Assembly: GCF_900128515.1 (NCBI RefSeq)
Contig: NZ_FQTP01000003.1
Location: forward strand, 1 to 53,416
DNA: 53,416 nucleotides
Source of the DNA: Bathymodiolus heckerae thiotrophic gill symbiont
Lineage (GTDB): Bacteria; Pseudomonadota; Gammaproteobacteria; PS1; Pseudothioglobaceae
Reading direction: 5' to 3'
The position numbers were made by a program, and so were the translations under genes. Under the pieces are notes generated by a model, which was not told where the DNA came from, ran no database searches, and worked only from the letters and a program-made list of their open reading frames with translations. Shown piece by piece: positions 1 through 53,416 of this stretch (position 1 is its first letter; each line of letters begins with the position of its first letter).

Positions 1-205
1 AGGGGTTTTTGTCATCAATAGAATACACACCTGGCAAATCAACAATTTGGTAGATTTTACCTTGGTTGTTAAAATCACCCTCTTTACGATCAACCGTTAC
101 ACCGGGCCAATTTCCTGTGCGCTGCTTGGCGCCAGTTAACAAATTAAATAGCGTTGTTTTTCCAGCATTAGGATTACCAATTAAGGCGACTTTATCAAAA
201 CTCAT
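1..205 (-). CDS. feoB: Ferrous iron transporter FeoB, N-terminal fragment (cut by window edge)
   Basis: Only the first 68 or so codons are inside the window. They show a G-protein domain: the P-loop GNPNAGKT at residues 10-17 and a G3 motif DLPG near residue 58, with the FeoB-typical stretch [10 protein letters not shown] between them. FeoB is the inner-membrane Fe(II) permease whose cytosolic GTPase domain gates transport. The ATG overlaps the TGA of feoA (ATGA), so the two are translationally coupled. The membrane part lies outside the window, so integrity cannot be judged. Confidence 0.95.
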
Positions 206-429
206 AATTCTTTCACCTCGATTAAAGTGGCCAATGTTTTTCCTAAACTAATCCTAGCATTGCCCATGGCAATCACCATATCACCACTACGATTTCTAAG
301 AATTGAAATCGATGCACCGGTATTAATACCTAGACCTAATAATTTGATTTTTTTCTGATTACTGGCATTTATTTGACTAATGACAGCCAGCTGACCTACA
401 TTCAATGATGATAATACTTTATTCGACAT
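202..429 (-). CDS. feoA: FeoA, small SH3-like partner of FeoB
   Basis: A 75-residue FeoA-domain protein of the usual length. It has the family pattern of an early Leu/Gly-rich strand ([18 protein letters not shown]) followed by a strand carrying [12 protein letters not shown]. FeoA is a cytosolic protein that helps FeoB take up ferrous iron. I take the start at MSNKV (429) rather than an upstream ATG six codons earlier, because it fits the family N-terminus. It overlaps the end of the upstream peroxidase gene by 11 bases and runs into feoB by ATGA overlap, so the three form one transcription unit behind the Fur box at 1591. Confidence 0.93.
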
Positions 430-1564
430 TATTAACCAAGTGCTCATAGCGCTTATCAGTCAATATATTCAAAAAAGCCACTAAAGCCCGCACCTTTCGA
501 TCGCTTAACTTCTTACCTTTTTTCAACTCATCATTATTGACCGTATTTGGCACTTCAGCATCTGCCCAAGGTTTGTTGGTTTCTGGATTGTTTATACGGT
601 CTTTATTAATATATTTATCGTAAAACTCAATAACTGTTGATAATTCAGCAAACACACCATTGTGCATATAAGGCCCAGTGACGGTAATATTTCTAAGCGT
701 TGGAACTTTTATCTTGCCATCATGTTCATTTGAACTAATTTGTGAATTGGACAATAAACCATGATCTATAGTCGCAGCATCTACGCCATTTTTTTGGCGT
801 AAAGCTATATTAATGGGTACGCCGATATTATGATATTCATAGTTAGTAAATGTCTCACCTTTGGCATCATCACGACTTTTTAATTGGTGGCAGGCAGCGC
901 AGTTGGTGTTGTTGTTAGAAAAGAACAATGAACGACCTAAATCCTCTAGATCTGTAAGCTCATACTGACCTTTTAAGTAGCGATCATATTTTGAATCAAA
1001 CGGAGCAAAAGTGTCTGTTTTTTCAAATTCTGCAATACTTTGTGCCATTGCACCATAAGCTTTATCAGAATTATTGAAAATATCATCTCCAAAAATATCC
1101 TTAAATTGCTTGCTATACACAGGATGAAATTTCAATCGATCGGTCAGAGCTTGCTTACTAGGCATGCCCATCTCTACTGGATTGGTTGGCGGGCCACCTG
1201 CTTGTCCTGCTAGATTTGACTCACGACCATCGTAAAATTGCCCACCGATCCACTGCTTAGTTTTTTTATTGAAATGAAATTCTGGAGAAAACATAGCATA
1301 AGCTGCTGTTGGTGAATTACGATCACCAATACTCTTACCATCATCACCTAGAGATGCCATGCCTGCTACACCGTTATCTCGGTCATCAATAAAACCATGT
1401 GCTGGATTGTGGCATTGTGCACAAGACTGGGTGTTATTTTGCGAGAGAATCGTATCAAAAAATAAAGACTGGCCTAATGTGGCCTTTTGAACCTTTGTAT
1501 CTTGAGTATTATCTGAGCATGCAGATAACAATAGAATTGGGAGCAGTAAAGCGAGTAATTTCAT
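419..1564 (-). CDS. Di-heme cytochrome c peroxidase / MauG-family lipoprotein
   Basis: A 381-residue protein with a lipoprotein signal (LLLSAC, lipidated Cys16) and two c-type heme sites, CAQCH at residues 48-52 and CAACH at 222-226. Each is preceded by the family signature LFF(D/S). The late TGPYMHNG segment is also typical of the bacterial di-heme peroxidase/MauG family. It should be a periplasm-facing lipoprotein that reduces peroxide or oxidises a protein or metal partner. Being first in an operon with feoAB, directly behind a Fur box, points to a role in iron acquisition, perhaps redox handling of iron before FeoB. True CcpA enzymes and MauG/MbnH-type oxidases cannot be told apart here. 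Confidence 0.85.
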   Translation of the reverse strand: MKLLALLLPILLLSACSDNTQDTKVQKATLGQSLFFDTILSQNNTQSCAQCHNPAHGFIDDRDNGVAGMASLGDDGKSIGDRNSPTAAYAMFSPEFHFNKKTKQWIGGQFYDGRESNLAGQAGGPPTNPVEMGMPSKQALTDRLKFHPVYSKQFKDIFGDDIFNNSDKAYGAMAQSIAEFEKTDTFAPFDSKYDRYLKGQYELTDLEDLGRSLFFSNNNTNCAACHQLKSRDDAKGETFTNYEYHNIGVPINIALRQKNGVDAATIDHGLLSNSQISSNEHDGKIKVPTLRNITVTGPYMHNGVFAELSTVIEFYDKYINKDRINNPETNKPWADAEVPNTVNNDELKKGKKLSDRKVRALVAFLNILTDKRYEHLVNNVE

Positions 1565-1590
1565 ATTTTTAAGTGTTATTTATAATTAAT

Positions 1591-1609
1591 GCAAATGATA
1601 ATCATTCTT
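1591..1609 (-). promoter_or_regulatory. Fur box upstream of the peroxidase-feoA-feoB operon
   Basis: GCAAATGATAATCATTCTT matches 14 of 19 positions of the classic Fur consensus GATAATGATAATCATTATC. It contains the perfect core AATGATAATCATT. It lies 27 bases upstream of the start codon at 1564, where a promoter is expected, and after the end of the fatty-acid hydroxylase gene. It predicts repression by iron-loaded Fur, and a Fur gene is present at 24764. Confidence 0.85.
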
Positions 1610-1632
1610 AAATGTAAATTCATTGATTCATA

Positions 1633-2559
1633 TCAAGAAAGTACTTTAAAAAGACGTTTAAATTTATTAAAGATTGAAAATATAGGGAAAAATAGTAAAT
1701 TTTGAATATTTCTAAAATTTTTCATTTCACTAGTCTTAATACCTAGCTTTAAACACTCTACCCCTTTGGAAAGCGTCAAAGTGCCAAAAATCCAGTCCCA
1801 AATGGCCAAAAACCCGCCAAAATTGGTATCTACATGATGTTTTGAGTGGTGAATTTGATGCTGATAAGGTGATATTAGAAATTTCTCAAATTTTTCACCA
1901 AATCCTAAGCGAATATGCGAATGCCTAAGGTTGGATCCAACAAGTGAAAATACAAACGCCAAAATATTTACTCCTAAAATATCGTAGATATTGATTAACG
2001 CTCCGAAAAAGAAAATAAATATGCCAGTTACTACTCCAATACTAAGGGCGTACCTCAGACCAAAGAGTAAAGATTCAATAGGATGTACGCGATAAAAAGT
2101 TAATGGATTTAAAACTTTAGCACTGTGATGAACCTTATGAAGCTCCCACAAAATAGGTGAGGCATGTAGCCACCTATGTAGCCAATAGCGCGTAAAGTCA
2201 CTAATTACAAATAAGCTAATGGTGAACATAAGCATGATTTGCGTATATGAAAAACCTTCTAATCGGGTAAATCCATATTGATCCAATAAGACAGAATTAA
2301 CCCAAAGTGCCACTTCTTTTGCACCGAACAAAATTGGCAAAATAACCAACACTTTGAAAAAAGCCATAAACACAAAATAGCCATAATCTAGCATTGCGCT
2401 TGGATGTAACCAAAGTTTTTTGGAAAAATTAATGCGCCTATCTCTTGGATTAATCCATAAATAGGCCAATGCAATTAACAGCGAACTTAATAGAAAAATC
2501 CAATAAATTCGTTTGTTAGGACTGAGTAAATACTCAAGCGGGTTAATCTCCGTCAGCAT
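1633..2559 (-). CDS. Sterol desaturase / fatty acid hydroxylase family membrane protein
   Basis: A 308-residue multi-pass membrane protein with the di-iron histidine clusters of the fatty acid hydroxylase superfamily: HRWLH, then HKVHH, then HQIHHSKHH towards the C-terminus. Hydrophobic segments lie near residues 15-35, 60-80, 105-125 and 165-210. Members hydroxylate or desaturate lipids in the membrane using a non-heme di-iron centre. Its ATG overlaps the end of the imelysin gene by 17 bases, so it is the last gene of the imelysin/DHOR operon. The substrate is unknown. A homologue of ordinary lipid metabolism in an iron-uptake operon is unexpected. Confidence 0.85.
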   Translation of the reverse strand: MLTEINPLEYLLSPNKRIYWIFLLSSLLIALAYLWINPRDRRINFSKKLWLHPSAMLDYGYFVFMAFFKVLVILPILFGAKEVALWVNSVLLDQYGFTRLEGFSYTQIMLMFTISLFVISDFTRYWLHRWLHASPILWELHKVHHSAKVLNPLTFYRVHPIESLLFGLRYALSIGVVTGIFIFFFGALINIYDILGVNILAFVFSLVGSNLRHSHIRLGFGEKFEKFLISPYQHQIHHSKHHVDTNFGGFLAIWDWIFGTLTLSKGVECLKLGIKTSEMKNFRNIQNLLFFPIFSIFNKFKRLFKVLS

Positions 2560-3508
2560 CTAAAACTTTAGAAACAAAGCCCAGTCTATCCATTAAAGAG
2601 ATGTAATAAGATTTCATGAGTGCATTGGTAGCATTGTAAAGCGCTTGACCTTGAATGCCAACAAAATTTTCATCTTGTATTTTATTTGCGCTAGCAATGG
2701 ATTTTTTAAGATTTCTGATGGCTGTATCTATTTCTTTATTTGCGCCAAACTCACGAGCAATATCGCCAAAATCTTTATATTTATTAGAATTAATTACTTG
2801 TTGATGAGTTGCTAAAATTGATTTAATTGCCAAAATGCTATTACCACTTAGTGCGTATTCTGCACGATGATTGTTCGGCTCACCTTTGTACTTTTTACTC
2901 AAACCTGCCACATCACCAATACGCCACTCTTTAAGTTTATAGGTGCCTGCAACTAATGCATTTAACAAAATTGCGCTGGCATATTGTTCATTCTTTAAAA
3001 ACTGAGTTTGATGAGTTTGATAGCCATCCAAAATTTCTGTTAAGTAACTAGAAATAGATTTGGCCATGATAAGCGCAATGGCTTTAACTCGTGGAGTTGA
3101 AATATCTTTACTAAATAAAATATACTCCAGGGCGTTAATCGTTTTATGCGAATGCTTATAAATCGCATAAGATAAGTCATCATCACTTTCAATAATCAGA
3201 TCCAACTGGGGTTTAATATCTTCGTTGTTACCATGAAAAATATCAATATATCTTGGCGTATCAAGATAGTCTTCATTAAGATCGCCTAATAAATAAGTTG
3301 CCTCTACTTTTTTCCAATCTCTAACTAAATTTGAAAAGCTTATTTTTGCTGCCTGCTGGTCACCCTGCTCAATCAAAATAATCAGATTGGTACTACTATC
3401 AATTGACTGATTAACATTGGCAATAATAACATTATTAAAAAAATCCTTATTAACTGCAGACGCATTAATAGACAAAAACAAACTTAATACGATGATAATT
3501 TTTTTCAT
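2543..3508 (-). CDS. Imelysin-family (M75-like) periplasmic protein, second copy
   Basis: A 321-residue protein with a Sec signal peptide (about residues 1-18, ending NASA). It is imelysin-like in length and in the helical pattern around LEYILF and the later ANALMKSYY-type segment. In the family the conserved GxHxxE motif binds metal. Here the equivalent position reads TINALE, so Gly and His are replaced. The usual partner of DHOR proteins in proteobacteria is such a divergent imelysin. It probably acts in periplasmic iron binding together with the DHOR protein 9 bases upstream. Confidence 0.8.
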   Translation of the reverse strand: MKKIIIVLSLFLSINASAVNKDFFNNVIIANVNQSIDSSTNLIILIEQGDQQAAKISFSNLVRDWKKVEATYLLGDLNEDYLDTPRYIDIFHGNNEDIKPQLDLIIESDDDLSYAIYKHSHKTINALEYILFSKDISTPRVKAIALIMAKSISSYLTEILDGYQTHQTQFLKNEQYASAILLNALVAGTYKLKEWRIGDVAGLSKKYKGEPNNHRAEYALSGNSILAIKSILATHQQVINSNKYKDFGDIAREFGANKEIDTAIRNLKKSIASANKIQDENFVGIQGQALYNATNALMKSYYISLMDRLGFVSKVLDADGD

Positions 3509-3517
3509 ATTTAATCC

Positions 3518-4849
3518 TTATAAATTATTAACAAATTTTAACAACTCTGAGCGCTTATTTTGATTCAGATTCATAAACAAAGCTTTTGCTTTACCTGCCT
3601 CTCCACCATGCCAAAGAACCGCTTCTTCAACACTTCTTGCACGTCCATCATGCAAGAAATTCTTTTGCTTACCAAGAATCTTGCTCACTCGATAAGTCTT
3701 CCATAAAGGCGGCGTTCGCCATTCAGAACCTAAAGCTAAGAATTCTTGCCTGCCATCGGCTAGCCCCCTGCCCATGTCATGAAGTAATAAATCACTATAA
3801 GGATTAATAATCTTTCCTGAAGAAAGTTTATAACTTGGCGTGTGACAACTACTGCAGCCTGTAGATTCAAACAAACGCTTGCCTTTATTAGCTGGCTTTG
3901 TTGAGCTTGGCAATACCAAATGAGTTAAATAAAAAGTAATAGCATTAAGCCTTGGCTCAGTTAGATCAAACTCAAAATAATCGCCCCTAGGAGCCTTTAA
4001 ACACTTAACCTGTTTTGTTGTACAGTTTTCATTTGAATGAAGAGGGTTGGTAAGCCCCATGTCATTCACCGCAGCATTAGCACTTTGATGTCTAACCGTT
4101 GGCGCTGAAGCCTTCCAAGTGTAGCGGCCAATTTCCTCTCTATTGGTTTCTTGTGACCAAACGCGATTAGCCTTGCCAGAAATACCATCACCATTAATAT
4201 CTTCAATGTCTTCATTGGCCAGAATTTGCTTATCCGTTATTTGCTCAAGCAACCCTAAACCAACCAATGCAGGTGCAATACGTGAAGTGGTAATTGTTTG
4301 CGAATGTAGTGCACCATAGCCCAAGTTGGTTAAGCTTAAGCTTGGTTTTTGAATAGTGGTGGCACTGCCATCTGGATAGCTAATATTAATATTGGTATAA
4401 CTTACTTCCATCTTAGCTTCAAATGGAACACCGGAAACACCGTTAACACTGACTTGAGAACCATAAGTTGGCTCGGCAATAAAGCCTTGTTTTTTTATAG
4501 TTTCTTTATGTGCTTGGGTGTCGTTATGAGGAATTGAAAGCCTAACCACATGTGAGCGATCAACCACATTTGCGTGGTCATAAACCTTACCACGGCCATT
4601 TTTACTATGGCAATTAACACAAGTGTTGGAATTAAATAGCGGGCCCAATCCATCACGCGCGGTAGTTGCTGTTGGAGACTCAACCCAGGGAATTCTAAAG
4701 AAACTTTTGCCCAATATAAATTGATCAATTTGATTATTATTAAGGTCCTTAATTGGCGTTAAAAAAGATTGATCAATATTTTTGCTTAACGATAAGGCGT
4801 GGCCACTAAATAGCCAAGTAAATAGCAATATTGCATTACTAATTTTCAT
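3518..4849 (-). CDS. Di-heme DHOR-family (DUF1111) periplasmic oxidoreductase
   Basis: A 443-residue exported protein (signal peptide about residues 1-20) with two heme c sites, CVNCH near residue 78 and CSSCH near residue 335. It also has family signatures such as GLGPLFN, FRIPW and FLHDGRARSVEEAVLWHGGE. This last stretch is the DHOR hallmark. The family is annotated as thiol oxidoreductase, but its proven role is unclear. It is repeatedly found between two imelysin genes in Fur-regulated clusters, as in Pseudomonas near icmP, and this window has exactly that order. It is followed closely by the second imelysin and preceded by a hairpin (4905-4939) after irpA. Confidence 0.88.
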   Translation of the reverse strand: MKISNAILLFTWLFSGHALSLSKNIDQSFLTPIKDLNNNQIDQFILGKSFFRIPWVESPTATTARDGLGPLFNSNTCVNCHSKNGRGKVYDHANVVDRSHVVRLSIPHNDTQAHKETIKKQGFIAEPTYGSQVSVNGVSGVPFEAKMEVSYTNINISYPDGSATTIQKPSLSLTNLGYGALHSQTITTSRIAPALVGLGLLEQITDKQILANEDIEDINGDGISGKANRVWSQETNREEIGRYTWKASAPTVRHQSANAAVNDMGLTNPLHSNENCTTKQVKCLKAPRGDYFEFDLTEPRLNAITFYLTHLVLPSSTKPANKGKRLFESTGCSSCHTPSYKLSSGKIINPYSDLLLHDMGRGLADGRQEFLALGSEWRTPPLWKTYRVSKILGKQKNFLHDGRARSVEEAVLWHGGEAGKAKALFMNLNQNKRSELLKFVNNL

Positions 4850-4904
4850 AAAACAGTCCGGAATAACATTTTTTTTATTTTAGAAATATACTTTTAAAAT
4901 AAAA

Positions 4905-4939
4905 AACCCTTGTCACCACTGCGGTTAGTGACAAGGGTT
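4905..4939 (-). terminator. Terminator-like hairpin between the IrpA imelysin and DHOR genes
   Basis: Arms AACCCTTGTCAC (4905-4916) and GTGACAAGGGTT (4928-4939) pair perfectly over 12 bp. On the minus strand the hairpin is followed by a T-run (complement of the A-run at 4901-4906). It sits 23 bases after the irpA stop. DHOR starts 56 bases beyond it and no clear separate Fur box is visible, so it may be a partial terminator that lowers DHOR expression relative to irpA. Confidence 0.8.
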
Positions 4940-4962
4940 AATTACTAATTTAAAGCTTTCAT

Positions 4963-6270
4963 TTATAGTTTAGTTTCTTCACCGTCAGTTACATCACCAA
5001 CCGTTAAATCAATACCATTTGCACGAGAAACATAAATCATTTGATCGCCAATTGATCTTAACTCATTCTTAAGCTTTTTAATTTGCTTAGCTTGTGAATC
5101 GTTAGGACGAATCTGATGATCAAAATGACGAGATGTTTGCGCCAAAGCATTCATTTGATTTACTTTTGTATCTGCAGATTTAATCAATGCCATTAAAGTA
5201 GACTTATCTTTCATTGCATCAATCGGTGCAGCACCAAAGTCAACACCATTGTACGTACCAAAGATTAAGTTTTTAAAGCCTTGGTAGTTCTGTGTAATGT
5301 CTCTATGTGTATTATCAGAAAAACAACTATGCTCATCTTCTTCAGAAGGTGTTAACACTGCTACAGCAATACGCTCATTAGCAAGTTCGGATTTAATAAA
5401 CACACCTAAACCAGAGAATATTTGCGATAAAGCCGTCTTCTCATCAATGTTTTTAGAGCTATCAGAGTTGTTACCTAACAATGCCGCTTTATAGTTTGTG
5501 TCATCTCCATCAGCCCATGCAGCAACCATTGCCTCAAGATCAGATACGATTAATGCAGATGCTGCATTTAAGTATTGCTTACGACGATCAGCATTTTTAG
5601 CCGTTGTGTAATCAGCAACCGTTCTTTGACCAGCAACCAATGCGCCATTGGTTACGCTGTCTTTCATAAAGTTAGCGTAATCTTGGTCTTGACCCCACAG
5701 TAAGAATTCAATTGCGTGATAGCCTGTTGCAACGTTAGCATCTCCACCATTTTCATTCAATGCAGCAAGTGCATCAGAAGTGATAGTAGATACATTTACA
5801 GCAGTTGGGTTTTCACCGCCTGGGTTAAACATACCAGCTGTATCAATAATATTGCCAGAAGTTGTATTACCTTTAGCATCAGTTGTGTAGTCAATCATGT
5901 TCTCATCTAGAGGCCATGCATTAAGTTGACCTTCAGGAGCGCCATATGACGTATGCCAGCCCTCTTCTACATCAATTGGACCATTAGACAGTCTAAATGC
6001 TTCTGTTGTTCCATAAGACTCACGAGCGTTTAACCAAGCTGCTTTAGCGTTAGCCATTGAAGCCGATGTTGGATTGTTCGTAAAACCTTTTAAACTTGTC
6101 TGCAGTGTTTTGGCATCGTTTAATGCATCTGTGTAGTTTGCTGTTGCAATATCTGCATAGGTTGTTAATAGTGGATTAGCTTCGTTATTACCCCAGAATG
6201 CTTGTGCAGTCGTTACCGCCATTGCAACCGTTAGGGCAGCCGAAACTGCAAATCTTTTTTGTGCTTTCAT
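4963..6270 (-). CDS. IrpA-type imelysin-family iron-regulated periplasmic protein
   Basis: A 435-residue imelysin (peptidase M75-like) protein with signal peptide MKAQKRF...TAQA. It carries the intact metal motif GYHAIE followed by FLLWGQD, and the ICMP/IrpA hallmark EHSCFSDNTHRD. It also has a segment HFDHQIR near residue 385. I chose the start at 6270 because a strong Shine-Dalgarno (AGGAG) lies just upstream and a signal peptide follows. An in-frame ATG 20 codons earlier would hide the signal. The family binds iron or other ligands at the cell surface or periplasm and is iron-repressed. It lies between the porin and DHOR genes. Confidence 0.9.
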   Translation of the reverse strand: MKAQKRFAVSAALTVAMAVTTAQAFWGNNEANPLLTTYADIATANYTDALNDAKTLQTSLKGFTNNPTSASMANAKAAWLNARESYGTTEAFRLSNGPIDVEEGWHTSYGAPEGQLNAWPLDENMIDYTTDAKGNTTSGNIIDTAGMFNPGGENPTAVNVSTITSDALAALNENGGDANVATGYHAIEFLLWGQDQDYANFMKDSVTNGALVAGQRTVADYTTAKNADRRKQYLNAASALIVSDLEAMVAAWADGDDTNYKAALLGNNSDSSKNIDEKTALSQIFSGLGVFIKSELANERIAVAVLTPSEEDEHSCFSDNTHRDITQNYQGFKNLIFGTYNGVDFGAAPIDAMKDKSTLMALIKSADTKVNQMNALAQTSRHFDHQIRPNDSQAKQIKKLKNELRSIGDQMIYVSRANGIDLTVGDVTDGEETKL

Positions 6271-6295
6271 TGTTACTCCTTGTTGTTGTGAAAAA

Positions 6296-6314
6296 CGCTC
6301 GCCATAAGCGAGCG
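6296..6314 (-). terminator. Short GC-rich hairpin between porin and irpA genes
   Basis: Perfect 7-bp arms CGCTCGC and GCGAGCG with a CATAA loop are followed on the minus strand by GTTTTTC. It starts 6 bases after the porin stop codon and lies 26 bases before the IrpA start. It looks like an intrinsic terminator, but with genes of the same function on both sides it may act as an attenuator or as a 3' end stabilising porin mRNA. Confidence 0.65.
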
Positions 6315-6319
6315 ACTTA

Positions 6320-7219
6320 TTAAAATTCATAGGTTAGTTTTGCTGTATTAACTGCTGATACGCCTTTAACTTTATTACGCTCAACGGCAAACGTTACACC
6401 TTCAGCAGGGGCTACACTATAAGTAAAGCCAGTTTGGTCACTATCGCCAGCTGCAACATTTTGATCACTCTTAGCAACTGCTAAGTTTGCATCCATACCG
6501 GCAACAGCGTGTGCATAGTTTGCCTCAAAATGAGTTGCGGAGTGATCAGCGCTTGAGCCTTGATCAACAGTTACTTTTTCATAAGCAAGACTTAAACCAT
6601 TACCCATATCAAAACCTGCACGAACTGCATTTGAACTGCTGTACGCTGCCGTACCATCGTTAAAATGATCATAACCAACGCTAAACATGTCGTTAGCATA
6701 GCTCAGTGTTACACCACTATCATTGTCAGTAGCTTTGTAAGTATAGGCTGTAATTTCAACACTACCCAATGTAGTTGATAGAATTATCATATCATGAGTC
6801 CCCAGGTCTCCTAAATCAGTTGTTCCATCAGTTTTAGTTAAAGGGTCTGTGATCATACTTGTAGAGAAGCCACCAAATGGCGTTCCAGTTCTACCTACTG
6901 ATACAGTAAAGTTTTCATTATTGTAGTTAATTATTGATTCATCAAGTGAAATTGTATCATCAGCATTTCTCTTGATAGTTGCCGAACCATCAAACTGATC
7001 GTTTACAACATGCGAAATTGTAACCTTTGTATCATCCCAGGCAGTTTTTCCTGTGCTTGTATAACTAGCAGCTAACTCACCACTAATAGTCGTTGCTGAT
7101 GCAGCTGTTTCTAGTGCTGTAATACGGTCTTTTAATGTGTCCATTTCTGTACCTGCAAATGTTTGTGTTGTTACGCCCACAGCTAATGCGCTTAGCGCTA
7201 TAATGTTATCTCTTTTCAT
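6320..7219 (-). CDS. Outer-membrane porin-like beta-barrel protein
   Basis: A 299-residue exported protein: signal peptide about residues 1-22 (ending TFAG), a short predicted coiled segment (TLKDRITALETAAS, about 26-39), then alternating amphipathic strands. It ends KLTYEF, with the C-terminal Phe used by the BAM machinery. Composition rich in Thr/Ser/Gly/Asp with aromatic girdles fits a small porin. It is the first gene after the Fur box at 7356, so it is probably the outer-membrane entry route for iron or an iron complex feeding the imelysin/DHOR proteins. No plug domain of TonB receptors is present. Confidence 0.8.
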   Translation of the reverse strand: MKRDNIIALSALAVGVTTQTFAGTEMDTLKDRITALETAASATTISGELAASYTSTGKTAWDDTKVTISHVVNDQFDGSATIKRNADDTISLDESIINYNNENFTVSVGRTGTPFGGFSTSMITDPLTKTDGTTDLGDLGTHDMIILSTTLGSVEITAYTYKATDNDSGVTLSYANDMFSVGYDHFNDGTAAYSSSNAVRAGFDMGNGLSLAYEKVTVDQGSSADHSATHFEANYAHAVAGMDANLAVAKSDQNVAAGDSDQTGFTYSVAPAEGVTFAVERNKVKGVSAVNTAKLTYEF

Positions 7220-7248
7220 AGTGTATTCCCATATATTGTGTTAAGAAA

Positions 7249-7280
7249 CGCCGCAGCCCTATTCCAGTAGAGTTGCGGCG
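7249..7280. other. Stable hairpin in the porin leader
   Basis: Arms CGCCGCA (7249-7255) and TGCGGCG (7274-7280) pair perfectly around an 18-base loop, in an otherwise AT-rich stretch. It lies between the Fur box and the porin start, so it is in the 5' untranslated region of the minus-strand mRNA. On the plus strand it is followed by a run of six T, so it could instead stop transcripts entering from the left. It may protect the mRNA 5' end or respond to a regulator. Confidence 0.6.
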
Positions 7281-7355
7281 ACTTTTTTCTGATGTTTTCA
7301 CATCGCCTTTAAATTTACCTTTTGTTCTTTATTTGGATAAATTTTCAAGTTATGT

Positions 7356-7376
7356 AAATGATACCTATTATCATTT
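7356..7376 (-). promoter_or_regulatory. Fur box upstream of the porin-imelysin-DHOR operon
   Basis: The inverted repeat AAATGATA / TATCATTT is separated by 5 bases. On the minus strand it begins GCAAATGATAATAGG, sharing GCAAATGATAAT with the Fur box at 1591. It is 137 bases upstream of the porin start and just downstream of the small-gene operon. It predicts iron repression of 7219-1633. Confidence 0.8.
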
Positions 7377-7424
7377 GCGTTATCAATTAAATATTATAGT
7401 TTTATGTGAAATATCACTAAAGTC

Positions 7425-7643
7425 TTATATAAGATTTATTTTCTGAAAGTTAGGGAATAGTCGTAAAAGCTCATGATAGTCCAGCAAGCCGTTATACATT
7501 TTGATCTTATTGTGACGCACAAGGTTTTGAATCAGGCGTCTATGAATATTCATAAACTCGCAAATAAAACAAGATGATATTAACTTTCGTTGAACCCCTC
7601 TAACTTCAATATGGGGAATCATCTCATTAATATCAATCTGCAT
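7425..7643 (-). CDS. Small protein with a possible excisionase/MerR-like helix-turn-helix
   Basis: A 72-residue protein of no family I recognise with certainty. The middle (SSCFICEFMNIHRRLIQNL, about residues 23-41) followed by VRHNKIKMYNGLLDYHELL resembles the helix-turn-helix and first wing of excisionase/MerR-type DNA-binding domains. That is inference from pattern only. Its ATG lies 3 bases after the stop of the preceding 54-codon gene, so the two are translationally coupled. It is the last gene of the four-gene small-protein operon. Its stop lies within the palindrome TCTTATATAAGA. Confidence 0.55.
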   Translation of the reverse strand: MQIDINEMIPHIEVRGVQRKLISSCFICEFMNIHRRLIQNLVRHNKIKMYNGLLDYHELLRLFPNFQKINLI

Positions 7644-7646
7644 AAT

Positions 7647-7811
7647 CTAATATCTAAAGATATTGTCAAGCAAGCGAATTTCTTCCATGTCTAATTCATT
7701 TTCCACCAGTAAAGAATCGTTAAATCCACGCAAGAATTGTGCAATACTATTGACCATTGACAGTTCAATTTCTCTAGTCGGTGAGTTTAAATATATTTTG
7801 TCAAATCCCAT
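7647..7811 (-). CDS. Small hypothetical protein (54 aa)
   Basis: The frame begins MGFDKIYLN and ends LLDNIFRY. A good Shine-Dalgarno (AGGAG, 8 bases before the ATG) precedes it. The protein is acidic in its second half (ENELDMEEI) and has no signal peptide, Cys or clear domain. It follows the 51-codon gene after 13 bases and runs into the 72-codon gene after 3 bases. The spacing and ribosome site argue that it is real. No function can be assigned. Confidence 0.6.
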   Translation of the reverse strand: MGFDKIYLNSPTREIELSMVNSIAQFLRGFNDSLLVENELDMEEIRLLDNIFRY

Positions 7812-7824
7812 AAATTTCTCCTAA

Positions 7825-7980
7825 TTACTGTAAATTTTCAATAGATTCTTGCTTAACCTCCTCAAGCAAAATTTGCTTGATCATTTGTTTTGGTAAATTA
7901 AACCGCCTCATTGAATCAAAACTAACTTGGTTATGATGACGCAAGTAACTCAATTTAGTTTGTTGCCAAAAGTTATACAT
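7825..7980 (-). CDS. Small hypothetical basic protein (51 aa)
   Basis: The frame begins MYNFWQQTKLSYLRHHN and ends QESIENLQ. It is basic in the first half and helical with EEVKQE in the second. It starts 5 bases after the stop of the Cys-rich gene and ends 13 bases before the next start. That is the tight packing of a real operon. No signal peptide or known domain is seen. Confidence 0.55.
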   Translation of the reverse strand: MYNFWQQTKLSYLRHHNQVSFDSMRRFNLPKQMIKQILLEEVKQESIENLQ

Positions 7981-7985
7981 CAGCC

Positions 7986-8126
7986 TTACTTTTTAGATTG
8001 CCCGCCACACTCACCGCAACAACCATCACATCCGTCACTCGATGTGTTAATTGCTACTGGTGCTTTGGCTTGTAGTTGTTTCATGATGTGTATGGCCTGT
8101 ATAACGTGCTTTTTTTCGATTGTCAT
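7986..8126 (-). CDS. Small protein with Cys/Gly-rich C-terminal tail (46 aa)
   Basis: The frame begins MTIEKKHVIQ and ends with the tail CDGCCGECGGQSKK, so four Cys fall within eight residues after a helical, Cys-free N-terminal half. A Shine-Dalgarno (GGAG) sits 8-9 bases before this ATG, so I prefer it to an in-frame ATG 19 codons earlier. The layout, a leader-like helix then a Cys/Gly-rich tail, could be a small metal or Fe-S binding protein, or the precursor of a modified peptide. No maturation enzyme is next to it, which argues against the latter. It is the first clear gene behind the 8626 Fur box. Confidence 0.6.
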   Translation of the reverse strand: MTIEKKHVIQAIHIMKQLQAKAPVAINTSSDGCDGCCGECGGQSKK

Positions 8127-8270
8127 GGTTATATCTCCAGTTAAAATAAGTACCCCTTTAGGCAAGAGGACAGCCAGTATCACCAGTCTGCTTTAAAGTT
8201 TGAGAGAGTGAAAACCAGACCGGCAATATGTTCATTTCTCTTTTTAAAAAGTTTGCCCTATAAGGAGAGA

Positions 8271-8282
8271 GTCTTATAAGAC
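8271..8282. repeat. Perfect palindrome GTCTTATAAGAC
   Basis: A 12-base perfect palindrome in the leader. A close relative (TCTTATATAAGA, 7423-7434) lies at the other end of the small-gene operon, at the stop of the 72-codon gene. Each is preceded by AG or GA and could be a dimeric regulator site. Confidence 0.4.
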
Positions 8283-8470
8283 AGCATCAGTATTAAAATT
8301 TGTTATTATCATGAAAAGGAGGCTCCACTCAAATTTCAAATATTAATACCAATGTCTAACCTGTTGTAATAAGTGCTCCAAAGGGGACTAAACTCCGGAG
8401 GCTTTTGTTGAAACTGATCGTTATAATGACTTAAGAAGAGGGATTTACAATCAGTTTCTAACCTTGTGTG

Positions 8471-8560
8471 CTAATTCGAATATTTGCCCAAATATTCAGC
8501 TACTTGATTTTTTGTTAATATTAAATATCCTTTTTCCCTCTGGATTGCTACGCTTATCAT
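8471..8560 (-). CDS. Possible 29-residue leader peptide
   Basis: The frame begins MISVAIQREKGY and ends EYLGKYSN. It is preceded by GAGGGG 8 bases before the ATG and starts 66 bases after the Fur box. The position and ribosome site fit a leader peptide or small protein. Length and composition alone cannot prove it is translated. Confidence 0.3.
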   Translation of the reverse strand: MISVAIQREKGYLILTKNQVAEYLGKYSN

Positions 8561-8625
8561 TTCTTTATTCCCCTCAAATTTATCTACAATTCTTGTAAGC
8601 AACCTTTTCCAAAGTTCTTAGATGC

Positions 8626-8646
8626 AAATGATACTGATTCTCATTT
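8626..8646 (-). promoter_or_regulatory. Fur box upstream of the small-gene operon
   Basis: The inverted repeat AAATGATA CTGAT TCTCATTT has one mismatch per arm pair and is preceded by GC as in the other two Fur boxes. The 15-base core TGATACTGATTCTCA differs from the 7-1-7 consensus in two places. The nearest minus-strand genes are the leader frame and the small-protein operon. bfd on the plus strand is about 470 bases away. Confidence 0.75.
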
Positions 8647-8913
8647 GTAATTGCAAGCTATTTATTCAAATATTATGTTTTATAGGAAATATCAATCAAT
8701 ATTTTTCACTGAATTTATATAAAAAGTGGATAACAACAGTGTTTTAATCTGATTTTAAAAATTTGCTAAATTTTTGAAACTAAGTCAGTTGGGTCTGATT
8801 TTAAGGGCTAAATAGACCTAAAAACCTGATAATTAGTGTCTTTTTGACACTTTAGAGCCGATAAAAGCCATTAATTACAGTCCATTTGTAAAATTTGGTA
8901 AAATTTAGACAAA
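8647..8913. other. AT-rich gap with no recognised gene
   Basis: No convincing frame is seen on either strand. The only structure noted is a hairpin AGTGTC (8835-8840) / GACACT (8846-8851) with a TTTTT loop. The stretch may be decayed sequence next to the bacterioferritin remnant. Confidence 0.5.
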
Positions 8914-8939
8914 AAATAGCACGCAAAAGCGTGCTATTT
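8914..8939 (-). terminator. Terminator downstream of the bacterioferritin remnant
   Basis: Perfect 11-bp arms AAATAGCACGC and GCGTGCTATTT with an AAAA loop are followed on the minus strand by a T-run (complement of the A-run at 8911-8916). It lies 38 bases after the bfr stop codon. The terminator has survived although the gene in front of it has lost most of its length. Confidence 0.85.
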
Positions 8940-8976
8940 CTTAATCCCTAACTGAGTTAACAGCTAAATTTAGGTA

Positions 8977-9111
8977 TCACATTTGAGATTGAATGTAGTT
9001 TTGTAAACCTACTTTTTCAATTAAGCCTAATTGCTTTTCTAACCAGTAAGTGTGATCTTCTTCAGTATCTTCAAGCTGGCCACGTAACATTGTACGAGTT
9101 ACATTTAATAA
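8977..9111 (-). pseudogene. bfr: Bacterioferritin C-terminal remnant
   Basis: Minus-strand codons read [18 protein letters not shown], then [18 protein letters not shown] and IQSQM, then stop. This matches the last 40 or so residues of Bfr (E. coli: SRDMMIEILRDEEGH...LIQKMGLQNYLQAQ). A stop at 9112-9114 cuts the frame off, so about 115 N-terminal residues, with the heme Met and most ferroxidase ligands, are missing. The remnant abuts the start of bfd on the other strand. A deletion removed the body of bfr, or a rearrangement joined bfd to its tail. Confidence 0.8.
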
Positions 9112-9113
9112 TC

Positions 9114-9332
9114 ATGTACATTTGCATTTGCAACGCCGTTACCGACAGAGACATTCAAACAGCTATCGACAATGGTGCCTGCTCGATGAATGATTTATCC
9201 AAGCAACTTAAAGTTGGAACTTGTTGTGGCCGATGTAAAGATTGCGCTAAAAAAATGCTTAACCAATCAAATCCACTTCAAATTCAAACCCTAACAATTC
9301 CAAGCTTGGCGCCTGAAATTGCATTTGCATAA
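9114..9332 (+). CDS. bfd: Bacterioferritin-associated ferredoxin
   Basis: A 72-residue [2Fe-2S] protein of the Bfd family. It starts MYICICNAVTD, with Cys4 and Cys6, and has the second pair in GTCCGRCKDC (Cys38 and Cys41). Bfd docks on bacterioferritin and reduces stored ferric iron to release it. I take the ATG at 9114; an earlier in-frame ATG at 9090 would add eight residues before the canonical N-terminus. Little Shine-Dalgarno is visible. Because its upstream side is the bfr remnant, its original promoter may have been lost, and its partner Bfr is not intact here. Confidence 0.9.
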   Translation: MYICICNAVTDRDIQTAIDNGACSMNDLSKQLKVGTCCGRCKDCAKKMLNQSNPLQIQTLTIPSLAPEIAFA

Positions 9333-9442
9333 TCTATAAACATCCCACTATAGCTCTCAGGATTTAGTTTGTAAATACAATCACTTGATTTTTATCAAAT
9401 ATTAATGATATTTCACCATTTTTTATAGATATAAAAACCTAA

Positions 9443-10351
9443 ATGCAACTCATTAACAAACAAGAAATCATCCAAAAGTTAAATGAGAATCATTATAGTG
9501 AAGCGACTATTAGGGTGTACCAATCATGGATTGAACGTTTTATGAAATATCATCAGATAGAATTTGATCAATACAGCATTAAACACATCTCTGAATATGT
9601 ATCCAGCTTATCTTTAAAAAATCTTAAAACCTCAACTTACAATCAAGCCCTAAATGCCATTGTATTCTTCTACAATAAAATCCTTAAACTGCCAATTAGC
9701 AAAGCATTTGTTTCTGAACTAAGACTGTCAAATCATGAAAATCTGCCAGATACTTTAACCAAAGAGCAGATTGATTCTATTGTTTGCCACTTAAAGGGCT
9801 CGTATCAATTATTGGTTTATTTACTTTATGGCTGTGGACTTAGATCAAGTGAGGCATTAAATCTTAAAGTTAAGGATATTGATCAAGTAAATAATCGCCT
9901 AACCGTATCCAATCAAAAATACTTTAGAACCCTGTCCATTCCAACTAAGATTTCTGGTGAGTTAAATAATCAAATATACTTTGTTTCTAAAATGCATGCC
10001 AAGGATAGTAAAAGTAAATTTTTTAGTAAAACTGATGTTAATAATAGTTACCTATTTCCAATGAAGCAACTTTGCAATAATCAGGATGGCTTACTTATCA
10101 GAATGTCTATTATTAGTAATACACTGAATTACAACATCTCGGCAGCAACTAAAAAAACCAATATAACGCCTAAAGTAACCGCCCAAACCTTTAGACATTC
10201 TTATGCAGTTCGTCTTTTGCAAAATCAAATTGATATTAAAACTGTGCAAAAACTATTGGGCCATAAGCATGCAAGTTCAACTTTAATATACACTTATATT
10301 GCTCAAAATATATCTCAAAGAAAATCATTATCTCCACTTGATCTTAAATAA
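9443..10351 (+). CDS. Integron-integrase-like tyrosine recombinase
   Basis: A 302-residue tyrosine recombinase. The N-terminal SAM-like domain (about residues 1-95) is followed by a catalytic domain with Arg in YGCGLRSSEAL, FRHSY, LLGHKHASSTLIYTYIAQ with the nucleophile Tyr, and a C-terminal SPLD. The extra segment between about residues 190 and 240 and the SPLD tail match IntI integron integrases rather than XerC/XerD. The usual box II His (PHxxRHS) is Gln here (AQTFRHS). No attC array, attI site or cassette is evident nearby. It could be a degenerate or solitary chromosomal integrase. Confidence 0.8.
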   Translation: MQLINKQEIIQKLNENHYSEATIRVYQSWIERFMKYHQIEFDQYSIKHISEYVSSLSLKNLKTSTYNQALNAIVFFYNKILKLPISKAFVSELRLSNHENLPDTLTKEQIDSIVCHLKGSYQLLVYLLYGCGLRSSEALNLKVKDIDQVNNRLTVSNQKYFRTLSIPTKISGELNNQIYFVSKMHAKDSKSKFFSKTDVNNSYLFPMKQLCNNQDGLLIRMSIISNTLNYNISAATKKTNITPKVTAQTFRHSYAVRLLQNQIDIKTVQKLLGHKHASSTLIYTYIAQNISQRKSLSPLDLK

Positions 10352-10412
10352 AGGTTTTGTGATTTAACGGTTATTTAAGGATAAATGACATAAAATACAA
10401 GCATTATTACTG

Positions 10413-11567
10413 ATGATTTTTGAAACCGTGAACCCTACTAGTCGCACCAAAGCAACTCAAAAAATAACCATTATTGGCGCTATTGTTGATTTATCATTAG
10501 CAATATTAAAAATAATTGCAGGTGTTATTGGCAATTCTGGCGCTTTAATTGCGGATGGTATTCACTCATTTTCTGATCTACTTTCTGATGGCATTGTGCT
10601 GTATGCAGCCAAACATTCCCAAGAAGATGCGGATGAAGATCACCCGTATGGACATCAAAAATTCGAAACAGTTGCCACGCTAGGTTTGGCGGTTATATTG
10701 GCACTGGTTGGCGTGGGGATTATTTTTGATGGTTTTGATCGACTCAACAACCCAGCAGCTTTAACTCACATTAATTTATTATTAGGTGTTGCGGGTATTT
10801 CTATTTTTACCAAAGAAATGCTATATTGGTATACCTTAAAGATAGCTAAAACTTACAACTCTGACATGCTTAAGGCCAATGCTTGGCATCATCGATCTGA
10901 CGCGCTATCCTCAGTGGTGGTATTTGCAGGCGTTTTAGGCACAACCCTCGGCTTTATTTATCTAGATGCGGTTGCTGCTATTGTTGTGGGCTTAATGGTT
11001 ACCTACATTGCTTGGGAGCTCGGCACTAACGCTACCAAAGAATTGGTCGATACTTCTATTGACACTGATCAAATTGAAAAACTGCGTTATGCCTTGGGTC
11101 AAATTAGTGGGGTAAATAATGTGCATTCGTTACGTACGCGTAAAATTGGCCATACTATTTCAGCTGACGTACATGTGCAAGTCGATCCTTTTTTAAGTGT
11201 GAGTGAAGGCCATATGATTAGCGTTAGTGTAGAGCGCGTGGCTAAAGAGTGCCTTGAGAATCTAACCGATGTAACCGTACACATTGATCCTGAAGATGAT
11301 GAAATGATTGCACCTTTCAAAAATCTACCAGAACGCGCCGAAGCCTTAGGAATTTTAACCAAAGCCTTGTTTAATAATAAATGTGATGGTGAGATTGATA
11401 GGATCCAACTGCATTATTTAGATGGAAAAATTCATGTTGATTTTTACCTACCTTTAAGTTGTTTAGTTGATGATAAAAGTCATCAAGAGATTCTGATCAA
11501 GCTAAAACAAACGGTTGAAAATCTAGTGGTATTTGGCCATATTAAAGTTTATTTTGGCAACGACTAA
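10413..11567 (+). CDS. Cation diffusion facilitator (CDF) metal exporter
   Basis: A 384-residue CDF protein with six membrane segments (about residues 18-200) and a cytoplasmic ferredoxin-like C-terminal domain. Metal-site motifs are present: ADGIHSFSD, HPYGHQKFE, and HHRSDALSS. The family exports Zn, Fe(II), Co or Mn by proton antiport. The C-terminus is longer than FieF by about 80 residues, after a second IHxDP-type motif (VHIDPEDDE). Its position at the edge of the iron island suggests Fe(II) or Zn efflux, but the substrate cannot be read from sequence. A GTG five codons later is an alternative start. Confidence 0.88.
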   Translation: MIFETVNPTSRTKATQKITIIGAIVDLSLAILKIIAGVIGNSGALIADGIHSFSDLLSDGIVLYAAKHSQEDADEDHPYGHQKFETVATLGLAVILALVGVGIIFDGFDRLNNPAALTHINLLLGVAGISIFTKEMLYWYTLKIAKTYNSDMLKANAWHHRSDALSSVVVFAGVLGTTLGFIYLDAVAAIVVGLMVTYIAWELGTNATKELVDTSIDTDQIEKLRYALGQISGVNNVHSLRTRKIGHTISADVHVQVDPFLSVSEGHMISVSVERVAKECLENLTDVTVHIDPEDDEMIAPFKNLPERAEALGILTKALFNNKCDGEIDRIQLHYLDGKIHVDFYLPLSCLVDDKSHQEILIKLKQTVENLVVFGHIKVYFGND

Positions 11568-12034
11568 AGGCAATGATAAGCATGGCACATAGCACCTGCT
11601 AATGCATCTGCCGCATCTTCTTGTGGCGCTTTATTGAGTTTTAAAGATTCACACACCATATAAGACACTTGATCTTTACTAGCATGACCCTTGCCCACCA
11701 CTGCTTTTTTAATTTGATTTGGGCTGTATTCAACCATGGCAATGCCATTCATACCAGCAGCAGAAATAATCGCACCACGTGCATGGCCAAGCTTGATTGC
11801 CGCATCTGGGTTGGGTCGATCAGGACGCATAAAAGCACGCTCAATAACAACCACATCGGGCTGATATTTTTTAATCACTTGATCGATTTCTAAAAAAATA
11901 GTAGTAATACGGTCTGTTAACTCACCCTTAGTACGAACGCAGCCGCTCGCCAAATAGGTAAACTTTAATTTGTTCGCTTCAATCAAACCAAAACCGGTTA
12001 TTCTTGAACCTGGGTCAACACCAAGAATTTTCAT
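11564..12034 (-). CDS. ruvC: Holliday junction endonuclease RuvC
   Basis: A 156-residue RuvC resolvase. It has the start KILGVDPGSRITGFG with catalytic Asp7, VVIERAFM with catalytic Glu, and EDAADALAGAMCH with the two C-terminal Asp. It cleaves Holliday junctions as a dimer together with RuvAB. The 3' end overlaps that of the CDF gene by 4 bases, convergent. ruvB is separate at 19942 and ruvA is not in the window. Confidence 0.96.
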   Translation of the reverse strand: MKILGVDPGSRITGFGLIEANKLKFTYLASGCVRTKGELTDRITTIFLEIDQVIKKYQPDVVVIERAFMRPDRPNPDAAIKLGHARGAIISAAGMNGIAMVEYSPNQIKKAVVGKGHASKDQVSYMVCESLKLNKAPQEDAADALAGAMCHAYHCL

Positions 12035-12125
12035 AAAAAATATTTTACCAGTTACTGGCTTTTTCTAGAATATATAAGTGTTGTGTGATATACTTAGTTT
12101 TTTGACTATTTAATAAGGAATTACC

Positions 12126-12494
12126 ATGGCAGTTTTAGAGCTAAATAAAGATAATTTTGATGATACTATACAAAATAATGATATTGTTATTTTGGATTTT
12201 TGGGCGCCATGGTGTGGTCCTTGTAAATCATTTGCACCAACTTATGAAGCCATGAGTGAAAAAATTGAAGGCGTTACTTTTGCTAAAATCAACACTGAAG
12301 ATGAGCAGGAATTAGCGGGTAAATTTCAAATTCGTTCAATCCCAACATTAATGATTTTCAGAGATCAAATCGCTATCTTTTCTCAGCCGGGTGCAATGGC
12401 TGAAGCTGATTTAGAAACAGTTCTCAATAAGGCTAAAGAGTTAGATATGGCTGAAGTTCATAAAGAAATTGAAGAGCAGAAAGCTAAAGGCTAA
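12126..12494 (+). CDS. Thioredoxin-family protein
   Basis: A 122-residue single-domain thioredoxin with the active site WCGPC at residues 29-33 and the cis-Pro loop SIPT. It has no signal peptide, so it acts as a cytosolic disulfide reductase. An unusual charged C-terminal tail (about 15 residues rich in Glu/Lys) extends past the fold. It is divergent from ruvC and its 3' end overlaps that of yffB by 4 bases. Confidence 0.9.
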   Translation: MAVLELNKDNFDDTIQNNDIVILDFWAPWCGPCKSFAPTYEAMSEKIEGVTFAKINTEDEQELAGKFQIRSIPTLMIFRDQIAIFSQPGAMAEADLETVLNKAKELDMAEVHKEIEEQKAKG

Positions 12495-12817
12495 ATAAGA
12501 TCTGAATAGCTTTTTTCGCTAAACCCAACTCTTATACTGGCACCTGTTACCAATACAGGTCGCTTAATAAGGGTTGGGTTTTTTAACGTTAGCTCTAAAG
12601 TGATATTATGCTTTTGAGTATCGGTTAGATTTCGATAAGTGGTTGAACGCTTATTAATCAAGCTATCCCAACCAAGCGTATTAACAAAGCTCTGAAGTGT
12701 AGATTCATCTAAAGGCTGATCGCGAAAATCAATAAATTCAAACTTGATGTTATGTGCGTTTAAAAACTTTCTTGCCTTTTTAATGGTGTCACAATTTTTG
12801 ATTCCATACATTTTCAT
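12491..12817 (-). CDS. yffB: ArsC-family protein, YffB/Spx-like
   Basis: A 108-residue protein of the ArsC/Spx/YffB thioredoxin-fold group. It has MYGIKNCDTIKKARKFL at the start with a single Cys in the active-site position, FIDFRDQPLD, and a late RPVL segment. YffB proteins are GSH-dependent reductase-like and of unproven function. The arsenate reductase triad is not complete, so arsenate reduction is unlikely. It ends a minus-strand gene run from glyS. Confidence 0.85.
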   Translation of the reverse strand: MKMYGIKNCDTIKKARKFLNAHNIKFEFIDFRDQPLDESTLQSFVNTLGWDSLINKRSTTYRNLTDTQKHNITLELTLKNPTLIKRPVLVTGASIRVGFSEKSYSDLI

Positions 12818-12826
12818 ACTAACACC

Positions 12827-13447
12827 CTATTGATTGTAAAACTCAAGAACCTCTTTATGCTCAGCATCAACAATAATGCGTAAGCCTTTTTGTGGGTAGT
12901 GCCAATAAGAAACACCTTCATCAGCAAGTTCAATTGTATCTGGCTTGCCAAATAAATTCTCAATCATGGTTTCTTCTAAATTGGCGCCTGGAATAAAGGT
13001 CAAAGCTCTAATTTTAAGATGAGACATGGCGCGCTCACCTTTGGCAGTAAATGTTGTCTTTGTTACCCCAGATGGCATACGCATAGATTCATCAATATTG
13101 TTTGATAGTATGTCAATAATCTGATTATCCAAAACCAAATTTAAAATAATTTTGGCACTAATGCCACCTATTTTGGTGCCAGTAAAAAATACTTCCAACT
13201 CAGGCTCTGAAGCTTCATCTTCAAATAATGAAGCTTCAATCTCTGTACCAAAATAACTTGCCGCATCAATAAAGCGACTTTTGCCCATGGTTAGATTAAA
13301 GACCACTGTTTTGTGCTCATCAACATAACTTTGCCATGGCATAGCCTGATTTTTAGGCATTTGTATATCGCGTGTAAACAAGAAAATAGCCAAAAAAGCT
13401 AGAAATCCGCCTAATATAGTATAGGCAACTATGTGTCTTTCTTTCAT
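12827..13447 (-). CDS. Membrane-anchored hypothetical protein
   Basis: 206 residues, with an N-terminal membrane anchor (about residues 8-26) and a soluble domain facing the periplasm. I do not recognise a family. The C-terminal NLFGKPDTIELADEGVSYWHY and GLRIIVDAE segments look like the repeat unit seen in small lipoproteins that bind partners. Its start overlaps the 3' end of the PGPGW gene by 4 bases, and yffB follows after 9 bases, so it is co-transcribed. Function unknown. Confidence 0.75.
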   Translation of the reverse strand: MKERHIVAYTILGGFLAFLAIFLFTRDIQMPKNQAMPWQSYVDEHKTVVFNLTMGKSRFIDAASYFGTEIEASLFEDEASEPELEVFFTGTKIGGISAKIILNLVLDNQIIDILSNNIDESMRMPSGVTKTTFTAKGERAMSHLKIRALTFIPGANLEETMIENLFGKPDTIELADEGVSYWHYPQKGLRIIVDAEHKEVLEFYNQ

Positions 13448-13854
13448 CGAGTAAAGGGAGGTTTGTCAGCCTTATTGCGCAACCAAGTAAGTGCTTTATA
13501 AGTTGGATTATGATTAATTAATTTAAGTTCTAATTTTCGTTTTCCTGGAAATTCCATTAGAAATAGTCCTAATAAAATTGAGATAACACCCTGTCCAGGC
13601 GTAACTAACATAATAATTCCGGCTAAAAACAATACCAAGCCAATTAAAGTTTTTACTACAACAATAACAACATGTCCAACATGTTTAATCTCTAACTTGT
13701 GTGGATTTTCACAAGAAAAATAATCTTCAGGAATCAAACCCAACAAATAAGGTGTTAACAATAGAGTGACAACAAAAATAATGGCAGAAATAACACCCAC
13801 CATTACCAATAGGTCCTCATATTGGCTAATCAGGTTTAATACATAGTCTAGCAT
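13444..13854 (-). CDS. PGPGW-type small membrane protein
   Basis: 136 residues with membrane segments near 15-40, 68-90 and 92-115. The VTPGQGVISILLGLFLMEFPGK segment fits the putative transmembrane PGPGW family, here with TPGQG in place of PGPGW. Function is unknown for the family. It overlaps dtd by 7 bases and the next gene by 4, in the glyS-dtd operon. Confidence 0.7.
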   Translation of the reverse strand: MLDYVLNLISQYEDLLVMVGVISAIIFVVTLLLTPYLLGLIPEDYFSCENPHKLEIKHVGHVVIVVVKTLIGLVLFLAGIIMLVTPGQGVISILLGLFLMEFPGKRKLELKLINHNPTYKALTWLRNKADKPPFTR

Positions 13855-14285
13855 GTCAATAGAAAAGTAACCGGGCCATCATTAGTTAATGAGACTTGCA
13901 TATCTGCACCAAATTTACCACTTTGAATATTACCATGCTGCTGGGAGATTTGAGTTAAAAAATACTCATAAAGTATATTTGCTTCAGCAGGTAGTTTTGC
14001 TGTTGAAAATCCAGGGCGAGTGCCAGAATTAGTATCTGCTGTAAGGGTAAACTGAGAGACCACTAAAATACCACCATCGACATCTGTGACGGATAAATCC
14101 ATCTTACCATCTTCATCGTAAAACACACGGTAGCTTAATAAGCGCTTGATCATCTTATCAATTTTCGGCTTTTCATCGTTTTTCTCAATGCCGATAAATA
14201 CCAATAAGCCTTGGTTAATCTCGCCAACAGTGGCTGAATCTACTTCGACTTTTGCGCTTGATACACGCTGAATTAACGCTTTCAT
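13848..14285 (-). CDS. dtd: D-aminoacyl-tRNA deacylase
   Basis: A 145-residue DTD. It starts MKALIQRVSSAKVEV and has the catalytic motifs SQFTLTAD and NSGTRPGFS. It hydrolyses D-aminoacyl-tRNA, and Gly-tRNA-Ala, to protect translation. A longer frame starts upstream, but MKALIQRV is the family N-terminus. It follows glyS by 11 bases. Proofreading and glycylation genes together make sense because DTD also acts on mischarged glycine. Confidence 0.95.
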   Translation of the reverse strand: MKALIQRVSSAKVEVDSATVGEINQGLLVFIGIEKNDEKPKIDKMIKRLLSYRVFYDEDGKMDLSVTDVDGGILVVSQFTLTADTNSGTRPGFSTAKLPAEANILYEYFLTQISQQHGNIQSGKFGADMQVSLTNDGPVTFLLTC

Positions 14286-14296
14286 AAATTTAAAAT

Positions 14297-16330
14297 CTAG
14301 CTTAAGTGAGAAACATCTGCTACTGACAAAAACAAAGACCTTATCCAATTAATAAGATTCAAACGTGCTGCCTTAAGCTGCTCGTCTTTTGCATTGACCA
14401 TTACCTCATCAAAGAAAGTATCAATACTAACTTTAAGCGCGATCAACTGCTGCATATTATCAATATAGTTTGTTGACTTGGTAAGCTTGGCTTCCACTAG
14501 TGTTGCTGCCTCAAATAAAGCCTTTTCAGCCGGCTCTACCAAAATTGACAAACTAACCTTTGTAGATAGGTTTTGATGATCTTTAAGCATATTAGCAATA
14601 CGCTTGTTAGCTTCAATCAAGCTGGCTGAAGCCTCATCCTTGGTAAAAATGTCCAACGCTTCCACGCGAAGATGGAAATCAAATGGTGATTCTGGCTGAA
14701 CTGCTAATACCGCCTCAAACGCTTTGGCACTGAGTTTTTGTTCTTTGTAATAAGCGCGTAAACGATCCATCATAAAAGTGTAAATTACTGGTGCACAATC
14801 TTTATTCACATCAGTTGAATGAGCTGACAACGAGGCTGAGATTAATGCTTTAAGATTTAGCTTAAGCTTACTCTCCACCATAATTCTCAATAAACCTAGT
14901 GCCATTCGTCGCAAAGCATACGGATCTTTAGAGCCTGTAGGGCCTTGGCCAATACCATAAATTCCTGTAATTGTATCTAGCTTATCAGCAATGGCAACAA
15001 CCAAACCTTCTGGTGTTGACGGCAATGTATCGCCTGAAAATCTTGGGTGATAGTGCTCACTAATAGCAGTTGCAACTGCAGAGCTCTCGCCATCATTTAA
15101 TGCATAGTATCCACCCATTACACCCTGTAGATCAGCAAACTCACCCACCATTTCAGACACTAAATCAGTTTTACATAATAAGCCTGCACGTTTTGAATCT
15201 ATTTCATTAGCACCCATCATGCTGGCAATAGAACCAGATAACTCTTCAATACGCTTGGCCTTATCACCCATTGAGCCTAATGATTTCATAAATAGCACTC
15301 GGTCAAGTTTTTCTAAACGAGACTCTAAAGTTTGACATTTATCTTGATCCCAGAAAAATTCTGAATCAGCCAATCTTGGATGAATAACACGCTCGTTGCC
15401 ATCGATGATAACTGAAATTTCACTGGATTCAATATTAGCAACCGAGATAAAACTCGGCAATAATTTGCCATCTGAATCAAGCATATGGAAATATTTTTGA
15501 TGAGATTTCATTGCTGAAATTAACGCTTCTTCTGGCACAACTAAAAATGATTCACTAAAGCCGCCTGAAAAAGCACATGGATACTCAACAAGCGCGCACA
15601 CTTCACTTAAAAGTGCTTCATCGATTACGGCTGTTGCTTTATTGTCATTAGCCACTTTTGTGACTTGCTGGCGAATCATTTCTTTTCTAAGATTAAAATC
15701 AACTTCAATCTGCGCTTGATCCATCATTGTTTGACGATAATCTTTCGCCTGATCAATGGTAAACTTTTGCTTGCCTGTAAATCGTAATCCACGAGTTGTG
15801 TTGCCCGCAGTCAAACCCGTAATAGTTGCTTCAACAATTTCACCACCCAGTAACATCACTAGCCAATGGGTAGGTCGCACAAACTGCATATCTGAGCTTC
15901 CCCAGCGCATCGGTCGAGCAATTGGAATATTTTTGATAGCCGTATCTACAACCACCTGCAACAGACCTTTAGTTTCTAGACCTTTTTGCTCTTTACTAAA
16001 AAAGTAATAATCTGCTTTACCAAAAGACTTTTGTTGTAGATCAGATTTTGATACACCACATGATTTTGCAAAGCCATCAACCGCTTGATCTGGCGCACTA
16101 ACCGATGGGCCTTTACGCTCAATAATTTGATCTTCTTGCTGCAACTCTAAGTCATGCACTAATACTGCCAAACGACGCGGCGTTGCAAATGATTCAACAG
16201 ATGAAAAACTCAACTTTAAGCTTTTTAGCTCATTAACAATATTATCTGTTAATGCTTGTGAGAGTTTTGGTAATAACTTAGGTGGCAGCTCTTCTGTACC
16301 AAGCTCCAATAAAAAATCTTGTGTTTTCAT
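14297..16330 (-). CDS. glyS: Glycyl-tRNA synthetase beta subunit
   Basis: A 677-residue GlyS of usual length. It starts [16 protein letters not shown] and contains the signatures [31 protein letters not shown] and [15 protein letters not shown]. The C-terminal region is an anticodon-binding domain. With GlyQ it makes the alpha2beta2 bacterial glycyl-tRNA synthetase. glyQ is not adjacent; it is at 30986 on the other strand. The gene follows minC by 11 bases. Confidence 0.97.
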
Positions 16331-16341
16331 AATAGTTAATA

Positions 16342-17055
16342 TTAAATAATTTGGAATCGAAGTTGGTCATTAACCAAATCGATTATAACGGAACGAGTGT
16401 AAAGTTTTGTTGGCACTACATCAAATTTTTTGTATACACCAGCAATAGACACCAATTCTGCATTAAATTTTTGTACAAAAATCGTAGCTTTGTCGTCACC
16501 TTGAATGCCGGCAAATAAACTACCTTGAACCTCTTTATAAGCTGATATAGAGCCAAAAGACATAATATCAGCACCTGACTTAACCCTTTCTAATAAAACC
16601 AAATCTCTATCGCTTGCAATCACTTGCTGAAATGAATAGACCTTGTTGGTAATAATTTTTGGCGCTTGATAAGTTTTATCTTGATGTGGATTGGGCGCAT
16701 CAACTGCTGGCCGCTGAATTTCCTGAACTTTAATTTTGCTTTTGCTACTAGGCGATAATGATTTTCCAAAAACCGCCAAACCAGAAAATTTAGCAAAATC
16801 AATCAATTCTTGCTTGCGTGAGCGAATACCCACAGCAACCATTTCATTTTGCGCCAAAATTTCAATCAGCACAGCTAAATCATTAGCCTGAAAATTACGA
16901 CTCTCAATTTCCAAGATAACCGGTGCATGTTGAAATTGTGCTTTATTATTTCTAGCAAGTAGATTGATTTCTTCAACCAATACATCGGTATTATTGGTTA
17001 AAACCCTTAATGTGTATAAGGCTTCTGTCTGAGTAATAACTTCAATTTTATTCAA
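16342..17055 (-). CDS. minC: Septum-site determining protein MinC
   Basis: 237 residues. The C-terminal domain has the MinC beta-helix signature [20 protein letters not shown], followed by [13 protein letters not shown]. The N-terminal domain (about residues 1-105) is the FtsZ-inhibiting part. MinC prevents Z-rings at the poles through MinD. minD and minE, which normally follow, are not here; glyS is next. The start overlaps the stop of the Xre/ParS-like gene by 4 bases. Confidence 0.93.
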
Positions 17056-17471
17056 CTACGCCACCCTTGTGTGCAATCAAGAAAATGCCAAACACGAGTC
17101 ATGCCCGATTCACCGCTAAGCATAAGTTCTAAAGGGGTTTTGTGTTTGAATTTTTTAACATTACGCTTTAACCAGACACTCGCATATTCTTTATTGGTTG
17201 GAAATGTTGTACCTAATGATTCATCGATACCTAGAATCATTTTTGCGCGTTTGACCATATCATTATCAAACTCAAATGCTTTATCGCCACGGCGATACAT
17301 GTATAGATGTCTTGGCTTTAGCACTTCTTCAAGATCTAAAACATTTAGCTGCTGAGCATCTTCAAGCTTCCAATTTTCTAAAATCTGACAAAGCTGAAAA
17401 GTTAGCTGGTTTTTTTCATCATCGTTTAAATCAATGCTAATTTCATCGATATTGGTTTTATTTGGCAGCAT
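17052..17471 (-). CDS. Xre/MbcA/ParS toxin-binding-domain protein (DUF2384), no toxin partner
   Basis: 139 residues. The last 50, with NKEYASVWLKRNVKKFKHKTPLELMLSG and the end WHFLD, match the MbcA/ParS/Xre antitoxin C-terminal domain that binds RES-type toxins. No RES toxin gene is adjacent, and an N-terminal Xre HTH is not obvious. It sits between tolA (1-base overlap at 17471) and minC (4-base overlap). Its role is therefore likely not a classic toxin-antitoxin pair. It may be a domesticated regulator in envelope and division control. Inference only. Confidence 0.75.
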   Translation of the reverse strand: MLPNKTNIDEISIDLNDDEKNQLTFQLCQILENWKLEDAQQLNVLDLEEVLKPRHLYMYRRGDKAFEFDNDMVKRAKMILGIDESLGTTFPTNKEYASVWLKRNVKKFKHKTPLELMLSGESGMTRVWHFLDCTQGWRS

Positions 17472-18424
17472 TAATTTACTCTAAAGTGGAATAATATTTC
17501 ACGATCAAATACGCTTTTATCAGGCGCATGCGGTAAAGGTGAAGCTTTATAAACTGCGCGCTCAATAGTTTCTTTAAAAACTCTCTCTTCTGCGCTATTG
17601 CTAATATTGCAAGATTGTATGTTAACACTTTGCACTTTACCGTTTAGATCTTGCAGGATGTAAACATCACACCCCCAATGATCCTTTGCACTTTTTTTGG
17701 GGCGCCATTTTTCTTTCACTCTTGAAGCAATTTGATTAATGTAGTTTGCTTTTAACTCATTTAATATGTCTTCTTGAGCAATAGATCTTTCTTGATCTTC
17801 CTCAGCTTGAATTTCTTTCTTTAAAGAGCGGTTATCTTGCTCTTTTTCAAACTTATTAGCTTCGGCTTGGCGCTGATTTTCAATTTTTTTCTTATTCTTT
17901 TCAGCAGCATCGGCTTTTCTTTGTGCTTCTTTAGCCTTCTTTTCAGCTAGTTTTTTCTTCTTCACTGCTTCTTTTGCTTTTTTCTCAGCAACTTTCTTTG
18001 TCTTTAATGCTTGCTGGATTTTTTTCTCAGCTATTTTTCTACTTTTTTCGGCTTTCGCCTTAGCTTGTTTTTCTTTTTTGGTTTTGGCTTTTAATTTTTT
18101 AAGACGCTGTTGCTCTTTATAGCGTTCGTTTTCAACGCGTTTTTCTGCACGCTTAAGCTCTACCAAACGCTTTTCACGCTTTTGTTTGATATCAATCAGA
18201 CGCTGCTTTTCTCTTTTTATTTCAGTTAGGTCGATGGTTACTGCTTTAGGCACTGCGGTACTAGAAGATTTTGCTGACTGCTTTGGAATTTCCCAGCGCT
18301 GAACATTGGTAAATACCAAGCCGATAACCAAAGCCACGTGTAATACAATTGCCGCCCAAAAAGCAAACGGATGTTTTTTTGCGATTTTTGGTAGTTTGAT
18401 TTTTTTAATTAAATCGGCTTTCAT
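17471..18424 (-). CDS. tolA: TolA
   Basis: 317 residues. An N-terminal membrane segment (about residues 22-42) is followed by a long Lys/Glu/Ala-rich helical domain (about 65-215). The C-terminal TolA domain III has YINQIASRVKEKWRP, WGCDVYILQD and HFRVN, with two Cys. TolA spans the periplasm and links the inner-membrane TolQR motor to the outer-membrane Pal/TolB system for envelope constriction. tolB and pal do not follow here. Confidence 0.95.
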   Translation of the reverse strand: MKADLIKKIKLPKIAKKHPFAFWAAIVLHVALVIGLVFTNVQRWEIPKQSAKSSSTAVPKAVTIDLTEIKREKQRLIDIKQKREKRLVELKRAEKRVENERYKEQQRLKKLKAKTKKEKQAKAKAEKSRKIAEKKIQQALKTKKVAEKKAKEAVKKKKLAEKKAKEAQRKADAAEKNKKKIENQRQAEANKFEKEQDNRSLKKEIQAEEDQERSIAQEDILNELKANYINQIASRVKEKWRPKKSAKDHWGCDVYILQDLNGKVQSVNIQSCNISNSAEERVFKETIERAVYKASPLPHAPDKSVFDREILFHFRVN

Positions 18425-18873
18425 TAGTTTTCAGCCGATTCAGTAACAATACCAACCTTATCAACGCCCTGCTTTTGTAAGAATGACATCAGTGATACAA
18501 CAGAGCCGTAGGCTACATTTGCATCACCTCGTACAAATACTTTCATACTTGGATAGATTTCTAATCGAGCACTGACACGTCCAGCAATAATACCAAGTGG
18601 CAACCTCTCACCCTGAGCAACATCAGAATCATCTTCATTTAGTGAATTAATAAAATATTCACCATCTTTGTTGATGGTGATAATGGTTGGCTGCTGTTCA
18701 GTAAAATCAACCATTTGGGCATCTGCCGTTGGTAAATCCACTTCAATACCTTGTTCAATAATTGGCGTTGTCATCATAAAGATAACTAACAATACCAACA
18801 TGACATCGATATACGGCACAATGTTGATGCTTGCATCAACACTAGGTCGGCGACGTTGTGGTAATTCAATCAT
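18424..18873 (-). CDS. tolR: TolR
   Basis: A 149-residue ExbD/TolR protein with one N-terminal membrane segment. It has the motif NIVPYIDVMLVLLVIFMMT, including the essential Asp in the membrane, and a C-terminal periplasmic domain ending GVDKVGIVTE. It is a motor subunit with TolQ. It overlaps tolA by one base. Confidence 0.96.
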   Translation of the reverse strand: MIELPQRRRPSVDASINIVPYIDVMLVLLVIFMMTTPIIEQGIEVDLPTADAQMVDFTEQQPTIITINKDGEYFINSLNEDDSDVAQGERLPLGIIAGRVSARLEIYPSMKVFVRGDANVAYGSVVSLMSFLQKQGVDKVGIVTESAEN

Positions 18874-18882
18874 GAGTCAAGC

Positions 18883-19551
18883 TTATTTTTGTCTTTGGAA
18901 AGTAACAAACAACTCTTCCACAAAAGACGTGTATTTGTTATTAATCTCGCCCACTTGTGTAATTAATCGATTGTAAGCAATGGTTGCTGGAATCGCTGCA
19001 AATAGACCAAATGCTGTAGCAATCAGTGCTTCAGCAATACCCGGCGCTACAATTGAAATCGTTGCTTGCTTAACAGAAGCAAGGCCAATAAAAGAATGCA
19101 TGATTCCCCATACTGTACCAAACAAACCGATATAAGGACTTGATGAAGCAATCATTGCTAGCACACTTAAACCATGATCCAAGCGATCTACTTCATTATT
19201 AACCGCTGTGTTCATTGAACGATAAGCACGCTCAGAGTTCATTACCAAAGCTTGATTTGAAGCCGAAGTGGAGTGGGTGAATTCACCATAACCGGCGTCA
19301 AAAATATGCTCCATAGGGGTGTGATTAGACACTTGATCAGGAATTTGACCATGTAATAAAGCCAGATCTGTATCTGCTAAAAAGTTATTATGAAAACGCT
19401 TAACATCTTTATTAGCATCCATCAGCACCTTCTTTTTAGACATGATAATCGTCCAAGAATAGATACTCATTAACACTAGGATAAACATAACCACTTGCAC
19501 GACAAAACCAGCGCTAAGAATTAGGCTTAAAATTGATAAACTATTGTCCAT
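18883..19551 (-). CDS. tolQ: TolQ
   Basis: A 222-residue ExbB/TolQ protein with a first membrane segment at about residues 10-35. Two more flank SSPYIGLFGTVWGIMHSFIGL and GIAEALIATAFGLFAAIPA, the conserved pore-forming helices. It is the proton-channel part of the TolQR motor. Overlap with ybgC by 11 bases shows the common ybgC-tolQRA operon. Confidence 0.97.
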   Translation of the reverse strand: MDNSLSILSLILSAGFVVQVVMFILVLMSIYSWTIIMSKKKVLMDANKDVKRFHNNFLADTDLALLHGQIPDQVSNHTPMEHIFDAGYGEFTHSTSASNQALVMNSERAYRSMNTAVNNEVDRLDHGLSVLAMIASSSPYIGLFGTVWGIMHSFIGLASVKQATISIVAPGIAEALIATAFGLFAAIPATIAYNRLITQVGEINNKYTSFVEELFVTFQRQK

Positions 19552-19942
19552 TTATTTTCTCCAGAATGTTGCTTGGAATTGCACTTGGCTTAAAACTTTG
19601 TGCATTCAAACAGGCAACGGTAATTTGTGCTTTAAATAATACCTTATTTTGCTTAAGATCCTTGATTTTCTGCGAAAAAATCAAGCTAGCATGTCGAGTT
19701 TTTTCCACTTCGGTATGAATACTAATTAAATCGTTAAAACGAGCAGGTGATAAGTAATCTGCCTGAATAGATTTAACCGCAAAAATAATATTTTGCTGAA
19801 TGATTAATTGGTCCTGTTCAAAGCCCATCTCGCGTAAAAACTCACTTCGACCACGCTCAATAAATTTTAGATAATTGGCATAATAAACCACGCCACCACT
19901 ATCGGTATCTTCGTAATAAATCCTAACCTGTAAATCACTCAT
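19541..19942 (-). CDS. ybgC: Tol-Pal system acyl-CoA thioesterase YbgC
   Basis: A 133-residue hot-dog thioesterase with the active-site motif YYEDTDSGGVVYYANYLKF and catalytic Asp. It hydrolyses acyl-CoA and is always linked to tolQRA, with a proposed role in phospholipid metabolism. It overlaps ruvB by one base and tolQ by 11. Confidence 0.95.
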   Translation of the reverse strand: MSDLQVRIYYEDTDSGGVVYYANYLKFIERGRSEFLREMGFEQDQLIIQQNIIFAVKSIQADYLSPARFNDLISIHTEVEKTRHASLIFSQKIKDLKQNKVLFKAQITVACLNAQSFKPSAIPSNILEKINGQ

Positions 19943-20964
19943 TAAAACAAATCTTGGTGATTAGAGGATGTTGCTACACCTAAATGCTCATAAGCCAACT
20001 TAGTTGCACTTCGCCCACGAGGGGTGCGATGTATAAAGCCCTGCTGAATTAAATATGACTCAACCATATCTTCTAAAGTGCCTCGTTCTTCACCAATGGC
20101 AGTCGCCAAAGTATCAAGACCAACAGGTCCACCTGAAAATTTATGAATCATAATTGACAAATAATCACGATCAAGTTGCTCTAATCCTAGTGCATCCACC
20201 TTCAAAATACTCAATGCTTCATTGGCAATTTGCTGATGAATAATGCCATCTGTTTTTATATCAGCAAAATCTCTAACACGACGCAACAAACGGTTGGCAA
20301 TTCTTGGGGTGCCACGTGAACGCCTGGCTATCTCGTACGCACCACTTGATTCAATTTCAATGCTTAATATTTTGGCAGAGCGCTCAACAATCACTTGCAA
20401 GTCTTTATTATTATAAAATTCCAAACGCTGAACAATGCCAAAACGATCACGCAGTGGTGAGGTTAGCATGCCGGCGCGCGTAGTTGCACCAATCAAAGTA
20501 AAGGGTGGAAGCTTAAGTTGAACTGAGTGTGCAGCTACACCCTCTCCAACCATAATATCAAGCTTAAAATCTTCTAAAGCTGGGTAAAGAATCTCTTCAA
20601 CCACTGGATTAAGACGATGAATTTCATCAATAAACAAGACATCATAAGGCTCTAATTTCGTTAAAATTGCGGCTAAATCACCCGAACGCTCTAGAACTGG
20701 GCCAGATGTCTGTTTTAATCCTGCACCCATTTGATTGGCAATAACATTGGCTAGCGTGGTTTTTCCAAGCCCTGGCGGACCGTAAATTAAGCAATGGTCA
20801 AGTGCATCACCACGCTTTTTAGCCGCCTCAATAAAAAGTGCCATTTGAGATTTGACATCGTCTTGTCCAATATATTCAGACAAGGTATCCGGACGAACAG
20901 AAGTTATAACAATATCTTCGCTACCCTGATCTGTTCCGCCTACTAAAGAATCTTCTTCTATCAT
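19942..20964 (-). CDS. ruvB: Holliday junction helicase RuvB
   Basis: A 340-residue AAA+ motor with Walker [11 protein letters not shown], Walker B DEIHRLN, sensor/arginine finger region SPLRDRFG and the C-terminal winged helix ([13 protein letters not shown]). It drives branch migration with RuvA. It is the first gene of the ruvB-ybgC-tolQRA-minC-glyS run. The usual partner ruvA is not in the window. Confidence 0.98.
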
Positions 20965-21003
20965 GCTAATTTAATGAATTTTTCAATCATTTTAACTTAA
21001 GGG

Positions 21004-21519
21004 TTAATCCAAAATAGGGGTTATTTCTTTCAATAAGAGTTTGACTTTTATGGGTTTTCTTTGATGTGTCAACCTAACTACTTTAGCCACACTTGTTTCT
21101 CTATATGGCCCATATTTACTAATAATAACCTGCCAGTTATCGTCAATATTTAGCTGATGCAGAAATACTATATCTGCAAGTTTTTGTAAAGGGAAGTGCC
21201 AGCCTAGTTCTTGATCCATCCATTGCTTTAAACTCAATGATGATATATTTCCATCAATGTACAAGCCACCCACTTGTGAAATAATATTAACCTGACCTAA
21301 GCCCAAAGCTCCAGTTAACGCTAAATCAAACGCCTGTTGTTGAAACTTAATTTTAAAACTAAAATTTTGAGCCTTGTCCTGTGTAACAACACCGATACGA
21401 CCCTTTAGCTGCCACTCACTAGGAATATCGCTAGATATTATCACCTGTTGTGGGTAAATTGGCTGGGTAGCACAACCTTGTAGAATGAGTAAAAAAAATA
21501 GTGTTAAAAGCCGTTTCAT
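21004..21519 (-). CDS. lolB: Outer-membrane lipoprotein receptor LolB
   Basis: About 171 residues with a lipoprotein signal (LQGC) and the LolB pattern of SEWQLKGRIGVVTQD, then FSFKIKFQQQAFDLALTGALGLG. LolB accepts lipoproteins from LolA and inserts them in the outer membrane. Two ATGs four codons apart could start it; I prefer MKRLL as the typical signal. It is divergent from hemA, a conserved gammaproteobacterial arrangement. Confidence 0.88.
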   Translation of the reverse strand: MKRLLTLFFLLILQGCATQPIYPQQVIISSDIPSEWQLKGRIGVVTQDKAQNFSFKIKFQQQAFDLALTGALGLGQVNIISQVGGLYIDGNISSLSLKQWMDQELGWHFPLQKLADIVFLHQLNIDDNWQVIISKYGPYRETSVAKVVRLTHQRKPIKVKLLLKEITPILD

Positions 21520-21578
21520 AAGTGGACACATTCTAACATTAAGCTCAATAGCTAGTGCCTAAAAAAGCTCTACTTAGG

Positions 21579-21584
21579 TATAAT
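21579..21584 (+). promoter_or_regulatory. -10 element of the hemA promoter
   Basis: A perfect TATAAT (in AGGTATAATC) lies 33 bases before the hemA start. The -35 region is weak. Confidence 0.55.
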
Positions 21585-21616
21585 CAAGCGCTTATTTATA
21601 TTTGTTATTTGGGTTT

Positions 21617-22867
21617 ATGTCACGCATTGCTATTTTAAGTGTTAACCACGCAAAAGCGCCAGTTGCAGTGCGTGAGCGTGTCGCATTTTCACCCAACCGA
21701 CTAACCGAAGAGTTACAAAAATTAAATACCATCGATGGTATTGAAGCTTGCGTTATTTTGTCTACTTGTAATCGTTCAGAAATTTATACAGTTGTCAATG
21801 ATGACAATGCTAAAGAAATTTTAAGCAACTACCTTGCAAAAACACACGATATTCCTAGAGCAGAAGTCGACCCTTATTTGGTTTATTTTGAAACAGATGA
21901 TGCGTTATCACATATCTGCAATGTTGCTTGTGGATTAGACTCATTAGTACTAGGTGAGCCACAAATTTTAGGCCAATTAAAAGACGCATACCACGCTGCC
22001 AAACAAGCTGGAACTTTGAATAAAAAATTAGAAAAGCTATTTCAACATGCTTTTTCAACTGCTAAAAAAGTTCGTACAGATACTCAAATTGGATTGTCAC
22101 CTGTGTCTATTGCCTATTGCGCTGTCAAACTTAGTGAAAAGATTTTTTCTGATTTATCAGAACAAACAGTTCTACTAATTGGTGCCGGAGAAATGATTGA
22201 GCTCTGTGCTCAACACCTCAATCAAAAAGGTGTTCGAAATATGATCGTTGCCAATAGAACCATTGAAAATGCCAAAAAAATTGCCGAACAGTACGGAGCA
22301 CAGTCAGTCAGTCTCAAGCAATTTTCAAGCGTTATTCACCAGGCCGATATTATTATTTCATCAACAGCTGCGTCGGTACCCATTATTGGCAAAGGCTTAA
22401 TTGAAAGCGCACTCAAGCAGCGCAAGCATAAACCAATGTTTATACTTGATATTGCCATCCCAAGAGACATCGAGCCTGAAGTTGGTCAGCTGAATGATGT
22501 TTATCTTTATACTATTGACGACTTAGAGCAAGTAGTGAGCGACAATATTGGCTCGCGCGAAAAAGAGAAAGTGTTAGCACAAGAGATTATCATTAAACAA
22601 TCGCAAGTTTTTAACAAATGGCTGTCTATTTTGCCAAATGAGCAGCTGGTTCAGAGTTATCGAAGTAACGCCAATCAGATTAAAGAAGATGCAGTAGAAG
22701 ATGCTTTAAAACGTCTTAAAAATGGTGGTGACAGCGAGCAAATTATTAAGAAATTAGGCGATCAATTAACCAATAAAATACTTCATACTACTTTTAAAAA
22801 CATTAAACAAACTTCTCACACTGATTTAGACCAGTGCAAAGGCTGTATTCCAAATATTAAAAAATAA
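21617..22867 (+). CDS. hemA: Glutamyl-tRNA reductase
   Basis: A 416-residue HemA. The catalytic Cys is in [10 protein letters not shown], the NADPH domain contains [11 protein letters not shown], and a C-terminal dimerisation domain ends LDQCKGC. It reduces Glu-tRNA to glutamate-1-semialdehyde, the first step to heme. An upstream in-frame ATG would add five residues; [11 protein letters not shown] is the family start. The stop overlaps the prfA start (TAATG), as in other gammaproteobacteria. Confidence 0.97.
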
Positions 22868-23958
22868 TGAACGAATCCATTCTTACCAAATTAGAACAAA
22901 TGTCCATGCGTCTTGAGGAAGTTGGCGCCATGCTCAGTGATCCAGATGTTGCTAGTGATGCAAAAAAATTTAGAGAGCTATCTATTGAATATTCACAACT
23001 AACACCAGTCAATGACCAGTATCAAGAATACTTGTTAACGGTAGAGAATCTTGAAGATGCCAAGATGATGCTTGAAGAGGATGATGCTGAAATTAAGGCA
23101 ATGGCTAAAGAAGAGATTGGCGATGCTAAACAAAATTTAGAGCGTCTAGATCTTGATCTTAAAAAATCTTTACTACCTAAAGACCCTAATGACTCACGCA
23201 ATATTATTGTCGAAATACGTGCAGGTGCCGGTGGTGATGAGGCCTCTATTTTTTCTGGTGACTTGTTTAGAATGTATTCTCGCTACGTAGAAAAACAAAA
23301 ATGGCGGGTGGAAATCATGAGTTCAAATGCGGGTGATCATGGTGGTTACAAAGAGATTATTGCACGCATTAGTGGTACCGATGTTTATTCAAAACTAAAA
23401 TTTGAATCAGGCGCTCACCGAGTTCAACGTGTACCAGAAACTGAATCTCAAGGTCGTGTACATACTTCAGCTTGCACAGTTGCAGTAATGCCAGAAGTTG
23501 AAAATATTGAAGAAGTTAATATTAATATGAGTGACGTTCGTGTTGATACTTTTAGAGCTAGTGGCGCAGGTGGTCAGCACGTTAATAAAACCGACTCTGC
23601 CGTTCGTGTTACCCATATTCCTACGGGTACAGTAGTTGAGTGTCAAGATGGTCGTTCACAACACAAAAATAAGGCTCAGGCAATGTCTGTACTTGCATCC
23701 AGAATTTTGGATGCACAGCAACAAATCCAACATAAAGAACAAGCATCAACCCGTAAAGAGCTTGTTGGTAGTGGTGACCGCTCTCAAAGGATTCGTACTT
23801 ATAATTATCCGCAAGGACGCATTACTGACCATCGAATCAATCTAACTTTGTATAAGTTGGCAGAAATTATGGAAGGTGATTTAGAAGCAATTATCGAACC
23901 ACTGGTTGTCGAGCAGCAAACCAACCAGCTAACTGAACTAAACGATGCATTGGCTTAA
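22867..23958 (+). CDS. prfA: Peptide chain release factor 1
   Basis: A 363-residue RF1 with the stop-codon reading loop VPETESQG (PxT form) and the GGQ motif in [10 protein letters not shown]. It releases peptides at UAA and UAG. It is coupled to hemA by one-base overlap. The methyltransferase prmC that usually follows is absent, replaced by the convergent znuB gene whose stop codon abuts. Confidence 0.98.
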
Positions 23959-24747
23959 TTAGCTTACTCTTCTTGGTAGTAATTGCGAGATTACAAATAA
24001 TACGCCCAAGGCAATAACAATCATTGGGCCTGTGGCCAAATCATAAAATATTGACGCACTCAAACCCATTAGTACGGCCGCAATAGAGATACCAATTGAC
24101 TGTAGAGCCATACTTGTTGGTGTGTGTGCAAACATTCTAGCAACTGCTGGTGGGATAATTAACAACGAAGTAATTAACAACACACCAACAATTTGTACAG
24201 AAACCGATACAGTTAGTGCGATCATCAACATAAATAATAACTGATAAGCTGTACGATTAAGCCCTTGAGAAACGGCTAATTCTTCGTTCAATGTAAGCAA
24301 TAATAAGCGCTGCCAAAATACCATCAACAAACCTACTACAATAATCAACACGGTATAAATCCAAATAATATCTAGATTGGTGATTGATAAAATATCACCA
24401 AATAACAGCGAGAAATAATCTGTATTCGCGCCACCTACAATGCTCAAGACTACAATACCTAGTGATAATGCTAGATGAGAAAATATACCCAATATAGCAT
24501 CATTTGATAAGATTTTTCTTTGCTGTAAAACAACAATTAGTCCTGCAAAAATTACACCAATAACCACTAAGCCAGTATGAATACCTAAGCCAGTTGCCAA
24601 TCCTAAAGAAACACCCAACAAAGCTGAATGGGAAATAGACTCAGAAAAATAACTCATACGCTTCCAAATCACAAAACAACCCAACGAGCCCGCAATAACG
24701 GAAATTCCGAGCGCTGCAATCAGCGCTCTAACAATAAAATCATCCAT
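23959..24747 (-). CDS. znuB: ABC-3 family metal transporter permease (ZnuB-like)
   Basis: 262 residues with about eight membrane helices. It has the ZnuB-type start IAGSLGCFVIWKRMSYFSESISHSALLG and the late region IVGVLLITSLLIIPPAVARM. It carries zinc (or manganese/iron in relatives) across the inner membrane. The ATPase (znuC) and binding protein (znuA) are not adjacent. It lies 16 bases after fur, so it probably shares its transcript. Confidence 0.9.
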   Translation of the reverse strand: MDDFIVRALIAALGISVIAGSLGCFVIWKRMSYFSESISHSALLGVSLGLATGLGIHTGLVVIGVIFAGLIVVLQQRKILSNDAILGIFSHLALSLGIVVLSIVGGANTDYFSLLFGDILSITNLDIIWIYTVLIIVVGLLMVFWQRLLLLTLNEELAVSQGLNRTAYQLLFMLMIALTVSVSVQIVGVLLITSLLIIPPAVARMFAHTPTSMALQSIGISIAAVLMGLSASIFYDLATGPMIVIALGVLFVISQLLPRRVS

Positions 24748-24763
24748 GATTAGTACTGTTTAA

Positions 24764-25171
24764 TTATTGACAATCTTTACACAGGCCATATAAATATAAG
24801 CAATGATCTGTTAATTGATAGCCGTATTTTGTTGCAATGTCATGCTGATGCTGCTCAATCACTTCATCATTAAATTCATCAATCTTGCCACATTTAATAC
24901 ACAATAAATGATCATGGTGTTCTGCATTCGACAACTCATACACACTTTGACCGTTATCAAAATTAAGCTTATTGATCATACCTGCTTCTTCAAACTGAGT
25001 TAATACTCGATAAATTGTTGCTACACCAACCTCTTCACCTTGCATTACCAGTGCTCGGTAAATATCTTCAGCACTCATATGGTGTTTTTCAGCCTTCTCT
25101 AAAATCTCTAAAATTTTAAGTCTAGGCAGGGTTACTTTCAGGCCTGCAGTTTTTAAATCTTGAGCATCCAT
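24764..25171 (-). CDS. fur: Ferric uptake regulator Fur
   Basis: 135 residues with the Fur signatures LKVTLPRLKILEILE, GVATIYRVLTQFEEAGM, HHDHLLCIKCGKIDEF and LYLYGLCKDC. It carries the metal-binding His/Cys of true Fur rather than Zur. Fe(II)-Fur represses promoters with boxes such as those at 1591, 7356 and 8626. It is divergent from bamE, the usual gammaproteobacterial context. In the minus-strand unit znuB follows, which is more typical of Zur. Confidence 0.95.
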   Translation of the reverse strand: MDAQDLKTAGLKVTLPRLKILEILEKAEKHHMSAEDIYRALVMQGEEVGVATIYRVLTQFEEAGMINKLNFDNGQSVYELSNAEHHDHLLCIKCGKIDEFNDEVIEQHQHDIATKYGYQLTDHCLYLYGLCKDCQ

Positions 25172-25234
25172 ATTCTCATCCTTGAGGTAAAATCAGTTAA
25201 ATAATTCTTAATCATTTTAACCAATTAATTACAA

Positions 25235-25954
25235 ATGAACAAACTAACTTTGATTGTATTCTCATTCTCATTACCATTTATATCTGCATGTTCGCCTTCT
25301 ATGCCTAGCATGCCTGAACTTCCAGACATGCCAGATATCCTTCCCGATTTATTATTACCGACATTTTATAAGGATGATATTAATCAAGGCTCAGTTTTAG
25401 ATCGCTTTAAAATTAATCAACTTAAAGTTGGCATGTCTCAAGCACAAGTAAAAGATTTAATCGGTTCACCAAGTATCGTTGATCCGTTTCATAATAATCA
25501 GTGGGACTATATCAATCATTCAACGCTACATGAAAAAGATGATATTCACTATCGCCTAGCACTAACGTTTAACAATAATAAGCTGGCTGATATTAAAACC
25601 TCAGGAATTGATAGCTTGCCTGCGTTAACCGATAAAGAAAAAGAATTAGAAGATAAACGCATCGCCGAAGAAAAAGCCTCAATAGAAGCGGTCAAGCAAG
25701 CCAAAGAAAAAGCACAGGCTGCAGAAGAGCAAAGAATTGCCAATGAAAAAATTGCTGCAGAAAAGGCTCAAGCTGATGCGTTAAAAAAAAAGATTGAACT
25801 AGTACAAGCCAAACAACAAAAAGCTGATCAAAAAAGTACTATCAAATCAGTCAATTCTCAAGAAATTAAAATAAAAGAGCCTGTTCAAAAAACTCAACCA
25901 GCTACCAAAGAAGTGTCTGCAGAGACAGATAGTCCTTGGTACAAATTCTGGTAG
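25235..25954 (+). CDS. bamE: BamE-family outer-membrane assembly lipoprotein with long C-terminal extension
   Basis: 239 residues, twice the usual BamE length. The lipoprotein signal ends SAC. The BamE core (about residues 50-130) has the FKINQLKVGMSQAQVKDLIGSP motif and WDYI. Beyond it a charged helix of about 70 residues, rich in Ala/Glu/Lys/Gln, looks coiled, then a low-complexity tail ends SPWYKFW. BamE belongs to the BAM complex that folds outer-membrane proteins. The extension may bridge to peptidoglycan or another BAM partner. Confidence 0.88.
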   Translation: MNKLTLIVFSFSLPFISACSPSMPSMPELPDMPDILPDLLLPTFYKDDINQGSVLDRFKINQLKVGMSQAQVKDLIGSPSIVDPFHNNQWDYINHSTLHEKDDIHYRLALTFNNNKLADIKTSGIDSLPALTDKEKELEDKRIAEEKASIEAVKQAKEKAQAAEEQRIANEKIAAEKAQADALKKKIELVQAKQQKADQKSTIKSVNSQEIKIKEPVQKTQPATKEVSAETDSPWYKFW

Positions 25955-25967
25955 ACATTAACCGATC

Positions 25968-26570
25968 ATGTCATCACTTGTTATTAATGACTTAAGTTGC
26001 CAAAGAGGCTACAACCAACTCTTTAGCAACTTATCTTTCCAGGTAAATGTCGGTGAAGTGCTGCATATTACTGGCACTAACGGCAGTGGCAAAACATCAT
26101 TATTAAAAATTCTAGCTGGCGTTAGCGCTCGTGAACATGGTGAAATTAGCTGGAATCAGCACTCAGTTAAATCCGAAGAATACCGACAAGAGGTTTTTTA
26201 TCTAGGCCATCAAGCAGCCCTTAGTGGCGAGCTTAGTAGCCTTGAAAATTTAGAATTTCTAAGCGCTTTAAATAAAAGTACTGATCAACAGCAGCTGATT
26301 CAAGCATTGGGTGATATCGGTCTTAAAGGTTATAAAGATGAATACTGCGCCAATCTTTCTGCGGGGCAAAAGCGTCGCGTCATTTTGGCTGGATTATTCG
26401 TTTCCAAGGCTAAGATATGGCTATTAGACGAGCCTTTTACTGCACTTGACCCTACTGGCGTAAAAATCGTAGAAAGTCGCATTGAAAAGCACTGTAATAA
26501 TGGCGGCTTGTGCTTATTTACCACCCATCAAGATTCAGCTTTGGCTAATCAACGAGTGTTGGCATTATGA
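25968..26570 (+). CDS. ccmA: Heme exporter ATP-binding protein CcmA
   Basis: A 200-residue ABC ATPase with Walker A TGTNGSGKTS, the signature LSAGQKRR and Walker B WLLDEPF, with a late CLFTTHQ switch. With CcmB and CcmCD it releases holo-CcmE during cytochrome c maturation. It overlaps ccmB by ATGA. The local demand fits: three genes here encode heme c proteins. Confidence 0.95.
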   Translation: MSSLVINDLSCQRGYNQLFSNLSFQVNVGEVLHITGTNGSGKTSLLKILAGVSAREHGEISWNQHSVKSEEYRQEVFYLGHQAALSGELSSLENLEFLSALNKSTDQQQLIQALGDIGLKGYKDEYCANLSAGQKRRVILAGLFVSKAKIWLLDEPFTALDPTGVKIVESRIEKHCNNGGLCLFTTHQDSALANQRVLAL

Positions 26571-27232
26571 ATATTTACCTACAAACACTCAAGCGTGATC
26601 TACGCGTTGCCCTGCGCAACCCTTCTAGCGTACTTAATCCTTTATTATTTTTTATCATTTCTGTTTCCTTATTCCCTTTAGCTATCAGTCCAGAAGCGGC
26701 TGTATTATCACAAATTGCAGCAGGAATTATTTGGGTAGCAAGCATGCTTGCGGTGTTATTGTCGCTTAACGCATTATTTCATCATGATTTTGAAAATGGC
26801 ATACTGGAGCAAATGATCACATCACATCATTCACTACCCTTACTAATATTATCCAAAATCTTTGCACATTGGTTACTGACTGGCATCCCAATTATTTTGC
26901 TATCACCTTTATTAGGGCTTTTTCTATTTTTGGATGATGAAGGCATTAAAATATTGATGATCACCTTACTGCTTGCAACCCCAAGTTTGAGTCTTATTGG
27001 TAGTATTGGCGCTTCACTTGTTGTCGGTATTAAAAACTCCGGCATGCTATTGTCATTATTAATTTTGCCCCTTTATATCCCGATTTTAATCTTCGCTTCA
27101 AGTGCTGTATCTCAGGCGCAATTCGGTTTAACGATTGATGGGCAGCTATATTTTCTAGCCATGTTTTTAGTCTTGAGCTTAATAAGTGCGCCATTCGTCA
27201 GCGCCATTGCTCTAAAAATAAGTCTAGAATAA
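26567..27232 (+). CDS. ccmB: Heme exporter permease CcmB
   Basis: A 221-residue membrane protein with six helices. It starts LQTLKRDLRVALRNP and has the CcmB patterns FENGILEQ and LPLYIPILIFAS. It is the membrane partner of CcmA. ccmC to ccmH do not follow; the metK riboswitch begins 25 bases downstream. Confidence 0.95.
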   Translation: MNIYLQTLKRDLRVALRNPSSVLNPLLFFIISVSLFPLAISPEAAVLSQIAAGIIWVASMLAVLLSLNALFHHDFENGILEQMITSHHSLPLLILSKIFAHWLLTGIPIILLSPLLGLFLFLDDEGIKILMITLLLATPSLSLIGSIGASLVVGIKNSGMLLSLLILPLYIPILIFASSAVSQAQFGLTIDGQLYFLAMFLVLSLISAPFVSAIALKISLE

Positions 27233-27246
27233 ATACTAACTTTTGT

Positions 27247-27252
27247 TATAAT
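27247..27252 (+). promoter_or_regulatory. -10 element of the metK promoter
   Basis: TATAAT directly upstream of the SAM-II aptamer, so transcription would start at its 5' end. No strong -35 is seen. Confidence 0.6.
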
Positions 27253-27257
27253 ACCGT

Positions 27258-27322
27258 CAAACGCTGATTTATCCCGATTGCTAGCGTTACTACCTAGAGT
27301 AGTTAAATTAAGCTAAAGTAGG
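27258..27322 (+). promoter_or_regulatory. SAM-II riboswitch aptamer upstream of metK
   Basis: The sequence follows the SAM-II core element by element. P1 arms are AACGCT (27260-27265) and AGCGTT (27283-27288), loop 1 is GATTTATCCCGATTGCT, and the 3' segment is TAAATTAAGCTAAAG. The known crystal aptamer has GCUGAUUUA, AUUGC, then AAAU and AGCUAAA in the same order. An extra 5-bp hairpin (ACTAC / GTAGT, 27289-27303) sits between P1 and the 3' segment. It would bind S-adenosylmethionine, the product of MetK, and switch the gene off. Confidence 0.85.
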
Positions 27323-27326
27323 CGTC

Positions 27327-27377
27327 CTCCTTCACTGGAAACCCTTCTTAAAAATGGTTTTTAACATTCACAAGGAG
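27327..27377 (+). promoter_or_regulatory. Anti-Shine-Dalgarno / Shine-Dalgarno pair of the metK leader
   Basis: CTCCTT (27327-27332) is exactly complementary to AAGGAG (27372-27377), the ribosome site of metK, 5 bases after the aptamer. This suggests a translational expression platform. An inner hairpin TTAAAAA / TTTTTAA (27348-27364) would bring the two together. Confidence 0.5.
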
Positions 27378-27385
27378 AGCAAAAA

Positions 27386-28519
27386 ATGATATTTACTTCC
27401 GAATCTGTTTCAGCAGGACATCCTGATAAAGTTTGCGATCAAATTTCTGATGCAATTTTAGATGCTGCACTAACGCAAGACAAAAACTCTCGCGTTGCTG
27501 TTGAAACTTTAGTTAAAGATAATCACGTTGTATTAGCCGGTGAAATCACCACGGGTGCTAAGATTGATTATGAAAAAATCGTACGTGAAACCATTATTGG
27601 CATTGGCTACGACAAAGAAGAATACGGCTTTAATGGCCATACTTGCGATTTAATCAACCTTCTGGGTGAGCAATCACAAGACATCGCTATGGGTGTTGAT
27701 GAATTTACAAACCACGAACAAGGTGCGGGTGATCAAGGTCTGATGTTTGGTTATGCGTGTAACGCTACTGATGTTTACATGCCTGCACCAATTTTATACG
27801 CTCATCGTTTGGTTGCCAAACAAGCAGAACTAATGAAAAACGGCGCATTACCTTGGTTACGCCCAGATGCAAAATCTCAAGTATCTTGTATTTATGAAGG
27901 TCATAAAATCGTCGGCATTGATGCAGTGGTATTATCAACTCAGCATGATGAAGATATTTCTTTAGATGATTTACGCGAGGCGATTTTAGAAGAGGTTATT
28001 AAGCCAGTATTGCCTAGCAAATGGCTAACAGATTCAACCAAATTTCACATCAATCCAACAGGTAATTTTGTGATTGGTGGCCCTGTGGGTGATGCAGGTC
28101 TTACTGGTCGAAAAATTATTGTTGATACTTATGGCGGCATGGCGCGTCATGGTGGCGGTGCTTTTTCAGGCAAAGATCCTTCAAAAGTTGATCGCTCTGC
28201 TGCGTACGCAACTCGCTATGTGGCTAAAAATATTGTTGCTGCAGGTTTGGCGCAACGTTGTGAAGTGCAAGTGTCTTACGCCATTGGTGTGGCTGAGCCA
28301 ACTTCAATTAGTGTAGAAACTTTCGGCACTGGTACAATTTCAATTGAAGCAATTGAAGCGCTTGTACGTGAGCATTTTGACTTGCGCCCTAAAGGTTTAA
28401 TCGCAATGCTTGATCTTAAGCGTCCAATTTATCAAAAAACTGCAAGTTACGGACATTTTGGTCGTACCGAAGCTGACATCACTTGGGAAAAAACTGACCG
28501 AGTGCATTTATTGAAATAA
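27386..28519 (+). CDS. metK: S-adenosylmethionine synthetase
   Basis: A 377-residue MetK with [29 protein letters not shown] and [19 protein letters not shown], including the active-site Lys and metal ligands. It makes SAM from methionine and ATP. A strong Shine-Dalgarno (AAGGAG) precedes it. It is followed by ahcY, the next enzyme of the methyl cycle, after its own promoter and riboswitch. Confidence 0.98.
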
Positions 28520-28533
28520 AATTATATAAATCA

Positions 28534-28555
28534 AGTTTGGTATAATAGCCAAACT
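28534..28555 (+). promoter_or_regulatory. ahcY -10 promoter element inside an inverted repeat
   Basis: TATAAT at 28541-28546 is part of an extended -10 (TGGTATAAT). It lies inside AGTTTGG...CCAAACT (arms 28534-28540 and 28549-28555, 8-base spacer). It is directly upstream of the SAH aptamer, so transcription would begin at its 5' edge. The flanking repeat could be an operator. Confidence 0.55.
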
Positions 28556-28618
28556 GCCAAGGAGCGTTGCATGGATTTGATATCCATCAGGCTTGGCTAT
28601 CAAAACAAAACGACGCTC
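28556..28618 (+). promoter_or_regulatory. SAH riboswitch upstream of ahcY
   Basis: All parts of the SAH (ahcY leader) motif are present. P1 is GCCAAG (28556-28561) / CTTGGC (28592-28597). A stem ATGGAT / ATCCAT (28571-28587) follows. The pseudoknot strand GAGCGT (28562-28567) pairs with ACGCTC (28613-28618), and conserved GTTGC and CAGGCTTGG segments are there. It senses S-adenosylhomocysteine and turns ahcY on. A run of seven T follows directly after the pseudoknot. Confidence 0.9.
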
Positions 28619-28647
28619 ATTTTTTTAAATTTTCTAAAGGAGAAAAA

Positions 28648-30018
28648 ATGAGTAATCCGACAATTGATAACAACGACTATAAAGTAGCTGATATGAATTT
28701 GGCTGAATTTGGCCGTAAAGAAGTAGAGTTAGCAGAAGCTGAAATGCCAGCACTAATGACACTGCGTGACAAATACCGCAACGAGCAACCACTTAAAGAT
28801 GCACGCATCTTGGGTTGTATTCACATGACTATTCAAACGGCAGTACTAATGGAAACATTGGTTGATTTAGGTGCACAAGTTCGCTGGTCAAGTTGTAATA
28901 TTTTCTCAACACAAGATCATGCAGCAGCAGCAATGGTTGCAGCAGACATTCCAACATTTGCCTGGAAAGGTGAGACTGAAGAAGAATTCTTATGGTGTAT
29001 TGAGCAGACTATTTTAGACAATGGCAAGCCTTGGAATGCCAACATGGTGCTTGATGATGGTGGTGATTTAACCCAAATGCTGCATGAAAAATACCCTGAA
29101 ATGTTAAACGATATTCATGGCATTAGTGAAGAGACCACAACTGGTGTTCACCGCCTACTTGAAATGATGGAAGAAGGCACGTTGAAAGTACCTGCAATCA
29201 ACGTTAATGACTCAGTAACCAAGTCAAAAAATGACAACAAATATGGTTGTCGTCACTCATTAAACGATGCAATTAAGCGTGGTACTGACATGCTAATGTC
29301 GGGCAAAAAAGCATTGGTTATTGGTTACGGTGATGTGGGCAAAGGCTCTGCTCAATCACTTCGTCAAGAAGGCATGATTGTTAAAATCTCTGAAATTGAT
29401 CCAATCTGCGCCATGCAAGCTTGCATGGATGGGTTTGAGATTGTTTCTCCTTACAAAAAAGGCTTTAATACAGGAAAAACCACTGATATTAATCAGCGCT
29501 TATTAGCTACTACTGATCTTATCGTCACCACTACAGGTAACTTTAACGTTTGTGATTCTGCCATGCTACAAATGCTGAAAAAAGGTTCAGTGGTTTGTAA
29601 TATCGGCCACTTTGACAATGAAATCGATACACAATTTATGCGTGACAACTGGCGTTGGGACGAGGTTAAGCCGCAAGTTCACCGCGTCTTTAGAAGTGAT
29701 GACAAATCTGATTATTTAATCTTATTATCTGAAGGTCGTTTAGTTAACTTAGGCAATGCAACGGGACATCCAAGTCGTATTATGGATGGATCATTTGCTA
29801 ACCAAGTATTAGCACAAATGCATTTATTTGATGAAAAATTTGCTGACAACGGTGGCGATATTTACGTAGAGGTTCTACCTAAAAAACTTGATGAAGAAGT
29901 TGCAGCTGGAATGGTTGGCGGTTTTGGCGGTGTATTAACAACACTAACAGACGTACAAGCTAAATACATCAATGTACCGAAAGAAGGCCCATATAAGCCA
30001 GAGTCTTATAAGTACTAA
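28648..30018 (+). CDS. ahcY: Adenosylhomocysteinase (SAH hydrolase)
   Basis: 456 residues. It has the signatures [14 protein letters not shown] and [17 protein letters not shown] (NAD-binding loop), and the C-terminal [18 protein letters not shown] with the Lys-Tyr end. It splits SAH into homocysteine and adenosine. The start is MSNPTIDNN, right after AAAGGAG. The frame stays open 27 codons upstream through the riboswitch, but that is not coding. A terminator follows the gene. Confidence 0.97.
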
Positions 30019-30038
30019 CCAACTTTAAGTTAAGATTA

Positions 30039-30064
30039 AAAATGCGAGATTTATCTCGCATTTT
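30039..30064 (+). terminator. Terminator of ahcY
   Basis: Perfect 12-bp arms AAAATGCGAGAT and ATCTCGCATTTT with a TT loop are followed by T-rich sequence (ATTTTTTG). It starts 21 bases after the ahcY stop. Confidence 0.92.
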
Positions 30065-30166
30065 TTGTGTCATTTTGATTAATTGCCAAATTTATACAAA
30101 AATAATACAGACTAATATAACCAAACATAAGTAACATTGTCTTGAATAATTTAAAAACTAAAAAAT

Positions 30167-30913
30167 ATGAATGAATTAATAAACTCCATTAAATTAAACC
30201 TTTACGACAAAGCGACCAGTCCTTTATTTGGCTACTTCTTTGTTTCATGGTGTGCATGGAATTATCAATTTATTTTAGTGGTTTTCTCGTCAATGAAGAT
30301 TGGTGAAAAAATCATTTACATTGATAAAACTTTTTTTCAAAATAATTGGTATTGGGATTCGACACTTGTCTTTCCTCTTTTGACAACACTTGGTGTCATT
30401 TTTATATTGCCTTATCTCTCAACTCCTGTTTATAAATTTCACAAAAAGAGGCAAGAAGAATTAGTAAACCTTAAACAAGAAATTGAAAACAACACCTTGC
30501 TAACAAAAGAACAATCTATCAATATTAGAAGAAATATTAAAGAAGTAAAATTTGAGTATGAAAGTGATTTAGAGGGAAAAGATGCTGAAATAGAAGATCT
30601 TAAAGCATTATTAAATAAAAATAATAAACAGAAGACGAAAATAAAAAAAATTAAAGAAACGGATGAAGAGTTAGGATTAGAGAAGGATTTAATTGATGTT
30701 TTACTCATTATTTCAAAATATGGAAAAATTGAAGAAGAACCGTTAATTTCTAAAATTCTCGAAAAACTCCCAATCAATTCAAAAACCAAAGCTAAGGTTT
30801 ATATAGAAAAATTAGAAAATAACAAATACATTCAAATGATATACTGGTCGGCACCATATACTCTAACAAATAAAGGCAGGAAGTTTTTAGTAGATAATAA
30901 TTTTGTTGATTAA
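30167..30913 (+). CDS. Unrecognised membrane/coiled-coil protein with possible C-terminal winged helix
   Basis: 248 residues. The first 100 carry two membrane segments (about residues 22-42 and 68-88) after a short cytoplasmic start, NLYDKATSPLFGYFFVSWCAW. A long coiled coil (about 95-165) is rich in Glu/Lys/Asn. The last 75 residues (DLIDVLLIISKYGKIEEE...) resemble a winged helix that ends KFLVDNNFVD. I do not recognise a named family. It stands alone between the ahcY terminator and a 15-bp inverted repeat, and base composition looks lower in GC than its neighbours, as for acquired genes. It may be a membrane-bound sensor or effector. Confidence 0.75.
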   Translation: MNELINSIKLNLYDKATSPLFGYFFVSWCAWNYQFILVVFSSMKIGEKIIYIDKTFFQNNWYWDSTLVFPLLTTLGVIFILPYLSTPVYKFHKKRQEELVNLKQEIENNTLLTKEQSINIRRNIKEVKFEYESDLEGKDAEIEDLKALLNKNNKQKTKIKKIKETDEELGLEKDLIDVLLIISKYGKIEEEPLISKILEKLPINSKTKAKVYIEKLENNKYIQMIYWSAPYTLTNKGRKFLVDNNFVD

Positions 30914-30938
30914 AAATACTCTAATAATGCAGGGCTTG

Positions 30939-30975
30939 TACAAATGAAATAAAGGTAAAATTTATTTCATTTGTA
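30939..30975. repeat. 15-bp perfect inverted repeat upstream of glyQ
   Basis: TACAAATGAAATAAA (30939-30953) and TTTATTTCATTTGTA (30961-30975) pair perfectly around GGTAAAA. It ends 10 bases before the glyQ start. No T-run follows on the plus strand, so a simple terminator is doubtful. It could end transcription of the 248-residue gene or fold the glyQ leader. Confidence 0.6.
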
Positions 30976-30985
30976 TTGATTAAAT

Positions 30986-31885
30986 ATGTCAATTTCAGAC
31001 TTAGACGCCACAGCATCTTTTCAAAATTTAATTTTAAAATTACAAACTTTTTGGGCCTCCAAGGGCTGTACATTATTACAGCCGTTTGACATGGAAATGG
31101 GTGCTGGAACCTTCCACCCTGCCACCTTCTTGCGAGCCATTGGCCCTGAGCCTTGGAATGCAGCCTACGTTCAGCCCTCACGCCGCCCTACTGATGGTCG
31201 CTATGGTGAAAACCCAAACCGCCTGCAACATTATTATCAATTTCAGGTAATCCTAAAACCTTCGCCTAAGAATATTCAAGATTTATACTTAGAGTCTTTA
31301 ACCGAAATTGGTATTGATTTAACCAAGCATGATGTACGCTTTGTTGAAGACAACTGGGAGTCACCGACTTTAGGTGCTTGGGGCTTGGGTTGGGAGATTT
31401 GGCTAAACGGTATGGAAGTATCACAATTTACTTATTTCCAACAAGTTGGCGGTCTAGCTTGCAAACCAGTTGCCGGTGAACTAACGTATGGTCTTGAGCG
31501 TTTAGCCATGTACTTACAAGGCGTGGACAGTGTGTTTGATTTGGTTTGGACGCAGGGTGTGAGTTATGGCGATGTATTTCATCAAAATGAAGTGGAGCAG
31601 TCAAAATATAACTTTGAAATTGCTGATACCTATGTACTATTCAAACAGTTTGATGAAGCTGAAGCTATGAATGAACAATTAATTGAAAAAGCCTTGCCTT
31701 ATCCAGCTTATGAACAAGTCATGAAAGCCTCGCATTTATTTAACTTACTCGATGCACGCCACGCCATTAGTGTGACTGATCGAGCTCGTTTTATTCGACG
31801 CGTACGCGGTATGAGTCAAAAAGTAGCAAAAATTTATCTTGACTCACGCGAGGCACTAGGCTTCCCAATGTTAAAAGATAGTTAA
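30986..31885 (+). CDS. glyQ: Glycyl-tRNA synthetase alpha subunit
   Basis: A 299-residue GlyQ of standard length, with [40 protein letters not shown] and [17 protein letters not shown]. It is the catalytic subunit that charges tRNA-Gly, partner of glyS at 14297, which is about 15 kb away on the other strand. It is followed by yqaA after 6 bases. Confidence 0.97.
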
Positions 31886-31891
31886 TCCTGC

Positions 31892-32464
31892 ATGCAAATT
31901 TTTTCCAAGATCTACCAAAAAACACTAGATTGGGCGCAAAGTAAATTTGCTGTTTACTGGCTATCTGGGGTAAGTTTTTTGGAATCTAGCGTACTACCTT
32001 ATCCACCACCCGATATTTTATTAGCGCCAATGGCGTTAAAACAACCCGATAAAGCTTATTCATTCGCCTTAATTGCTACGGTTTTTTCTGTATTGGGTGG
32101 ATTGTCTGGCTATTTACTCGGCGATATTTTATTAAACTTCTTACTGAGCTATGAGCTTTTAAAGCCAGAATCTATTGATTTGATTAAAGGTTTTTTTGAT
32201 GAGTATGGTATTTGGGTTGTTGGTATTGCTGCCTTTAGCCCTATTCCGTACAAACTGGCCACCATTAGCGCAGGTAGTATGGCGATGCCGTTATTGCCTT
32301 TTATTGCTATCTCCCTGATTGCTCGTGGCGCAAGGTATTATTTAGTTGCTGGACTGGTTAAGGCTTATGGTGGTGCTTGCGACCAATGGTTGAAAAAATA
32401 TATTGATCGCTTGGGTTACGGACTTATTGTTATGGTTATTTTTGGAGTTTGGTATGTGGGTTAA
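31892..32464 (+). CDS. yqaA: YqaA-family small DedA-like membrane protein
   Basis: 190 residues of the VTT/DedA group: YQKTLDWAQSKFAVYWLSG, SSVLPYPPPDILLAPM, GYLLGDILL and AFSPIPYKLATISAGSM. The family is thought to move lipids across membranes. It overlaps the NlpD-like gene by 11 bases. In several gammaproteobacteria yqaA precedes nlpD, which supports the identity of the next gene. Confidence 0.88.
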   Translation: MQIFSKIYQKTLDWAQSKFAVYWLSGVSFLESSVLPYPPPDILLAPMALKQPDKAYSFALIATVFSVLGGLSGYLLGDILLNFLLSYELLKPESIDLIKGFFDEYGIWVVGIAAFSPIPYKLATISAGSMAMPLLPFIAISLIARGARYYLVAGLVKAYGGACDQWLKKYIDRLGYGLIVMVIFGVWYVG

Positions 32465-33029
32465 ATTTCTCAGTATTACTGTTATTTTGTCATTAACAGG
32501 TTGTTATTCTCAATCACCCAAACAAGCCGTGATTGTGATTGAAAAATCCTCTCATCTCGAAAATATTAACCATCAACGCTTAAATAATAAATCTACAATT
32601 ACGCACAAAAGTCGACGAGTGACTGACAGTACAGTTGCAAAAACTAGTCAAAAATCTAGAAAGCCAAGCGCTAAAAGTCAAAAAAAATCCTCAAATTGGC
32701 ATATTCCAGTTAATGCAAAGGTAAGTCAAACTTACTCTAAAAAGCACTCTGGTTTGGCGTTTAACACCCATAATGGACAAGAAATTCGCGCTATTCGGGA
32801 CGGAAAAATTATCTATATTGGTGACAAAATGAAAAGCTACGGTCAAATGATTATTATGCGTCATCCACTAGGATTTAACTCAACTTACACTCAAACTCAG
32901 GCTCTTCGAGTTAACTTAGGCGATCAGGTTAAAAAAGGTGAAGTAATTGCCAGTACAACTAGCCAGCCTTTTTACTTTGAAATGAAGAAATTTAATCAAG
33001 CAATTAATCCACTCAAATATCTTAAATAA
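32454..33029 (+). CDS. NlpD-like lipoprotein with degenerate M23 domain
   Basis: 191 residues with a lipoprotein signal (LSLTGC). A short basic linker follows, then an M23/LytM domain (about residues 90-190) with the YSKKHSGLAFNTHNGQEIRAI strand. The zinc HxH motif is replaced by FYFEM and the first His/Asp pair is lost, so it cannot be a peptidase. It should be an amidase activator of the NlpD/EnvC type used in cell separation. No LysM is seen, unlike NlpD. Gene order yqaA then this gene matches nlpD; rpoS does not follow. Confidence 0.78.
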   Translation: MWVKFLSITVILSLTGCYSQSPKQAVIVIEKSSHLENINHQRLNNKSTITHKSRRVTDSTVAKTSQKSRKPSAKSQKKSSNWHIPVNAKVSQTYSKKHSGLAFNTHNGQEIRAIRDGKIIYIGDKMKSYGQMIIMRHPLGFNSTYTQTQALRVNLGDQVKKGEVIASTTSQPFYFEMKKFNQAINPLKYLK

Positions 33030-33046
33030 GCGCTAAAATATTGATT

Positions 33047-34084
33047 ATGAATGAATTTTTACAGAACATGACTCCTTACCAGGCTGCTGGTATTTTATTT
33101 GCCGTAGCGCTAGTTGCTCATATTGTCTTAGGGTTTATCATAAGTCAAGTTGCCAAGCACGCTGGAAAAACCAAAAATCAACTAGATGACCACTTAGTCA
33201 AAGCCATCTCTGCACCGCTAAAAGTACTGATTTGGTTTGGTTGGTTGTATTTTTCTATCAGTGCTTTTAAAGATCAAATTACCGCACTTACAACCGTTGT
33301 AGAATACATTGATATTACGCCAATATTTATCATCACCTGGGGTGTAGTGCGCGTTATATCAGGTGTTGAAAACTATTTGGTTGAGGCAGATAATAGTGTA
33401 AATAACGACTCTGTACGCCTATTCACACGACTCTTTAAAATCCTAGTAGTTGTAGCCATTTTACTAGGCATTGCACAACATCTAGGATTTTCAATTTCAA
33501 GCTTGCTCACCTTTGGTGGTGTAGGTGGTATTGTGATGGGCTTTGCCGCTAAAGACATGCTCTCAAATATTTTTGGTGGACTGATGATTCAAATGGATAA
33601 GCCTTTTTCAACAGGTGATTGGATTCGTTCAAGTGAGTTTGAAGGAACAGTTGAGAAGATCGGCTGGCGCATGACTCGCATTCGCACCTTTAGTAAAAAT
33701 CCGGTTTACATCCCAAATTCAATCTTTGCCTCTATTCCAATTGAAACCCCATCGCGCATGACCAATCGTCGCATTAAAGAAGTGGTTGGCATTCGTTATG
33801 ATGATATTAAGCAAATGCCGGAGATTGTTGCTGACGTTGAAAGCATGCTTAAAACACATAAGGATATTGATAAAACTCAAGCTCTACGTGTGTACTTTAA
33901 TTACTTTAACGCTTCATCGATTGATTTCAATATTTATGCTTTTACCAATACCACTGGAAAAGGCGAGTATCAAAAAATAAAGCAAGAAATCTTACTTGAA
34001 GTGGCTAATATTATTGATAAGCATAATGCTGAAATAGCCTTCCCAACACAAACATTGCACATTCAGAAAACCGCTGAATCTTAA
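33047..34084 (+). CDS. MscS-family mechanosensitive ion channel
   Basis: 345 residues with three to four N-terminal helices, the pore-lining helix ([30 protein letters not shown]) and the MscS cytosolic domain with [22 protein letters not shown]. It protects against hypo-osmotic stress. The ATG at 33047 is chosen over a TTG two codons earlier. Confidence 0.92.
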
Positions 34085-34101
34085 TAGTCAAAAACTCCAT
34101 T

Positions 34102-35433
34102 ATGAATAAATTACACATCCGCACTTTCGGTTGTCAAATGAATAAGTACGATTCCGACCAAATGGTTAATGTGCTTAAGCATTCTCACAATCTGTCTTTA
34201 ACTGACAAGCCGGAAGAGGCTGACGTATTATTACTCAATACCTGCTCTATTCGTGAAAAAGCACAAGAAAAATTGTTTCATCAATTAGGTCGTTGGCGCA
34301 AACTCAAAGAAAAAAATCCAAAATTAATTATTGGCGTTGGCGGTTGTGTCGCTTCACAAGAAGGCGAGCTTATTCTTAAACGCGCCCCCTATGTAGATAT
34401 TATTTTTGGCCCACAAACTTTGCATCGCTTACCCACTATGGTTAATGAGGTATTGGGTGATAAAAAAACCAGTATTGATATTTCTTTTCCTGAAATTGAA
34501 AAATTCGACCACCTGCCAGCGCCTGAGTCAAATGGTGTTAGCGCCTTTGTTTCTATTATGGAAGGTTGTAGTAAGTACTGTACATTCTGCGTAGTTCCAT
34601 ATACGCGCGGTGAAGAAGTTTCTCGACCATTTAATGATGTTATTAAAGAAGTAGAAATTTTGGCAAGCCAAGGCGTTCGCGAGGTTAATTTATTGGGTCA
34701 AAATGTAAACGCTTATCTAGGGCTAATGGATGATGGTGAACATGCTGATTTAGCTTTATTAATTAATATTGTTGCACAAATTGATGGCATTGATCGCATT
34801 CGTTACACCACTTCTCATCCAGTTGAATTTTCAGACAGCTTAATTCAAGCTTATGCTGAGGTACCCGAACTGGTGTCACATTTACACTTACCTATTCAAA
34901 GCGGTTCTGACAAAATCCTAGGCCTAATGAAGCGTGGCCATATGGCTATTGAGTATAAATCTAAGATTAGAAAATTACGTAAAATTCGCCCTGATATTTC
35001 TATATCGTCTGATTTTATCATTGGTTTTCCAGGTGAAACTGATCAAGATTTTGAAGATACCATGAGCCTAATTAATAATATTGGATTTGATAAATCTTTT
35101 AGCTTTATCTATTCAGCACGTCCTGGTACACCTGCTTCTAGCTATCCAGACGATGTCAGTATGGCAACTAAAAAACAACGATTAAAGTGCGTTCAAGAAA
35201 CTATTAACACTTCTACTGAGATAATTTCAAAGTCCATGGTAGGTAGTATTCAAAAAGTACTGGTAGAAAATAAAGCCAGAAAAGACGACAATATGTTTGG
35301 TCGTACAGAGAATATGCGCAATACTCACTTCAAGGGTGACGAATTACTAATTGGTCAAATTGTTGATGTCAAAATTACAGCTGCACGTGGCAATTCGCTT
35401 ATGGGTGAACTTCATTTTACAAATATTAATTAA
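34102..35433 (+). CDS. miaB: tRNA-2-methylthio-N6-dimethylallyladenosine synthase MiaB
   Basis: 443 residues. The N-terminal domain has three auxiliary-cluster Cys ([27 protein letters not shown]). The radical SAM motif is CSKYCTFC, and a C-terminal TRAM domain ends GELHF. It adds a methylthio group to the i6A made by MiaA, which is encoded at 51020. It is followed by the PhoH-like gene after 5 bases, as in other gammaproteobacteria. The enzyme consumes SAM from MetK. Confidence 0.97.
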
Positions 35434-35438
35434 CGCTG

Positions 35439-36356
35439 ATGCAATTAACCTTAGAGATAGATAGCTCTGATCAGTTAGCATGCATTTGTGGCTCTTTTGA
35501 TCGAAACCTAGAGGTTATTGCTAGAAGTTTAGATGTAGAGATTAATAACAAAGCTGAGGAATTTGTTATTCGTGGTGAAAGCCAACATCTGGCTGCACGA
35601 ATACTTAAAGATTTATGCGTTCTCGCTAGGTCTCAATCTATAAGTATTCACGATGTAGAAATGAGCATTAAAGCCTATACCCAGGATGACCAACCAAATG
35701 AATCAGTTAATATTAAAACTAAACGTAAGTTTATCCATGTACGTTCACTCAACCAACAACTTTACGTAAAAGCCATTAAAGATCAAGATTGTACGTTTGG
35801 GATTGGCCCTGCAGGTACAGGAAAAACCTACCTTGCAGTAGCGCGCGCTGTTGAAGCGCTAGAAAAATCTGATGTACGTCGTATTGTATTAGTTCGACCT
35901 GCGGTTGAAGCCGGTGAAAAACTTGGTTTTTTACCAGGTGATCTTAGTGAAAAAATAGACCCTTATTTACGTCCAATTTATGATGCTTTATATGAAATGA
36001 TGGGCTTTGACAAAGTCACAAAATTACTTGATAAAAATGTCATTGAAGTAGCGCCGCTTGCTTTTATGCGTGGTCGAACCTTAAACGAAGCATTTATCAT
36101 TCTAGATGAAGCGCAAAACACTACCACCGAACAAATGAAAATGTTCTTAACGCGACTGGGTTTTAGCTCAAAAATGGTAATTACTGGTGACGTCACCCAA
36201 ATTGATTTAGCACGACCAAGTCAATCAGGCTTGCTGCATGCGATGAAAGTGTTAGAAAACGAGCCAAAAATTTCATTCTGTCATTTTCATTCTAGAGATG
36301 TGGTTCGACACAAATTAGTTCAGCGTATCGTTCAAGCGTACGAAATCTTTGAATAA
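35439..36356 (+). CDS. ybeZ: PhoH-like ATPase (YbeZ)
   Basis: 305 residues. An N-terminal KH-like part is followed by the PhoH ATPase core: Walker A GPAGTGKTYLA, RPAVEAGEKLGFLPGD, DEAQNTT and the late TGDVTQIDL. It is an RNA-associated ATPase usually next to ybeY. ybeY is not here; mnmA overlaps the end by 8 bases. Confidence 0.93.
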   Translation: MQLTLEIDSSDQLACICGSFDRNLEVIARSLDVEINNKAEEFVIRGESQHLAARILKDLCVLARSQSISIHDVEMSIKAYTQDDQPNESVNIKTKRKFIHVRSLNQQLYVKAIKDQDCTFGIGPAGTGKTYLAVARAVEALEKSDVRRIVLVRPAVEAGEKLGFLPGDLSEKIDPYLRPIYDALYEMMGFDKVTKLLDKNVIEVAPLAFMRGRTLNEAFIILDEAQNTTTEQMKMFLTRLGFSSKMVITGDVTQIDLARPSQSGLLHAMKVLENEPKISFCHFHSRDVVRHKLVQRIVQAYEIFE

Positions 36357-37434
36357 GTCAGAAAAAATAATCGTCGGATTGTCAGGAGGTGTTGACTCAT
36401 CCGTTGCAACCTTGATGCTATTAGAACAAGGCTATGAAGTGGAAGCCCTGTTTATGAAAAACTGGGATGAAGACGATAATGATGGCTATTGCACTGCAGA
36501 ACAAGATCTTACAGATGCGCAAAAAGTTGCTGATAAATTAGGTGTTAAGTTACACACTAAAAACTTCTCAGCAGATTATTGGGAAGATGTTTTTGAAGAT
36601 TTCTTACAAGAGCATAAAAAAGGCAGGACTCCAAATCCAGATGTTCTATGCAATCAAAAAATCAAATTTAAAGTGTTTCTTGAATATGCACTTTCGCTTG
36701 GCGCCGACAAAATTGCCACTGGCCACTATGCCAGAATTACACATAATAACAACCAGTATCAGCTAAAAACTGGTTTAGACAACGATAAAGATCAGAGTTA
36801 TTTTTTGTATTTGCTGGGTCAATACCAACTGAGTAAAAGTCTATTCCCACTTGGTAATATTAGCAAAACTCGCGTTAGAGAAATTGCCAATCAGTACGAC
36901 TTAATCACTGCCGATAAAAAAGACTCAACTGGCATTTGCTTTATTGGCGAGCGTAATTTCTCTGAATTTTTAGAAACCTATTTACCAAAAAATCAAGGTG
37001 ATATTATTGATGAACAAGGTCAGTTCATTAAACATCATCAAGGCTTGGCTTTTTATACTATTGGTCAAAGAAAAGGCCTGGAGATTGGTGGTGGTTTTAG
37101 CGATTTTCCAGAGCCTTGGTTTGTTGCCGATAAAAGAATTGATAGTAACGAGCTACTAGTTGTACAAGGCGATCATCCACTACTATATCACAATAGTTTA
37201 AGCACCTCAAATAATCACTGGATCGGTAACGAGCCAGATTTCCCATTAGATTGCCAAGCCAAAATTCGCTATCGACAAGCCTCTCAAGATTGTAAAATCA
37301 CTAAGGATGGTGATAGTATTAAGATTATTTTTACCAAATCACAAAGGGCTGTTACCCCAGGGCAATCCATTGTTTTCTATCAAAATGATATTTGTCTAGG
37401 TGGTGCAATTATTGAAAAACGAAGTAATGAATAA
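36349..37434 (+). CDS. mnmA: tRNA-uridine 2-sulfurtransferase MnmA (TTG start)
   Basis: 361 residues. It has the PP-loop GLSGGVDSS, catalytic Cys in LCNQKIKF and GICFIGERNF, the GHYAR motif and YTIGQRKGL. It makes 2-thiouridine at the wobble position of Lys/Glu/Gln tRNAs. The frame must start at TTG (36349, inside the end of the PhoH gene), because the next Met is beyond the PP-loop. A non-ATG start overlapping by 8 bases suggests translational coupling. Confidence 0.95.
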   Translation: MNKSEKIIVGLSGGVDSSVATLMLLEQGYEVEALFMKNWDEDDNDGYCTAEQDLTDAQKVADKLGVKLHTKNFSADYWEDVFEDFLQEHKKGRTPNPDVLCNQKIKFKVFLEYALSLGADKIATGHYARITHNNNQYQLKTGLDNDKDQSYFLYLLGQYQLSKSLFPLGNISKTRVREIANQYDLITADKKDSTGICFIGERNFSEFLETYLPKNQGDIIDEQGQFIKHHQGLAFYTIGQRKGLEIGGGFSDFPEPWFVADKRIDSNELLVVQGDHPLLYHNSLSTSNNHWIGNEPDFPLDCQAKIRYRQASQDCKITKDGDSIKIIFTKSQRAVTPGQSIVFYQNDICLGGAIIEKRSNE

Positions 37435-38041
37435 AATAAACAACCAAACTCTAGCACTTACTGGCGTTTTACAAAGCGCCACACTAGTTGATCAACTTGC
37501 TTCAAATGGCGATTGTGATACAGATTGTTCAACAGCAAGCTTAAAAAGCATTGTATCTTCAAGCGTTAACGTCTCTGAGGTGTTTGATTCTCATGCGAAA
37601 TTATCTATTGGCATGGCTGCTTTACGAATTGCACTGGGAAAACAAACTAAGTCTATTCAGACTGTGGTTTTTTACGCTTTATCATTAATTAACCTTGAGA
37701 AAAAGTTAATGAAAAATCCAGCCTTGCTAGATACCATTACTGCTGAAATTAACGCTTTAAACAAACAAGAATTCTTTGAAATAACTCATAGTAATTCAAT
37801 TGCTAGACTAGGTGAGCTTTACAAAACCACGCTGGGCAAACTAAATCCAAGAATTATGGTTAAAGGCGAACAACTACATTTATCTAATCATCGTACTGCT
37901 AATCATATTAGAGCTCTTTTACTATCAGGTATACGCGCCGTTTCACTGTGGAAATCCCAAGGCGGTAAAACTTGGCACTTGATTTTCAATAAACGCAAAA
38001 TATTAAATGCAATCGATGCATTGGATTGTGTCAATGGCTAA
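37427..38041 (+). CDS. hflD: HflD, lysogenization regulator homologue
   Basis: 204 residues. It has the start NQTLALTGVLQSATLVDQLA, matching HflD, and late LGKLNPRIMVKGEQL, then RALLLSGIRAVSLWKSQGG. HflD is a peripheral inner-membrane protein first noted in phage lambda CII control, and mnmA-hflD is its usual neighbourhood. The ATG at 37427 overlaps mnmA by 8 bases. Confidence 0.9.
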   Translation: MNKINNQTLALTGVLQSATLVDQLASNGDCDTDCSTASLKSIVSSSVNVSEVFDSHAKLSIGMAALRIALGKQTKSIQTVVFYALSLINLEKKLMKNPALLDTITAEINALNKQEFFEITHSNSIARLGELYKTTLGKLNPRIMVKGEQLHLSNHRTANHIRALLLSGIRAVSLWKSQGGKTWHLIFNKRKILNAIDALDCVNG

Positions 38042-38061
38042 TTTAAATTTCAAATTACCCC

Positions 38062-38090
38062 TAGACTTTTAGCAACTAAGACTTTATAAT
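38062..38090 (+). promoter_or_regulatory. rpsT promoter
   Basis: -35 TAGACT (38062-38067) and -10 TATAAT (38085-38090) with a 17-base spacer lie 33 bases before the rpsT ATG. Confidence 0.65.
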
Positions 38091-38123
38091 TACGCCTTTA
38101 ATAATTTAACTCTTAAAATCAAG

Positions 38124-38384
38124 ATGGCTAATTCAGCAGGTTCAAAAAAACGCGCAAGACAATCAACAAAACGTAACAAGCATAACTCACAAATTCGTGC
38201 TAAAGTTCGTACGTTTATCAAGAAGGTAACTTACGCATTAGAAACTGGCAACAAAGAAGAGGCGCAAGGTGGTTTTGCAGTGATGCAAAAAATGATGGAC
38301 CAGTCAGTAAGCAAAGGCTTAATGAATAAGAATCAAGCTGCTAGAAAGAAATCTCGTTTAAACGCACAAATCAAAGCTCTGTAA
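38124..38384 (+). CDS. rpsT: 30S ribosomal protein S20
   Basis: An 86-residue basic protein starting ANSAGSKKRARQ. It has the typical helical middle IRAKVRTFIKKV and the end NKNQAARKKSRLNAQIKAL. It binds 16S rRNA. No Shine-Dalgarno is visible in the short leader. A terminator follows. Confidence 0.98.
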   Translation: MANSAGSKKRARQSTKRNKHNSQIRAKVRTFIKKVTYALETGNKEEAQGGFAVMQKMMDQSVSKGLMNKNQAARKKSRLNAQIKAL

Positions 38385-38410
38385 AACTTTTAGTTAACAT
38401 TGCTATAATT

Positions 38411-38434
38411 AAGCCCTCTTTTGAGGGCTTTTTT
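38411..38434 (+). terminator. Terminator of rpsT
   Basis: An 8-bp GC-rich stem AAGCCCTC / GAGGGCTT with a TTTT loop is followed by TTTT. It starts 27 bases after the rpsT stop. Confidence 0.93.
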
Positions 38435-38449
38435 AATGCACAAACAATC

Positions 38450-38932
38450 ATGATCAACGACGAAGATAAACGGCTATTTAGAGATAGCGTTGATACTAGC
38501 GCGCCAATCGATAAAGATGGTCAACAGCAAACCAACCAAAGAATTAGTCGAGCAGCATTTACCGCCTATAGTTACATCACTGAAGCGCGCTTAAGTGGAT
38601 CTAAAATAGTTGCTCATGCTAAAAATGGCCTTTCTCCTAAGCTGATTAAAAAAATGAAACATGGTACTATTGATTTTGCGCCAACACTTGATCTTCATGG
38701 CCAGACTGTAGTGGAGGCTTGCGAATCTATGAGTCAGTTTATGTATCATCACCAACATGAGGAATTTATTCATATTATTCATGGCAAGGGTTATCACTCT
38801 GACAATAGTATGAGTATTTTAAAAACTCAAGTGGTTAGTTTTTTAAGCCAACACCCGCAAGTGATGGCATTTAATTCTTGCCCTGATAAAGACGGCGGCA
38901 CAGGCGCTGTGTTCGCCCTACTCAAGCAATAA
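38450..38932 (+). CDS. smrA: Smr-domain protein
   Basis: 160 residues with a C-terminal Smr domain: TLDLHGQTVVEACESM with the DLHG motif, HIIHGKGYHS and GGTGAVFALL. Single-domain Smr proteins are nicking nucleases, in E. coli SmrA/YdaL. The N-terminal 70 residues are a linker. The gene is followed by xseA after 3 bases. Confidence 0.85.
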   Translation: MINDEDKRLFRDSVDTSAPIDKDGQQQTNQRISRAAFTAYSYITEARLSGSKIVAHAKNGLSPKLIKKMKHGTIDFAPTLDLHGQTVVEACESMSQFMYHHQHEEFIHIIHGKGYHSDNSMSILKTQVVSFLSQHPQVMAFNSCPDKDGGTGAVFALLKQ

Positions 38933-38935
38933 TCA

Positions 38936-40336
38936 ATGTTTAATTTAGATGAAATCTACACAGTCTCTGATTTTTTGTCACTGTGCAATAAAACCGTTGA
39001 GGATAATATTCCTAGCTGTTGGCTCCAGGGTGAAATCTCTAATTTAGCTCGCCCCACTTCTGGACATTGGTATTTTTCACTTAAGGATAATCGCGGTCAA
39101 ATACGCTGCGCACTGTTTAGGCTGAATCAACGCAATATTAAATTTACACTAGAAAATGGCATGGAAATATTAGTCCGTGCTGCGCCAACACTATATGAAG
39201 CGCGGGGTGATTTTCAATTAATCATTCAACATATTGAACCCGTTGGCGTTGGTAATCTTAATTTAGCCTTTGAACAGCTAAAAAATAAATTATCTGATGA
39301 AGGCCTGTTTGACACTGAACATAAAAAACTTTTGCCATCAGTGGTTAATACTATTGGTGTTATCTCTTCATCCTCGGGTGCGGTTATTCAAGATATTATT
39401 AGAGTTCTATATAAGCGCTATCCTTTTGCTGAAATATTATTATTTGACTCTGTGGTTCAGGGTGAAGGATCAGCTATAAAACTTGCTCATGCTATTGAAG
39501 CAGCTGATCGATCTAATCGTTGTGATGTGTTAATTTTGGCACGTGGTGGTGGCTCCATAGAGGATTTGTGGGCTTTTAACGAAGAGTCTTTAGCTCGAGT
39601 TATTTTTAACACCAAAACACCTATTATTAGTGCAATTGGCCATGAGACAGATACCACTATTGCAGATTTTGTCGCTGATGCTCGTGCACCAACGCCAAGT
39701 GCTGCTGCGATGTTGGTAACACCTGATCGATTAGAATTGTTATCGAACTTAAAAAAACTATTTGGATTGTTGCAGCAATACACGCAACAAAATCAGCAAC
39801 AAAAACAAGCGCGACTTGATCAGTTAAAACTGAGAATATCAACACCGAACAAAACCATTAATATACTTTCCCAGCAGTTGGATTATTTATCACACCGACT
39901 TGCTTTGAGTGCCAACCAACAAGTGATAAATTACAAGTCAGCACTAACAACTTTACATGCAACTTTAAAACAACATTCACCTAAAGAACATATTCAACAT
40001 TCAATTGAGTTGAATAAACTTTCTGTTGATCGACTTTATCAGCACATACATAGTGTTATTAGCCATAATACCGATGTGCTAAATTTACTCAACGCTCGAC
40101 TAAAAAATGCAAGTGTACAAATGATTGTTCAATATCAAAATACACTGGGCGTGCGTGCTAACACACTTAATCTTTTATCACCACTAAATACCCTTTCTAG
40201 AGGTTATAGCATTACCACAAATGTCAAGAATCAAGTATTATCATCAATCGATAAGATAAAAACAAATCAGATAATTAGCACTCGTTTGAATGGCGGTATT
40301 ATTCATTCCAAGGTAGAAAAAATTGAAAAAAATTAA
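38936..40336 (+). CDS. xseA: Exonuclease VII large subunit
   Basis: 466 residues. An N-terminal OB fold (WLQGEISNLARPTSGHWYFSLKD) is followed by the catalytic domain (GVISSSSGAVIQDI, LARGGGSIEDLWAFNEE, SAIGHETDTTIADFVADARAPTPSAAA) and a coiled helical tail. It degrades single-stranded DNA with XseB. xseB is not seen. It overlaps the M23 gene by 14 bases. Confidence 0.97.
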   Translation: MFNLDEIYTVSDFLSLCNKTVEDNIPSCWLQGEISNLARPTSGHWYFSLKDNRGQIRCALFRLNQRNIKFTLENGMEILVRAAPTLYEARGDFQLIIQHIEPVGVGNLNLAFEQLKNKLSDEGLFDTEHKKLLPSVVNTIGVISSSSGAVIQDIIRVLYKRYPFAEILLFDSVVQGEGSAIKLAHAIEAADRSNRCDVLILARGGGSIEDLWAFNEESLARVIFNTKTPIISAIGHETDTTIADFVADARAPTPSAAAMLVTPDRLELLSNLKKLFGLLQQYTQQNQQQKQARLDQLKLRISTPNKTINILSQQLDYLSHRLALSANQQVINYKSALTTLHATLKQHSPKEHIQHSIELNKLSVDRLYQHIHSVISHNTDVLNLLNARLKNASVQMIVQYQNTLGVRANTLNLLSPLNTLSRGYSITTNVKNQVLSSIDKIKTNQIISTRLNGGIIHSKVEKIEKN

Positions 40337-41153
40337 TTTATTAGTATTGCTATTTTTAACATTTCCTGCGCTAGCCAGCCTTAGTGTTAGTAATATTGCC
40401 ATTCCTGGTGGTATTGCAGTGATTGATTTTCATACAAATCATGCCAATCCAAAAGCTTCTTATGGCAATGTTCCGGTGTATACACAACGCATCAAAGACT
40501 CTCATTGGCAGGCCTTGGTAGGTATTCCACTATTGGCAAAGATTGGCAAGAAGCAAATAATAATTAAAGATTTTTCCGAACGAAAAATAGACTTTACTGT
40601 CAAAGACTACACTTACCAAGAGCAGCACATCACCCTAACCGGCAATAAGAAAAAATACGTCAATCCAAATCTTGCACATATGGATAGAATTAAACGCGAG
40701 CGTCCAATTTTATCCATAGCACGCAGAACTTTTTCAACTCAAGAATTTAACAACCAAAGTTTTATTCGCCCCATTTCTGGGATTACCACTAGTCCTTTTG
40801 GCTTTAAACGATTTTACAATGGCGAGCCAAGACGCCCTCATACCGGTCTAGACTATGCTGGAAAAATTGGTACAGTTATTCAAGCTTCTGCTACTGGAAA
40901 GGTGATTGTCAGTGATGAATTTTTCTTTAATGGTAACGCTATTTTTATCGACCATGGACAAGGATTAATTAGTGTTTATATTCATATGAATGAACGCATA
41001 GCAAAGCTTGGACAAATTGTTAAACAGGGTGATATTATCGGCACTATTGGCCAAACTGGTAGAGCTACAGGGCCGCATCTACATTTTGGTGTATATCTTA
41101 ATCAAACCGTTATCAACCCAAATATTTTAATCAAGGGCACTCTAAAATTATGA
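40323..41153 (+). CDS. M23 zinc peptidase, periplasmic
   Basis: 276 residues with a signal peptide (residues 1-18). A LytM/M23 domain (about residues 150-276) has intact metal motifs: RPHTGLDYAG and GPHLHFGVY. It should cut peptidoglycan cross-links, unlike the degenerate domain at 32454. It overlaps the RDD gene by 4 bases (ATGA). Confidence 0.9.
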   Translation: MKKINLLVLLFLTFPALASLSVSNIAIPGGIAVIDFHTNHANPKASYGNVPVYTQRIKDSHWQALVGIPLLAKIGKKQIIIKDFSERKIDFTVKDYTYQEQHITLTGNKKKYVNPNLAHMDRIKRERPILSIARRTFSTQEFNNQSFIRPISGITTSPFGFKRFYNGEPRRPHTGLDYAGKIGTVIQASATGKVIVSDEFFFNGNAIFIDHGQGLISVYIHMNERIAKLGQIVKQGDIIGTIGQTGRATGPHLHFGVYLNQTVINPNILIKGTLKL

Positions 41154-41545
41154 CATCTAACGTCTCTTTAGTGCGTCGATTAGGCGCTGTTGTTTATGAT
41201 ATTTTTATCGCTTTTTCGGTAGCATTTTTTGCTGGCCTAGCGGCCAATGCTTTATTTGAAAATATGGGTGATGCTTTTTTCTATCTAATCACTCTACCTA
41301 GTGTTTATTTATATTTTATTGTCTCTTGGGTAAAAGGTCGTCAAACCATCGGCATGAAAGCTTGGAAGTTTCAAGTAATTCAGCATAATCAAAAAAATAT
41401 TACTTATCAGCAAGCTTTTATTCGAGCCAGTTTTGGATTGATTTCTTTTATATTTTTTGGATTAGGATTCTTAACTCAATTATTTAATAAGGATAAGCTC
41501 TCCTGGCACGATAAACTTTCAAATACCTTATTGATAAAAAATTGA
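41150..41545 (+). CDS. RDD-family membrane protein
   Basis: 131 residues. It has the start VRRLGAVVYDIFIAFSVAFF with the RDD-type motif (R..D), and two to three membrane helices. The WVKGRQTIGMKAWKFQV loop and WHDKLSNTLLI are typical. Function is unknown. It is coupled to the M23 gene. Confidence 0.88.
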   Translation: MTSNVSLVRRLGAVVYDIFIAFSVAFFAGLAANALFENMGDAFFYLITLPSVYLYFIVSWVKGRQTIGMKAWKFQVIQHNQKNITYQQAFIRASFGLISFIFFGLGFLTQLFNKDKLSWHDKLSNTLLIKN

Positions 41546-41576
41546 TTTACGTCAATAAAGTAAAAAAAATCTGTGA

Positions 41577-41582
41577 TATAAT
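41577..41582 (+). promoter_or_regulatory. Extended -10 for the small membrane protein
   Basis: TGATATAAT provides an extended -10 (TGnTATAAT) 35 bases before the ATG at 41618. A -35 is not clear. Confidence 0.5.
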
Positions 41583-41617
41583 ATTTTTAATAAATTTTAT
41601 GAGTGTGGGAGAGTGGT

Positions 41618-41857
41618 ATGAGTTCAACAGTTAATAACAGCGGTGTAAAAGGTAATATTTTAATGATCAGCACTTTAGCTATCAGTCTAGTAGCGCCACT
41701 TGCTTTAATTATCCTTTCTTATATCGGTATGATTTCTGGAACTGCTGAATATATTGCTGCTTTTGGTGTAATCGCATCAACAATCTACATTATTGGTGGC
41801 TCAATTTGGATGTTTTCTCAAGATGTCAAAGACGGTAAAAATCTTGCTGATGGTTAA
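41618..41857 (+). CDS. Small two-helix membrane protein
   Basis: 79 residues beginning MSSTVNNSGVKG. It has two hydrophobic helices (about residues 12-36 and 42-64) and ends WMFSQDVKDGKNLADG. A good ribosome site (GGGAGAG) supports the ATG at 41618 over an earlier GTG. I do not recognise the family. It has its own promoter and a strong terminator-like hairpin 50 bases after its stop. Confidence 0.75.
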   Translation: MSSTVNNSGVKGNILMISTLAISLVAPLALIILSYIGMISGTAEYIAAFGVIASTIYIIGGSIWMFSQDVKDGKNLADG

Positions 41858-41865
41858 TTTATAGC

Positions 41866-42225
41866 TTGAATATACAATCTTATTTACGCTTATCTAACAA
41901 GCGTAACAAAAAGCCAAATAATTTATTTGGCTTTTTTTATCGCTATTGGATTGGTATTGTTTTGATTATTATCTTAACAAGTTTAATTCGTCAAAATTTT
42001 ATTAGCAACAACTTCCCTATTGATATTTATAACAAACAAGCTTTACTTCAGCAAAATATTACTGAAAACCGACAGCTTAATCAAGGAAACCAGCACCTAA
42101 AATTAGAGCTAGCGGCCAAGTCTGATCAAAAATTAGAAATTTTAGAATCCATGGCGAGACAAAAATTTGGACTGATCAAAGCAGGTGAAAAATATTATCA
42201 AATCCGTGTTTCTGAACAAAACTAA
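41866..42225 (+). CDS. ftsB: FtsB-like divisome protein
   Basis: 119 residues. A short basic cytoplasmic start is followed by one membrane helix (about residues 27-43) and a periplasmic coiled coil. It ends with the FtsB/DivIC signature LESMARQKFGLIKAGEKYY. FtsB links FtsL and FtsQ at the septum. It lies in front of ispD, the usual order. The only start that keeps the membrane helix is TTG at 41866, with no clear Shine-Dalgarno. The 5' end contains a perfect terminator-like palindrome (41908-41936). Confidence 0.8.
   Translation: MNIQSYLRLSNKRNKKPNNLFGFFYRYWIGIVLIIILTSLIRQNFISNNFPIDIYNKQALLQQNITENRQLNQGNQHLKLELAAKSDQKLEILESMARQKFGLIKAGEKYYQIRVSEQN
41908..41938 (+). terminator. Terminator-like palindrome inside the 5' end of ftsB
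   Basis: 14-base arms AAAAAGCCAAATAA and TTATTTGGCTTTTT, one base apart, with a run of seven T at the end. It fits a textbook intrinsic terminator for the upstream 79-residue gene, but it lies within the ftsB frame, so it would attenuate ftsB read-through or require an internal ftsB promoter. Confidence 0.75.
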
Positions 42226-42266
42226 CCATCTTATTATTGAGCATTTTTAGCGCGCCTTAAGCTTGG

Positions 42267-42272
42267 TATAAT
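42267..42272 (+). promoter_or_regulatory. -10 element of the ispD promoter
   Basis: TATAAT within an extended -10 (TGGTATAAT), flanked by a small inverted repeat TTGGT / ACCAA, 35 bases before the ispD ATG. It would give ispD-ispF-murC a promoter independent of ftsB. Confidence 0.55.
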
Positions 42273-42301
42273 AAAACCAATCTATCTAATTATTAAGCCT
42301 T

Positions 42302-43012
42302 ATGTCAACTGATTATTGCTATCTTATTGTACCTGCTAGTGGTATTGGATCACGCATGAAAGCAGACACTCCCAAGCAATATTTAGCACTTGATAATGGC
42401 CTAACCGTACTAGATCAAACTTTAAAAACGTTACTCAATATTGAGAAAATAAAAGGCTGTGTTATCGCATTATCCAAGCATGATTCACATTTTAAAGACT
42501 CTCAATTTTCTCAACATCAAAAACTATTGGCGCTTGCTATTGGCGGTCAAGAGCGATATCATTCTGTAATTAATGCTTTAAACACCTTAAAGCCTTTTGC
42601 TAAAGACTCTGATTGGGTTTTGATACACGATGCTGCACGCCCTTGTATTGACCCCGCTGATGTTAACCAACTAATTCAACAACTTAAAGATAGCCCGACT
42701 GGTGGACTATTAGCCACCAGAGTTGTAGACACCATTAAACAAGCTGATGATACATTGACCACTGCAACTATTGATAGAAGTAACTTATGGCAAGCACAAA
42801 CACCGCAAATGTATCGATTTGGTGTATTATTAAATGCATTAACATCAGCTTGCGAGCATAAAATCAATATAACCGATGAAGCTAGTGCAATTGAACACAT
42901 AGGTTTACAATCATTATTGGTTGAATCTTCCAGGCGCAATCTTAAAATTACCAATCCAGAAGATTTAGCACTGGCAAACTTTTACCTAACTACCAACTCA
43001 CATGAAATTTAA
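42302..43012 (+). CDS. ispD: 2-C-methyl-D-erythritol 4-phosphate cytidylyltransferase
   Basis: 236 residues with PASGIGSRMKADTPKQYL (nucleotide loop), VLIHDAARPCI and late ITDEASAIEH. It catalyses the CTP step of the non-mevalonate isoprenoid pathway. It overlaps ispF by 11 bases. Confidence 0.97.
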   Translation: MSTDYCYLIVPASGIGSRMKADTPKQYLALDNGLTVLDQTLKTLLNIEKIKGCVIALSKHDSHFKDSQFSQHQKLLALAIGGQERYHSVINALNTLKPFAKDSDWVLIHDAARPCIDPADVNQLIQQLKDSPTGGLLATRVVDTIKQADDTLTTATIDRSNLWQAQTPQMYRFGVLLNALTSACEHKINITDEASAIEHIGLQSLLVESSRRNLKITNPEDLALANFYLTTNSHEI

Positions 43013-43475
43013 AACCGGACTAGGGCAAGACTCTCACGCTTTTGAAAATAATAAAAAACCGTTATTATTAGCAGGAATTGATTTCAATTATACACAGGGT
43101 CTTGGGGCAAATAGTGATGGCGATGTACTGTTACATGCATTAACTAATGCAATATCTTCACTCACCGGGGTTAATATATTAGGCGCCAAGGCAGATGAAT
43201 TATGCCAACAAGGCGTCACCGATAGCCGTGAATATTTAAAACTAGCCTTGGCAGAATTGCAAGACTGGGACATACAGCATGTGGCTATTTCCATTGAGTG
43301 CTTAGTGCCAAAAATATCTCCAAAAATTGAGAATATGAAAAATAACCTTGCTTCGCTATTAAATGTATCAAATAGTGATATTGGCATTACCGCTACAACA
43401 GGCGAAGGATTGACTGCTTTTGGTAGAGGTGAGGGCATTCAAGTATTGTGCATTATCAGCGCAACCCAATCATGA
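43002..43475 (+). CDS. ispF: 2-C-methyl-D-erythritol 2,4-cyclodiphosphate synthase
   Basis: 157 residues with metal ligands in GLGQDSHAF and NSDGDVLLHALTNA, and the late TTGEGLTAFGRGEGI. It forms the cyclic diphosphate in isoprenoid synthesis. It overlaps murC by ATGA. Confidence 0.97.
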   Translation: MKFKTGLGQDSHAFENNKKPLLLAGIDFNYTQGLGANSDGDVLLHALTNAISSLTGVNILGAKADELCQQGVTDSREYLKLALAELQDWDIQHVAISIECLVPKISPKIENMKNNLASLLNVSNSDIGITATTGEGLTAFGRGEGIQVLCIISATQS

Positions 43476-44893
43476 AAAATTTAAGGCAAGTTTCCAAATC
43501 TAGAATTAGTAAAATTCATTTTATTGGTATTGGCGGATCTGGCATGAGTGGTATTGCTGAAGTCTTGCACAACTTGGGTTATCAAATTTCAGGTTCAGAC
43601 GTTAGTCAAAGTGGCGCTACTGATAGACTATCAAAAATGGGCTGTGAAATAAACCTTCAACACCATCAAGATAATATTAAAAATGCACAGGCTGTGGTTG
43701 TTTCAAGTGCCATTGGTCCGCTTAATGTAGAACTTGTTAAGGCCAAACAACTACACCTACCGATTGTTCCAAGAGCCGAAATGCTAGCAGAAATTATGCG
43801 TTTTCGTTTTGGTATCGCCATTGCTGGCACCCATGGAAAAACAACAACTACCAGCATTATTGCCCACATTCTTAATCAGGCAAAGCTTGATCCAACCTAT
43901 ATTATTGGTGGCATTTTAAATTCAAATGGTGTTAATGCAAAACTTGGTGAAAGTGATTATTTAATTGCTGAAGCGGATGAGTCAGATGCATCATTCCTAC
44001 ATTTGCAACCCATGCTTAGCGTCATCACCAATGTTGACGAAGATCACATGGCCACCTACAACAATGACCACCAACAATTAAAAGATGCTTTTGTTAGTTT
44101 TACTTCCAACCTGCCTTTTTATGGTGCCTGTATTCTTTGTACAGATGATGCAGGTGTAAATGAACTTGTGAATGATATTCATCGACCAGTTGTTAGCTAT
44201 GGATTTAATTCGAAAGCTGACATACGTGCTATCAATGTTAAACAAACGGGTATGCAAATGCACTTCGAGGTGACTTGCTCACATAATAAAAGCAAGTACA
44301 GCCAACCCTTTAAAATTCAATTAAACCTAATTGGTCGACACAATATTCTCAATACCTTAGCAGCAATTGGTATTTGCTGTGAATTAGATATTAATATCGA
44401 TATTATTCAGTCAGCACTAAATGATTTTTCAGGCGTGGCTAGAAGGCTTGATTACCATCAACAGCTAACCATTAACAATCAATCAGTTGAATTATTTGAT
44501 GATTATGGACATCACCCTGTTGAAATTTCTGCTATTTTCGACTCACTTAGAAATACCTATCCCAACAAGCGTTTAGTGGTTGTTTTTCAGCCACATCGTT
44601 ATTCACGAACTCGTGATCTTTTTGATGATTTTGCTCGAGCCTTGTCCGGCGTAGATAGCTTAATTTTATTGGACATCTATCCTGCTAGTGAACAACCCAT
44701 TGCACAAATTAGCAGCTCAACTTTGGCAGAAGCCATTAGAAAAAGATCAACTTTAAATCCAGTTGTTATCAAAGATACGCAAGAGATATTAAACGTACTG
44801 CCGAACTTGATTAATCAAGACGATGTGTTATTAACTTTAGGTGCAGGTGATATTCATGTATTGCCTGAGCTGTTAAAAACTCATTATCGCTAA
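43472..44893 (+). CDS. murC: UDP-N-acetylmuramate-L-alanine ligase
   Basis: 473 residues with IGIGGSGMSGIAEV, the ATP loop AGTHGKTTTTS and DDYGHHPVEI. It adds L-Ala to UDP-MurNAc in peptidoglycan synthesis. The ATG at 43472 overlaps ispF; a GTG eight codons earlier is less likely. Confidence 0.97.
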   Translation: MKNLRQVSKSRISKIHFIGIGGSGMSGIAEVLHNLGYQISGSDVSQSGATDRLSKMGCEINLQHHQDNIKNAQAVVVSSAIGPLNVELVKAKQLHLPIVPRAEMLAEIMRFRFGIAIAGTHGKTTTTSIIAHILNQAKLDPTYIIGGILNSNGVNAKLGESDYLIAEADESDASFLHLQPMLSVITNVDEDHMATYNNDHQQLKDAFVSFTSNLPFYGACILCTDDAGVNELVNDIHRPVVSYGFNSKADIRAINVKQTGMQMHFEVTCSHNKSKYSQPFKIQLNLIGRHNILNTLAAIGICCELDINIDIIQSALNDFSGVARRLDYHQQLTINNQSVELFDDYGHHPVEISAIFDSLRNTYPNKRLVVVFQPHRYSRTRDLFDDFARALSGVDSLILLDIYPASEQPIAQISSSTLAEAIRKRSTLNPVVIKDTQEILNVLPNLINQDDVLLTLGAGDIHVLPELLKTHYR

Positions 44894-44901
44894 CAACCAA
44901 C

Positions 44902-45735
44902 ATGTTAAGCCATAACGAGTCAATGTCCTCACACTGTTCTTTACGAGCTGGAGGCTTAGCACAGGTTTTTTTCATACCTAATAGTATTAAAGATCTTACT
45001 GAATTTTTAACGAAAAACGAGCTGTCTATTTTATTTATTGGATTGGGGAGTAACCTCTTAATTCGAGATCAAGGATTTAAGGGTGTTGTCATTAAGCTCA
45101 CTCAGATCAACTCTATAGTTATAGAGGATAGAGGTATTAACGTAGATGCAGGTGCAACACTAGCAAAACTATCAAGACTTTCGCTAAAAAATAACCTTCA
45201 TGGTGCAGAATTTTTAAGCGCCATTCCGGGCACTGTTGGTGGTGCTTTAGCAATGAATGCTGGTGCTTTTGGTTCTGAATTCTGGCAGTTTGTTGATAGC
45301 GTAAAAACCATTAATAGCACAGGAGAAATTTTTGAGCGCCAAGCCCAAGATTTTGATATTAGCTATCGAAAAGTCATAGCCAAACATGCTGATGAATACT
45401 TCCTTTCAGTAAAACTAAGATTCAATAGCACCTCATCAAACCAAGATATCCAGCAATTATTAAGCGCAAGGAATGCCACCCAACCCATTGGATTACCAAG
45501 CTGTGGCAGTGTTTTTAAAAATCCAGAAAAGCATTATGCAGCTGAGTTAATTGAGCAATCGAATCTTAAAGGTTTTTGTATTGGGGGCGCTTGTATTTCT
45601 AAAAAACATGCTAATTTTATTATCAATCATAATCATGCTAGCGCTAGTGATATTGAAAATTTGATTCTACACATTCAACAAGTCGTAAAATCAAATTCAA
45701 ATATTAATTTAGAAACCGAACTTAAAATTATATGA
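44902..45735 (+). CDS. murB: UDP-N-acetylenolpyruvoylglucosamine reductase
   Basis: 277 residues, short type I/II MurB: FAD motif GLGSNLLIRD, GTVGGALAMNAGAFG, and catalytic Ser in GLPSCGSVFKNP. It reduces the enolpyruvyl group to form MurNAc. It overlaps ddl by 4 bases. Confidence 0.96.
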   Translation: MLSHNESMSSHCSLRAGGLAQVFFIPNSIKDLTEFLTKNELSILFIGLGSNLLIRDQGFKGVVIKLTQINSIVIEDRGINVDAGATLAKLSRLSLKNNLHGAEFLSAIPGTVGGALAMNAGAFGSEFWQFVDSVKTINSTGEIFERQAQDFDISYRKVIAKHADEYFLSVKLRFNSTSSNQDIQQLLSARNATQPIGLPSCGSVFKNPEKHYAAELIEQSNLKGFCIGGACISKKHANFIINHNHASASDIENLILHIQQVVKSNSNINLETELKII

Positions 45736-46613
45736 TTGCTGTACTAATGGGAGGTAACTCCGCTGAACGAGAAGTCTCTTTAATTAGTGGTGAAGCCGTT
45801 TATCAATCGCTAATAAAACAAAAAATTGATTGTTTTAAATTTGACTGGCAAGGCGAAAACCTAACTGAACTTTGGGATAAAACATTTGACTTAGCCTTTA
45901 TTGTATTACATGGTCGTGGTGGTGAAGATGGCACTATTCAAAAGCAACTTGAGGCTCGAAATATAGCCTACACAGGCTCTAATTCTCATTCAAGTGCTAA
46001 TGGTATGAATAAATACCTAAGCAAGGAGATTTGGAAAAATTCCAAACTCCCACTGGCTCCTTCTGTATTGATAGCTACTAAAGCGCCCACACCAATTATA
46101 AACTTCGCCCTACCTTGGGCGGTAAAGCCAGTTTGCGAAGGCTCTAGTATTGGCATTAGTAAAGTCACTCAAGCTTCTGATTTAAATCAGGCATTAGAAT
46201 TAGCCTGGAAGTATGACGATCAGGTATTAGTTGAGCAATGGATAGAAGGAGATGAATATACAGTTACTATTTTGGGTGACACGCCTTTGTCTGTTATTAA
46301 AATTGTTACTGACCAAGATTTCTATAACTATGAATCTAAATATCATTCTAACACCACTCAATATCTGTGCCCGTGTGGCTTAAGCATACCTAAAGAGTTG
46401 CACTTACAGGAAATAGCACTTAAGGCTTTTAATGCTATTAACGCAAATGGATGGGGGCGAATTGATTTTATTGTGGGTGAAGATAATCAGCCTTATTTAT
46501 TGGAAATTAATACTGTTCCAGGCATGACTGCTCACTCTCTAGTACCAATGGCAGCGAAGAGTAATGGTATAAATTTTGACCAACTGGTTAAGTGCATTAT
46601 TGATGAAATTTAA
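45732..46613 (+). CDS. ddlB: D-alanine-D-alanine ligase
   Basis: 293 residues. It starts IAVLMGGNSAEREVSLISG and has the ATP-grasp motifs VKPVCEGSSIGIS, VEQWIEGDEYTVTIL and LLEINTVPGMTAHSLVP. It makes the D-Ala-D-Ala end of the peptidoglycan stem. It is followed by ftsQ with 11-base overlap. Confidence 0.97.
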   Translation: MIAVLMGGNSAEREVSLISGEAVYQSLIKQKIDCFKFDWQGENLTELWDKTFDLAFIVLHGRGGEDGTIQKQLEARNIAYTGSNSHSSANGMNKYLSKEIWKNSKLPLAPSVLIATKAPTPIINFALPWAVKPVCEGSSIGISKVTQASDLNQALELAWKYDDQVLVEQWIEGDEYTVTILGDTPLSVIKIVTDQDFYNYESKYHSNTTQYLCPCGLSIPKELHLQEIALKAFNAINANGWGRIDFIVGEDNQPYLLEINTVPGMTAHSLVPMAAKSNGINFDQLVKCIIDEI

Positions 46614-47382
46614 AAAAGTAAACAAACGAAAACTCTCTACCGCCCAACAAATAAAGCGCTGGTTTAAGCCGTTTTCACTACTACTTGCACTTTCAATTAT
46701 CGGCTGGAATGTTTATCATTACAACCCTAGTGAATTGCTCAAAGTTTCAGTAAATTGGACAATTGACAACACCCTATTGGTTGATCAAAAAACCTTAGAA
46801 GAGCAAATTAAACCAATGGTCAATAAACTACACCAATTGGATTTACGCAATATTAAAAATGAATTAGAAAGTCATTCTTGGGTTAAAAAGGTTCAAGTTA
46901 AACGCTTATTTTGGGACACGATTGATATCAATATTAGCACTCATAAAGTTGCCACTCATTGGCAAAATATTGCTTGTGAAAAAAATCAGTCAAATAATAA
47001 TTGTCAAGGCTATATCACCACACAAGGAATACTAATTACACCAAGTAACTTGTTTTATCATCAGCAAAATCAAACAGGCTCTAGCGCTGTCGAGCTGCAC
47101 TCTGCTTACAAGCCAAACGAAAGTAATTTATTATTCAATGATTATCTGACTTACCAGCAAACACTAAACAAAATGAAAATCCGAAAATTTATCAGGAGTA
47201 ATATTGATAGCTTAATTATTGATCCCAATATTAGCGTGATATTAGGCTACAACCAACAGCAGCAACGTTTGAATAATTTTATAAAAATTTATGCCAAACT
47301 AAGAAAGAAAATCTCACTTAACAAACTTAATAAAGCTAGCTACGATATGCGCTATTCAAAGGGATTTACTCTGAAGTATTAG
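46603..47382 (+). CDS. ftsQ: Cell division protein FtsQ
   Basis: 259 residues. A basic cytoplasmic start, one membrane helix (about residues 21-38) and a POTRA domain (VSVNWTIDNTLLVDQKTLEEQI, HSWVKKVQVKRLF) are followed by the beta domain. It belongs to the divisome with FtsB and FtsL. The MKFKK start is chosen because it follows ddl directly. The usual next genes ftsA and ftsZ are missing; a convergent membrane gene overlaps its 3' end. Confidence 0.92.
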   Translation: MKFKKVNKRKLSTAQQIKRWFKPFSLLLALSIIGWNVYHYNPSELLKVSVNWTIDNTLLVDQKTLEEQIKPMVNKLHQLDLRNIKNELESHSWVKKVQVKRLFWDTIDINISTHKVATHWQNIACEKNQSNNNCQGYITTQGILITPSNLFYHQQNQTGSSAVELHSAYKPNESNLLFNDYLTYQQTLNKMKIRKFIRSNIDSLIIDPNISVILGYNQQQQRLNNFIKIYAKLRKKISLNKLNKASYDMRYSKGFTLKY

Positions 47383-48055
47383 CTGTGATTAACTGATAAC
47401 ACATAGCTAAATTAACCAAGCTCCAGTAAAACACAATAACTTTTACTGCCCATACAAAGAAATCAGGCAAGCCAATTGCACTAAATAAGACTGTAACTAT
47501 CATGCCGATTAAGGCGGGAATAATAGCTTGCAATAAAAATAAATTAGCCTGAGTAACAAAATTTAAATTCCATCTATATTTAGAAGGTTGTTGAATGGCG
47601 ATATTAACAAAATTCAAGGTAACTGGAATGATTAAAAAATAAGCAATTAATTGCAAGAAACCAATACCGGTTACCATTACCGGAACTGTTGTTACAAAGC
47701 CCACAATCAAAGTTAATCCAATAAAGCGGCCAATCTGATTTAGATTAAAAATAGGGGTTTTGATAGAAACACTTTGATCGCCCAAAATCACCAAACGGTA
47801 CAAGTTGATTGACAAGCTTAAATAGCCATACAAAAACAATACTAAATAAAGAAGCATACTTTCTGGCAAAACGATATCAGCCACCTGACCACCTTTATAT
47901 ACAACCTCCATCAATTCAAACACCTGTGGAAGGATAAATAAAAATGGCAATGATACTGCTATTGGAAGAATTGAAATTTCGACAATTTTTTTCCAGTGAG
48001 TAAGTGCAAAAGCAAAGCTTGCTAAAATTATTTTATTAATAGGGAGTGCATTCAT
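47366..48055 (-). CDS. Hypothetical multi-pass membrane protein
   Basis: 229 residues with six hydrophobic stretches (about residues 18-40, 65-85, 108-135, 138-158, 172-195, 200-222). I do not recognise the family. It starts INKIILASFAFALTHWKK. It lies 5 bases after the mltD-like gene and overlaps ftsQ by 17 bases convergently. Possible roles in envelope biology are inference from position only. Confidence 0.75.
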   Translation of the reverse strand: MNALPINKIILASFAFALTHWKKIVEISILPIAVSLPFLFILPQVFELMEVVYKGGQVADIVLPESMLLYLVLFLYGYLSLSINLYRLVILGDQSVSIKTPIFNLNQIGRFIGLTLIVGFVTTVPVMVTGIGFLQLIAYFLIIPVTLNFVNIAIQQPSKYRWNLNFVTQANLFLLQAIIPALIGMIVTVLFSAIGLPDFFVWAVKVIVFYWSLVNLAMCYQLITANTSE

Positions 48056-48060
48056 AAGAT

Positions 48061-49635
48061 TTATTTCATATTTATATTCATAACGTTAACCATAATGGTT
48101 AATTTTTGCCCAGACTGTAGCGTCTTATTAGTGAGTTTATTCCATTGTTTAATTTGCAACACACTAACGCCAAACTTCGCAGCAATAACGGACAAATTAT
48201 CGCCACTTCTTACTCGGTAAGAAACTTTTCTATCAATATTAATACCCAGTGTTGTTATCAATGACAAATCTTTAGTCGCTTTAGCTTTAGGCTGCCATAT
48301 AACCAATTTCTTGCCAAGCTTTAAAGACTCTGAGCGCTTTAAGTGGTTCCATTTAACTAAGCTATTAATACTCACTTGATAGTTTCTAGCTATTAACCAT
48401 AAGCTATCACCAGATATCACACTATGGATAACCTTACGATCTGATCGATTTGAATTGAGGCGTGATTTTTCACGTTGAGATTCTGACAATGAATATTCAT
48501 TACTGTTCTTTTGTGCAATAGGCACAATCAAATAATCGCCCACTTTAATCAAATTATCATCAAGATGATTAACGCTACTAATTTGACTAGCAATAGTCGC
48601 ATGTTTTTGTGCAATCAAACTTAAGCTATCGCCAGATTTAACTTGATAACGAACCCACTTAAGTCTTTCAATATTTGGGTTATCTTTCATTGCCTGCTTA
48701 AATAAAGCCATATTTTTATTCGGCAAAAGCATTGTATACGAACCCTGACTAGGGGTAGCCCAGCGTTTCAAACCTGGATTCAAAGTATATAATTTTTCTA
48801 TTTCAAGCTCAGACCATTCAGCAATTAGTGCAAGATCAAACTGAGTTTTTAGCTTAATTGACTTAACAGAAAGTTGACTAGCCACTGGGGTAATTTTTTG
48901 ACCATATTTTTCTGGATTTCGAATTAGTTCAGTGACTGCCAACAATCTTGGTACATAACCCTTGGTTTCTTTTGGTAGTTTTAAATGCCAAAAATCTGTT
49001 GGCTTGCCTTGGGCTTTATTGGCTTTAATTGCTTTTTGAACACGGCTAGGGCCAGAATTATAGGCAGCAATGGCGAGCAACCAATCACCCTTAAATAACT
49101 TATTTAAATTTTTAAGATACTTAACAGCCGCCTTAGTTGATGCCAATACATCTCGACGCCCGTCATACCACCAATTATCCCTTAAGCCATAAAGCTTTCC
49201 GGTTGAAGGGATAAATTGCCAGAGCCCTGAAGCAGTACCATGCGAATAAGAGAAGGGATAATATGCCGATTCAACGATAGGTAGCAGTGCTATTTCCAAT
49301 GGCAGTCCTGCGCGCTCAACCTCTTGAACCACTAAATACAGATACGGATCAGCGCGCTTTGTAATACGCGTTAAATAATCAGGATGCTTTTTAAACCAGT
49401 CTATATGCCAATATAACTGCTTGTCATTAGTGGCGCTTAATCTTGATCGATTAACAATATAACGCCATAGATCTTTCTCAATTTCAGCTGTCGGTTTGAA
49501 TGATGATGACTGATGATTAGTATCTTTTAACTGGAAAGAGTTGGCATTACTTTGAGTGCTACAAGCGCCTAGCAGCAAAAAAATAGAAAAGAATAAGTAC
49601 TTGCTAAATCTTAAGATTTTGATCCGCCTGCACAT
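48061..49635 (-). CDS. mltD: MltD-like lytic transglycosylase with three LysM repeats
   Basis: 524 residues. A lipoprotein signal (LLLGAC) precedes an SLT domain (about residues 95-210) with ALLPIVESAYYPFSYSHGTASGLWQFIPSTG and the catalytic Glu, and AIAAYNSGPSRV. Three LysM domains follow near 335-378, 403-446 and 475-518. It cleaves the glycan strands of peptidoglycan. MltD usually has two or three LysM. It overlaps bolA by 25 bases. Confidence 0.92.
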   Translation of the reverse strand: MCRRIKILRFSKYLFFSIFLLLGACSTQSNANSFQLKDTNHQSSSFKPTAEIEKDLWRYIVNRSRLSATNDKQLYWHIDWFKKHPDYLTRITKRADPYLYLVVQEVERAGLPLEIALLPIVESAYYPFSYSHGTASGLWQFIPSTGKLYGLRDNWWYDGRRDVLASTKAAVKYLKNLNKLFKGDWLLAIAAYNSGPSRVQKAIKANKAQGKPTDFWHLKLPKETKGYVPRLLAVTELIRNPEKYGQKITPVASQLSVKSIKLKTQFDLALIAEWSELEIEKLYTLNPGLKRWATPSQGSYTMLLPNKNMALFKQAMKDNPNIERLKWVRYQVKSGDSLSLIAQKHATIASQISSVNHLDDNLIKVGDYLIVPIAQKNSNEYSLSESQREKSRLNSNRSDRKVIHSVISGDSLWLIARNYQVSINSLVKWNHLKRSESLKLGKKLVIWQPKAKATKDLSLITTLGINIDRKVSYRVRSGDNLSVIAAKFGVSVLQIKQWNKLTNKTLQSGQKLTIMVNVMNINMK

Positions 49636-49928
49636 TGAGGAGAAGCTGGCACCCCGCCTTTAGCCCTCCATTCATCAACTGTATACGTATGCATTGCTAA
49701 AGCATGAATATGACTCAACTCTTCCTTAAATAACTGGTTAATAAAACGATGCCTTGCAATTAAGGCTAAATCATTGAAATAATCACTCACTACAATCAAC
49801 TTAAAGTGAGACTCTATTGCAGGACCAGAATGATTAGCAGATTCATTAATAACTTCCAGATAACTTGGTGATAACGCCACTTCAAGCTGTTCAGTTAAAT
49901 GTTGTTGCATTGAGGATGGTGTACTCAT
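49611..49928 (-). CDS. bolA: BolA-family protein
   Basis: 105 residues. It has the BolA fold signatures LSPSYLEVINES, SHFKLIVVSDYF and HALAMHTYTVDEW, with a Cys-containing tail. BolA proteins bind [2Fe-2S] clusters with monothiol glutaredoxins and act in iron-sulfur and morphology control. It overlaps the flavin reductase gene by 4 bases. Confidence 0.92.
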   Translation of the reverse strand: MSTPSSMQQHLTEQLEVALSPSYLEVINESANHSGPAIESHFKLIVVSDYFNDLALIARHRFINQLFKEELSHIHALAMHTYTVDEWRAKGGVPASPQCAGGSKS

Positions 49929-50938
49929 GATTCACTCGCTTGATAGGCAAAATCAAAACTATCGTTGTAAAAATTATTTTCAAACATACCTTTTTTAACA
50001 AAAGTATTAGCGGCTGATCTTACCATTTGTGGAGGGCCACAAGCATACACTTCATAATTCGTTAGCGTTTTAAAATCCGCTAAAACAGCTTCATGAACAT
50101 AGCCTGTTCGACCCTTCCAAGTATCATCTGGTATTGATAATACCGGTGTAAAACCTATATGATCAAATTCTTCAGCCCATTCATTTGGTAAGTTCATATA
50201 TAAATCTTGCTCACTTCTAACACCCCAATAAATGTGGATTTTTCTTTGACTGTCAGATTCAAGCGCATGTTCAACCATTGCCTTAACTGGGCCGAATCCT
50301 GTGCCACCAGCCACCATAATCATGGGCTTGTCACTACTTTCTCTTAAATAAAAACTACCCTTAGGGCCTTCTATTTTTAGCAAAGATTTTTCTTGTAATT
50401 CATTAAAGACAAAATTTGTGAATTTACCACCAGAAATTAAACGCACATGAAGCTCGATAATGCCAGTATTATGTGGTGCGTTAGCAATAGAGAATGCCCT
50501 TGGCTCAAAATCAGGATGAATTAAATCAAGATATTGTCCTGCCAAATACTGCATTGACTCACTACCAGGAATCTTTAAAATAACTTTAGCAACATCTGCA
50601 TTAAGATGCTCAATCTTACTCACTTTGCAAGGTAATGTTTTAACTTCAATATCAGCAACACTCTCCAACTCAGTCACTACAATTGACAAATCCGTCTTAG
50701 CAAAGCACTTACAAGGAAGGATCATATTATCAGCAGCTTCTTCGGCGCTTAATCCTGGTGGGACACCTTCTTCATAGGCGACTTCACCCTCTATTAAGGT
50801 AGCCTTACATTTGCCACAAAACCCATTTCGACATCCATATGGAAAGCCAATACCATTACTCATAGCACCATCTAAGATGGTCTCACCCTCTTCAATTTTA
50901 AAGTGGCTGCCGCTTGCTTGATTTTCTACTATAAACAT
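49925..50938 (-). CDS. [2Fe-2S]/FAD-dependent oxidoreductase (CDP-glucoseen-reductase/phenol-hydroxylase-reductase type)
   Basis: 337 residues. An N-terminal plant-type ferredoxin (Cys36, 41, 44 and 76) is followed by an FAD domain with RAFSIANAP and a NAD(P) domain with GGTGFGPVKAMV and YACGPPQMV. It passes electrons from NAD(P)H through FAD to the iron-sulfur cluster. Similar genes are named AscD, but the partner enzyme is not here. Overlap with bolA suggests an iron-sulfur link. Confidence 0.85.
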   Translation of the reverse strand: MFIVENQASGSHFKIEEGETILDGAMSNGIGFPYGCRNGFCGKCKATLIEGEVAYEEGVPPGLSAEEAADNMILPCKCFAKTDLSIVVTELESVADIEVKTLPCKVSKIEHLNADVAKVILKIPGSESMQYLAGQYLDLIHPDFEPRAFSIANAPHNTGIIELHVRLISGGKFTNFVFNELQEKSLLKIEGPKGSFYLRESSDKPMIMVAGGTGFGPVKAMVEHALESDSQRKIHIYWGVRSEQDLYMNLPNEWAEEFDHIGFTPVLSIPDDTWKGRTGYVHEAVLADFKTLTNYEVYACGPPQMVRSAANTFVKKGMFENNFYNDSFDFAYQASES

Positions 50939-50972
50939 GACTTTATTTTCTAACTATTTTGAATGTTGACAT

Positions 50973-50978
50973 TATAAT
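50973..50978 (+). promoter_or_regulatory. -10 element of the miaA promoter
   Basis: TATAAT lies 42 bases before the GTG start at 51020. The ATG at 50996 would be only about ten bases from the transcript start, which supports GTG. Confidence 0.5.
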
Positions 50979-51019
50979 CTAGGTAGTTATGATAAATGCT
51001 TACTAATACAAGGATCTTT

Positions 51020-51937
51020 GTGTCAAACCCCCCTGCCAATACTGTACTTTTTTTAATGGGTCCTACCGCCTCTGGAAAGACTGATTTAGCCATTGAAATT
51101 AGTCAGCATATTAACGCCAGATTAATCAGTGTTGATTCTGCCTTAATTTATAAACAAATGGATATTGGCACGGCAAAGCCCGATACTCAAACATTACTTG
51201 ATCATCCGCATCATTTGATTAATATTTGCAATCCTAAAGATTCATACTCAGCACAAAATTTTGTTAACGATGCCAATAAACAAATTGATCTGGCCTTTGC
51301 TAATAATGAGCTACCTATTTTAGTTGGTGGCACTTCATTTTACTTTAATGCCTTAGAGCACGGCTTATCTGACTTACCTGAATCAACCACAGAATCTAGA
51401 GAGAAATTTAATCAGCTACTTAAAGAAAAAGGGTCAGAGGTATTACATCAAGAGCTTGAAAAAATTGACCCAGTGGTCGCTAAAAGAATTCATCCAAATG
51501 ATGCCCAACGGATAACGCGCGCTTTAGAAGTATTTAACATTGGCGGTAAAACTTTAACCGAACTACAAGGGAAAAAACAAGGCGGGCTTAATTGTCATAT
51601 TAAAAAAATCATTCTTATGCCTGATCGCGCTTTGCTTCATCAACGCATAGAAGCTCGCTTTCACGTCATGATAGATCAAGGGTTTATAAATGAAGTTAAA
51701 GCCCTAAAAGAAAATAAAAATCTTCATCAAGATTTACCCTCAATTCGCTGCGTTGGCTATCGTCAGGCGTGGCAATTCTTAAATGGAGAAATAGACGAGC
51801 CAGAAATGATTAAACGCTCAATCATTGCCACTCGTCAACTATGCAAACGCCAAAGTACTTGGCTTAGAAATGAGACAGAAGGATTAAGACTTGAAGCGGC
51901 GAATCTTGAAAAGTGCTTAGATTTTATAAATCTTTAG
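51020..51937 (+). CDS. miaA: tRNA dimethylallyltransferase MiaA (GTG start)
   Basis: About 305 residues. The P-loop is MGPTASGKTDLAIEIS, with SVDSALIYKQMDIGTAKP, LVGGTSFYFNAL and QRITRALEVF. It makes i6A in tRNA, the substrate of MiaB at 34102. I prefer the GTG at 51020, which has AAGGA nine bases upstream, over the ATG at 50996, which is too near the promoter. Confidence 0.95.
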   Translation: MSNPPANTVLFLMGPTASGKTDLAIEISQHINARLISVDSALIYKQMDIGTAKPDTQTLLDHPHHLINICNPKDSYSAQNFVNDANKQIDLAFANNELPILVGGTSFYFNALEHGLSDLPESTTESREKFNQLLKEKGSEVLHQELEKIDPVVAKRIHPNDAQRITRALEVFNIGGKTLTELQGKKQGGLNCHIKKIILMPDRALLHQRIEARFHVMIDQGFINEVKALKENKNLHQDLPSIRCVGYRQAWQFLNGEIDEPEMIKRSIIATRQLCKRQSTWLRNETEGLRLEAANLEKCLDFINL

Positions 51938-51962
51938 AAATATTGTTAACTTCTAGGCAAGT

Positions 51963-52385
51963 CTAAACTTCAGAAATAACTTCAAAATCATTCAAACTAC
52001 CTGTAACCGCAAAACCAACAACGCTTTGCGTGTGCTTTGCTTGTGTTAATTTACAAGCAATTTGATTGATACTGGCGCCAGAGCCAACCGCATCATCGAT
52101 AATTAGTGTTGTTTCAAATTTTGCTTTATTTTTAACAACAAAAGTATTTTGTGCATTTTCTATTCTATCTTCGATTTTTTTTAAGGTTTTTTGTGGCACT
52201 CTAACATCGCCAATAACCTTAAGAACATCAACCTTTGCAAGACTAAGCGCCAACTCAAATTCTAGTATTTTCATAAATTGAATTTGCCTTGGTACAGTTG
52301 GTGGCACAAAAACCACCGAATCAATATTTTGGCTTTTGATCAGGTTGATAATTGCTGGTTTGATAGAGGTGGCAATTTCTTTCAT
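51963..52385 (-). CDS. Phosphoribosyltransferase-like protein
   Basis: 140 residues. The PRPP-binding motif is TLIIDDAVGSGASINQI (late third), and the middle has PPTVPRQIQFMKIL and PQKTLKKIEDRIENAQ. It has an own ribosome site (AGGA). The fold is type I phosphoribosyltransferase (ComF/amidophosphoribosyl-like). The substrate is unknown. Related domains also occur fused to helicases, so it may be a partial protein left by loss of an upstream part near the insertion sequence. Confidence 0.75.
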   Translation of the reverse strand: MKEIATSIKPAIINLIKSQNIDSVVFVPPTVPRQIQFMKILEFELALSLAKVDVLKVIGDVRVPQKTLKKIEDRIENAQNTFVVKNKAKFETTLIIDDAVGSGASINQIACKLTQAKHTQSVVGFAVTGSLNDFEVISEV

Positions 52386-52403
52386 CTTTGTCCTATCTTC
52401 ACC

Positions 52404-52688
52404 TTATTTTGCATACAATAACTTTTGCCCCATTTTAGTTTTTCCAAAAATTTCTACTGCATAAAATTCAAAATAAAACAGTCTATTCACACAGCAATTT
52501 TTACCAAAAGTTTTGCTCATTTTATAACTAGCATCCAATAAATCATCAGTTTTTCGCTTTTGGTATTTTTCAGTCACTTTTTTAAATTCTTCGGCTTTTT
52601 TACTGATATCGAAGTTGCGTTTTTTACACCCCTTTTCAAAACTGAAGCTCCCCCACTTGACTGGACACCAAACTAATATTTTACGCAT
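52404..52688 (-). CDS. Hypothetical short frame upstream of the phosphoribosyltransferase
   Basis: 94 residues starting MRKILVWCPVKWGS, Lys-rich, with Cys near 8, 21 and a CC pair. It has no recognised domain and a poor ribosome site. It ends 18 bases before the phosphoribosyltransferase gene, so it may be its operon partner or part of a decayed gene. About 70 bases separate it from the insertion sequence palindromes. Confidence 0.4.
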   Translation of the reverse strand: MRKILVWCPVKWGSFSFEKGCKKRNFDISKKAEEFKKVTEKYQKRKTDDLLDASYKMSKTFGKNCCVNRLFYFEFYAVEIFGKTKMGQKLLYAK

Positions 52689-52759
52689 TATTTTTCTGTA
52701 TCAATAATCTTTTTTGAGGTTTGCACCCAAGGTCAGGCTACGAAGGAGCAAAGCCCCAA

Positions 52760-52816
52760 CTTGGAACTTGTTCCAAGCCCTAACTTAAGCCTTAAAGGCT
52801 TAATGTTAAGTTAGGG
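52760..52816. repeat. Nested palindromes at the end of the insertion sequence
   Basis: Three perfect inverted repeats lie in 57 bases: CTTGGAAC/GTTCCAAG (52760-52777), CCCTAACTTAA/TTAAGTTAGGG (52778-52788 and 52806-52816), and within it TTAAGCCTT-A-AAGGCTTAA (52785-52803). The transposase stop codon is inside the outer arm. This is the 3' end of the element, probably a transcription barrier and near its terminal repeat. Confidence 0.7.
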
Positions 52817-53416
52817 AATATTGTTGCGATAAAACCTCTTTTCATAATCATTAGGCGAGTAATAATCAATCGTTGAATGTCGCCTAATTTTGTTATAAAA
52901 CACTTCAATATATTCAAAGATAGCACTGCTTGCTTGTTTCCTAGTTTGATAAATTTTCTGATTGATTAACTCTGTTTTTAGGGTGTTAAAAAAAACTCTC
53001 AGCGACTGCGTTATCATGGCATTCACCTTTTCTGCTCATGCTTTGGGTGATGTTATTTGCTTTGAATAACTTAAGGTATTCATAAGCTCTGTAGGTTGAG
53101 CCTTGGTCAGAGTGTAGTAGCACTTTTTGTTGTTTTGGTTTGTTTTTGATTGCCATTGATAATGCGTCAATGATTAATTTTGTATTGTTGTTCTGATTCA
53201 TTGACCAGCCAACAACTCTACGAGAATACAAATCAATCACAGTGGCTAAATACAGCCAGCCTTGTTTGGTATGAACAAAGGTGGTATCACTGACCCATTT
53301 GCTGTTGGGTGTTGCAGCACTGAACTCTCTGTTGAGAATGTTGTTGGTAAAATTCACATTGTTTCTAGGTATTTTGGCTTTTTTGTGACAGATGCTAAAA
53401 TGAGCGTAAATGTTGT
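52811..53416 (-). pseudogene. IS3-family transposase OrfB, frameshifted and cut by window edge
   Basis: The DDE integrase core has WVSDTTFVHTKQGWLYLATV with the first Asp, LHSDQGSTY with the second, and [13 protein letters not shown] with the Glu. After AESFF the frame breaks, and continuation [18 protein letters not shown]...[16 protein letters not shown] is read in another frame. The break is at T8 (A8 at 52988-52995) where T7 would keep one frame. The reading continues to the window edge. The catalytic triad is intact, so the element was recently active, and the shift could be an indel or a sequencing artefact. Confidence 0.88.

Follow-up and report, generated by a model that had tools for sequence, protein, structure and literature searches.

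A Fur-linked cassette of small genes and a structured leader RNA in Thioglobaceae: a candidate riboregulatory low-iron module

The window, a stretch of 53,416 nucleotides (contig C3) from a 1.92 Mb Thioglobaceae-type genome, contains a minus-strand cassette that we tentatively read as a riboregulatory low-iron module under Fur repression. A small protein, p51, would be the partner of a structured RNA in a lineage where Hfq was not detected. We give this reading a probability of about 0.45. From sequence, we infer the Fur sites, the operon order, the coding nature of p25, p51 and p54, and the structure of the related RNA in genus g3 with its covariation; action of the RNA in trans, binding of p51 to it and gating by p46 are suggested by analogy only. 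In the following, g1 denotes the window genome's own genus, g2 the clam symbionts (Candidatus Ruthia), g3 the Thioglobaceae genus with the best-preserved RNA and g4 the Bathymodiolus thiotrophic symbionts.

The preliminary description of this DNA had listed four frames of 46, 51, 54 and 72 codons behind a long leader and a Fur box. All four are present on the minus strand at the positions given below, and the leader upstream of p46 is indeed long, extending from the transcription start side at ~8620 to 8127. A sigma-70-type promoter can be read in the sequence at 8628..8656 of the minus strand (-35 TTGCAA at 8656-8651, a 17-nt spacer and -10 TATCAT at 8633-8628), and the same TTGCAA..TATCAT arrangement is found ahead of homologous loci in other genomes. 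Its spacer and -10 are overlapped by Fur box 1 (8625..8648, minus strand), which has one mismatch to GCAAATGANAATNNNTATCATTTG and is conserved in related loci. With 0.06 matches expected, the whole window contains just one further Fur-type site, Fur box 2 (7355..7378, minus strand), which stands in front of the porin/imelysin genes and marks the end of the module; a Fur box is also found at this place in L030, L033 and L054. The neighbourhood of the cassette includes two imelysins, di-haem oxidoreductase/peroxidase genes and a porin-like gene. A truncated bacterioferritin C-terminus (8976-9118, minus strand) is abutted head-on by the gene for Bfd, the bacterioferritin-associated ferredoxin (9117-9332, plus strand), and L030 and L035 have a longer bacterioferritin frame located upstream of their cassettes.

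Conservation was determined through a DNA search of 83 genomes of the family, followed by translated searches of homologous loci and by profile searches. The genes p46, p51 and p54 occur in identical order in G012, G024, G035, G086, G092 and G093, with p46 broken in G012 and p54 interrupted by a stop close to its end in G092. The trio is decayed or partly broken in G085, where p51 and p54 contain stops and p46 is shortened, and four further g2 genomes contain short remnants of p54. Trio order, spacing and Fur box are common to the Ruthia-type clam symbionts, the Bathymodiolus symbionts and the window genome, and the full kept order is p25-RNA-p46-p51-p54. Most of these loci adjoin a porin and an imelysin gene; G092 has the porin and lacks the imelysin. 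The other 11 genomes of g1 yielded no p51, which makes the window genome an exception within its genus. No convincing relative of p51 or p54 was identified in 369 genomes of the class, and a search of 398 genomes of the phylum returned the window genome only. Weak p51 matches outside the family look like chance. We discarded a viral origin: viral contigs contained no relatives of p51, and the six DNA-pattern matches in them do not match the RNA model.

The gene p51 (7825-7980, minus strand, 51 codons) encodes a basic three-helix protein. Profile searches detected its family, with strong E-values, in 19 genomes of Thioglobaceae. Its dN/dS is ~0.07-0.17 in g4 pairs. The AlphaFold2 model consists of three helices (pLDDT 88.5), and comparison with solved structures gave no fold match and no known RNA-binding fold. 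The computed charge is +8.5 and +9.5 in two g3 members and lower where p54 is present, at about +1 to +4; the window p51 is mildly basic (+1.7). The adjacent p54 (7647-7811, minus strand, 54 codons) is an acidic helical protein, present in the trio genomes or as remnants, with a dN/dS of ~0.1-0.25 in g4 pairs and a helical AlphaFold2 model of low confidence (pLDDT 58). Neither protein had a counterpart in Pfam, NCBIfam, PHROGs or solved structures, or by fold; the NCBIfam scan of the window p51 was empty, and the Pfam scan of all p51 members up to E 10 gave no match to the Fbp family of Fur-regulated basic proteins. An assignment of p51 to DUF1127 (CcaF1/YjiS), suggested by eye, was rejected at an hhalign probability of 0.2%. 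True DUF1127 proteins that are unrelated to p51 are encoded elsewhere in two g4 genomes, G035 and G024 (L199, L200). We also rejected the idea that p51 and p54 are halves of one gene, as the two are mutually unrelated.

Ahead of the trio lies p25 (8471..8560, minus strand), an ORF of 29 codons with the Shine-Dalgarno sequence GAGGGG and the product MISVAIQREKGYLILTKNQVAEYLGKYSN. It is conserved as a peptide of 25-29 residues in eight loci, with a dN/dS of ~0.05-0.3 in close pairs, and across the loci compared its start, which has a ribosome site, lies 66-68 nt past the Fur box (once 53). Within g4, substitutions in p25, p51 and p54 fall at third codon positions, with dN far lower than dS. The gene p46 (7986-8126, minus strand, 46 codons, start ATG at 8126) ends in ...DGCDGCCGECGGQSKK, with the tail CDGCCGEC, which bears out the CxxCCxxC-like cluster noted previously. 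Homologous small ORFs with three to five C-terminal cysteines are found in g2 and g4 genomes, and p46 probably is truly coding, given a dN/dS of ~0.1-0.2 within g4. It evolves faster than p25, p51 and p54, yet the three to five terminal cysteines are retained. The start of p51 lies 2-5 nt beyond the p46 stop and in most loci has no Shine-Dalgarno sequence of its own, while the start of p54 overlaps p51 or follows it closely. This spacing represents a layout for translational coupling, and from that layout p46 might be a translational gate for p51.

The fourth frame of the preliminary description, p72 (7425-7643, minus strand, 72 codons), is an orphan whose membership in the module is unsupported. 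It had been suggested to encode a small DNA-binding protein; its resemblance to HTH_17/excisionase helix-turn-helix proteins is weak (E 0.1-0.2), it is not conserved, and a candidate relative in L004 was rejected as a chance match. No relatives beyond chance matches were found in 57 related genomes; phages gave one match at E 0.4 and plasmids none. The proposal of an undescribed Fur-linked small-protein system thus survives for p46, p51 and p54, which keep their order and Fur boxes, match no family, are under purifying selection and were found together in several genera, and it fails for p72. Because of the kept order, the purifying selection and the unrelatedness of p51 and p54, the frames are not pieces of one decayed gene. 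Two parts come in addition to these genes, namely p25 and a structured leader RNA, and no part of the module was matched in Rfam, Pfam, NCBIfam, PHROGs or solved structures.

The structured leader RNA of the window (8127..8470, minus strand) is predicted to form hairpins with the C/U-rich runs CCCUCUUC, CCUCCUUUUC, CUCUCUCC, CUCUCUC and UCCUCUU. Over its 344 nt, the minimum free energy is -97.5 against -72.4 for shuffled sequences (z -5.25); including p25 brings z to -2.07. The leader contains six C-rich pyrimidine runs against 2.9 in shuffles, and two of the six are clearly unpaired, which 5 of 100 shuffles reach. A weak terminator-like hairpin with a putative function can be read at 8246..8283 of the minus strand (TGTCTTATAAG-ACTCTCTC-CTTATAGGGCA followed by AACTTTTT). 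Compared with Rfam, the leader did not match any known riboswitch or sRNA, including RyhB, PrrF and NrrF. The leaders of g2 and g4 show similar predicted hairpins; taken singly, they have no significant excess of C-rich runs.

The RNA is clearest in g3, where the module consists of RNA and p51: p54 is missing, and no p46 was seen in the interval from the Fur box to p51. Ten g3 genomes have a Fur box, then an RNA of ~250 nt that carries a strong intrinsic terminator, and then p51. The loops CUUCCUC, CCCUCC, CUUCCUUU and CUUCCUCCUU are predicted to be unpaired, and in each of six RNAs tested none of 100 shuffles left four such anti-Shine-Dalgarno-like C-rich loops unpaired. Words of this anti-Shine-Dalgarno type number 10-14 per g3 RNA against 2-4 in shuffles. 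In a combined alignment of the g3 RNA and its relatives, both partners had changed in 11 of 32 pairs; shuffles gave 4.0 such pairs, and sliding gave no more than 4. The observed count is somewhat inflated because the alignment was fitted to the structure. The covariance model R1 recovers the ten g3 loci with E-values from 1e-35 to 1e-42; it does not detect the g2 and g4 leaders. Its best match in 120 kb is the window leader, at the expected place (8248-8415, 14.5 bits, E 0.32), and it aligns the hairpin at 8246..8283 to the g3 terminator. A second model, R2, built with relatives from G064 and G077, ranks the window leader second (E 0.47). By E-value this homology is weak; we consider it likely, and that the two are the same RNA is proposed by analogy only.

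An AhpC-like peroxiredoxin gene directly follows p51 in several g3 genomes (L044, L045, L048, L049, L051-L053), which suggests that the module is connected with defence against peroxide. In L031 and L033, copies of the element GAGACCTTTGCATAAAT lie within the cassette or next to it; they are probably miniature insertion sequences.

Weaker R1 relatives were found in G064 and G077, where they are not located beside p51, show no evident Fur box and have their own terminators; R2 adds G079. These relatives lie at other loci (L104, L105, L107, L108, L195 and L197). The three that were read in sequence, L104, L105 and L107, combine sigma-70-like boxes with C/U-rich loops and show no evident Fur box. 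The R1 match L106 in G065 was discarded, as it lies inside a coding region. There may thus be a small family of g3-like RNAs in Thioglobaceae.

Fur-regulated iron-sparing sRNAs of the FsrA, IsrR or RyhB kind are expected to have a Fur box at the promoter, which is present here, to form a discrete structured RNA with a terminator, which was found in ten g3 genomes, and to expose single-stranded C-rich seed regions, which was likewise seen in g3. Hfq in the same genome, as expected for RyhB and PrrF, was not found: the Hfq profile (PF17209) was detected in none of the 24 Thioglobaceae searched (G000-G023), against 12 of 15 gammaproteobacteria outside the family and 5 of 14 controls. When targets of the g3 RNA were predicted across the whole genome of G023, proteins with Fe/heme motifs were not enriched, the motif proxy being underpowered; AprA-, IlvD- and NuoG-like genes, named by eye, were among the top 12 by energy and not significant. 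Pairing to Shine-Dalgarno sequences is too unspecific for such a test.

In the riboregulatory reading, low iron would release Fur from the promoter and a single transcript would begin. In the manner of FsrA and IsrR, the C/U-rich loops of its structured part would pair with the ribosome-binding sites of genes whose products use iron, with p51 as a dedicated RNA partner (chaperone or maturation factor) and the acidic p54 as its accessory or antagonist. Translation of p46 would govern p51, which begins next to the p46 stop and usually has no ribosome site of its own. For the function, a chaperone, sensor or peptide had been suggested; the reduction of the module to RNA and p51 in g3 moves the more probable function away from a peptide or chaperone and towards riboregulation. 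A more far-reaching form is unlikely: a self-contained Hfq-free riboregulator that combines a Fur-controlled multi-loop anti-Shine-Dalgarno RNA, itself a member of a broader RNA family within Thioglobaceae, with a dedicated RNA-binding protein of a new family, its dose gated by a metal- or cysteine-sensing leader peptide.

The main rival is that the leader is only a cis-acting attenuator that tunes read-through into p46-p51-p54, so that the proteins and not the RNA would work under low iron. We regard this as somewhat unlikely. Wherever the module occurs, the RNA lies in cis ahead of p51, an intrinsic terminator immediately precedes p51 in g3, and the window leader contains its terminator-like hairpin; in g2, g4 and the window, the RNA lies inside an mRNA and so could act in cis only. 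However, four repeated anti-Shine-Dalgarno loops would be superfluous in an attenuator, and the RNA relatives without p51, which carry their own promoter-like boxes and terminators, favour a stand-alone RNA.

The other two rivals centre on p46. It could be a mature cysteine-rich metal binder (an iron or copper chelator, chaperone or modified peptide) that p51 and p54 handle or modify, as might be suspected from cysteine clusters that are retained while the remainder drifts and from the porin and imelysin neighbours in the window, g2 and most g4 loci. We consider this improbable, since g3 keeps RNA and p51 without these partners, no modification enzyme lies beside the window cassette, and p51 and p54 match no RiPP family. 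Cysteine is needed for Fe-S clusters, and p46 could instead be a cysteine-responsive attenuator ORF, on whose terminal cysteine codons ribosomes would slow under cysteine scarcity and so alter access to the p51 start. The position of these codons near the p46 end, just ahead of the p51 start, is compatible with this, and polycysteine short ORFs are attenuators in mycobacteria according to a title cited within PMC9094748 (Canestrari 2020). To this possibility we give little credence, as selection in g4 also acts on the N-terminal half of p46, and the tail often has just three or four cysteines that are not consecutive.

Among known systems, FsrA of Bacillus subtilis cooperates with FbpA, FbpB and FbpC rather than with Hfq (PMC7430163). 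The likeness to FsrA/Fbp consists of Fur control, a C-rich motif suited to Shine-Dalgarno sequences and small proteins that are also under Fur. Conversely, p51 has no sequence similarity to Fbp in Pfam scans, RNA and protein here share one locus and promoter, p25, p46 and p54 are extra, and the targets are putative. In Staphylococcus, single-stranded C-rich regions of IsrR act on Shine-Dalgarno sequences (PMC9410917). The module resembles IsrR and RyhB/PrrF/NrrF in its Fur box and sRNA-like RNA, but its RNA has no Rfam match, and RyhB and PrrF need Hfq, which was not found here. We know of no protein partner gene in the same transcription unit for any of these RNAs. CcaF1 (DUF1127) and CcsR1-4 of Rhodobacter likewise combine a small protein gene with adjacent sRNAs on which the protein acts, and the CcsR RNAs also bear C-rich motifs; there, however, the RNA lies in the 3' UTR, whereas here it lies 5' of the protein gene, and p51 is not a DUF1127 protein. 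Both CruR/CutF (DUF2946), known for nascent-chain metal sensing (PMC9426467, PMC9973294), and the polycysteine attenuator ORFs are similar in that a short cysteine-containing ORF controls a downstream gene by translation. The window p46 has no Pfam match and no RAPP-type motif, and so is not DUF2946. Metal sensing as in CruR/CutF fits poorly because the cysteine cluster is at the extreme C-terminus, still within the ribosome at termination.

Thioglobaceae, which include SUP05-type bacteria and the symbionts of mussels and clams, are abundant sulphur oxidisers whose metabolism is based on iron-sulphur and haem enzymes. We found no description of an iron-responsive sRNA of Thioglobaceae in the literature. 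The Fur-linked arrangement, kept by selection, appears to be a low-iron response that these bacteria have built for themselves. If the riboregulatory reading is true, the module would suggest how a lineage in which Hfq was not found manages its post-transcriptional iron economy, as an independent counterpart of FsrA/Fbp, and the question of which proteins replace Hfq would become testable with one small gene, p51.
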